IMG/VR virus record: IMGVR_UViG_3300034418_004424
Coordinates: 1 to 33,350 of that record
DNA length: 33,350 nt
Direction: 5' to 3' (one strand)
Source of the DNA: a virus
Made by a program: the position numbers and the translations under genes. This document shows positions 1-33,350 of this stretch, one piece after another. Below the pieces are notes generated by a model. That model was not told the DNA's origin. It did not search any database and saw only the letters and a list, made by a program, of their open reading frames with translations. Numbering within the stretch: the stretch's first letter is position 1; every line of letters starts with the position of its first letter.

Positions 1-99
1 TTCGTCGTCATTTTTTAATATGTATTTTTTCAGTTTTTTAATGTTTATAGGTTTAACATTTTTTCTCATAATACCCAATTTGTGAAATTCGTGTCTTTT
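1..99. repeat. Left copy of 99-bp terminal direct repeat (circle overlap)
   Basis: These bases are identical to 33252-33350. An exact repeat at both contig ends is the usual sign of a circular or circularly permuted molecule that was assembled past its own start, which gives a unit of 33,251 bp. It contains the end of the connector gene and the gap before the XhlA-like gene. A real 99-bp terminal repeat of the packaged DNA cannot be excluded from sequence alone, but the length is typical of an assembler overlap. Confidence 0.9.
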
Positions 100-566
100 G
101 ACGGATGAGTGTCGTCGTTTGTGTTTGATGTATATTCAGGGAACAATGACGCGTTGTATGTCATGTAAGTAACGAAATGCGCTGTGTACCCCATTGCAAT
201 GTTTGTTTCTTTTTCTATCATGTAATCGATGTCTTCACGTGTCACAGTTTCGCCTGTTTCACTTGTTGGTCGATGTACACCCTTATTTGATATTTCAATC
301 GATGCGTGAGGGAGGTATTCAACCATTGCCCAATGAATTAACATTTGTTTGACGTAATTATTCAATAATGATGTTTCATCTGCAGTCAAATCCGAATTGA
401 TAACACCCTCTTCCAATCGCGCTAACAAATCCGATCCTAAATAATTTTTCAAATGTATGTCTTGCGCAATTTCGATGAAATGCAACAATTTATCTTCGTC
501 TAAATTACCCGACATTGATGTATATCGTTTAACGTCTTTTGTGGTTATTAATAATGCTTGTGCCAT
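66..566 (-). CDS. Head-tail connector (gp6/adaptor-like)
   Basis: A 166-residue protein coded 6 bp after the portal gene, the last gene of the head module. It has a mainly helical N-terminal two-thirds (a helix starting ITTKDVKRYT, then a long stretch around ADETSLLNNYVKQMLIHWA) and a polar tail. Size, helical content and place next to the portal fit the connectors that sit under the portal ring and close the head (HK97 gp6 / SPP1 gp15 type). There is no catalytic motif. The assignment rests mostly on synteny. The stop codon overlaps a small lysine-rich ORF that runs into the next gene. Confidence 0.6.
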   Translation of the reverse strand: MAQALLITTKDVKRYTSMSGNLDEDKLLHFIEIAQDIHLKNYLGSDLLARLEEGVINSDLTADETSLLNNYVKQMLIHWAMVEYLPHASIEISNKGVHRPTSETGETVTREDIDYMIEKETNIAMGYTAHFVTYMTYNASLFPEYTSNTNDDTHPSKDTNFTNWVL

Positions 567-572
567 TGATTT

Positions 573-2393
573 TTATTTAGTAAGGTTTTTTGCTACCCAC
601 GCTGGATGATGACCTTCGAAAGGCATATCCTTTGGTGCGATTTTTGATAATTCGTCGACTTTAGGTTTGTTGGGCATCGAATCCACCTCTTTTGAAGATG
701 ACAATGCCTTATCGGGTTTGAACGTCCCATCGGTGTTTTGTTTCAATCGATATAATTGTTCCTTCCAATAATGCCCACATCGTACACCGCCCTTGTATTT
801 TAACAATGAATAAGGCCTTCCCTTATGTCCGAATGATTGATTCACGCCTTGAAATGACGCCTGGTCGATGTCCTCTTTTCGATACATAACACCTCGGTCG
901 GTACGCGCCATCATTTTTTTGCAAAAATCACGTGATTTTGTAGACGAATATTTTTGCGCGTATTGAAAACGAACCTTGTAAATATCGCGATCTAATTTTG
1001 ATTCCTTATTTGCGTTTTGCGTGATAAATGATTTTATCGCTGACAATGACAATTTTTCAAGAAACGATTTTTTAGGGCGGATCAATCGGGCTGCCCACGC
1101 CTCATGTGATTCATTTTCCTCGTTGTATTCGCGTTCGTCGACCAATTCCCAATCTGTATTAGGTGCCTCACCCTCTAAACAATTTAATATGTTTTCGCCC
1201 TGTTCGTCCGTCATGTCAACTTGTTCGTCATGTTCGTTCAATCCTGTTTCACGTAATTTGTCATCACCTGATGCGTTTGTCGTGTCAATGAATTCTAATG
1301 GTTCCAATGTTTTGAAATACAAATCGAATGACATATCGTCCGATGCTAATATTTCATTCAACCCATCGATGAACTCGATTTGATACGGTTTGATTGTGAG
1401 GTTATCCATTAACAATGTCGCAGTTTTTATTTCGTCCGCATTATTGCCCAATCCCCCACCTGAATCACGTATTCCTAATAACATCGGGGACGTGACGCGA
1501 TGACCTACGATTAATTTGTTGAAACATTCGTCTGATAAATATTGATAATGGTCGGGCGCATTGTCTAGCGGGATTGATTCCACTGTAGTCGAATTTTCAT
1601 TTGAATTGTTAAATGATACAACAACTTTTTGACCTGTCGCGCCTGTCAATTTGCGTTTTATTTCGTCTGCAGTTTTCTTGCGTTTCTTTTCGTCGGTTAT
1701 CAATCCATTATTGAAGTTCACGACCTTTGTGCCGCTGAACCCATTTTTCACGTCGTTAATTAAAAAATCTGCGATGTCCTCTTCTAAAACAGCGTAAGGC
1801 AACGCGCCCTTGTAATCGACCGGGCGAAAGTAATCGAATCCTGCGACGTACCGCGAAAAGACGTATATTTCATTCGCGTCATGTGTTTCTTTCGTACCAA
1901 ACGCGGTGATTCGTTTAGGTTCATCAGACGGTTTTATGTTCGGCCAATCGTGGTGATAATACCATGCATTTATAACGCCTTCATCGTCCATGATTTCAGG
2001 TCGTAAATGTTGCATCGGAAAATGGGTAATTGATTTGATTTTTCCTTTGTCACGCGTGATTTGTAACGCGCCCATGCCTAAACATTTTCTATCGTAAATA
2101 ACACGTTTCAAATCTTCATTTGATAATATCGTTTTGAATCGCGCCCATTCGTCAGCACGTCGAAATGCATTCATCGCCGCCAATCCCTTTCCGTATATCA
2201 TTTGACTGATGCCCGTGATTATAGACCCGTTCGTTGGGGAATTATTCGCGCGGTCGATTAAATACTGAAAATAATCATTGTCGTATTCGCCTGCTGCGTC
2301 ACTGTATTCGACCCATTCACGTCGTTTGTTTTCCTCAATAACAGGCGTTGTATAGGCTGATAAATTAATTACGTGATTTGTATTTTCTATCAT
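573..2393 (-). CDS. Portal protein with C-terminal head-morphogenesis-like domain
   Basis: A 606-residue protein. Residues 1 to about 390 read as a phage portal: an early segment with NNSPTNGSIITGISQMIYGKGL, a middle barrel region, and a long helix region after SPMLLGIRDSGGGLGNNADEI, typical of portals of Bacteroidota siphophages. It would form the dodecameric ring through which DNA enters and leaves the capsid. From about residue 468 a second domain follows, with many charged residues and the motif GGVRCGHYW at about 535-543. This resembles the GG-x-x-CRH-x-W motif seen at the ends of Mu F / SPP1 gp7-like minor head proteins. The fusion would explain why no separate minor head gene is seen. 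The start overlaps the stop of the upstream 109-aa gene (ATGA-type overlap). Confidence 0.8.
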   Translation of the reverse strand: MIENTNHVINLSAYTTPVIEENKRREWVEYSDAAGEYDNDYFQYLIDRANNSPTNGSIITGISQMIYGKGLAAMNAFRRADEWARFKTILSNEDLKRVIYDRKCLGMGALQITRDKGKIKSITHFPMQHLRPEIMDDEGVINAWYYHHDWPNIKPSDEPKRITAFGTKETHDANEIYVFSRYVAGFDYFRPVDYKGALPYAVLEEDIADFLINDVKNGFSGTKVVNFNNGLITDEKKRKKTADEIKRKLTGATGQKVVVSFNNSNENSTTVESIPLDNAPDHYQYLSDECFNKLIVGHRVTSPMLLGIRDSGGGLGNNADEIKTATLLMDNLTIKPYQIEFIDGLNEILASDDMSFDLYFKTLEPLEFIDTTNASGDDKLRETGLNEHDEQVDMTDEQGENILNCLEGEAPNTDWELVDEREYNEENESHEAWAARLIRPKKSFLEKLSLSAIKSFITQNANKESKLDRDIYKVRFQYAQKYSSTKSRDFCKKMMARTDRGVMYRKEDIDQASFQGVNQSFGHKGRPYSLLKYKGGVRCGHYWKEQLYRLKQNTDGTFKPDKALSSSKEVDSMPNKPKVDELSKIAPKDMPFEGHHPAWVAKNLTK

Positions 2394-2719
2394 AATATAA
2401 TGTAGTCGTTTGTAGATGTTCGTTCTGTGTATTCACCGTCATGTAATGAATACGTAGTTTGATTCGTGCATAATGCAAAACCTCGATATATTTCGACCGC
2501 GTCATAACCACATGAAATTGTGTACGTATGACCCTCGATTAAATCAGGCATCGCAATTGACATTTGATTGTAATATCTATCGATTGTCCAAGTCCCGTTG
2601 TAAGTGAACGTTTCCTTCGTTGTTTTATCGGTGAATGATATAAACCCTGCACCGTCGCGTAGTTCTCGCGGTATAATCGTTAGGGTTTGAGCATCGTCTG
2701 AATCTTGTATAATGTGCAT
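2390..2719 (-). CDS. Hypothetical small beta-rich virion protein between tube and portal
   Basis: 109 residues, with alternating hydrophobic and polar residues suggesting a beta sandwich (for example TFTYNGTWTIDRYYNQMSIAM and HTYTISCGYDAVEIY). No family was recognised. It lies just downstream of the terminator that follows the tail-tube gene and overlaps the portal start by 4 bp. A head-decoration or head-tail joining role is inferred from position only. Confidence 0.65.
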   Translation of the reverse strand: MHIIQDSDDAQTLTIIPRELRDGAGFISFTDKTTKETFTYNGTWTIDRYYNQMSIAMPDLIEGHTYTISCGYDAVEIYRGFALCTNQTTYSLHDGEYTERTSTNDYIIL

Positions 2720-2753
2720 AGTAATATAACAGTTGAATCGTGTATTCGTAAAA

Positions 2754-2786
2754 AAAAAGGCTACATCGTGATGACATAGCCTTTTT
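2754..2786 (-). terminator. Intrinsic terminator after the tail-tube gene
   Basis: The stem GGCTA/TAGCC is extended by A/T pairs. On the minus strand the stem-loop is followed by an uninterrupted run of eight or nine T. It lies directly after the stop of the 176-aa gene, so it would end or weaken transcripts from the capsid-tube block before the portal gene. The plus-strand version also has a T run (five), so weak bidirectional action is possible. Confidence 0.85.
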
Positions 2787-2805
2787 ATTAATTGTAATGA
2801 ATTAT

Positions 2806-3336
2806 TTATACGCCTTCGACTACAGTCGTATTGACTGCATCGTCAATGATTGTAGGGTCAACGAATGATGCCATCGAACCTTCCATTCCTGTCCATGTCA
2901 ATGTATATCCATTGAAATCCCCCATCGCTGTACCTACAGTCGTGTTGACTGAAATTGATACCCCGTTTTCTAAACCTGACAACAAAATGTTTCCGTTGTA
3001 ATCTTCGATAAATACGAGCGGCGTTCCATGAGTTGCAATTCGTAATTCTTTGTGAGAACCTACGTCTTGTTTTTTCAATTGCAAGGATCCTGATTGATTC
3101 CAAAATGATGTCCCGTTTTCACGTGATTTTTCATTTGTTTCATCATAAGAATTCGTGCCTAACCTCACATCGTATTTGTACAATGTCAATAATGACGCAA
3201 AGGCAGTTATTTGGTCGTTAGCATCGAATGTCGCTGTCGTTTCCAAACCTGCGGTATAATTTGCGAAATACACAGATTTAATTCCACCGTTTTGTTCATC
3301 ACAAGGTTCTAATCTTCCTAAACTTATATCACACAT
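2806..3336 (-). CDS. Probable major tail tube protein
   Basis: 176 residues. The opening MCDISLGRLEPCDEQNGGIK, a following SVYFANY strand and the ending pattern with GLENGVSISVNTTVGTAMGD then NGYTLTWTGMEG are like the tube proteins of Bacteroidota siphophages, which stack as hexameric rings around the tape measure. Abundant structural proteins are often placed next to the capsid gene and closed by a terminator, as here. The start follows a three-way-junction RNA element. What else it could be: a head decoration protein, given that it sits in the head module. Confidence 0.6.
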   Translation of the reverse strand: MCDISLGRLEPCDEQNGGIKSVYFANYTAGLETTATFDANDQITAFASLLTLYKYDVRLGTNSYDETNEKSRENGTSFWNQSGSLQLKKQDVGSHKELRIATHGTPLVFIEDYNGNILLSGLENGVSISVNTTVGTAMGDFNGYTLTWTGMEGSMASFVDPTIIDDAVNTTVVEGV

Positions 3337-3363
3337 ATTTTGATTTTTGTTTTAGACCTTGTA

Positions 3364-3399
3364 GGGCGCAATGTCGCATTGATGAAAAACATCGCGCCC
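3364..3399 (-). other. Perfect three-way-junction RNA element between capsid and tube genes
   Basis: On the coding strand: GGGCGC, then a GATG-TTTTT-CATC hairpin, then an AATG-CGA-CATT hairpin, then GCGCCC. The outer 6-bp G+C stem closes two 4-bp hairpins with no unpaired base at the junction. No T run follows, so it is not a standard terminator. It lies in the 81-bp gap between the capsid stop and the tube start. A role in mRNA processing, stability or adjusting the capsid-to-tube ratio is inference. Confidence 0.7.
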
Positions 3400-3417
3400 C
3401 AGTTGGTTGAATTAATA

Positions 3418-4341
3418 TTAGTTAGCGGCGTTAACGATTCCGTATGTTACGATATCTTCTACAACACCATATTGTACACCTGCAGTGAATCGCATTACGA
3501 TTCTCACATTGTCATCACCTAATGTTGCTGACGTGTCAATCACCTTTACTTCATTGTGGTCGGACATCAATCCGGTACCGAAGAAAAAGTTAGACGAACG
3601 ACCTGCAATCATTACGTTTGAGGTCATTCCCGGACAAACGATTAAATTTATGCCCTGGAAATTCATTTCCGTTTTGTCAACGTTGTATAGATCACGGTAA
3701 CCTAAAGCTGCCTGAGCGGCGATGTACGCTTTCGCGACATTCGTAGGAATACGTATTGCAAGGTCCTCGGCACCGTAAACAGCGTCAGGGATTGCAGCGA
3801 CAACAAGATTCATTTGTGCGATTACATTCGCAGATGTCACAGTTGTACCTGTTACCTCCTGTGCAGCGGGTAAATTAGCATCAAGGGCAAGTAACGTTTC
3901 GAATCCGTCGAATTCACCTGACGTTCCAGTTGCACCTGACCAGATTGATATTTCATTATCGTTTGCTACTTTCGCGGCAATTAATCCGACAAGGTAATCT
4001 GCGAATTTCTTTGGTAAAACGTCATGAGCGCTGTACCCCATTGAAACTGCCTCCCAGGTATCGTGATAATCTTTTTTACATAAAATCGCATTGACCTGCA
4101 ATTCTTTTGGAGTCAATATTCGTTCAACCTGTGTGAATGTACCTGTGTCGGTAAAATCACATGTTGCATCGGCTAAAAGTGATGCAGCGTCAAGACGAGA
4201 TATTACATGTTTGTATTTGATGTTTGGAATTACTTCGACAGCACCGTTTTCAATTGATGCGGACGATAGTAACGCGGCGCTGATGTATTTATTAGCAAAT
4301 TCACCTGCGTAAGTTGTGGTTATGTTGTTTGTAGTTGCCAT
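3418..4341 (-). CDS. Major capsid protein (HK97 fold, Bacteroidota type)
   Basis: A 307-residue protein that directly follows the scaffold gene (3 bp gap). It begins MATTNNITTTYAGEFANKYI, has a long region rich in small residues, and has a segment AKVANDNEISIWSGA like the spine helix and following strand of HK97-type capsids. The later part (RDLYNVDKTEMNFQGINLIV then PGMTSNVMIAGRSSNFFFGTG) is the P-domain and A-domain pattern of capsid proteins in Bacteroidota phages. There is no N-terminal delta domain, in keeping with the separate scaffold gene. Codon use is smooth, as expected for a highly expressed gene. Confidence 0.85.
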   Translation of the reverse strand: MATTNNITTTYAGEFANKYISAALLSSASIENGAVEVIPNIKYKHVISRLDAASLLADATCDFTDTGTFTQVERILTPKELQVNAILCKKDYHDTWEAVSMGYSAHDVLPKKFADYLVGLIAAKVANDNEISIWSGATGTSGEFDGFETLLALDANLPAAQEVTGTTVTSANVIAQMNLVVAAIPDAVYGAEDLAIRIPTNVAKAYIAAQAALGYRDLYNVDKTEMNFQGINLIVCPGMTSNVMIAGRSSNFFFGTGLMSDHNEVKVIDTSATLGDDNVRIVMRFTAGVQYGVVEDIVTYGIVNAAN

Positions 4342-4344
4342 GTA

Positions 4345-5007
4345 TTATTTGTAAAGTTTAGCAAACACGCGATCTTTAGTCGTCATTCTTCGACCTGTTG
4401 CGTATTGTTTAATGTTAATTTGTTCTTTTTTCTCAGGCGAATGTTTGATGGGTTTTACCTCTTCTTTCATTTCAACCTTTTTTTCAACCGTTTCAACTTT
4501 CGTTTCAGACGTTTGAGGTTTTTGTGATGCTATCAATTCGTCAAAATATGATTTGATACCTTCGTTAATCATTTCTGAAAGTAACGTTTTTTGTTCGTCG
4601 CTAAATTCAACTTTGATTTCGTCTTTGGTGTCGTCTTTGATTTCATCTTTTTTCGCGTCAATTTTTTCATCTGCGAATTGAGTTTCTTTCACGACTGATT
4701 CAATCATTTTTTTCGCTTGAGTTTTCGTTTCGTCGGTTTTCAGATTTTCATCTTCGACAGGCGCTTCCGTTTCACCAATTGTTTTGATTATTCCCTCTGC
4801 ATCGACGGTGAATTTCGTTCCGTCTTCTAAAATATAAGGACCTTCAGGTAATGCACCTTGAGCCCCATCTTCAGAAATTGCAAATGCAGGAAAACCAACC
4901 TCAAATGATTCAACCATTATTTTTACACCATTGTCAAGGGACATTTCTTCCAACTTGACTTCGATGTTAAATAACGCCTTAATTTGATTAAGTTTTTGTT
5001 TGTACAT
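4345..5007 (-). CDS. Capsid scaffold protein candidate
   Basis: 220 residues of strongly charged, low-complexity sequence. It has an N-terminal folded part of about 80 residues (ending near FTVDAEGIIKTIG), a long Lys/Glu/Asp-rich helical middle with repeated DAKKDEIKDDTKDEIK-like units, and a basic end QYATGRRMTTKDRVFAKLYK. Position immediately before the capsid gene and after the protease, with a charged coiled middle and a basic C terminus, is the normal pattern of a scaffold that holds capsid subunits during prohead assembly and is then cut by the protease. No sequence family was recognised. Confidence 0.7.
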   Translation of the reverse strand: MYKQKLNQIKALFNIEVKLEEMSLDNGVKIMVESFEVGFPAFAISEDGAQGALPEGPYILEDGTKFTVDAEGIIKTIGETEAPVEDENLKTDETKTQAKKMIESVVKETQFADEKIDAKKDEIKDDTKDEIKVEFSDEQKTLLSEMINEGIKSYFDELIASQKPQTSETKVETVEKKVEMKEEVKPIKHSPEKKEQINIKQYATGRRMTTKDRVFAKLYK

Positions 5008-5052
5008 TCAATAAGTTATTTTTATTGTTAATTCTAGTTCTATAACAAATTT

Positions 5053-5111
5053 CGATAGTTCGCGTAAGTATTTTTTTTGATATCCTAACATCACTTGCGA
5101 AATTGCTATCG
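5053..5111 (-). promoter_or_regulatory. Imperfect 14-bp stem-loop in the leader of the scaffold-capsid block
   Basis: CGATAG (5053-5058) pairs with CTATCG (5106-5111), TTCGC with GCGAA, and AAG with CTT, with bulges of 2 and 4 nt and a loop of about 25 nt containing an eight-T run on the plus strand. It sits in the 137-bp gap before the scaffold gene, one of the largest gaps in this tightly packed region. The pairing is seen directly. A leader function, or a promoter for the head genes nearby, is inference. No TAnnTTTG box was found here. Confidence 0.45.
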
Positions 5112-5144
5112 GTAAATCGCGGTATTTTTATGTCCTCTCGTACG

Positions 5145-5864
5145 TTAAAGCGTGTATGACGTCCAAGGCGACCATAATTCGTCACTTACTTGTTTTGTGC
5201 GTATTCGAATATGCGTGTATCCATTGAGTGCGAAAACCTGCGGTGAAGTCGCTGTTTCGTCGTTCTCAATTATTTCGGTCATGTTGTCAAATAAATAGAA
5301 ATCGTCCGAGGATCCTTCGATATCGACGTAATGCAATCCGCTATCATACGACCATGTCAATGTATGATTTGCACCTGTAACGACTAACACATTGTAAGGC
5401 GTGTCGACAGATGGATTCAATGCAGTATTTTGGACTACGACCCATTCAGATTCCTCGAGATCCGAAACACGATATAATTTGATTCTGTAACCTGAATAAT
5501 CATTTGAAAATGTCAACGTACCGTCTTCATCTGTATTCAATACCTCGACACCATCGACTGCGAAATCGCCTGTGTTACTGCCTTCGATAATGATTCCTAT
5601 TTCAGGGAAATCCTCTGTGTCGTATAAATATGAGAAATTTACTTGACCTTCGCCTCGACCTAAATCTAAAAATATAGGGGATTCAGGCGCTCGCATTGCC
5701 TCTGCAGGTACCGGATCATTCGGTCGAATTTTATTCAATATGCGGTTATGAATCCACGAACCTATGCCTTGATTTTGAAAATCTCCCTTGCAACATTTCG
5801 TGCTATACGTACCGTTTTTACATAAACAACCTCGTGATGAATCGCCTGTGTTATTACTTTGCAT
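5145..5864 (-). CDS. Cys-rich-N-terminus protein with two beta-sandwich repeats
   Basis: 239 residues. The first 40 contain SSRGCLCKNGTYSTKCCKGD then QNQGIG, a Cys-rich motif that I know from short proteins of about 70 residues in Bacteroidota phages and prophages, here at the head of a longer protein. From about residue 65 come two beta-rich units of similar build (FSNDYSGYRIKLYRVSDLEE and FALNGYTHIRIRTKQVSDEL), each followed by W, like FN3-type or Ig-like virion domains. It lies between protease and scaffold and overlaps the protease gene by 11 bp. It could be a capsid decoration protein; function is not proven. Confidence 0.6.
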   Translation of the reverse strand: MQSNNTGDSSRGCLCKNGTYSTKCCKGDFQNQGIGSWIHNRILNKIRPNDPVPAEAMRAPESPIFLDLGRGEGQVNFSYLYDTEDFPEIGIIIEGSNTGDFAVDGVEVLNTDEDGTLTFSNDYSGYRIKLYRVSDLEESEWVVVQNTALNPSVDTPYNVLVVTGANHTLTWSYDSGLHYVDIEGSSDDFYLFDNMTEIIENDETATSPQVFALNGYTHIRIRTKQVSDELWSPWTSYTL

Positions 5865-6459
5865 CGTCGTCTTTTAATATGCGTAATATTTCATTATAAA
5901 TGCGTTCATCTTCGGATTGTTCTTCGGATTGTTTTATTTGCATTTTGTCTGCAAAAAACCCTTCAATCGAAAAACCTGTTAATTCGCCCTTTAATGCCTT
6001 TTGATACGTTTCATCGTCTTCGCATTTCATCGAAACAATCCACGAACCTACAGGCGCATCAATTCCATGCATGCGTGATTTGTCGTGAATGTCATGTTCT
6101 TTTATCCATGTTTCTACGATTGTGTTACCTGACAATTTCGTTTTGTGTTCCTCGGTCGTTTCATTTTGATATGAATTTTTCTGAAATAATTCGCTAACGC
6201 GTGATATCGTTTCTTTTGAAAAAAATATGTAATAACCCTTGTCAGGATCCTTCGGGTCTTTTCTGAAAATAGGTTGTTCGGGGACTAATACCGCGCCCAT
6301 CAATATTCGTCGTTTAGCGTCGACCTCCTGCATTTTATATTCCTTTTGTTCTGACAATGCAATGAAAGGCATTTTGATTGCAGGTTTGTACACTAACGAT
6401 ATAGCGTTCACGCCTGATTCTTGTTTAGTTTCGTCTAAAATTAATTCTATTAAATCCAT
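5854..6459 (-). CDS. Prohead serine protease, XkdF-like
   Basis: 201 residues matching the XkdF family (putative phage serine protease). RRILMGAVLVPEQPIFRKD starts the core at residue 50, then GYYIFFSKETI, a His at 105 in EEHKTKLSGN, GSWIVSMKCED at about 138, and the GFSIEGFF motif with Ser 164. The family is thought to use a His-Ser pair to cut the scaffold and mature the prohead, like other assemblin-type proteases. The C terminus is acidic and helical. Its place ahead of scaffold and capsid supports the role. Confidence 0.8.
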   Translation of the reverse strand: MDLIELILDETKQESGVNAISLVYKPAIKMPFIALSEQKEYKMQEVDAKRRILMGAVLVPEQPIFRKDPKDPDKGYYIFFSKETISRVSELFQKNSYQNETTEEHKTKLSGNTIVETWIKEHDIHDKSRMHGIDAPVGSWIVSMKCEDDETYQKALKGELTGFSIEGFFADKMQIKQSEEQSEDERIYNEILRILKDDDAK

Positions 6460-6489
6460 ATTATAATAACAATTTTCTGTTTTTGTTGT

Positions 6490-7932
6490 TTATATTGATG
6501 CGCTACGTATCGCGTCCTTATCCAATTGATCTGCAGTTTTCACGTCTTTGTGTACGACGTACGCTTTCATAGGTTTATTAACCTGACCATTGATTGCATC
6601 AGACAATTGATTTGTTCGTGAATCGCCTACGATATTGAAATTCGGTTGAGGTATCGAACCACCTGAAGGCATTGAACCACCTCGTGAAGGCGCACCGCCC
6701 CCGCCTTTCGGATTCGTTTTCATGATGTTTTTTACTTGCATGATACCTGCACCTACAGCAAGGCCTGCCTGCAAAAATGGATACGCAGGAAAAAACGTTG
6801 TAATAGGTGACGCAGACGCAGATTTAAACGCTGCATTTGCACCCTCGTATGTCGATATCGTCGCCTGTGCAATCGCGAATGCTTTATACGCCTTTGAACC
6901 TTGTTCCATTCCGTTCATTATCAATCCCAATCCGCGTTGTGCGATTTGAATTTTCGCGTCCATGATGTCGCCCTCGAGGGATTTTTTGTATTTCCCTGCC
7001 TCATCATACATGACTAATTCCTTATCAATCAAAGGTTGTAATTCATTCAAATATTCGTTGAATGATTCTAATTTTGCTTGGTCTTCGGATTTGATTCCAC
7101 CAACCGCCTCGACCTTGGGACGTTTCATACCTTCACCGCCCGTTTCTGTAGGCGTATCAGGATTTTGTAATTTAAACATTTGAATCGATAAATCGACCGC
7201 CTTTCCTTTTGCGGATTCGATTGCGTCTTCGAGGTCCTTGATTTGTTTCATTCGTTCAAACGCCAAACCTGCAGCGTGCGTTTGTAAACCTGTCGTACCA
7301 AACAATTGAAATTTGATTGCCCCTACGATTTGGTCCCAATACCCCACCTCTTCGGATTTCAATTTCAACATCGCGAGCTGTTTTTCCAATAATTCCGTTT
7401 CGCGGTCGTTTTGTTCCTGCATGCGTTGGATTTGTGCGATCTGTTGCAATTCTAATTGTTCGTTTGATTCGCCTCGCAATCGATTTAATTCGCGTTGTTT
7501 TTCCATGGTCGACAATTCCGTTTCCAAAACGGCTGCAATTGCGCGCGTCGATTCTAATTGTCGTTCAAGATTTTTCGTTGTTTGAAATACGTAATCCTTG
7601 ATTTCGTCCCAATATGCGACGACAAGACCTACTGCGACAACAAACGCACCAATACCTGTTGCGACAAGGGCTACACGCATCGCCTTTAAATTTCCATTGA
7701 ACAATCCTGACGCCTCATATAATTCCTTGAATCGCGTTGCAAGGCCGCCCGTTAATTTATCCAATGTCGCAATCGCGCCACCGTTTTTTGTTACTTCGTC
7801 AACACCTACGCTTGCCTTTTTTGATTGTGTTTCAACCTCGTTAAACGATTTCGCTGTTTTGTTTAGTTCGTTGTTTAATTCGTCAATGTCACCGTCCTTT
7901 ACCTGTACGTCAAGAATTACTGTTTCTTTCAT
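6490..7932 (-). CDS. Tape measure protein
   Basis: 480 residues. The N terminus begins with a strand and helix MKETVILDVQVKDGDIDEL, then a coiled coil, and a glycine-rich hydrophobic segment at about 88-107 (LVATGIGAFVVAVGLVVAYW). A long Glu/Gln/Leu coiled coil follows, then a second hydrophobic region AYPFLQAGLAVGAGIMQVKN and a Gly/Ser/Pro-rich tail. This is the build of tape measures that set tail length and enter the host membrane on infection. At about 0.15 nm per residue it predicts a tail of roughly 70 nm. The start overlaps the preceding 44-aa gene by 4 bp. Confidence 0.9.
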   Translation of the reverse strand: MKETVILDVQVKDGDIDELNNELNKTAKSFNEVETQSKKASVGVDEVTKNGGAIATLDKLTGGLATRFKELYEASGLFNGNLKAMRVALVATGIGAFVVAVGLVVAYWDEIKDYVFQTTKNLERQLESTRAIAAVLETELSTMEKQRELNRLRGESNEQLELQQIAQIQRMQEQNDRETELLEKQLAMLKLKSEEVGYWDQIVGAIKFQLFGTTGLQTHAAGLAFERMKQIKDLEDAIESAKGKAVDLSIQMFKLQNPDTPTETGGEGMKRPKVEAVGGIKSEDQAKLESFNEYLNELQPLIDKELVMYDEAGKYKKSLEGDIMDAKIQIAQRGLGLIMNGMEQGSKAYKAFAIAQATISTYEGANAAFKSASASPITTFFPAYPFLQAGLAVGAGIMQVKNIMKTNPKGGGGAPSRGGSMPSGGSIPQPNFNIVGDSRTNQLSDAINGQVNKPMKAYVVHKDVKTADQLDKDAIRSASI

Positions 7933-8063
7933 TTCCTTTTGCGTTGTGTTTTTATTTTTCGATAATTCGATGTGAGATGATATTTACCCTTTGCGATGTC
8001 AATTCGTTCATTGATGCCGATGTAATCATCTGCCTGCAAGATGTGGACTAATAATTTAATCAT
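7929..8063 (-). CDS. Small 44-aa gene before the tape measure
   Basis: An ATG at 8063 overlaps the stop of the upstream gene (ATGA) and the stop overlaps the tape-measure start in the same way, so this short frame exactly fills the gap between them. The product begins MIKLLVHILQADDY and ends in a basic stretch RKIKTQRKRK. No family was recognised. Tight translational coupling on both sides is the main evidence that it is real. Confidence 0.6.
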   Translation of the reverse strand: MIKLLVHILQADDYIGINERIDIAKGKYHLTSNYRKIKTQRKRK

Positions 8064-8464
8064 ATCATTTTGTGTATTAAATAAAATGGCGTTGACAATA
8101 ATAACAACACGAATCGAGAGTATGGTACAAGGATCCCTTTTCCCAACAGTTCCATATCCCTTGCGTATTGGTAGTCAACTTTGCACTTATAACGCAACCA
8201 ATCGAATCCTTTACGTTTCTTTAAGTTAACAATGTATTCGTAATCATGTATCATAGCGGATAAATCCAAATGGGGTATATCGCATAAATCCTTGACAATC
8301 GTCGCACCATCGAATTTCATTTTGTTTTTCATGAAATAATCATACGCAGTCATGTATCGTTCTGTGTCAATTCGTTTCATCGTCAACAATTCGAAAACGT
8401 CATGTCGTTTCATGCGCAAAAATGCGTCTGATAAAATAAAAAATTTAGGTCGTGAAAAAATCAT
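8060..8464 (-). CDS. DUF1353-like small virion-region protein with C-terminal hydrophobic segment
   Basis: 134 residues. The middle contains IPHLDLSAMIHDYEYIVNL followed by a helix with DYQYARDMELLGKG, which is the order (HDYLY, then a helix ending in a hydrophobic region) that I know from DUF1353 phage proteins. The end YSRFVLLLLSTPFYLIHKMI could cross a membrane or pack in a core. It sits between the tail tip genes and the tape measure. The family link is by eye and moderate; function unknown. Confidence 0.55.
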   Translation of the reverse strand: MIFSRPKFFILSDAFLRMKRHDVFELLTMKRIDTERYMTAYDYFMKNKMKFDGATIVKDLCDIPHLDLSAMIHDYEYIVNLKKRKGFDWLRYKCKVDYQYARDMELLGKGILVPYSRFVLLLLSTPFYLIHKMI

Positions 8465-9432
8465 TAATCGAAATTGTCGCTAAATAATGTTCGTATTTCT
8501 GTGTACAATGCAGAACGATCTGCGGTAATGTCTTGGTCAAATATGATGCAACCGTTCCAATGCCCGTTCGATAATTCTGTATTTCTAAATAATTGCGCCA
8601 TGATTACAAAACCATCATTTTGATATCCTGTCGTGTATGTCGATGTACCATAATAATTTGAATCCGAATAATTGTTCTGAATTGCACTTGTCAATGATTT
8701 ATCTGCAGCGACGTGTGCATGTGTGTGTAATCGATAAAAATAACCACCTGCGCCTACTGTTGAATATACTATGTTATTCGCCAATGTATCGTCACGTACC
8801 AAAGATATAAACCCACCTGTTAATTTTGAACAATAACCTACAACTCGTGAATTGTTTCCGTCAACACCCGTCGCACGTGATAAATTACACCAAGATATCA
8901 TATTTTGTGAATTCGAATTTGTAGATATAAGGTCAAATATACCCCAATCATTCGTGTCCGCTAATTCGGGGATAGGCACGTATGACGTTTGATGCAACCA
9001 CGATTGTGCGTCCCCAACTAAACCGACCATTCCGTTAGCGTCAGTGTCAACCACGCCTGCAGTAACGATGTGAGGTTGATAATTTGAATTGTTTTGTTTC
9101 AATGTATAATTCGAATCTATCGACGCATCGTCAGGCGTTTGAAAATATAATTCATTGACGACGACATCTGTACCTGATGACCAGGTTCCTAATGTTGTCG
9201 CGCTCGGTGTTGTTGCTGATGTTGTCGATATAAATGACGACGTGGATATTGTTCCTGAACCATCAAAAAATATGTATGCTGTCGCGTTGTCAGATGTTCG
9301 TCTTGTCCACATCGCCGCCGATGACCAACCTGTAGAAAATAATTCGTATGTTGACCACCCACCTAACGCGTCATCGAGTGTTAATGCAGCGGCGCCCGTT
9401 TCGAATCTTGAGGGGTTTAATAAATTACTCAT
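8464..9432 (-). CDS. Tail surface protein, possible receptor binder
   Basis: 322 residues, rich in Ser, Thr, Asn and aromatic residues with very few Lys, typical of exposed beta-sandwich virion proteins. It opens MSNLLNPSRFETGA and ends with SNGHWNGCIIFDQDITAD then a helix ALYTEIRTLF, like lectin-fold (LamG/concanavalin-like) tail proteins whose final strand and helix follow this order. Its place between a small tail protein and the tape measure suggests an adsorption structure. No catalytic residues are evident. Confidence 0.55.
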   Translation of the reverse strand: MSNLLNPSRFETGAAALTLDDALGGWSTYELFSTGWSSAAMWTRRTSDNATAYIFFDGSGTISTSSFISTTSATTPSATTLGTWSSGTDVVVNELYFQTPDDASIDSNYTLKQNNSNYQPHIVTAGVVDTDANGMVGLVGDAQSWLHQTSYVPIPELADTNDWGIFDLISTNSNSQNMISWCNLSRATGVDGNNSRVVGYCSKLTGGFISLVRDDTLANNIVYSTVGAGGYFYRLHTHAHVAADKSLTSAIQNNYSDSNYYGTSTYTTGYQNDGFVIMAQLFRNTELSNGHWNGCIIFDQDITADRSALYTEIRTLFSDNFD

Positions 9433-9902
9433 ATCGTTAATTTGTATCCGTAAAATGTTATTTTTAATCCTGCGCCCTTGACTGTTGAACCTACAGCATC
9501 GATGTCAATTGTCATTTCAGAATCGTCTGCAACTGCAGGTACAGAAATCACGAGTGGTGTTGCAGCGGTCGTCGATGTTTTTTCCGATGCGTCGATTGTT
9601 AATTTCGTACTCAACATTGTCACACCGTCATCGTTCACGTCGACTGTAATCGCGGAACCTGTAGGTGCAGTGACGACATTCGCACGAATATCTGTGCAAT
9701 AAAAATCATGAGGCATACGAAATGTCAATTTTCCTGTGCCCGTTTCTAATGCGGTTGTTTCGTCGCCTACTGCGACCATAAACCAATCGTACAACAATTC
9801 CCCATTGTCGATTGCGTCTGCAATTTCTGTCCAATTCGCGTCAACCTCTGCAGCGGTTAATGATGAACCTTTTACTGAATATTTTGTTAATGATATTGCC
9901 AT
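9429..9902 (-). CDS. Small tail/virion protein of a widespread marine phage type
   Basis: 157 residues. The second half has VDVNDDGVTMLSTKLTIDAS then EKTSTTAATPLVIS and DSEMTIDIDAVGSTVKGAGL, a pattern repeatedly seen in small structural proteins of marine phages (a beta-sandwich whose strands carry D-D-G and S-T-K-L-T-I). The N terminus has a helix LTAAEVDANWTEIADAID, probably for oligomerisation. Its stop overlaps the start of the next tail protein by 4 bp. Function in adsorption or the tail tip is inferred. Confidence 0.6.
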   Translation of the reverse strand: MAISLTKYSVKGSSLTAAEVDANWTEIADAIDNGELLYDWFMVAVGDETTALETGTGKLTFRMPHDFYCTDIRANVVTAPTGSAITVDVNDDGVTMLSTKLTIDASEKTSTTAATPLVISVPAVADDSEMTIDIDAVGSTVKGAGLKITFYGYKLTI

Positions 9903-9911
9903 GTTATGTTT

Positions 9912-12185
9912 TTAAGGCGTTAATGATAATGTTATTGGGTCTGAGCACCAATAAGGTTCAGTTACGTAGTCAATTGCGTAACAATCCCCGCGCTCAATCG
10001 CGTATATTTCGGTTTCGTTTGTTAATCGTATCAATTCTAATTGTGCGTCACCTGTTTTGATGTTCGATTCAATTGATGAAATGTTATAAACGACATTGCC
10101 TATTTTTAATTTGTCATTCAATCGATAATACAACAAAAATTTAGGCGGTAAATTAGCATTGATTTTTTTCAATCGTGCGTTGGGCGAAAATATCCCCACC
10201 AAATGCGATCTGTAATACGTGTCAAACAATGAATTCACATTTTCTGTCGCGTCGGCCTCAAGTATCGTCCATTCATCGTATTCAGCACCGAAATGCAACG
10301 TCAAGGATTCATCGCTTCGAACGTTTGATGGTCGGTTATAGTTTCCTGTCGTTAATGTAGAACCGTCGTCTAAATCGATCCCGTCAACAATCGGTTCACT
10401 CACGCGAAAAAACAATAATGGTTCGCCTATTTCAGGCTCCGGCGTGTTTTCCTTGAAATCATTCACAAACCAACCGTATAAAATCGATGACGCGCTATCG
10501 TCGTCTAAATCTTTCAATCGTTCATACATCATCTTTTCGAACGGTAACGTGACTTCGAATTTTCCACCATCAAATAAAAACGACGAATCGTCGCCTGTCA
10601 AATCTTTTGTATCTAATTCCTCGCAACCGAAATCGTCACGAAATATTTCATTGTGTTTTTTCGCAAGAAATGTTTTTGGATCAGGATATTTAAACGCTAA
10701 ATACCCATAAGGATTCACGCGTTCAACAGACGACGTCGAAGGGTCAACGTATTTCGTGATGTCTATCAATCGACCTCGTGACATGTAATCTTGATAATAA
10801 TCGAATGCGATTTCCTGCGTATCGCTCAAATTATTTATTGCGCGTCCATACCCTGCGATGTTGAATGTTCGAAACATACCTTGAATGAAATCGATGACCT
10901 TCATTTTCGGTAACGAACGTGATACGACAACCTGTTTAACGGGCGAAACCGAACCTGTAAATTCGATAATATCCGAACCTACTTGAATCCAACCGGGCGG
11001 TTCCTCCATGTGTTCGTATTCCCATAATTCCATTTTCAATTCAGGGTCTATCAATGAAATGTTACCGCTGTTTGTTGTTTCGACAACACATTGAACCGTC
11101 CAATATTCTGTTGGGTAAGGCCATGTTGGTTCCGCGCCTGACGCTGCACCTAATTCGAATGATACCGAACCCGGTGTATCTGCACTTGCAAATGTCGTTT
11201 GAATCGAACCATAAGGCTGCCCGTTTCGTTTGATTTCGACTGTAATACGACAATCGCCTGAACCTGCGAGAATGTCAACTGAAAATACATTGTTATGATA
11301 TGCCTGTGTGTCGCGTTCGTCAATAATCGATCCTGTCGTGTATTCGTAAATGTCAGAACGAAACACCTCTGAAAAGTCATTATTGTCGTCGATGTATGTC
11401 AAATATCCCTTGTCGCGATGCATCCACATGTACATGTCTTCAATAGGCGATGTACCACCGAAATCATCTGCGATTAATTGACCTGCGAAATTCAATCCAT
11501 AATGTGACGCGATTTCATCAAATATTGTTTTTACTTTTATTGCGGGTTTCAAATCCGTATATGACAATCTATCAGGGTTTGTTAACGACCCAGTGTCTGC
11601 AGTGATATCATACAATCCATTTGTCGTCGAATATCGAAATCCGCGTGTATGTGATATGAATGGGTAAATGATTTCACCGTTAATCGTTGTATCGTCAGCC
11701 TCGACCATTGTTTGTGTCGCGTCATCATACACTAACGATAATTGTAATCCCGACGTTACCGTTGTCAAATCATACGTATGATTGTATTTGTCGAATCCAG
11801 GGAGATCTTCGAGCATATCGTCCCCAAATTTGTCCTTCAATGAGGATAATTCACCAATGAATTGAATTCGATACCTGTCAGGCACCTCGTCTTTCAAATC
11901 GACGCCCAACAATTTTATGTACCCTGATTTGAAATCTGCACCATTCAATTTTATGATTGCGTCATGTTTTCGGCGCGCATCAAATCCGTCAATGACATTG
12001 AACGAATAATAGTGTTGAAAGATGATATTATTTGTTTTCGATGCAGGCACGGTAAACGATTGTGTAAACGGGGTAAATATCGTCGCTATGTCCTGCGCCT
12101 CTTTCAATTTATCGGTCAGCGATATTGTCGCAGATTCGAATAAATCGAGGCGTGTTTCGTTTACGTATATTTGTGCTTCTATCAT
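9912..12185 (-). CDS. Large tail tip / baseplate hub protein
   Basis: 757 residues, the largest protein of the phage. The N terminus MIEAQIYVNETRLDLFE with SATISLTDKLKEAQDIATIF and PFTQSFTVPASKTNN is characteristic of a large minor tail protein common in Bacteroidota siphophages. It continues with many beta strands and a middle segment PYGYLAFKYPDP. By position (after a Dit-like gene, before surface proteins) it would form the hub at the tail end and hold the receptor-binding parts. No peptidase motif was recognised. It overlaps the 366-aa gene by 4 bp. Confidence 0.65.
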   Translation of the reverse strand: MIEAQIYVNETRLDLFESATISLTDKLKEAQDIATIFTPFTQSFTVPASKTNNIIFQHYYSFNVIDGFDARRKHDAIIKLNGADFKSGYIKLLGVDLKDEVPDRYRIQFIGELSSLKDKFGDDMLEDLPGFDKYNHTYDLTTVTSGLQLSLVYDDATQTMVEADDTTINGEIIYPFISHTRGFRYSTTNGLYDITADTGSLTNPDRLSYTDLKPAIKVKTIFDEIASHYGLNFAGQLIADDFGGTSPIEDMYMWMHRDKGYLTYIDDNNDFSEVFRSDIYEYTTGSIIDERDTQAYHNNVFSVDILAGSGDCRITVEIKRNGQPYGSIQTTFASADTPGSVSFELGAASGAEPTWPYPTEYWTVQCVVETTNSGNISLIDPELKMELWEYEHMEEPPGWIQVGSDIIEFTGSVSPVKQVVVSRSLPKMKVIDFIQGMFRTFNIAGYGRAINNLSDTQEIAFDYYQDYMSRGRLIDITKYVDPSTSSVERVNPYGYLAFKYPDPKTFLAKKHNEIFRDDFGCEELDTKDLTGDDSSFLFDGGKFEVTLPFEKMMYERLKDLDDDSASSILYGWFVNDFKENTPEPEIGEPLLFFRVSEPIVDGIDLDDGSTLTTGNYNRPSNVRSDESLTLHFGAEYDEWTILEADATENVNSLFDTYYRSHLVGIFSPNARLKKINANLPPKFLLYYRLNDKLKIGNVVYNISSIESNIKTGDAQLELIRLTNETEIYAIERGDCYAIDYVTEPYWCSDPITLSLTP

Positions 12186-13282
12186 CTTATTGAATTGATT
12201 CTGTCAAATGCGAATTCGAAATCGAATGTATATGATATCATACCGTCTGTACGACGTTTTTTAAATTGTTGCGATTGTGTACGAATGTTAACAGGAAAGG
12301 TAATCGTCGAACTGTCAACACCAAACCCTACACCTGCGCTTGATAATTCGTTTTCATTCATCGTTATCCATACCCATTCAGATAATAAAAGTTCCTGGAA
12401 TTGCGCGTTTGATTGCTCAGGATACCAATTCGATATCGCATTTAAAACCGACCGTCCATTTTTGTGATGTACATTGACCTGATGTCTGTCGGTGTCATAC
12501 GTTCCATTGTTTAAAATGTTTCGTTTAAATTCACTCGATTGTGTATTCAATGTTTGTTTATACGCACCATAAAACCATAAATCCTCTAATGCCCCGAATC
12601 GATTCAAAAATGTTACCTTGATTTGGTCGGGTCGTTCACAAAAATATTTGACATCTATTATATCGTCAGATTTTCCGTTTGAATATTGTAATATAATACG
12701 ATCTGCAACTTGATATTGATACCCATTATTCGTTACATACACGAATGTATTTGCTGTTTCCTCCTGCGTCGCTAATACGCCTGAATTGTATATTTGAAAA
12801 CCACCTCGTGCAATGATGTAACGCTCAAGGAAATCCTGAAATACCGGAACCCTAAAAACCTCGTTTTCCGGGACCAAAATATTTTTATTTGTCATCGCGA
12901 CATAAGGCGATGGGGTAGGGTTATATCCCTCTTCAAAATACCCATATCCTTCGGTGCAAATCGCCGTACCGGATGATGACGCTGTTAATGCAATATCACC
13001 GTCGTCTGCGTATGAAACGTCCCATTCTGCCCAACACGTATTTTCCTCATACGTTCCATTGAAATTTATTTCAACATAATCTCGTATGTATTCGCTGATT
13101 TCTATTTCTGCGTAACCGTCAAATGCAGTCGCCTTTAATGTGTATTGTGGTGACGCAGGTTTGTCTGTCGTCAACGTCCCGGTATAGATATACAAATCGA
13201 CATGCATCGATGCTAAATTTGCACGTGTCAGGTTTAAAAAATAGGGCGACCTTAAATATATCCTTGTAGTTGGTAATGCCAT
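12182..13282 (-). CDS. Distal-tail-like virion protein
   Basis: 366 residues: an N-terminal beta domain (RIYLRSPYFLNL, LYIYTGTL), then a middle beginning VFRVPVFQDFLERYIIARGG, and a C-terminal beta domain ending ISYTFDFEFAFDRINSIR. Beta-rich proteins of this size between the tail terminator group and the large tip protein usually form the distal ring of siphovirus tails. The family was not named with certainty. Start and stop both overlap their neighbours by 1 to 4 bp. Confidence 0.55.
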   Translation of the reverse strand: MALPTTRIYLRSPYFLNLTRANLASMHVDLYIYTGTLTTDKPASPQYTLKATAFDGYAEIEISEYIRDYVEINFNGTYEENTCWAEWDVSYADDGDIALTASSSGTAICTEGYGYFEEGYNPTPSPYVAMTNKNILVPENEVFRVPVFQDFLERYIIARGGFQIYNSGVLATQEETANTFVYVTNNGYQYQVADRIILQYSNGKSDDIIDVKYFCERPDQIKVTFLNRFGALEDLWFYGAYKQTLNTQSSEFKRNILNNGTYDTDRHQVNVHHKNGRSVLNAISNWYPEQSNAQFQELLLSEWVWITMNENELSSAGVGFGVDSSTITFPVNIRTQSQQFKKRRTDGMISYTFDFEFAFDRINSIR

Positions 13283-13647
13283 TATACTGATTTTACATAA
13301 ATGCGTACTTCACATGTGAATGAACAAACGGTGGTCGTCAATACATCGCTTGCACCTGTTCTGTCTTCGTAATTGTTTTCCAATTTAAAAAAATCTGCCC
13401 ATGCTGTGACGGTATTCGTTGCGTCATAATCACCTAATTCTGTTGTTACGTCTGTGACTAATTGTGATACGATATTTGTCATCGTCGTCGATGCAGTCGC
13501 ATTTTCAACCACTGATTTTGCGATTGTAATTACTTTCGTTCCTACCCATTCTGCGTCTTGAAATTCGACGACTGTAGGACGCGTGTAACCTGATGGTAAT
13601 TGTGATGCAGGTAGGGAATTTTTTACCCCGTTTAATGTTAATGCCAT
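13282..13647 (-). CDS. Small tail protein, function unknown
   Basis: 121 residues starting MALTLNGVKNSLPASQLPSG, with a helix AKSVVENATASTTMTNIVSQ and two C-terminal strands rich in Thr and Val. It shares a 1-bp TAATG-type overlap with the next gene and follows the gp10-like gene by 1 bp. No family was recognised. Position suggests a tail component. Confidence 0.6.
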   Translation of the reverse strand: MALTLNGVKNSLPASQLPSGYTRPTVVEFQDAEWVGTKVITIAKSVVENATASTTMTNIVSQLVTDVTTELGDYDATNTVTAWADFFKLENNYEDRTGASDVLTTTVCSFTCEVRIYVKSV

Positions 13648-13648
13648 G

Positions 13649-14215
13649 TTATATTATGTTATCTAATTTGTATTGTTCTGATTGCGGTGTTTTAAACGTG
13701 AATTGTATCATGTCAGTTACGTCTAATGCGTATGCCTCAATGATGTCATCAGGTAGTTTTTTATAATATCGTTCAAATGATTTCGTAAAAAACAAAGAGG
13801 GGCGGATCCCTTGTGAGTAAATTTTACGACGTATCAAATATGACAATGATTTGAGACCGTTTTTAGCGTATCGTCCTTTTTTGTCCCGATATCGTATTCC
13901 TTTTAATTTTATCCATTGTCGAATCCCCCTATCGAATGCCCCGTCTTCGCCTGTCGAACCTTTGAACGAACCTGTTCCGAATCGATATTTTGTACCTGCG
14001 CGTCTTTTGTCTTTTCCTGATACACCTTGATTGTGAAAATCCGCGTATGAATTCGCCTCAAATTCTAAATCGAATGAATTAGGTCCGACATGTAATCGAT
14101 AATTCAAAGAACGTGACAGGGATCCTGACGCAGATTTTAAATTCTTGCGCGCCTGTTTTATGACATCACGTGCGAATTCTTCTAATGCGTCGTTAACGTG
14201 TTTTTTGTCTAACAA
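13649..14215 (-). CDS. HK97 gp10-like tail completion protein
   Basis: 188 residues. It opens with a helix MLDKKHVNDALEEFARDVIKQ, then YADFHNQGVSGKDKRR and a basic loop-rich middle, then a helix and the segment QGIRPSLFFTKSFERYYKKL, the RP-x-LF-x-K-x-F pattern usual near the end of gp10-like neck proteins. These join head and tail or help finish the tail. It stands next to the tail terminator, as in most siphoviruses, and overlaps it by 7 bp. Confidence 0.7.
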   Translation of the reverse strand: MLDKKHVNDALEEFARDVIKQARKNLKSASGSLSRSLNYRLHVGPNSFDLEFEANSYADFHNQGVSGKDKRRAGTKYRFGTGSFKGSTGEDGAFDRGIRQWIKLKGIRYRDKKGRYAKNGLKSLSYLIRRKIYSQGIRPSLFFTKSFERYYKKLPDDIIEAYALDVTDMIQFTFKTPQSEQYKLDNII

Positions 14216-14643
14216 ATCGTCATGTTTTTAGGCACCTCAATATCGAATGTTATTTCCCACCCTGCAACATCATCTTCGAATCGTTCTTTGAATGGGACCA
14301 ATGACGGTGATCCGGTTAATGCAAATTGTTCTAATCGTACGTCGCCTCGTCTCATGCGGTCTAAAAAACGCGTTGCAATCGCTAACGTTGTATTCAATAC
14401 ATCGTCGAGGTTGTCTTCGTCCGTTTCCTTATTGTCGTACACGATATCCATTAAATACAATGTAACGCTGACGTTGAACGTTTTATTCATCGTAAATGAA
14501 TTAATCATAAAATGTCCTAACCCGTACGACGTGTGTTTGTTCATTGCGATTTCATCTAACAATCCATTTGTGACTGTATTGATGCCTTCGTCTTCGAGCA
14601 ACATCGATGTAAATTTGTCTAAAATATCGTAATATATTGTCAT
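14209..14643 (-). CDS. Tail terminator candidate
   Basis: 144 residues with a first helix IYYDILDKFTSMLLEDEGIN, strands FNVSVTLYLMDIVYD, a helix LDDVLNTTLAIATRFLDRMRR and a final strand WEITFDIEVPKN. This alpha-beta order is that of gpU/gp11-type tail terminators, which cap the tube and join it to the head. It begins inside the stop codon of the -1-frame part of the chaperone gene (ATGA), a normal neighbour for it. Confidence 0.6.
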   Translation of the reverse strand: MTIYYDILDKFTSMLLEDEGINTVTNGLLDEIAMNKHTSYGLGHFMINSFTMNKTFNVSVTLYLMDIVYDNKETDEDNLDDVLNTTLAIATRFLDRMRRGDVRLEQFALTGSPSLVPFKERFEDDVAGWEITFDIEVPKNMTIC

Positions 14644-14881
14644 GTTTTGTATTTTCGATTGTTGTATTCCTGTTCGTCGCTTTTAAATGCAAGGAACATT
14701 AAACATTTGTGTAATGGTTCTCGAACAACGTTGTCAAGTCGCGTAAATTCCCCTCCAGCAAGTGTAACGAGTTGGTTATATGACGACCATTTTCTGATGA
14801 AAACGTCGGGTCGTTCGCCATTTCCGTTTTGATATAATTCGGGATAAGTAACAACAAGTCTGTCGATAAATGAAAAAAAAA
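14640..14881 (-). CDS. -1-frame extension of the tail assembly chaperone (GT-like)
   Basis: A second open frame, -1 to the 219-aa gene, runs from a stop near 14940 to a TGA at 14640 that overlaps the tail-terminator start. It has no ATG until its last 19 codons, so it needs frameshift entry. From the T9 run it codes 78 residues with IRKW, then LVTLAGGEFTRLDNV and PLHKCLMFLAF, a protein-like pattern that I recognise from the second tail-chaperone product of Bacteroidota phages. The fused product would have 239 residues. Both frames are coding over about 180 nt. Confidence 0.65.
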
Positions 14882-15358
14882 GCGCAATGCCGACAATGCG
14901 ACGTCCATGGGCATCAATTTCATTCGTTCTGCGTACTCATGCGTCCCTTTATAATCCTCAATCATGTATTTATCGCCCTTACGTCCAATGATAGGTCGAT
15001 ACAATACCGCCATACATCGATGTAAATGTTTTCCTTTGTTTTCGTCAGTCGGCAAATAATCTGTGATGTCTTTGTTTTCGCCCCATGTAATCATGTCTAA
15101 CGAAGGTATGAATCCATAATGCACCCCGTCCATTTTGAATTCACGTATTAAATCAGGCGCATTCAAAAAATCATTACAATGCGCGTGTATGCGCAGAACG
15201 TCTGCAGTTTGTAGTTTACTTATGACCGTCGAAGATATGCCGGCTAACGTCAAGAGAACATCGTCCTCTGTTGGTTCATCGATTGATAAAAATTGCTGAT
15301 ATCGATACAATGGTACATCGTGACCTGTTTTCGGTACCTTAATTTTGTAATTCGTCAT
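14699..15358 (-). CDS. Tail assembly chaperone, zero-frame product (G-like)
   Basis: 219 residues, the first gene after the 15.4-kb terminator. Features are PLYRYQQFLSIDEPTEDDVL near residue 16, a mixed alpha-beta middle, YKGTHEYAERMKLMPMDVAL at about 136-155, and a helical end of the type seen in Bacteroidota tail chaperones of about 200 residues. G/GT-type chaperones bind the tape measure before tube assembly, and the longer product is made by frameshift. Here the codons for Phe 160-162 are nine T in a row. The long C-terminal part after the slip is read in both frames. Confidence 0.7.
   Translation of the reverse strand: MTNYKIKVPKTGHDVPLYRYQQFLSIDEPTEDDVLLTLAGISSTVISKLQTADVLRIHAHCNDFLNAPDLIREFKMDGVHYGFIPSLDMITWGENKDITDYLPTDENKGKHLHRCMAVLYRPIIGRKGDKYMIEDYKGTHEYAERMKLMPMDVALSALRFFFHLSTDLLLLIPNYIKTEMANDPTFSSENGRHITNSLHLLEGNLRDLTTLFENHYTNV
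14873..14881 (-). other. Poly-T slippery site for -1 frameshift
   Basis: On the coding strand nine T follow GCGC and precede CATTTATCG. Tandem P- and A-site TTT codons can slip back one base without losing pairing. The -1 frame downstream is open for 78 codons and protein-like, while the zero frame continues to its own stop. I saw no clear stem-loop directly after the site by eye; a run of nine T can be enough. Confidence 0.65.
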
Positions 15359-15408
15359 AATACATCGTTATACAGTAATAACAATCAATGACGTATGTCG
15401 TATAAACC

Positions 15409-15441
15409 AAAAAAAGGGCGCATCGTTAAATGCACCCCTAA
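15409..15441 (-). terminator. Intrinsic terminator before the virion genes
   Basis: On the minus strand GGGTGCAT, a TTAACG loop and ATGCGCCC form an 8-bp stem with one G-U pair, followed by seven T. It separates the small-gene block ending at 15458 from the tail genes starting at 15358. Virion genes would then need read-through or their own start, and no TTG/TAnnTTTG pair was seen in the 50 bp between. Confidence 0.8.
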
Positions 15442-15457
15442 AAACAAACAATATTTT

Positions 15458-15664
15458 TTATGATGTTATTTCATCTGCGATTTGACGTTGCAAATCCTGT
15501 AGATCAACTGAATACCAAAATTCACGTCTGTCACCATCGATTTCAATGTCGTCGATGTTAAACGTGTCAGGTGTCATTGGCGTGTCGTATGTTGCACGTT
15601 CTCCTTTAATGAATTCCCCATGTACTGTGATTTCAAATCCGTTGTATAATGTTTCGTGTGTCAT
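15458..15664 (-). CDS. Hypothetical 68-aa protein
   Basis: I place the start at the ATG at 15664 (MTHETLYNGFEITVHGEF). The frame is open up to 15712, but the upstream ATG at 15712 lies inside the promoter element and the one at 15682 falls about at the predicted transcript start. The product is acidic, with DTFNIDDIEIDGDRREFWYS and a C-terminal helix LQDLQRQIADEI. No family was recognised. It ends just before a terminator. Confidence 0.6.
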   Translation of the reverse strand: MTHETLYNGFEITVHGEFIKGERATYDTPMTPDTFNIDDIEIDGDRREFWYSVDLQDLQRQIADEITS

Positions 15665-15689
15665 AATTCGTTTGTATTTCATTTGTAGA

Positions 15690-15722
15690 CAATGATACGG
15701 GGTATATTTCAACCCCGCAAGA
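15690..15722 (-). promoter_or_regulatory. Repeated promoter, copy 1
   Basis: Minus strand: TCTTG (-33 TTG at 15720-15718), 20-nt spacer, TATCATTG at 15697-15690. It lies directly before the 68-aa gene and shows that the upstream in-frame ATG is not the start. Confidence 0.75.
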
Positions 15723-15726
15723 TAAA

Positions 15727-15855
15727 TTAATATTTTTTCACCAATGATTGAAGTGCCTCAATATATTGTTTGTCGTCGATGAATCCCCCGTTGTACAAAT
15801 CTTTTAAAGATGATATCGAGGTGTTTAAATGCTGAACTGTTCTGTAATCGTTCAT
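15727..15855 (-). CDS. Hypothetical 42-aa protein
   Basis: An ATG at 15855 gives MNDYRTVQHLNTSISSLKDL and later DDKQYIEALQSLVKKY, a likely two-helix peptide. It stands alone between two copies of the repeated promoter, the upstream one about 42 bp from its start, so it would be transcribed from its own signal. No family was recognised. Confidence 0.6.
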   Translation of the reverse strand: MNDYRTVQHLNTSISSLKDLYNGGFIDDKQYIEALQSLVKKY

Positions 15856-15896
15856 GATGTTATGTTTTAGATGATTGATTCGTTTCAATCACATTG

Positions 15897-15927
15897 CAAT
15901 AATATGGCGCGTTTTCCGATCCTGCAA
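15897..15927 (-). promoter_or_regulatory. Repeated promoter, copy 2
   Basis: TTG at 15927-15925, 20-nt spacer beginning CAGGATCGGAAAACGCGCC, TATTATTG at 15904-15897. The spacer is almost the same as in copies at 28.4 and 29.3 kb. It serves the 42-aa gene. Confidence 0.8.
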
Positions 15928-15944
15928 GACAAATCGTATTTTTT

Positions 15945-16160
15945 TTAAAAATTAAATTCGAAATCGATTGTGCCTAAATACGTCCATTGTTTCATTGCTA
16001 CCTCAGTGTATTCATGAAATGCAAGTTCGTCTTCGTCGTCGTTTCCTAATCGACATCGTGATGCCTCACGCAACATGTCTTTGTATTGTGCGCGTGTAAC
16101 GATGTATAACGAATCGGCGATGTTTACGATTAATTTATATCGATTGTTTTGTATTGCCAT
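15945..16160 (-). CDS. Hypothetical 71-aa protein
   Basis: Begins MAIQNNRYKLIVNIADSLYI, with an alpha-beta pattern and an acidic middle GNDDEDELAFHEYTEVAM. The stop lies 17 bp before promoter copy 2. It follows a 60-aa gene by 3 bp and is probably co-transcribed with it from the promoter at 16.37 kb. Not recognised. Confidence 0.6.
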   Translation of the reverse strand: MAIQNNRYKLIVNIADSLYIVTRAQYKDMLREASRCRLGNDDEDELAFHEYTEVAMKQWTYLGTIDFEFNF

Positions 16161-16163
16161 GAC

Positions 16164-16346
16164 TTATTTTTTAATTACCATTGATGTTTTGTCTGAATTG
16201 CGATTGATGTATACCGCGCGTTTATTAAATTCTTCGATTTCACGATTCAATCGTTCACGTAATCCTTTTATTAATTTTAATGATTTCGCGTTTTCGGTCA
16301 TGAAATATTCGACCCTTTGTTCTGTTGTCATTCCTGTAAATTTCAT
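16164..16346 (-). CDS. Hypothetical 60-aa helical protein
   Basis: I take the ATG at 16346 (MKFTGMTTEQRVEYF), which stands behind the A/C-rich leader AAAACACACACA shared with other genes here. A longer frame would need a TTG that is part of the promoter. The product is one long charged helix with KLIKGLRERLNREIEEF. No family was recognised. Confidence 0.6.
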   Translation of the reverse strand: MKFTGMTTEQRVEYFMTENAKSLKLIKGLRERLNREIEEFNKRAVYINRNSDKTSMVIKK

Positions 16347-16370
16347 TGTGTGTGTTTTAATGTTATGGGG

Positions 16371-16401
16371 CAAACTTAAAGATGATTTTTAATCCCTGCA
16401 A
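16371..16401 (-). promoter_or_regulatory. Repeated promoter, copy 3
   Basis: TTG at 16401-16399 inside TCTTGCAGGG, 20-nt spacer, TAAGTTTG at 16378-16371, a perfect match to the Bacteroidota -7 consensus TAnnTTTG. It reads into the 60-aa and 71-aa genes. Confidence 0.85.
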
Positions 16402-16403
16402 GA

Positions 16404-16715
16404 TTAATTTATGATTATTCGAATTGTTATTGAACCTAGGACCGTCCCTACAATCGTCGCTGCAAGGTCGTCCATGTCAAATCGATTGCCTTTGATATCA
16501 TACATGCCGTATAATTCCTTTGTGATTCCTGCGACGGTTCCAGCTGCAATTGATAATATCATTGCCTTATTGTGGTTCCGCGTTATATCGTAAGTAAATG
16601 CGTATGTAAAGGATCCTATCACCGCACCTGCATACAAATGCATTTGTTTATCATACGCAATGTCCTGCGCCTGTAATGAAACAGACAACAGGACAATGAA
16701 TAAAAATTTATACAT
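16404..16715 (-). CDS. YfiM/DUF2279-like membrane or periplasmic protein
   Basis: 103 residues. The start MYKFLFIVLLSVSLQAQDIA is a signal peptide with a probable cut after AQA or just beyond. The mature part has DKQMHLYAGAVIGSFTYAFT, then two hydrophobic stretches and GITKELYGMYDIKGNRFDMD followed by DLAATIVGTVLGS. The order (D-K-x-x-H, small-residue helix, K-E, D-x-x-D-L, G) resembles YfiM-type proteins. A role at the host envelope is likely but unproven. It shares a 1-bp overlap with the upstream gene. Confidence 0.6.
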   Translation of the reverse strand: MYKFLFIVLLSVSLQAQDIAYDKQMHLYAGAVIGSFTYAFTYDITRNHNKAMILSIAAGTVAGITKELYGMYDIKGNRFDMDDLAATIVGTVLGSITIRIIIN

Positions 16716-17014
16716 TATTTTAATGTATGTGGTAGATTTTTTTCAATCGTGTCATTCATTTGACGAACCATATTTTGTTGTCCGCAGGCATAACCTTTTT
16801 TGAATATTGACCACAATTGGTCTTGTTCTGCCCAATATGCTGTCCCTTCAATTGTGTCTGACCAATCGAATGATCCGCTGATTGCGTTTTCAGGTACACC
16901 GTTGTTTCGTTCCATGAAATCATGAACAGGTGTTGACCATTTGTAATTGTTGTAAGCACGTGCGAATTTATCGACGTTACCTGTTGCGTGTAAAAATTGA
17001 TAGAATGCTGTCAT
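16715..17014 (-). CDS. Hypothetical protein, paralogue of the 27.7-kb gene
   Basis: The frame opens at 17050, but I place the start at the ATG at 17014 (MTAFYQFLHATGNVDKF), because the promoter -7 box ends at 17055 and the paralogue at 27699-27983 begins at the same place (MTTLEHFLRTTGSYDKF). Shared pattern: MT, FL, TG, DKF, Y, then F, W, T, EG and YW. It gives 99 residues. Function unknown. Confidence 0.65.
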   Translation of the reverse strand: MTAFYQFLHATGNVDKFARAYNNYKWSTPVHDFMERNNGVPENAISGSFDWSDTIEGTAYWAEQDQLWSIFKKGYACGQQNMVRQMNDTIEKNLPHTLK

Positions 17015-17054
17015 CGCGTTAAATTTAAATGTTTGATTCGTTTCAAACATGGGA

Positions 17055-17085
17055 CAAACTTAAAGCACGTTTTTCAATCCTGCAA
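17055..17085 (-). promoter_or_regulatory. Repeated promoter, copy 4
   Basis: TTG at 17085-17083 in TCTTGCAGGATTG, 20-nt spacer, TAAGTTTG at 17062-17055. It lies before the paralogue gene and decides its start. Confidence 0.85.
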
Positions 17086-17108
17086 GAAAAAAATAAAAAA
17101 AATTTAAT

Positions 17109-17258
17109 TTATCTTACCAAACACAGATTCGCTTTTGCAAATGCGCGTTCTAATAATGATTGTTGACGTTGTGTCGTCGGGGGATTTATACGTACAGTAA
17201 CACCTTTTTTTTGTTCGATGTATGCCTCAATAATTCGTAATTTCGTTTCGTTGTCCAT
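17109..17258 (-). CDS. Hypothetical 49-aa protein after terminase
   Basis: The ATG at 17258 directly follows the terminase stop (TAAATG). The product starts MDNETKLRIIEAYIEQKKGV and has a basic C-terminal helix ERAFAKANLCLVR. Immediate coupling to the terminase gene supports it. No family was recognised. Confidence 0.6.
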   Translation of the reverse strand: MDNETKLRIIEAYIEQKKGVTVRINPPTTQRQQSLLERAFAKANLCLVR

Positions 17259-18419
17259 TTAATAGATATGATATTCGCCCCTGTTTCCATGACCGATTGT
17301 TTCCATTGTAACATATCGCATCGCATCGATACAATCGTTAAATGCGTCGATAGGTTTGTTAATCATTGAACCGTCTTTGTCTTTTCTGAATGTATAATTT
17401 TGAAGGTTTTGGATCAGATTTTTAGAACGTGATGTCACGAATATTTTGTTTTGATTGATTAAATTCAATCCGTACATTATTGAATCCTGTCCTTTTCTTG
17501 CCCCTATTACATTATGACCTGACATTTGTAATTCCTTGATTGATTTCGGTTCCGCTGAATCAGCATAAATGTAATCGTTTATTTGATTCGCCTTTAGGAA
17601 ATCTGATATGTCATTATTTGTCATTCGTGTTTTGCATAACAATTCATCGTAAATATACGTGTCGTCGAGTTTGTACATTGCAATGATTGTCGTCGGATCA
17701 TTCGAATACCCGAAATCCATTCCGTACCCTAACAATCGTGCGTCTTCATCAATCGTATTGACCTCGCCCCATTCAGGTATGCATGCACCGTCCAAGGATC
17801 CTATTTCACCAAGCCCGAAAACTGTCCACCAATTTTTCCAATATGCACTCGTTTTGTGTTGTGCAGATTCGATTTCGTCAATGATTGTTTGTGCTAATGC
17901 CTCGTTATCTTTGTATGTCAATTTTAATAATTCTGCATCTTTGGATTGCAGCACGTCGTTATGCGCCCAGAATCGTGATGTAGGGTTGAAATCCAACCAA
18001 ATGTCGCCTGACGTACGTGTCGCTAATTGTACGTATGCATCATGAGGTATGTTATTCGCCTCGTTTATGTATAATATGTTTCGTCGCGCTCCCCTTAATT
18101 TATCAGGTTGGTCGACCGAGAAGAATTCAATAAATGATCCGGACGCGAATGTATATTTCAATGTCGATTTGTTCATGTGTGCATCGATGTATCGATTCGT
18201 CGTCATCATAATATGCATAAAATCCTTCAATGCACCCCGTCGTAGATGAGGTACAGATTCTGCAACAATTGAAATTTCGAGGTATTTCTTTTTGATTGCT
18301 TGGTCAATTAACAGCGCAATAATTCCGAATGTTTTCCCTGCAGATGTACTGCCTTGAATTACACGTTTTCGTTTGCGTAATTTACTCAATTTTCGAATCG
18401 CAGTTGTGACTGTTAACAT
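17259..18419 (-). CDS. terL: Terminase large subunit
   Basis: 386 residues. Walker A GSTSAGKT at 23-30, Walker B ILYINEAN at 115-122 with the catalytic Glu right after the Asn, and a motif-III-like segment DIWLDFNPTS at about 139-148. The C-terminal RNase H-like nuclease has GYGMDFGYSNDPT (Asp 235), YADSAEP (Asp 287) and IDAFNDCIDAMRY (Asp 362/365) in the usual order. It packages DNA by ATP hydrolysis and cuts it. It is short for the family but complete in motifs, because the N-terminal part before Walker A is only about 22 residues. It follows the small subunit after a gap of 145 bp. Confidence 0.92.
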   Translation of the reverse strand: MLTVTTAIRKLSKLRKRKRVIQGSTSAGKTFGIIALLIDQAIKKKYLEISIVAESVPHLRRGALKDFMHIMMTTNRYIDAHMNKSTLKYTFASGSFIEFFSVDQPDKLRGARRNILYINEANNIPHDAYVQLATRTSGDIWLDFNPTSRFWAHNDVLQSKDAELLKLTYKDNEALAQTIIDEIESAQHKTSAYWKNWWTVFGLGEIGSLDGACIPEWGEVNTIDEDARLLGYGMDFGYSNDPTTIIAMYKLDDTYIYDELLCKTRMTNNDISDFLKANQINDYIYADSAEPKSIKELQMSGHNVIGARKGQDSIMYGLNLINQNKIFVTSRSKNLIQNLQNYTFRKDKDGSMINKPIDAFNDCIDAMRYVTMETIGHGNRGEYHIY

Positions 18420-18431
18420 AGGGTGATTGTT

Positions 18432-18575
18432 TTATCCGGTCGGTGTGGAAATGACAGATTTAAACACGAATTTTCGATTGCTCGCAGATCTCAACGTTTT
18501 GATATGCTTATATGAATCGTAAAATATCTCGTGGTAAATCGCATGCTTTAGGTGTCCTCTCGTGTTATAGTTCAA
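18432..18575 (-). CDS. Possible 47-aa ORF with TTG start between terminase genes
   Basis: The 145-bp gap between the terminase subunits is almost filled by a frame open from a TTG at 18575 to a TAA at 18432. It would code a basic peptide with HLKHAIYHEIFYDSYKHIK. There is no ATG in it. The gap may equally be a spacer or hold a packaging signal. I list it because the rest of the region has hardly any free space. Confidence 0.25.
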   Translation of the reverse strand: MNYNTRGHLKHAIYHEIFYDSYKHIKTLRSASNRKFVFKSVISTPTG

Positions 18576-18831
18576 ATAACGGTTGCTCCGCGTTTAATGT
18601 GATGTCTTTCGTTTCGCGAGGTTTACCGTACATGTAATTGAAATATAATTGTATCGCCCATCTCTCACCATTATCAATCGCCGCCTTCAATTTTCGATGT
18701 ACCCCATTCTCATAAGGCGACAATCGTTCCTTTAATTTTTGTTCGTCAGCCTTTGATTTGCGCCCTGCACGAGGTCGTTTACCACCACGTTTTGATTTTT
18801 TTATTTCATTGTCTAATTCAGTACTGTCCAT
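18565..18831 (-). CDS. terS: Terminase small subunit candidate
   Basis: 88 residues: a basic N-terminal stretch KKSKRGGKRPRAGRKSKADE, a helix with HRKLKAAIDNGERWAIQLYF, and NYMYGKPRETKDITLNAEQP. The K-x-x-x-x-A-I-x-x-G, then Y-x-YGKP pattern is common to small terminase-like proteins of Bacteroidota phages, which recognise the packaging site and load the large subunit. Position just upstream of the large subunit supports it. Confidence 0.7.
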   Translation of the reverse strand: MDSTELDNEIKKSKRGGKRPRAGRKSKADEQKLKERLSPYENGVHRKLKAAIDNGERWAIQLYFNYMYGKPRETKDITLNAEQPLFEL

Positions 18832-18898
18832 TGTTAGGTTCTATAATGATTATTCAAAGTTATAACAATTTGAACCATAAAATGTATCATCGTTTGAA

Positions 18899-18991
18899 TT
18901 ATTTTTGTCTTCGATTAAAGACGAGGATTAAGAAACACAGTAAAAATATTGTTTGACATACTTGTGTAGCGATGTATATTGTTTCATTCAT
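18899..18991 (-). CDS. 30-aa single-pass membrane microprotein
   Basis: The ATG at 18991 overlaps the end of the 38-aa gene. The product begins MNETIYIATQVCQTIFLLCF and continues LILVFNRRQK: a polar start, about 18 hydrophobic residues, then a basic end, so N-out/C-in is likely. It is the last gene of a chain of overlapping small genes before terminase. Confidence 0.55.
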   Translation of the reverse strand: MNETIYIATQVCQTIFLLCFLILVFNRRQK

Positions 18992-19100
18992 CGTCGTCTA
19001 TTTTACAATCGTCGCATTGTTTTTCACATTTGTTTAAATGTAATACGATGTGACTATATCGCGCGTATGTTTCGCAAAAATGATTCGGTTGTTCTTTCAT
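18984..19100 (-). CDS. 38-aa Cys-rich microprotein
   Basis: The ATG at 19100 overlaps the stop of the 59-aa gene (ATGA). Four Cys (FCET, NKCEKQCDDCKI) and two His could bind a metal. The C terminus is acidic. No family was recognised. Confidence 0.55.
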   Translation of the reverse strand: MKEQPNHFCETYARYSHIVLHLNKCEKQCDDCKIDDDE

Positions 19101-19276
19101 GCTTTAAATCTAGATTTTAGTTCTACTTTCAATTCTGCAATCTGCCCCTTCGCCATCATTAATTCACGGTGCAATGATTGTTTTTCTTTATTGATTGCCT
19201 CGATTTTATACGACATTTCCTTCTGACGTATTTTTGAATCGATTAATTTTTTTAATATGTATTCGAATTTTTTCAT
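19097..19276 (-). CDS. 59-aa coiled-coil protein
   Basis: The ATG at 19276 shares one base with the stop of the 75-aa gene (TAATG). The product is one long helix, MKKFEYILKKLIDSKIRQKE onward with HRELMMAKGQIAELKVELK, with heptad-like Leu/Ile spacing. Not recognised. Confidence 0.6.
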   Translation of the reverse strand: MKKFEYILKKLIDSKIRQKEMSYKIEAINKEKQSLHRELMMAKGQIAELKVELKSRFKA

Positions 19277-19503
19277 TAGTCTCGATTATTTAGTAATAGG
19301 GTTCCTAATTGTTCGTCAATCTTTTTAATCGTTCGGTATAATTGATTTGAACGTAATTTAGCGACAGATCTTTCTTTTTTCGTCGAATCACTGCCCATGT
19401 TCATTTGACACTCAGCATCGATTTGTAACAACAAATCTATTTTTTGTTTGTCTGTCAATTTTGAATAATATATTTTATCTATGTTTTCGTAGATTGCTTT
19501 CAT
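19276..19503 (-). CDS. Hypothetical 75-aa helical protein
   Basis: MKAIYENIDKIYYSKLTDKQ and a following helix with LLLQIDAECQMN, then KKIDEQLGTLLLNNRD. Charged and helical, possibly a small DNA- or protein-binding factor. It begins 35 bp after the ABC/GNAT gene. Not recognised. Confidence 0.55.
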   Translation of the reverse strand: MKAIYENIDKIYYSKLTDKQKIDLLLQIDAECQMNMGSDSTKKERSVAKLRSNQLYRTIKKIDEQLGTLLLNNRD

Positions 19504-19538
19504 GTATGCTTATTTTGTTTAAATGATACGTATTTGTA

Positions 19539-20717
19539 TTAGAATAATGATATTTGATTCTGCGCGACATCGCGATATACCTCGGTCTTGAATTTAATTA
19601 TCGACGTGTCATCATCTGAGGGTGGTCCTATGTATTTGTATGTTTTCGTGACTGCCTGTCGATATCCAAGGATCCCTTTTGCGTCGCCCTCACGCTGATT
19701 TTCGAACCATTCTGTGTCATGCACACGCGATTCATCGACTGATGTCGTCAATTTCCATTTATCAGGATATTTATCGTATCGCGCCCATAATAATGTATTA
19801 GATGTTTTGACGTAAACATTGTATCCTTCGGTTGCGTATAATTGCACGATGTAATCATTCAATCGCGGACCTATACCTAATCCCTGATAGTCAGGCAATG
19901 TAACAAGTCGTGACATTCGTCGTCCGTTTTTAATGTTTCCATGAGGGAAAGGTAACGTCGCTGAAAATGCAACAGGTTTATCGTTCCATAACGCGAGGAA
20001 ACACACCGCTGATTTGTTCAAATCATGCGTCAAATAATGATACTGTTTGAATAAGGACCAAGTTTCATATCTGCAACGAACGATCTGTAATGTAATTGGC
20101 GGTCGTTGCCGAAGACGTGTCGCTCTGTCGAGACGACCTTTCATAGGTGAATATGTCCAATCAGGGCGCAACCATTCCATGATATCGAAATGACATGACG
20201 CGAGTATAATTTTTTTATTTTCACGTCGTATGTATTTTTGTAATGCGTTTGACATTGCCTTTGCGACATCGCGGTCTACGACTGATGTGTATTCATCAAT
20301 TAATATCGTTTCGCCCGGTTTTGCCTTCCCTACCTTATAGGCTAACATTGCCCGATATTGTTCACCGTTCGATAACGTATGAAATGGGCGCAACCAACAA
20401 GGGACGGATGATAAACCCATTGAGGATAATAATTTACATGCAGCGTCGGGCGTCAACCAATCGAAATTCGATACCAATGCCTTCTGCGGATCAAACGTTG
20501 CGTCTGCGAGTTCGCCCATCGTTTTTAAAATTGATGTTTTACCTGAACCTGAACCACCGAAAATTACCCCGATGTTCCAATCAAACGTTTTGATTCCTGT
20601 TAAATTGTTTTCGATTTCTGTAATCGTTTCCTCTTTGTTTTGAATGTCATACGCAGTGTAAATGTGTTGCGTATAATCGTCGTTCGGGATTTTTGAAATG
20701 TGTCTAATTTGTGCCAT
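19539..20717 (-). CDS. ABC-type ATPase fused to GNAT acetyltransferase domain (COG2401-like)
   Basis: 392 residues in two domains. The ABC-ATPase has Walker A GGSGSGKT at 54-61, the signature LSNGEQ at 115-120, Walker B ILIDEYTS at 138-145 and the switch His 176 in ASCHFD. From about residue 205 a GNAT-like domain follows: FKQYHYL, a strand with PVAFSATLPFPHG, then SRLVTLPDYQGLGIGPRL (acetyl-CoA loop at 278-283). This pairing is known as COG2401. The phage Mu Mom protein, which modifies adenine in DNA, is also GNAT-like, so a part in protecting phage DNA is conceivable, but this is inference. There are no transmembrane partners, so it is not a transporter. It overlaps the 68-aa gene. Confidence 0.8.
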   Translation of the reverse strand: MAQIRHISKIPNDDYTQHIYTAYDIQNKEETITEIENNLTGIKTFDWNIGVIFGGSGSGKTSILKTMGELADATFDPQKALVSNFDWLTPDAACKLLSSMGLSSVPCWLRPFHTLSNGEQYRAMLAYKVGKAKPGETILIDEYTSVVDRDVAKAMSNALQKYIRRENKKIILASCHFDIMEWLRPDWTYSPMKGRLDRATRLRQRPPITLQIVRCRYETWSLFKQYHYLTHDLNKSAVCFLALWNDKPVAFSATLPFPHGNIKNGRRMSRLVTLPDYQGLGIGPRLNDYIVQLYATEGYNVYVKTSNTLLWARYDKYPDKWKLTTSVDESRVHDTEWFENQREGDAKGILGYRQAVTKTYKYIGPPSDDDTSIIKFKTEVYRDVAQNQISLF

Positions 20718-20910
20718 GATGTTTGTCGTAATAATATTGATAAAAAATTTCTATTTGTCCGTAAATGTCTTTAATTTTATATTCGACAGGTGTACGATGT
20801 TTTGTTCCCTTATAATTGATTTCAATAGGCATCGATTGTTTTCCCGTCGCAATTGGATAAATCGTGATTTCATTTTTCACGCACCATTGAAATGCTTTAA
20901 CGTTATTCAT
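20704..20910 (-). CDS. Hypothetical 68-aa protein
   Basis: Starts MNNVKAFQWCVKNEITIYPI and ends in an aromatic helix EIFYQYYYDKHHG. It overlaps both the 33-aa gene (8 bp) and the ABC/GNAT gene (14 bp), showing coupling. The pattern with IPIEIN-like strands suggests a small alpha-beta fold. Not recognised. Confidence 0.55.
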   Translation of the reverse strand: MNNVKAFQWCVKNEITIYPIATGKQSMPIEINYKGTKHRTPVEYKIKDIYGQIEIFYQYYYDKHHGTN

Positions 20911-21004
20911 ACATGAATAGGGTAATGATGTTCAATATGAGAACTGCGACGGTAATCGATCCTATGATGTAATATGATTTAATTAATATCAAATGTGTTT
21001 TCAT
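20903..21004 (-). CDS. 33-aa membrane microprotein
   Basis: The ATG at 21004 overlaps the stop of the 75-aa gene (ATGA) and its stop overlaps the next start, so it exactly fills the gap. The product has KSYYIIGSITVAVLILNIIT as a clear transmembrane segment between short polar ends. Not recognised. Confidence 0.6.
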   Translation of the reverse strand: MKTHLILIKSYYIIGSITVAVLILNIITLFMYE

Positions 21005-21228
21005 TCGCGTGTGTTTTCAAGTTCATTAATCGTGTCATTCAATTGACTTAACATTGTTTCCAAATAATTAATTAATTCATCAACTGTCTCTGCGTTTGTG
21101 TATGCGCCCCTCCTACAATTTTTGATTTCATAATTCAATTTGTTTGCGTTGTCAAGGAATTCAGGCATACATGTATCATTGAAATCCTCCTCGTTCCAAC
21201 CGTCGTTGTTTATAAATCTTTGTTCCAT
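21001..21228 (-). CDS. Hypothetical 75-aa acidic protein
   Basis: MEQRFINNDGWNEEDFNDTC then a helix AETVDELINYLETMLSQLND to the end. Acidic and helical. It lies 1 bp after the 48-aa gene. Not recognised. Confidence 0.55.
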   Translation of the reverse strand: MEQRFINNDGWNEEDFNDTCMPEFLDNANKLNYEIKNCRRGAYTNAETVDELINYLETMLSQLNDTINELENTRE

Positions 21229-21229
21229 G

Positions 21230-21376
21230 TTATTCGTTTATTGTTATGTAAGTTGACCGTTCACATTGTCCTATGAAAGGTATGTCTACGATTTCAATTT
21301 GTTCGTGTGTCGCGTCGATGTCGAATTTCGATTTTAGTTTTGCGCGTCGTTCGTCTGTTAATTTGATTGTTTTCAT
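21230..21376 (-). CDS. Hypothetical 48-aa protein
   Basis: The ATG at 21376 stands behind the leader AATTAAAAACACACAC, the same type of leader as after the repeated promoters, although no promoter copy is seen just upstream. The product begins MKTIKLTDERRAKLKSKFDI and ends with strands. Not recognised. Confidence 0.6.
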   Translation of the reverse strand: MKTIKLTDERRAKLKSKFDIDATHEQIEIVDIPFIGQCERSTYITINE

Positions 21377-21403
21377 GTGTGTGTTTTTAATTGTTATTAA
21401 TGT

Positions 21404-21649
21404 TTACCAAACCTCCATTCCGCATCTTGCCATTTCATTAGACCATTTTACTAAAATTTGTTGTTTTTTTTGATAAAACAAATTACTAAACCCATTTCCG
21501 TAACCGTAGTCTAAACAGGTTTCAGATGCGTTTTTTCTCAATTCTTTCAATTCAAGTTTAAATTGAGCAATTTTTGTTTTCGCTTCATCATCTAATAAAT
21601 GTAATTCAGATTTTTTGTATTTCGTTTTCGCTAAAGTTTCAGTTCTCAT
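21404..21649 (-). CDS. Hypothetical 81-aa protein
   Basis: MRTETLAKTKYKKSELHLLD, a helix AKTKIAQFKLELKELRKNAS, then YGYGNGFSNLFYQKKQQILV. The first gene behind promoter copy 5 with an ACACACA leader. Basic, helical, not recognised. Confidence 0.55.
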   Translation of the reverse strand: MRTETLAKTKYKKSELHLLDDEAKTKIAQFKLELKELRKNASETCLDYGYGNGFSNLFYQKKQQILVKWSNEMARCGMEVW

Positions 21650-21672
21650 TGTGTGTGTTTTTAATTATGAGA

Positions 21673-21703
21673 CAATGATACGGTGACATTTTTAATACTG
21701 CAA
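21673..21703 (-). promoter_or_regulatory. Repeated promoter, copy 5
   Basis: TTG at 21703-21701 in TCTTGCAGTATT, 20-nt spacer, TATCATTG at 21680-21673. It lies between the DnaA-like gene and the 81-aa gene. Confidence 0.85.
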
Positions 21704-21715
21704 GACATTTTTTAA

Positions 21716-22207
21716 TTATTTTATTTTATGAGTGGGTTTTTTGAATCGAATAATCGTAGCGATCCTTTCATCGATTTCGTCACGTGATTGTTTGTCAAGG
21801 GATTTCCACTCAAAATACCACGAAGGCATTTGTTGAGGTTTTTTCAATTCATCGTTCAATGCGTGAATCATTTTTAATAATGTTTTACGTGATAAATCTT
21901 TTAACGGTAATCCCTCGTAATATGTATCATATAATTTTTTGTAACGCTCGTCTTCGAATACCCAATCTTTCAATGATAAATTATGAATCACAGTCGCATG
22001 CGTCCTGTTAATCATTTCGCCTATCATTTCGAAAGTTGCCCCTGTTTCCTGTCGTGCAAGAATGCAAAAAATCGCGCGTGATTTTACATGTTCGTTGTCG
22101 CGACATCGTGATGCAATATCTGTCGCGGTTGATTCGTTAACGAATTTGAAAATTGATTTCAATCGTCTGTGTTCTTCTAATCGTTTATAATGTTTCATTT
22201 TGTTCAA
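21716..22207 (-). CDS. DnaA domain-IV-like DNA-binding protein
   Basis: 163 residues. Residues 41-77 read as the helix-turn-helix of DnaA domain IV: VKSRAIFCILARQETGATFE, then MIGEMINRTHATVIHN, with the RTHATVIH signature (68-75) that contacts the DnaA box. There is no AAA+ ATPase domain. Such stand-alone domain-IV proteins are common in Bacteroidota phages and probably mark the phage origin or recruit the host replisome. The C-terminal half is helical and unassigned. A second ATG at 22198 is an alternative start, because the first lies 23 bp inside the upstream gene. Confidence 0.8.
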   Translation of the reverse strand: MNKMKHYKRLEEHRRLKSIFKFVNESTATDIASRCRDNEHVKSRAIFCILARQETGATFEMIGEMINRTHATVIHNLSLKDWVFEDERYKKLYDTYYEGLPLKDLSRKTLLKMIHALNDELKKPQQMPSWYFEWKSLDKQSRDEIDERIATIIRFKKPTHKIK

Positions 22208-22397
22208 ATGTTAATGTGAAATCCTCTTTTGCTTGTAATACGCCTTGACATGCCTCATATTTTTCTTGTATTTCGTAACGTTTTATTATTTCGTCGCAAT
22301 GTTCAACCGTCATTCGTTGTTCATGCAAATTTTTTAATGTCATGTAATAATACAATCGTGCTGTAGGCGATATCATGCGTTTAATTTTAATAACCAA
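22185..22397 (-). CDS. Hypothetical 70-aa protein
   Basis: Begins MVIKIKRMISPTARLYYYMT and contains the helix VEHCDEIIKRYEIQEKYEAC. The ATG at 22376 (MISPTARLYY) is an alternative start. It overlaps both neighbours by about 25 bp, linking the nuclease and DnaA-like genes. Not recognised. Confidence 0.5.
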   Translation of the reverse strand: MVIKIKRMISPTARLYYYMTLKNLHEQRMTVEHCDEIIKRYEIQEKYEACQGVLQAKEDFTLTFEQNETL

Positions 22398-23038
22398 TAT
22401 TGTTGAATGAATCTCTCGCGCGCCTTTGATTTGTATATCGTTTTGAATAAGGAATATACAATTCTCATTTGCGTGTAAAGGGAATCGTCCTTATGCATGT
22501 TTTTTCGAACCCAAGCGGCTCCATATCCCTTTAAATAATTTACGTTGTCGCCTGAATCCCCTGTTATCATTTGCGACCAAAAATTGAATCGCGCCGTTTT
22601 TTCATCAATTACGTGATATTCCTTCCTGTAATAATTGTATATCGTCCCTTCGCATTGCAAATAATCCTTATCAATCGAACAAATGATTGTATTTTCGTGC
22701 CCGTATTCCTTTTGTAATTTTACAACAAGGTCGTCTGTTTCGATTCCTTGTTGCGACAATATCGAATATTCTTTTTTCATGTATTGTTGCAATTCGTCGA
22801 GGTAATCGGGTTTTTCTGATTTGCGATTGCCCTTGTAATTCGGATCAATTTTATACCTGAAATTATGTCTGCATAACCCTAAAAAATATACGTGGTCGAT
22901 TTCGTTATGTTCCTCGATTTCATTTACGATTGATTGAATTTGTTCGTCAAATTTATGACATGCGCCCTCGAAATCCTCTACGTCGTAACATGATGTATAA
23001 AAAATCGAATCGACATCGAATAATACTATTTTACCCAT
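22373..23038 (-). CDS. 5'-3' exonuclease / flap endonuclease-like
   Basis: 221 residues with the metal-binding acids of the FEN/PIN-like family in order: LFDVDSIFY (Asp 8, Asp 10), the basic clamp NYKGNRK (68-73), QGIETDDLVV (Glu 100, Asp 102-103), CSIDKDYLQ (Asp 123, Asp 125) and TGDSGDNVNYLKGYG (Asp 161, Asp 164, then the helix-hairpin-helix region). It would remove RNA primers and flaps or degrade host DNA, like T7 gp6 and T5 D15 proteins. It lies among the replication genes. Confidence 0.88.
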   Translation of the reverse strand: MGKIVLFDVDSIFYTSCYDVEDFEGACHKFDEQIQSIVNEIEEHNEIDHVYFLGLCRHNFRYKIDPNYKGNRKSEKPDYLDELQQYMKKEYSILSQQGIETDDLVVKLQKEYGHENTIICSIDKDYLQCEGTIYNYYRKEYHVIDEKTARFNFWSQMITGDSGDNVNYLKGYGAAWVRKNMHKDDSLYTQMRIVYSLFKTIYKSKARERFIQQYWLLKLNA

Positions 23039-23276
23039 TTGTGTATGATTTTAATTTCATAATTTGTTTGTTTTTGTCGTCTAACATTTGCGCGTATTGT
23101 CGTTTCATGTCATCGACCTGTAATTCCATTAATTTTTCATAATGAAACATCACATCAAAACAATGGATAACCTTTTTCAGATCTACGTTATTCGGGGATT
23201 TATCTTTCCATGCCTTCAATATTTCAAAGGCAGTTGTTTGCGTCGTGAACAATTTCAATTTGTCTAGATTATCCAT
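23031..23276 (-). CDS. Hypothetical 81-aa helical protein
   Basis: MDNLDKLKLFTTQTTAFEIL, then a central helix and a C-terminal coiled coil MKRQYAQMLDDKNKQIMKLK. It is the first gene behind promoter copy 6 and overlaps the nuclease gene by 8 bp. Not recognised. Confidence 0.55.
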   Translation of the reverse strand: MDNLDKLKLFTTQTTAFEILKAWKDKSPNNVDLKKVIHCFDVMFHYEKLMELQVDDMKRQYAQMLDDKNKQIMKLKSYTNG

Positions 23277-23289
23277 GTTTTGTTTTTTG

Positions 23290-23320
23290 CAAATCTACTC
23301 AATCGATTCCAATCCTGCAA
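23290..23320 (-). promoter_or_regulatory. Repeated promoter, copy 6, inside the exonuclease gene end
   Basis: TTG at 23320-23318 in TTTGCAGGATTGG, 20-nt spacer, TAGATTTG at 23297-23290. The -33 part codes the last residues of the DEDD exonuclease and the TAG of its stop codon is the TA of the -7 box. Confidence 0.75.
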
Positions 23321-24218
23321 ATTTATTTTTCAAATAATCTGTGTAAACCTTATTTGATACAGGAAAATTTGTTTCGCATGAATCACATTCCATCATTCGT
23401 TGAATCGTCCCTCGTGCTGTAAAATCTGTTTTCAAAAATGATACATCATCTGAGGCACACGTTGGGCAGCCCATTTTATGACCGTTTAAATGCATTCCTG
23501 CGTGTGTATTAGGCGTGACGTATGATTGCATCGCATGAAATACATCTTCGAGTAAAATAACGTCTTTTTCACAATACGCGACCATTTCTTTCAATGCATC
23601 GTTACAACCTAACATAACGTCTTTCCATAATTGATATCCGCTGTGTTTCAATTTCGCGCCAATCCCTAAAAATTGTGCGATATAATCCAATCGATTTGAA
23701 TTGAAATTAAAGGATCCTCTCGCCTTTTTTAATGTATCAAATGTACGATATTTAGGAAACATCGAAATGCGATGAAATAAACATCGAGTCCGTATCCATT
23801 TCAAATCGAATCTATCCCCGTTATGCCCCACTAATTCATCGGCTTGACGTGCAACCTTCATAAACTTTGTTAACAATTTCTTGTCACATTGTTTTTTACC
23901 CCAATGCAATGTATGAACCTCATTTGAATGTTCCCATTTATATGATATGCAAATGATTTGTCGTTCCTTTATAATTGATTCGGTCGATATTTGTAATTTA
24001 TATCCTGCGCGCCAAAAATAACCTATATTCGGGGAAGTTTCGATGTCAAAAAATAATCGTTTCGGATTGACATGTCGTTTCGTTCGAATGTTTAATACCT
24101 TCAACCAATCGTCGTATTTTATTGTGTAACGTGTGTTAGGTTTTCCCGGATCAGGTTTGCGCGGTTCAATGCCTAACATTTGCGCCTCGTAATCGTACAA
24201 TCGTTTTCGTGTTTTCAT
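23295..24218 (-). CDS. DEDD-type 3'-5' exonuclease with zinc ribbon
   Basis: 307 residues. The RNase H-like exonuclease core has LFFDIETSPN (Asp 58, Glu 60), VGHNGDRFDLKW (Asp 135 or 138) and the last motif VAYCEKDVILLE (Asp 219), as in YprB/RNase_H_2 proteins. From residue 251 two Cys pairs (CPTC and CDSC) form a zinc ribbon, likely for DNA binding. It would serve in replication, repair or recombination. The first 50 residues are basic. The last codons carry promoter copy 6. It begins exactly where the upstream 178-aa gene ends (1-bp overlap). Confidence 0.82.
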   Translation of the reverse strand: MKTRKRLYDYEAQMLGIEPRKPDPGKPNTRYTIKYDDWLKVLNIRTKRHVNPKRLFFDIETSPNIGYFWRAGYKLQISTESIIKERQIICISYKWEHSNEVHTLHWGKKQCDKKLLTKFMKVARQADELVGHNGDRFDLKWIRTRCLFHRISMFPKYRTFDTLKKARGSFNFNSNRLDYIAQFLGIGAKLKHSGYQLWKDVMLGCNDALKEMVAYCEKDVILLEDVFHAMQSYVTPNTHAGMHLNGHKMGCPTCASDDVSFLKTDFTARGTIQRMMECDSCETNFPVSNKVYTDYLKNKFAGLESIE

Positions 24219-24754
24219 TATGAGTTGTATTTGTTAAAATATTGTTTCAATTTATTTATACGCGTCCTGAAAGAACACGTCGTGCATGATGACGTTACAT
24301 TGAATACTCGTTGGTATATTTGCATGAATCGTTCACCGATTTCACGTGATACGACAGTTTTCCCTTCAATTAATGGAAAATATTTCTCACAATATTCGTA
24401 TTCATCTTGTGTGAAACAATTCGCACCTCGAAAATGACGGTCGAGTCTGATTGCGCGTTTGTCACAACCACAATCCTCCCCTGCAACCCATTTAACAAGT
24501 TTTTCAATTCCTAACGTTTTTGCCAACGTTCCGACTGTCTTTGAAGGTTTACTATAGTTATCCTTGAATCGTTCAAAGGAATCGTTCCTCTCGTTTCCTT
24601 TTATGTCCTTTGATTCATTTGATACGATTGTTGCGTCAACTTTGATTTCATTGACTTCGTCTTTCGTTAATGTTCGTTCAATGATTGTCTTTTTTTGACG
24701 TGTTTTCGTCGGGCGTTTTGTTTTTGCCTTTTTTATTCCTGATTTTTTTTCCAT
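24218..24754 (-). CDS. Hypothetical protein with basic N terminus and Cys-containing C domain
   Basis: 178 residues. The first 28 are Lys/Arg/Thr-rich (GIKKAKTKRPTKTRQKK), probably disordered and DNA-binding. From about residue 85 comes a compact domain with WVAGEDCGCDKR, then CFTQDEYEYCEKYF and a C-terminal SSCTTCSF before a basic helix. I know this Cys pattern from unnamed Bacteroidota phage proteins. No function is known to me. Confidence 0.6.
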   Translation of the reverse strand: MEKKSGIKKAKTKRPTKTRQKKTIIERTLTKDEVNEIKVDATIVSNESKDIKGNERNDSFERFKDNYSKPSKTVGTLAKTLGIEKLVKWVAGEDCGCDKRAIRLDRHFRGANCFTQDEYEYCEKYFPLIEGKTVVSREIGERFMQIYQRVFNVTSSCTTCSFRTRINKLKQYFNKYNS

Positions 24755-25272
24755 TTTGTTTCGAATTTTTTATTTGATTTGATTAAATGTTTGATTTTTT
24801 TCATGTCCCCGTAAATCGTCATAAACGATATTGTTGTGTCACGCGCCATTTGTCGATATGAGGGCGCATCAGGGGACGTGTAAATGTCGTACACCTTTTC
24901 ATAATACCAATGTTCGTTTCGTAATGTTTCGCGAATTTCATTTGACAATTCCTCGAATTCGATTTTTTGTTCTGTCGTGCGCCCCTCTAATATAATGTCA
25001 TCACGCGTAACGTTTGTTTCGTCGATGTCGACTTTTTGTACACGTGATTTTTTTACGTTATAATTTACGCATGCGTTACGTAAACAAATGTAAATGAAAC
25101 CTACATATAATTTACCGTCACGAAATGCCTTGTCAATTGAATTCGTTCGTACTAACGTCATATACATTTCTTGAACAATGTCTTCGGCATAATACCCCAC
25201 CCCAAACCCTTCGACCGTTCGAACCCATTTATCATGATGTGACGCGATTTCGGTTAATTTGTCTTTTCCCAT
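24733..25272 (-). CDS. RNA polymerase sigma-70-like (ECF type) factor
   Basis: 179 residues. Region 2: YYAEDIVQEMYMTLVR at about 28-42, then GFIYICLRNACVNYNVKKSR (the -10-recognising helix and its basic end). A linker follows, then region 4: a helix EKVYDIYTSP, SYRQMARDTTISFMTIYGDM as a helix-turn-helix of the type IA-x-x-x-x-S-x-x-T-V, and a basic tail. Without -35 or phage-specific knowledge it could direct middle or late transcription, or be a sigma-like regulator. Its gene overlaps the neighbours on both sides. Confidence 0.75.
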   Translation of the reverse strand: MGKDKLTEIASHHDKWVRTVEGFGVGYYAEDIVQEMYMTLVRTNSIDKAFRDGKLYVGFIYICLRNACVNYNVKKSRVQKVDIDETNVTRDDIILEGRTTEQKIEFEELSNEIRETLRNEHWYYEKVYDIYTSPDAPSYRQMARDTTISFMTIYGDMKKIKHLIKSNKKFETKWKKNQE

Positions 25273-25463
25273 TGCGTCGATATTGTTAAAAAGGGTAATA
25301 TTACTTGAAACATTTTATGCGTGTCCGATGTGTCATAATAAACGACAAAACCGAAACATTTTTTGAATTCAAATAACATCAATACGTCTTGATAGAACAT
25401 GAAACGTGTGACGACGAAAGCGACGTATAAACACGCGAGTAAAATAATAACTGATAGTATCAT
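25254..25463 (-). CDS. Hypothetical 69-aa membrane protein
   Basis: MILSVIILLACLYVAFVVTR is a membrane segment or uncleaved signal anchor. The rest is aromatic and soluble (FGFVVYYDTSDTHKMFQVIL). It overlaps the sigma-like gene by 19 bp. Not recognised. Confidence 0.55.
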   Translation of the reverse strand: MILSVIILLACLYVAFVVTRFMFYQDVLMLFEFKKCFGFVVYYDTSDTHKMFQVILPFLTISTQWEKTN

Positions 25464-25469
25464 ATTTAA

Positions 25470-26249
25470 TTATATTGGGTGTTGAATTATTGTAGGTAAA
25501 CCGCTATTATCAATCTCGAATTCAAAATCTTCAAATGCAAAATTACGTGTACGTTTACATGTCACGCTTGCTAATGAACCATCGAATGTTAAATTGATTT
25601 GCGCCTCACATTTTTTTTCGATTGCCGATCCTAAATGTCCTGTAGGTTTATCTGATCCGTAATTCGTATGTATGACTGTGATAATTGTCATATCATATTT
25701 CTCAGACCATTTCATTAATTTTTGGATCATTTTATTACATTCCTTCAAATCGTTTACATCGTTCACTAAATCAGCGATTCCGTCGATTATAAGAAATTTA
25801 ACCTCATGATTCGCTAAATACCAATCTATGAATTGTGTCCGTTCACGCGGTGCGTAAGGTCGTAATGCGAATGTTAAATAATTGTCTGTATTGATTTCTG
25901 ACATTCTGCAAGGTCGTTGAAATGTTTTTAACGCATGAAATGTTCCCTGTTCGGTATCGACATGCATCAATTTTCCTTGATAATTCCCCTTCAATTTTCC
26001 TGTGTATTTATTACCGCCCGATAAATAGGCGGACGATATCAAAGATATAAAAAAGGTTTTCATTGATTTGGGCGGTGCCTGAACGAATACAATATTCCCA
26101 AATGTTGAAATAGGTATGTCGTATTTGACGCCTCGAAATTCCTTTTCGCCCATTGAAATTGACGAAGGCGGATACGCGATTTCCTCATTAGGATTCACGT
26201 ACCCATTTTCAAGAATATATTCACATAATATTTTGTCTTCGTCCGTCAT
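25470..26249 (-). CDS. RepA/RecA-like P-loop ATPase, possible helicase
   Basis: 259 residues. The P-loop is FVQAPPKSMKTFFIS (about 55-69), with Ala for the first Gly and Met for the Gly before Lys, as seen in the AKSRKT-type loops of Bacteroidota relatives. Then come VDTEQGTFHA, Walker B VKFLIIDGIADLVND (about 150-164), and TIITVIHTNYG with the sensor His, then GHLGSAIEKKCEAQINL. This is the order of RepA-like hexameric helicases and DnaB/RecA-core proteins. As no other helicase is visible it may unwind the origin together with the DnaA-like protein. Confidence 0.75.
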   Translation of the reverse strand: MTDEDKILCEYILENGYVNPNEEIAYPPSSISMGEKEFRGVKYDIPISTFGNIVFVQAPPKSMKTFFISLISSAYLSGGNKYTGKLKGNYQGKLMHVDTEQGTFHALKTFQRPCRMSEINTDNYLTFALRPYAPRERTQFIDWYLANHEVKFLIIDGIADLVNDVNDLKECNKMIQKLMKWSEKYDMTIITVIHTNYGSDKPTGHLGSAIEKKCEAQINLTFDGSLASVTCKRTRNFAFEDFEFEIDNSGLPTIIQHPI

Positions 26250-26250
26250 A

Positions 26251-26577
26251 TTAGAAAGGCAAATCTGTATCTTCGTCCATCGGTTCGTTTGTCCCTAGAT
26301 TTGATTCATCTAATGTTTCAATTCGCCACCCCTGAATTGAATTAAAATATCGCGTCACATCGTCTTTCGTGTATTCACGACCACGAATATTAATACTTAC
26401 TATGACGTTATCGCCCACCTTGAATGAAGATAATTTGTCACAATTATTTTGCGTAAATTCAATTAATATCGTTTGAGGGTATTGGTCGTCTGTTACGATT
26501 ACTAATTCACGTTTTCTGAATGTGTCATTCACAGGGATATCTTCCCCGATTTTTTTGATTTTTCCTGATAGTTGCAT
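26251..26577 (-). CDS. Single-stranded DNA-binding protein, DUF3127-like
   Basis: 108 residues. It has MQLSGKIKKIGEDIPVNDTF, then RKRELVIVTDDQYPQTILIE and VGDNVIVSINIRGREY, the OB-fold strands of DUF3127 proteins, and an acidic end TDLPF like the DDIPF tail of SSB that binds partner enzymes. It would coat single-stranded DNA. It sits 1 bp after a 66-aa gene and 1 bp before the ATPase gene. Confidence 0.85.
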   Translation of the reverse strand: MQLSGKIKKIGEDIPVNDTFRKRELVIVTDDQYPQTILIEFTQNNCDKLSSFKVGDNVIVSINIRGREYTKDDVTRYFNSIQGWRIETLDESNLGTNEPMDEDTDLPF

Positions 26578-26578
26578 T

Positions 26579-26779
26579 TTATTTATTTTGTTTAATTAAT
26601 GATTCAATTTGATGTAATGTTAATTCTGACTGCGTATCGAGTTGTCGATAAGGATCGAATCCTACGTATTTTCCACGCGTCGTTAAACGATAAAAAAAGA
26701 AATGATTCAACGATGAATTGAAATACCCTCGAATACGTCTTCGTTTGATTGCGCGTGATATTGATTTGAATTTTTTCAT
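26579..26779 (-). CDS. Hypothetical 66-aa basic protein
   Basis: MKKFKSISRAIKRRRIRGYF and then aromatic NHFFFYRLTTRGKYVGFDPY and a helix SELTLHQIESLIKQNK. Very basic at the N terminus, perhaps DNA-binding. It overlaps the upstream gene by 4 bp. Not recognised. Confidence 0.55.
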   Translation of the reverse strand: MKKFKSISRAIKRRRIRGYFNSSLNHFFFYRLTTRGKYVGFDPYRQLDTQSELTLHQIESLIKQNK

Positions 26780-27210
26780 GATTTCTTTTTGAATGATTCG
26801 GCTTCGTCTTCGCCAAAGAATCCCTCAGCGTACAATCCTGTTAATTTCAAAACGACGCGTGACATTGCACGCTTTTCGGCCATTTCAGCGATGTACAATG
26901 TCGTGCATGTACCTGTGTCCATCCATTTAAACGTTCCATCGCCCTTGTCGACCTTTTCTTTGTGACCGTATAACGCGGACCCGAATGTTTCGATTTTAAT
27001 TTCAGGTGTCGAACGAATGAAACCTGTCGCCTTTATGACTGCGAATGTTTGATGTATTTCGATGATCTCATATTTGATTTCAATATTCATTTTCGACTGT
27101 ATTTTTTCAATCCCACCACGTGATATGATTGTGTAATGGGCATGTTTGAAAACGTCGTTTTCGTTCAGATCGTATTTTTTGTATAATTTAATTAATTCAT
27201 CTCGATTCAT
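26776..27210 (-). CDS. Possible ssDNA-annealing/recombination protein
   Basis: 144 residues. It has a strand-rich centre (IEIKYEIIEIHQTFAVIKAT) and the motif LYIAEMAEKRAMSRVVLKLT then GLYAEGFFGEDEA. A-x-KRA-x-x-R-a-v-l-K-l-x-G with an acidic end is typical of Rad52/22- and Redbeta-like phage proteins and their unnamed relatives. It is next to the SSB gene, as expected for an annealing protein. Moderate confidence, by motif only. Confidence 0.55.
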   Translation of the reverse strand: MNRDELIKLYKKYDLNENDVFKHAHYTIISRGGIEKIQSKMNIEIKYEIIEIHQTFAVIKATGFIRSTPEIKIETFGSALYGHKEKVDKGDGTFKWMDTGTCTTLYIAEMAEKRAMSRVVLKLTGLYAEGFFGEDEAESFKKKS

Positions 27211-27392
27211 GTCGTATGTGTATTTGATTTATAATATGTTTCATGTAATACTACACGTTTGTAATCGTCAGGACATTCGTCCATGCATAATTCAAAAATG
27301 TAACATTTAAGTTCGTCGTTTTGCTCGCGTAATTCTCGATTTGCATCTTCTAACGCTTTGATTCGTTGATTAAAAAAATCTGTTACTGTCAT
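27207..27392 (-). CDS. Hypothetical 61-aa coiled-coil protein
   Basis: MTVTDFFNQRIKALEDANRE then LREQNDELKCYIFELCMDEC: a leucine-zipper-like helix followed by a short Cys-containing region. First gene behind promoter copy 7. Not recognised. Confidence 0.55.
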   Translation of the reverse strand: MTVTDFFNQRIKALEDANRELREQNDELKCYIFELCMDECPDDYKRVVLHETYYKSNTHTT

Positions 27393-27408
27393 TGTTTTGT
27401 AATTTGTT

Positions 27409-27439
27409 GCAACTTACATTAATGAAATGAATCTTGCAA
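27409..27439 (-). promoter_or_regulatory. Repeated promoter, copy 7 (diverged)
   Basis: TTG at 27439-27437 in TTTGCAAGATTC, 20-nt spacer, TAAGTTGC at 27416-27409, which lacks one T of the consensus. Placed before the 61-aa gene like the other copies. Confidence 0.5.
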
Positions 27440-27441
27440 AT

Positions 27442-27696
27442 TTATTTTCGCTTTTTTTTGTCGTGTACTAATTTCGATTTACCGCAATTGAAACATTTGA
27501 CATTGTCAGTCGTGTAAAAATATTGCCATTCGTGTCCTCCGTCGTCCTCGCATTGTTTTTGACGTAATGACGTTTCATCATAATGCCCATCGTTTAACGT
27601 CAAAGGTTCGTCCCACCACCCTGTAATAGGGTTTAACATTGTGTCCCAAAATGATTGTTCGTCCATATTTAATTTCATGTCTTTTGTGCGTCCCAT
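27442..27696 (-). CDS. Hypothetical 84-aa zinc-binding protein
   Basis: Starts MGRTKDMKLNMDEQSFWDTM. The C-terminal half has QCEDDGGHEWQYFYTTDNVK then CFNCGKSKLVH, a Cys-His / C-x-x-C zinc site. The first part with NPITGWWDEPL is unassigned. Not recognised. Confidence 0.6.
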   Translation of the reverse strand: MGRTKDMKLNMDEQSFWDTMLNPITGWWDEPLTLNDGHYDETSLRQKQCEDDGGHEWQYFYTTDNVKCFNCGKSKLVHDKKKRK

Positions 27697-27698
27697 AA

Positions 27699-27983
27699 TT
27701 ATATGTTATTAGTGTAAATTGATAAATCGTTTGCTCGCATTTGCGCCCTTTTGATTGTGATGTATCGAACGAAATTTTCTGACGTTTTCATCCAATATGT
27801 CAATCCTTCATCAGTTTTTCGCCATTCGAATGCGTAACTCACCGCTGCGTCGTTTTCCCCGTAAGTCGTCATAAATGAATTGATTGTTCGTTTACAATCG
27901 TTTAACGACCTTGCGATTTCGTAATTTTTGACAAATTTGTCATAGGATCCTGTTGTGCGTAAAAAATGTTCTAATGTTGTCAT
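27699..27983 (-). CDS. Hypothetical protein, paralogue of the 16.7-kb gene
   Basis: 94 residues, MTTLEHFLRTTGSYDKFVKN onward, with INSFMTTYGENDAAVSYAFE then WRKTDEGLTYWMKTSENF. It aligns by eye over most of its length with 16715-17014 (MT, FL, TG, DKF, F, W, T, EG, YW). The two copies are over 10 kb apart in separate small-gene blocks, showing duplication within the phage. Function unknown. Confidence 0.65.
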   Translation of the reverse strand: MTTLEHFLRTTGSYDKFVKNYEIARSLNDCKRTINSFMTTYGENDAAVSYAFEWRKTDEGLTYWMKTSENFVRYITIKRAQMRANDLSIYTNNI

Positions 27984-27998
27984 TGTGTTAAATTTTAA

Positions 27999-28016
27999 GC
28001 GGGGACGAATCCCCGC
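27999..28016 (-). terminator. GC-rich hairpin with TTCG loop, possible attenuator
   Basis: On the minus strand GCGGGGA, TTCG, TCCCCGC form a perfect 7-bp stem with a stable tetraloop, followed by TTAAAATTT, a weak T tract. It lies after the 108-aa gene and before the 94-aa gene. It could be a terminator, an attenuator or an RNA stability element. Confidence 0.6.
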
Positions 28017-28023
28017 GATTGAT

Positions 28024-28350
28024 TTATTTTTTAATGAATTTTACGTGTTTTTCAATTACGCGTTTTCGTGCGTTTAAAAATGCGATGTCCTGTGCGTCGC
28101 TGAATTCGATTTCACCATTCAATGAATCGCAATAATATGTATCGCGTAATACCGTATAATCACCGTTTTCTAAATCATATAATACAAGTGATATTTTACG
28201 TCGTCGTTCGTTTACGACATATTCAAGACATGCGTTGTCTTCGTTCCAACCGTTCGCTTTCAATGAAGGCGTTAATTCAACCTTAAGGTGTATGTTCCCT
28301 AAAAAATCTTCAGTTGTCAATGTTCGTCGTGTGTTTGTTTGTGTTGTCAT
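28024..28350 (-). CDS. Hypothetical 108-aa protein
   Basis: MTTQTNTRRTLTTEDFLGNI, strands with ACLEYVVNERRRKISLVLYD, and ENGDYTVLRDTYYCDSLNGE, then a helix. A small alpha-beta fold. First gene behind promoter copy 8. Not recognised. Confidence 0.55.
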   Translation of the reverse strand: MTTQTNTRRTLTTEDFLGNIHLKVELTPSLKANGWNEDNACLEYVVNERRRKISLVLYDLENGDYTVLRDTYYCDSLNGEIEFSDAQDIAFLNARKRVIEKHVKFIKK

Positions 28351-28388
28351 GATTTTGTTTTTTATGTTTGTTTATTTGTTTGTTAAGA

Positions 28389-28419
28389 CAATGATACGGC
28401 GCGTTTTCCGATCCTGCAA
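28389..28419 (-). promoter_or_regulatory. Repeated promoter, copy 8
   Basis: TTG at 28419-28417 in TCTTGCAGGATCGG, 20-nt spacer with AAAACGCGCCG, TATCATTG at 28396-28389. The nearest to the consensus of the set. Confidence 0.9.
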
Positions 28420-28427
28420 GATTTTTT

Positions 28428-28622
28428 TTATTTTTTTAATAATTTTAAAATCATCTGCGCCTTCGATTTGTTCGTTGTCGTAAAATACGCAGTCTGAGTA
28501 GTGAATGACCATAATACGTAATCACCGTATTTTGTTTCGTTTGTCAATTCGATGCTGTCACATGACGCGCCGTCCTTTTCGATTGATGTTTTGATTTCGT
28601 TTACTATTTGATAAAGTTTCAT
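28428..28622 (-). CDS. Hypothetical 64-aa protein
   Basis: MKLYQIVNEIKTSIEKDGAS then strands GDYVLWSFTTQTAYF and a helix KSKAQMILKLLKK. Alone between two promoter copies, so it is its own transcription unit with possible read-through. Not recognised. Confidence 0.55.
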   Translation of the reverse strand: MKLYQIVNEIKTSIEKDGASCDSIELTNETKYGDYVLWSFTTQTAYFTTTNKSKAQMILKLLKK

Positions 28623-28648
28623 TTTGTTTGTTTTAATGTTTGTTGAGA

Positions 28649-28679
28649 CAATATTACGGTGCGTTTCTCAATCCCGCAA
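28649..28679 (-). promoter_or_regulatory. Repeated promoter, copy 9
   Basis: TTG at 28679-28677 in TCTTGCGGGATTG, 20-nt spacer, TAATATTG at 28656-28649, followed by an A/C-rich leader before the 64-aa gene. Confidence 0.8.
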
Positions 28680-28693
28680 GAAAAAAGATTTTT

Positions 28694-28858
28694 TTATAAA
28701 GATTTTTTATAAAGGTTTTTTGCATCGTTGAATCCCTCTTCCCAACATTCGATATTCAGGTCGTGTGCGATTAATGATATTTCGATGTTTTGTTCATGTG
28801 ACAAATCCATTGCATTTAATTTGTCGTAAAATTTTTGTAAAGGTGTGCGTGTTTTCAT
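28694..28858 (-). CDS. Hypothetical 54-aa protein
   Basis: The ATG at 28858 lies 2 bp after the 56-aa gene. MKTRTPLQKFYDKLNAMDLS then SLIAHDLNIECWEEGFNDAK, two or three helices. Its end lies in a short direct repeat of GATTTTTTATAAA (plus strand, 28688-28714). Not recognised. Confidence 0.55.
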   Translation of the reverse strand: MKTRTPLQKFYDKLNAMDLSHEQNIEISLIAHDLNIECWEEGFNDAKNLYKKSL

Positions 28859-28860
28859 GA

Positions 28861-29031
28861 TTATTTGTTTAAAATTTGTATTGCCTTTTCGTAGTCGAAT
28901 TGTTCTTTCAAAAGATTGATTTCATCTTCATCTAATTTGATGTCGCCTTGAATGTATTCAATTTCATGTATTTTTGTTTCGTATGTAACGATGAATATAG
29001 AATCGTTAATTTCAATTGCTGCGTGTCTCAT
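28861..29031 (-). CDS. Hypothetical 56-aa acidic protein
   Basis: The ATG at 29031 shares one base with the stop of the 86-aa gene (TAATG). MRHAAIEINDSIFIVTYETK then helix LDEDEINLLKEQFDYEKAIQ. A strand pair plus helix. Not recognised. Confidence 0.6.
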   Translation of the reverse strand: MRHAAIEINDSIFIVTYETKIHEIEYIQGDIKLDEDEINLLKEQFDYEKAIQILNK

Positions 29032-29291
29032 TATTTTTTTGATATTAAAGTGAATGATTGTTCGTTTTCGTCGTATGTGTTTTTCAATGGAAACAATGTA
29101 GGGTCAGTACAACGGATCAATTCACCGTTAACATTGATATAAGGTTCAGTTGATGCGTCGAAACAGATTGAACGTAATACGTTAAGAAAATTGTGTTTAC
29201 CTGTTACTGTGCAGAATTCATATTCAACACCGTCGATTAATATTGAATCGTTGTACGTGATTGTCGTGTTTTGTGGGCCTTGTGTTTTCAT
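29031..29291 (-). CDS. Hypothetical 86-aa protein
   Basis: MKTQGPQNTTITYNDSILID, then VEYEFCTVTGKHNFLNVLRS and TDPTLFPLKNTYDENEQSFT. Beta-rich, preceded by the ACAAACA leader and promoter copy 10. First of three coupled genes. Not recognised. Confidence 0.55.
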   Translation of the reverse strand: MKTQGPQNTTITYNDSILIDGVEYEFCTVTGKHNFLNVLRSICFDASTEPYINVNGELIRCTDPTLFPLKNTYDENEQSFTLISKK

Positions 29292-29313
29292 TGTTTGTGT
29301 TTTAATTACCAGA

Positions 29314-29344
29314 CAATGATACGGCGCGTTTTCTTACCCTGCAA
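29314..29344 (-). promoter_or_regulatory. Repeated promoter, copy 10
   Basis: TTG at 29344-29342 in TCTTGCAGGGTAAG, 20-nt spacer with AAAACGCGCCG, TATCATTG at 29321-29314. It starts the 86/56/54-aa gene group. Confidence 0.9.
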
Positions 29345-29363
29345 GAAAAATTTTAATTTTTTT

Positions 29364-29759
29364 TTATTTTTTTTTCAGCAACGATTTATGTTCAGAAATT
29401 AATGCGTCCAGCATCGTTTGCTTTTCATCATCCGACCATTTTGCAATCTGATGCGCATTATAAGATAGTTTGTCGAGGAAATCGCGTCCTAAACGTTGCT
29501 CGAGGTAGTAGGTGAAGTCAGTAGGCGTTTGATGTGCAGAAAATTTCGAGGAATATACATGATGACCTGGGCAAAGTGATATCCCGTTATCAGGATCCCA
29601 CCGCACAGATTTATTTGCACGACTAAAGATATGATGTGCGTGTACCTGTTTTTGTGAAAATGTACAGTTTTCGATTTGACATTTATTATTCGCCCGTTCA
29701 CGAACGACTAACGACCAATATTTGTCTAATTTACCGTCAATACCTTTCGCCTTTTTCAT
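29364..29759 (-). CDS. HNH endonuclease
   Basis: 131 residues from the ATG at 29759 (MKKAKGIDGKLDKYW). The frame is open to 29840, but the first 27 codons are not protein-like and lie in the region of the rightward promoter. Core: CQIENC (Cys 27, Cys 32), VHAHHIFSRANKS with the catalytic His 42-43, DNGISLCPGHHVYSSKFSAH with Asn 58, Cys 63, His 66-67 and His 76: a ββα-metal site framed by a zinc site. It may act as packaging-linked nuclease, recombination nuclease or free homing enzyme. It is first in the leftward early region, next to the rightward operon. Confidence 0.82.
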   Translation of the reverse strand: MKKAKGIDGKLDKYWSLVVRERANNKCQIENCTFSQKQVHAHHIFSRANKSVRWDPDNGISLCPGHHVYSSKFSAHQTPTDFTYYLEQRLGRDFLDKLSYNAHQIAKWSDDEKQTMLDALISEHKSLLKKK

Positions 29760-29812
29760 ATTAGTATAACAGGTCAAAAACAAAATTGTAAATAAATTGT
29801 CATATCTATGCT

Positions 29813-29842
29813 TTGATTTATGTCGCGGACATATTATCATTG
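29813..29842 (+). promoter_or_regulatory. Rightward promoter for the structured RNA operon
   Basis: Plus strand TTTG with TTG at 29813-29815, a 19-nt spacer, then TATCATTG at 29835-29842, the same -7 sequence as in several leftward copies. The predicted start, 5-7 nt on, is at the first stem of the structured RNA. It lacks the TCTTGCAGG extension, so it may be controlled differently. Confidence 0.65.
29819..29833 (+). promoter_or_regulatory. Palindromic operator candidate inside the rightward promoter
   Basis: TATGTC-GCG-GACATA is a perfect 6-bp inverted repeat with a 3-bp centre, exactly between the -33 and -7 boxes. A dimeric regulator bound there would block RNA polymerase. No repressor gene was recognised in the phage, so the binder may be of host origin. 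Confidence 0.55.
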
Positions 29843-29845
29843 CCT

Positions 29846-30072
29846 TGTAGAACGTCGGTCAACGGTGGGTTCTACATAATACAAATCGCGTACCATGGGG
29901 AATTAGCAAACGCGAAAGGTCAACCTTAATTCAAACGACCGCTAAAACTTGTTTACGCAAGTGGAATTGAATAATTGATGAATCGTAAAATTACATCAAT
30001 CCCTATTTACGAATCGCATTGATGACGAGAATAAATAAGGTCGGTAGCTAGGGCTACCTATACCCAATACCG
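29846..30072 (+). ncRNA. Structured RNA / long leader with pseudoknot, family unknown
   Basis: The plus strand has a series of perfect stems: TGTAGAAC/GTTCTACA (29846-29853 / 29869-29876), TCGCGT/ACGCGA (29886-29891 / 29910-29915), ATTCAA/TTGAAT (29929-29934 / 29967-29972) enclosing ACTTG/CAAGT (29947-29951 / 29958-29962), ATTGATG/CATCAAT (29974-29980 / 29994-30000), CGTAAA/TTTACG (29984-29989 / 30006-30011) crossing the last one as an H-type pseudoknot, and GGTAGC-TAGG-GCTACC (30043-30058). CATCAAT can also pair with a second ATTGATG at 30018-30024, and CGGTA/TACCG (30042-30046 / 30068-30072) excludes the last hairpin, so two states are possible. Neither tmRNA, hammerhead nor a riboswitch that I know fits. 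It could be a free RNA or a regulatory leader of the two ORFs. Confidence 0.6.
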
Positions 30073-30115
30073 AAAACGCTTGACTCATAGAATTAATAAA
30101 TTATAAATATAAAAG

Positions 30116-30316
30116 ATGAAATTAATAGACAAGTTAAAGAAAGAAGATCATAGAAAAATATTATTGCAACAGGCATCAAAAGCGACATTGTTTGAATTAC
30201 AACATTCTAAGTATGCGATGAATTTATCTATAAATGCATGTTTTGAAATATCTAATCTTGTGATTCATTCTACACCTGTTAGATTGAAGTGGGTTTATAA
30301 TTTGTTCAATGATTAA
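30116..30316 (+). CDS. 66-aa protein of the rightward operon
   Basis: The ATG is preceded by a very A/T-rich leader (ATAAATTATAAATATAAAAG). The product starts MKLIDKLKKEDHRKILLQQA and continues helical, with NACFEISNLVIHSTPVRLKW near the end. Basic, with no recognised family. Arg is coded by AGA twice and Ser often by TCT, unlike the CGT/CGA/TCG-rich leftward genes, which suggests another origin (a moron). Its stop overlaps the start of the 29-aa peptide. Confidence 0.65.
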   Translation: MKLIDKLKKEDHRKILLQQASKATLFELQHSKYAMNLSINACFEISNLVIHSTPVRLKWVYNLFND

Positions 30317-30398
30317 AATATTATTTTGGGTTTGGACAGTATCAATGATTTGTATGTTAATTTACATTTACAAACTATTGAGCGATAAAAAAAAATAA
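30309..30398 (+). CDS. 29-aa membrane peptide of the rightward operon
   Basis: The ATG at 30309 overlaps the stop region of the 66-aa gene (ATGATTAA), a coupled arrangement. The product MIKILFWVWTVSMICMLIYI then YKLLSDKKK is one transmembrane helix with a Lys-rich cytoplasmic end. The size and shape recall small membrane toxins or superinfection-exclusion peptides, but no family was recognised. Confidence 0.55.
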   Translation: MIKILFWVWTVSMICMLIYIYKLLSDKKK

Positions 30399-30443
30399 AA
30401 TTTGTGTTTGTTATTTATTTCTTCTAGTGTTTGTTTTCTAATG

Positions 30444-30477
30444 AAAAAACCGCGTCAATTACGATGCGGTTTTTTTT
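30444..30477. terminator. Bidirectional terminator between rightward and lysis operons
   Basis: AAAAAACCGCGTC, loop AATTAC, GATGCGGTTTTTTTT: a 7-bp G+C-containing stem (one G-T pair) flanked by A and T runs, so it works on both strands. It stands 46 bp after the rightward 29-aa gene and 52 bp after the end of the leftward spanin gene, where both units converge. Confidence 0.88.
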
Positions 30478-30529
30478 ATAAAAAATGACGAAATCGGCTT
30501 CACGAATTTGCGATTCCTTTGAGATCTTT

Positions 30530-31024
30530 TTATTTGAATATACCAATACCCGGCAAGATGGATCGTTTGGTAAATCGCAGTAAAATAATGATAGCGACAA
30601 TGATTAAAATCCACCACCAACCACCTAGAAATTGACGTTTTTCGACATTTGATGTCCGTTTTTTCGTGTCAATTTTTGTAATAATCTCTTTTTTCACGCC
30701 TGCAGAATCCGACGTTTTGACCTGTTTTATTTCGTCGATTCGCGATTCGCGATTTGTAAATTTTATAGATTTTGCGCCTGTGATTATTGTCACATTTTCA
30801 ATTTCTGTTTTCGTGACAATGCCTGAGGAATCAGGTATTATTTCTATGATTTTGTCCTTAATATCTGATTTTGTAATTCGTATTGAATCTACCTTTTTGA
30901 TTGATGTCGAGTCAACATTTTCAACAATCGTCGTTTTTTCGTTTGTTCGTTCTGTGACCTTTTTTTTAGAACCACAGCCTATTAATGTCAAAACGATTAT
31001 TGCGTAAATTAATTTATTTATCAT
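30530..31024 (-). CDS. Unimolecular spanin (u-spanin) candidate
   Basis: 164 residues with the full build of a u-spanin: a lipoprotein signal IIVLTLIGCGSKKK with the lipid-carrying Cys 17, a polar Lys/Ser/Thr-rich periplasmic part of about 110 residues with beta- and helix-forming stretches, and a C-terminal transmembrane segment GGWWWILIIVAIIILLRF followed by basic residues. Anchored in both outer and inner membrane, it would fuse them after the endolysin has cut the wall. It follows holin and endolysin with overlaps, the usual lysis order. Rz/Rz1 pairs are not present. Confidence 0.75.
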   Translation of the reverse strand: MINKLIYAIIVLTLIGCGSKKKVTERTNEKTTIVENVDSTSIKKVDSIRITKSDIKDKIIEIIPDSSGIVTKTEIENVTIITGAKSIKFTNRESRIDEIKQVKTSDSAGVKKEIITKIDTKKRTSNVEKRQFLGGWWWILIIVAIIILLRFTKRSILPGIGIFK

Positions 31025-31277
31025 TTTTATATCCTAGATTTGAAACAGTTTTTGCATTGTGTAATTTACCGTCTTCGTAATACATACCCTTATTTGATTG
31101 TATTAAATCGCGTCCCTTTCGTCCTGCGACAATCGTCGTAAATGCAGTTGCAAATATCATCGTTACTGTCGTGTCTGTGAATTGATAAATACCGCAACAC
31201 AATAAACCACCCACAATTAATACCTGAACAGATGTCGATTTTAAGGCCTTCATAATTTTGCTTGGAAATGCATCCAA
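31014..31277 (-). CDS. Holin candidate
   Basis: 87 residues with two hydrophobic segments, TSVQVLIVGGLLCCGIYQF and TVTMIFATAFTTIVAGRKG, and a charged C terminus. Two-helix membrane protein between endolysin and spanin genes, overlapping both (28 and 11 bp), so a class II-type holin is the natural reading. It would release or activate the endolysin by making inner-membrane holes. No sequence family was recognised with certainty. Confidence 0.65.
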   Translation of the reverse strand: MDAFPSKIMKALKSTSVQVLIVGGLLCCGIYQFTDTTVTMIFATAFTTIVAGRKGRDLIQSNKGMYYEDGKLHNAKTVSNLGYKNDK

Positions 31278-31699
31278 TCGTAATTTTTTAATCGACCTAA
31301 TGAATCGAATCCATGTTCGTCGAATATTTCTATCATTCGTTCATAATCGGGCGTAGCGAATAACGCGCGCGTATCGTCCCATTTCAATTGATTCATCTCA
31401 GGGTGCAAATCGATTGCGATACCCCAAGAATGAAGGGACAATTTAGAACCGCCCCTCATTTTTCTGTAATTGTAACACCCACCAAATATATCAATACCTA
31501 ATTCCTCTAAACCTGCGCGTCCGTAATAATTTTGTAATGCGATAAATGTATTATCGAATGATTGTTTCAATAATTTATGACATCTCATCTTATTGACGCG
31601 TGTCGATAAATCCCATGCAAGGCGCATAGGGTAAGGTAACGACATCGTTACGAGGTTTGATTCACCGGGCTGCCCGAATGTGTCAATTATGTTTTGCAT
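31250..31699 (-). CDS. Endolysin, M15-type peptidase
   Basis: 149 residues with the zinc site of M15 (VanY/D-Ala-D-Ala carboxypeptidase-like) enzymes: KLSLHSWGIAIDLHPEMN with His 90 and Asp 97, and YDWMHFQ with Asp 141 and zinc ligand His 144. It has no signal peptide and would need the holin to reach the wall, where it cuts peptide cross-links. It shares one base with the upstream 132-aa gene. Confidence 0.9.
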   Translation of the reverse strand: MQNIIDTFGQPGESNLVTMSLPYPMRLAWDLSTRVNKMRCHKLLKQSFDNTFIALQNYYGRAGLEELGIDIFGGCYNYRKMRGGSKLSLHSWGIAIDLHPEMNQLKWDDTRALFATPDYERMIEIFDEHGFDSLGRLKNYDWMHFQAKL

Positions 31700-32097
31700 T
31701 ACGCAGGAAGGTTATCGTATTCGAATTTTTCCTCTAACGTTGTTCGTGCGATGTATTCAAATGCATTCAAACACTCGTCTGTTGCAAATGTTTCCCATTG
31801 TGCTTGTGTCGCATTTCCTACTTGTGCCCATGTTACATTTGTTCGTCCAAGGATCGCTACAAATATTCGTCGTAATTGAAACAATAAATTTTCATCACCT
31901 GTTAACATTCGAAATGATACACCTCGTAATTTGTCTTGATATGATTGTGCAGGGTCGTTTTCAATGATTGTTTTTTCATTATCGATAAATGTCATTGCTG
32001 TATTCACACCTGTCTGTAATAATAATGATAGTAAATCTGTTTCAGGTGGGTTTGGTGATCCGCCTATGATTTGTAATTGTTGTGTTACTGTTAACAT
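31699..32097 (-). CDS. Hypothetical 132-aa protein before the lysis genes
   Basis: MLTVTQQLQIIGGSPNPPET, then helices with LLSLLLQTGVNTAMTFIDNE and a C-terminal helix NAFEYIARTTLEEKFEY. Mostly helical and acidic. The place between a virion protein and the endolysin suggests a structural or lysis-linked role. Not recognised. Confidence 0.6.
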   Translation of the reverse strand: MLTVTQQLQIIGGSPNPPETDLLSLLLQTGVNTAMTFIDNEKTIIENDPAQSYQDKLRGVSFRMLTGDENLLFQLRRIFVAILGRTNVTWAQVGNATQAQWETFATDECLNAFEYIARTTLEEKFEYDNLPA

Positions 32098-32117
32098 ATT
32101 TTAATTTTTAAATTGAT

Positions 32118-32915
32118 TTATATTGCGTCGTATTCGATTAATGAAAATCGTGCTGAAATTTCGGTTGATGCCTTGTCTGTCGTCGCCTCTAACCAAAATG
32201 CTGATTGTTCCCCAAGAACAAAAGGCATGTCAGGTGAAAGTTCGATATTGTTTGTTACTTTTGTGTCCATTGAAATTCTGAAAACCTCATATTTTGCATT
32301 TGAAACCGCGCTGTAAACCCACGCCTTGACAGTTATTACGGGTTCAGTACCTGCAGAAATTTTCAATGCATTTACTGTCAACCAATTGAATAACCCTGTC
32401 GAGCCTGCATTTGTAAAAAATATACATTGTTGCGATGTTCCTTCGCCTATTTCCATTCGCGTTTGTATTGACGCGTCAGTGGTTGCTGTACCTGTGATTT
32501 GTCCCTCGTTTATCAATGATGTACCTGACCGAAATATTGCAATTCGATTAATACCTAACCATTGTGATGTCGTCACAACTGGGGTTACACCTGTCAAGAA
32601 AACGACCTCGATTTGATTGTCACGATTTTCATCGACACCGTACACAACTAACCCATGACAACCTGTTCCACCGTTTGTGTCATTCCCTGACGTTGAAACA
32701 AATGACAATGTAGATGCGGTCAACAATGGTGTAAATGTCCCACCGAATGATGCGACAACCTCAGTCCCGGGTCCGAATGATGAATTATACCCGAATTTGT
32801 TCCATAATGTTTCACCTGTGCGTCGTCCTAATGCAACCTCATGATGGTGGTCGGGTTCCTCGAGTATTTGTGCAATTCTTTGTTGCCATGACCCATTTAA
32901 TGTTGTAGCGTCCAT
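32118..32915 (-). CDS. Virion (tail or adsorption) protein
   Basis: 265 residues, low in Lys and rich in Ser, Thr and Gly. It has VSTSGNDTNGGTGCHGLVVY then GVDENRDNQIEVVFLTG, the pattern of a structural protein shared by many marine phages (N-D-T-N-G-G-T-G-x-x-x-V-x-V-x-G). The C-terminal half is a second beta domain ending ISARFSLIEYDAI. Probably part of tail fibre or tip; no enzymatic motif. Confidence 0.6.
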   Translation of the reverse strand: MDATTLNGSWQQRIAQILEEPDHHHEVALGRRTGETLWNKFGYNSSFGPGTEVVASFGGTFTPLLTASTLSFVSTSGNDTNGGTGCHGLVVYGVDENRDNQIEVVFLTGVTPVVTTSQWLGINRIAIFRSGTSLINEGQITGTATTDASIQTRMEIGEGTSQQCIFFTNAGSTGLFNWLTVNALKISAGTEPVITVKAWVYSAVSNAKYEVFRISMDTKVTNNIELSPDMPFVLGEQSAFWLEATTDKASTEISARFSLIEYDAI

Positions 32916-32986
32916 TTTTTATGTGTTTAGGATTCGATATCCCGGTGGTTCTTTTATTTTTAATGTCCTAATATCACTGAACATAG

Positions 32987-33262
32987 TTAATGCGTAGTAA
33001 TTGAAAGGATTTGTTTTCCGATAAAGAACAACAGCGAAATCAGACTAGCGCCGACCATTCCCCATACAGTTGCCTTGCCTCTGTAAACTTTCTCACGTGT
33101 CAAAATTTCCGATAATGTTTTATCGATTGAATTTAATTTCGATATGAATCCTTGTGTATTTGTCGTAGAATCATCTTCTAACAGAAATAATACACGATTC
33201 AATTTATGATTCGTTTGTGCGAGTTGTTCTTTTACTATTTCTAGTTCCTGTTTCGTCGTCAT
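32987..33262 (-). CDS. XhlA-like membrane protein
   Basis: 91 residues: a helix MTTKQELEIVKEQLAQTNHK and another with SIDKTLSEILTREKVYRGK, then one transmembrane segment VWGMVGASLISLLFFIGKQI at the C-terminal end. The coiled coil followed by a single C-terminal anchor is the build of XhlA (haemolysin) proteins, which assist holins. It lies at the circle junction, two genes before the endolysin. The first bases are repeated at 1-11. Confidence 0.65.
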   Translation of the reverse strand: MTTKQELEIVKEQLAQTNHKLNRVLFLLEDDSTTNTQGFISKLNSIDKTLSEILTREKVYRGKATVWGMVGASLISLLFFIGKQILSITTH

Positions 33263-33320
33263 TTTTTAATATGTATTTTTTCAGTTTTTTAATGTTTATA
33301 GGTTTAACATTTTTTCTCAT
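33204..33320 (-). CDS. Possible 38-aa basic ORF across the circle junction
   Basis: The ATG at 33318-33320 (also 67-69) overlaps the connector stop (ATGA) and the frame runs MRKNVKPINIKKLKKYILKN into the XhlA-like gene, overlapping it by 59 bp in another frame. Its first 20 codons fill an otherwise empty gap. The long overlap lowers confidence. Confidence 0.3.
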   Translation of the reverse strand: MRKNVKPINIKKLKKYILKNDDETGTRNSKRTTRTNES

Positions 33321-33350
33321 AATACCCAATTTGTGAAATTCGTGTCTTTT
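33252..33350. repeat. Right copy of 99-bp terminal direct repeat
   Basis: Identical to bases 1-99. See the left copy for interpretation as circle closure. Confidence 0.9.

Follow-up and report, generated by a model that had tools for sequence, protein, structure and literature searches.

Does the segment at 29974−30024 of a virus contig, in which short words recur together with their complements, form part of a structured RNA, and does that RNA switch between two folds? The segment lies in the 33,350-base virus contig IMGVR_UViG_3300034418_004424, analyzed over its whole length and referred to here as the window. The first and last 99 bp of the contig are identical (1−99 and 33252−33350), as would be expected if the genome, at about 33,251 bp, were circular or terminally redundant. 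The terminase is nearest, of those in annotated phages, to the terminases of Flavobacterium phages, and the host is therefore likely a member of the Bacteroidota. We consider a leader RNA plausible at this locus and give a probability of roughly 45% to the reading that the segment is part of a folded 5′ leader of ~230 nt (about 29847−30075) at the head of a short rightward phage transcript. The transcription of this leader, its tertiary pairing and any effect on expression are what we infer from the results below.

The words named in the original prediction are all where it had placed them: ATTGATG at 29974 and 30018, CATCAAT at 29994, CGTAAA at 29984, and TTTACG at 29952 and 30006, with no further copies of any of them in 29841−30200. 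An H-type pseudoknot with stems of 7 and 6 bp had been proposed. The complementarity holds, with the correction that the second stem is actually 7 bp long (UCGUAAA/UUUACGA, 29983−30012) and falls within the imperfect 10-nt inverted repeat GAATCGTAAA/TTTACGAATC. When the 276-nt region was shuffled 4000 times with its dinucleotides preserved, 149 shuffles held a pseudoknot of 7 + 6 bp, as did 36 of 480 genome windows (276 nt, half-overlapping, both strands), so that a single one is unremarkable. Duplication of the pairing partners of both stems is uncommon. A pseudoknot with this double duplication was found in 5/4000 shuffles of the same region and in 6/480 genome windows, some of which may overlap the element itself, and the statistic was devised post hoc, with the feature already seen. 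Two tiny plus-strand ORFs, 29978−30022 (14 codons) and 30022−30051 (9 codons), overlap as TGATG; each has its start codon inside an ATTGATG copy and T at −3.

The predicted plus-strand fold opens with hairpin P1 (29846−29876), an 8-bp stem of UGUAGAAC/GUUCUACA, for which 29847−29876 gave z −3.17 and none of 200 shuffles was as good. Helix P2 (UCGCGU/ACGCGA, 29886−29915) follows, and a closing helix GACC/GGUC (29937−30042) surrounds the domain of the original prediction with a mean P of 0.65 in the isolated domain vs 0.23 in the whole leader. Inside this domain, hairpin A (ACUUG-UUUACG-CAAGU, 29947−29962, mean P ~0.5) presents a 6-nt loop that is exactly the upstream TTTACG copy. The pairing of the first ATTGATG with CATCAAT was recovered as the base of a stable predicted hairpin B (AUUGAUG+AAU / AUU+A+CAUCAAU, 29974−30000, mean P ~0.9), the 6-nt loop of which is exactly CGUAAA (29984−29989). 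Further downstream, the fold contains the hairpin GGUAGC-UAGG-GCUACC (30043−30058). An alternative long-range helix, AUGGGGA (29895−29901) with UCCCUAU (30000−30006), appeared mainly in partial transcripts.

Judged by nested energies, the plus strand of 29841−30115 folds ordinarily (z −0.84), the domain 29932−30080 reached z −2.31, and the longer segment 29846−30480 z −2.44 (20 shuffles only), with an unstructured ORF part at 30116−30440 (z +0.90). Pseudoknot-tolerant folding, suggested with the original prediction as a check, came out in favor of structure. More specifically, with crossings allowed, the helix-packing score, a simple in-house measure that ignores sterics, was 43.9 on the plus strand against 30.7 ± 5.0 in shuffles, with only 1 of 150 reaching that value. 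The minus strand scored 48.9, a level attained in 0/150 shuffles, and its nested fold gave z −2.15. High scores on both strands are expected of inverted repeats, and with a minus strand at least equal to the plus strand, structure alone does not decide between them. These results support a pairing potential beyond chance.

The original prediction had gone further and called the element bistable rather than a product of chance. The excess of pairing over shuffles supports one half of this statement; the other half is not supported, as the alternative fold is 6−7 kcal/mol worse. In that alternative, the second ATTGATG (30018−30024) was to take CATCAAT away from hairpin B. Under nested energy models, which carry no pseudoknot energies, forcing the 29994/30018 stem costs 6−7 kcal/mol, its P is near 0, and it stayed near 0 at equilibrium as the transcript was lengthened stepwise. 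A bistable RNA switch, which would have two folds of similar energy, is accordingly not supported by these models.

The other proposed exchange, in which the second TTTACG takes CGTAAA, is sound in its loop complementarity and is better read as a hairpin A whose loop could kiss CGUAAA. By its sequence, the CGUAAA loop can pair either with the 3′ UUUACGA or with the UUUACG loop of hairpin A, and the pseudoknot stem would compete with the loop-loop pairing. A kissing loop was obtained under an energy-based criterion, and none was found in the element when both stems had to contain at least 5 contiguous pairs. Because loop-loop matches of the A/B kind also occurred in 10/300 shuffles and 13/288 genome windows, the match is suggestive only. 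An H-type fold would also be cramped, since with hairpin B fully formed at 10 bp a linker of only 5 nt (30001−30005) has to span a long helix.

Upstream of the fold, a pattern scan returned a candidate Bacteroidota sigma-A-type promoter on the plus strand, TTTG-N19-TATCATTG (29812−29842). The box is placed at −12 to −5 from the start (PMC9723704), and the predicted +1 is therefore 29847, one base inside P1. The relaxed promoter pattern has 53 plus-strand matches. The TATCATTG box recurs in a promoter-like motif that the phage repeats on its minus strand, where it comes with CTTGC(A/G)GG, whereas the plus-strand copy is without this extension. At the other end, a terminator-like hairpin, ACCGC..GCGGT with A and T runs at its flanks (30444−30478), could act on either strand; it forms at the 3′ end of the predicted fold of 29846−30480 and was not among the calls of a simple terminator scan.

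Between the folded leader and the downstream ORFs lies an AT-rich stretch. ORF1 (30116−30316, plus strand, 66 aa) belongs to no family, without a match in Pfam, PHROG, PADLOC or NCBIfam, and ORF2 (30309−30398, plus strand), which overlaps its end and would encode a hydrophobic peptide of 29 aa, may be spurious. Of the listed ORFs, those accepted as genes are all on the minus strand, so ORF1/ORF2 would be the exception, and the candidate transcript runs against the other genes. The codon usage of ORF1 is unlike that of the phage's genes, and the codon scores of both ORFs fall within the range of plus-strand ORFs taken as spurious, which were scored as one set; the two may be foreign genes or non-genes. 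In its AT-rich surroundings, the start codon of ORF1 is preceded by A at −3, which in Flavobacterium johnsoniae acts as a positive determinant (PMC6847099). The AlphaFold model of ORF1 alone has two helices, one long and one short (mean pLDDT 87.5, pTM 0.45), and was given no evidential weight.

A search for relatives was made at several levels. Across the whole window, Rfam 15 (riboswitch, ribozyme, group I intron, tmRNA, GOLLD, ROOL and others) returned nothing at gathering score, and the sub-gathering matches in 29700−30520 did not overlap 29841−30115. No homologue was found by blastn of the region against phage and plasmid records, and exact 17- to 21-mers scanned in IMG/VR, one of them also in genome_contigs, yielded none that was convincing. 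Two IMG/VR pattern matches with 20/21 bases shared (L099, L100) lie in coding-looking frames and were taken as chance, as was a third with only 17 bases in common (L101); a short match in L047 is inside an ORF. Neither P0001 nor P0002 had a match in IMG/VR. A covariance model of the plus-strand domain, built from a single sequence, was run over 978,638 bases and, the window itself aside, produced no match with an E value better than 2.7, all of them weak. The terminase search yielded 30 loci, from which larger contigs were then retrieved, and no terminase relatives in genome_contigs. DNA search of 17 records and nhmmer on the retrieved loci gave nothing convincing. Several terminase-relative contigs carry HNH homologues, and in six of them, inspected by eye, the sequence beside the HNH gene is different, with no similar element. 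Within the records reached, the plus-strand cassette thus seems to be peculiar to this phage, and nearer relatives possibly lie outside them. The element is at present a candidate without comparative support.

How the leader might work can be sketched. Transcription from the candidate plus-strand promoter would produce a leader starting at ~29847, hairpin B would fold while being made, and its CGUAAA loop would then dock on the loop of hairpin A or on UUUACGA just downstream. The resulting compact pseudoknotted leader could tune or stabilize the downstream message, or could serve as a protein-binding RNA. One specific version, a lineage-specific leader RNA whose 6-nt loop kisses the upstream hairpin loop or closes the downstream pseudoknot and thereby controls a short counter-oriented transcript, is a long shot in our estimation.

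Known systems offer partial parallels. The element resembles the H-type pseudoknots and intramolecular kissing loops of leader RNAs in having a 6-nt loop with two full complements, one in a downstream strand and one in a neighboring 6-nt loop; unlike them, it is known from a single sequence, with no homologue found. Type III toxin-antitoxin RNAs (ToxI-like) share with the element the order of a promoter-like box and a pseudoknot-prone RNA ahead of a small ORF, with a terminator-like hairpin behind it. However, it has no tandem array of a pseudoknot unit, with only one two-copy 8-nt direct repeat, no ToxN-like neighbor, and an ORF1 outside all families searched, and a type III antitoxin RNA was rejected. 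The large phage RNAs GOLLD and ROOL are likewise folded with many long-range pairings, whereas the element has a far shorter structured part and matches no Rfam family at gathering score. If transcribed and folded as proposed, the element would add a regulatory RNA not covered by Rfam, from a phage whose terminase has its nearest annotated counterparts in Flavobacterium phages, and its loop with two partner options would make a compact test case.

The leader reading draws on scores above shuffles, hairpin B, a sigma-A-like box with its +1 in P1, and the A at −3 of ORF1; it has to accommodate the ordinary full nested fold, the equally good minus strand, the lack of a homologue, the 53 relaxed promoter matches, the ORF1 codons and the tight geometry. 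Some of these points would suit plain chance, that is, a non-conserved spacer in which complementary words were spotted post hoc. Such a spacer would be expected to show no conservation and an ordinary nested energy, and both 7 + 6 pseudoknots and loop-loop matches recur at the shuffle and genome frequencies given above. It would account poorly for a double duplication seen in just 5/4000 shuffles, a total helix score matched by 1/150, and a predicted start at most one base from P1, and we regard it as unlikely.

A DNA element would involve no folded RNA; its inverted and direct repeats would be bound by a protein, either a repressor or, at an origin, the DnaA-domain-IV-like protein of the phage. 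High inverted-repeat scores on both strands and the position between divergent ORFs would fit, and the phage gene at 21716−22207 (minus strand) encodes such a protein, small and equipped with the C-terminal DNA-binding domain (domain IV) of DnaA. However, the TTATNCACA box is absent from the entire genome, the motif spacing is irregular with a single 8-nt direct repeat in two copies, and TTTACG, ATTGATG and CATCAAT occur only here among the ORF-free gaps of the genome, which makes this explanation improbable. The minus-strand fold and helix score would also suit a structured leader of the HNH gene, the next gene downstream in that orientation. Against this stand the terminator-like hairpin upstream, the dissimilar sequence preceding the HNH gene in the relatives inspected, and the absence of a TA-NN-[AT]TTG box on the minus strand in 29321−31282; we consider such a leader quite unlikely.

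Two further observations concern the minus strand. Its promoter-like repeats, in which CTTGC(A/G)GG precedes a TA-box with TTG at its end, form a family at 15687−15738, 15894−15945, 16368−16419, 17024−17091, 28386−28437, 28646−28697 and 29311−29362, and might be recognized by a sigma-70/ECF-like phage protein (24733−25272). Furthermore, 26251−26577 encodes a DUF3127 / single-strand DNA-binding-like protein.
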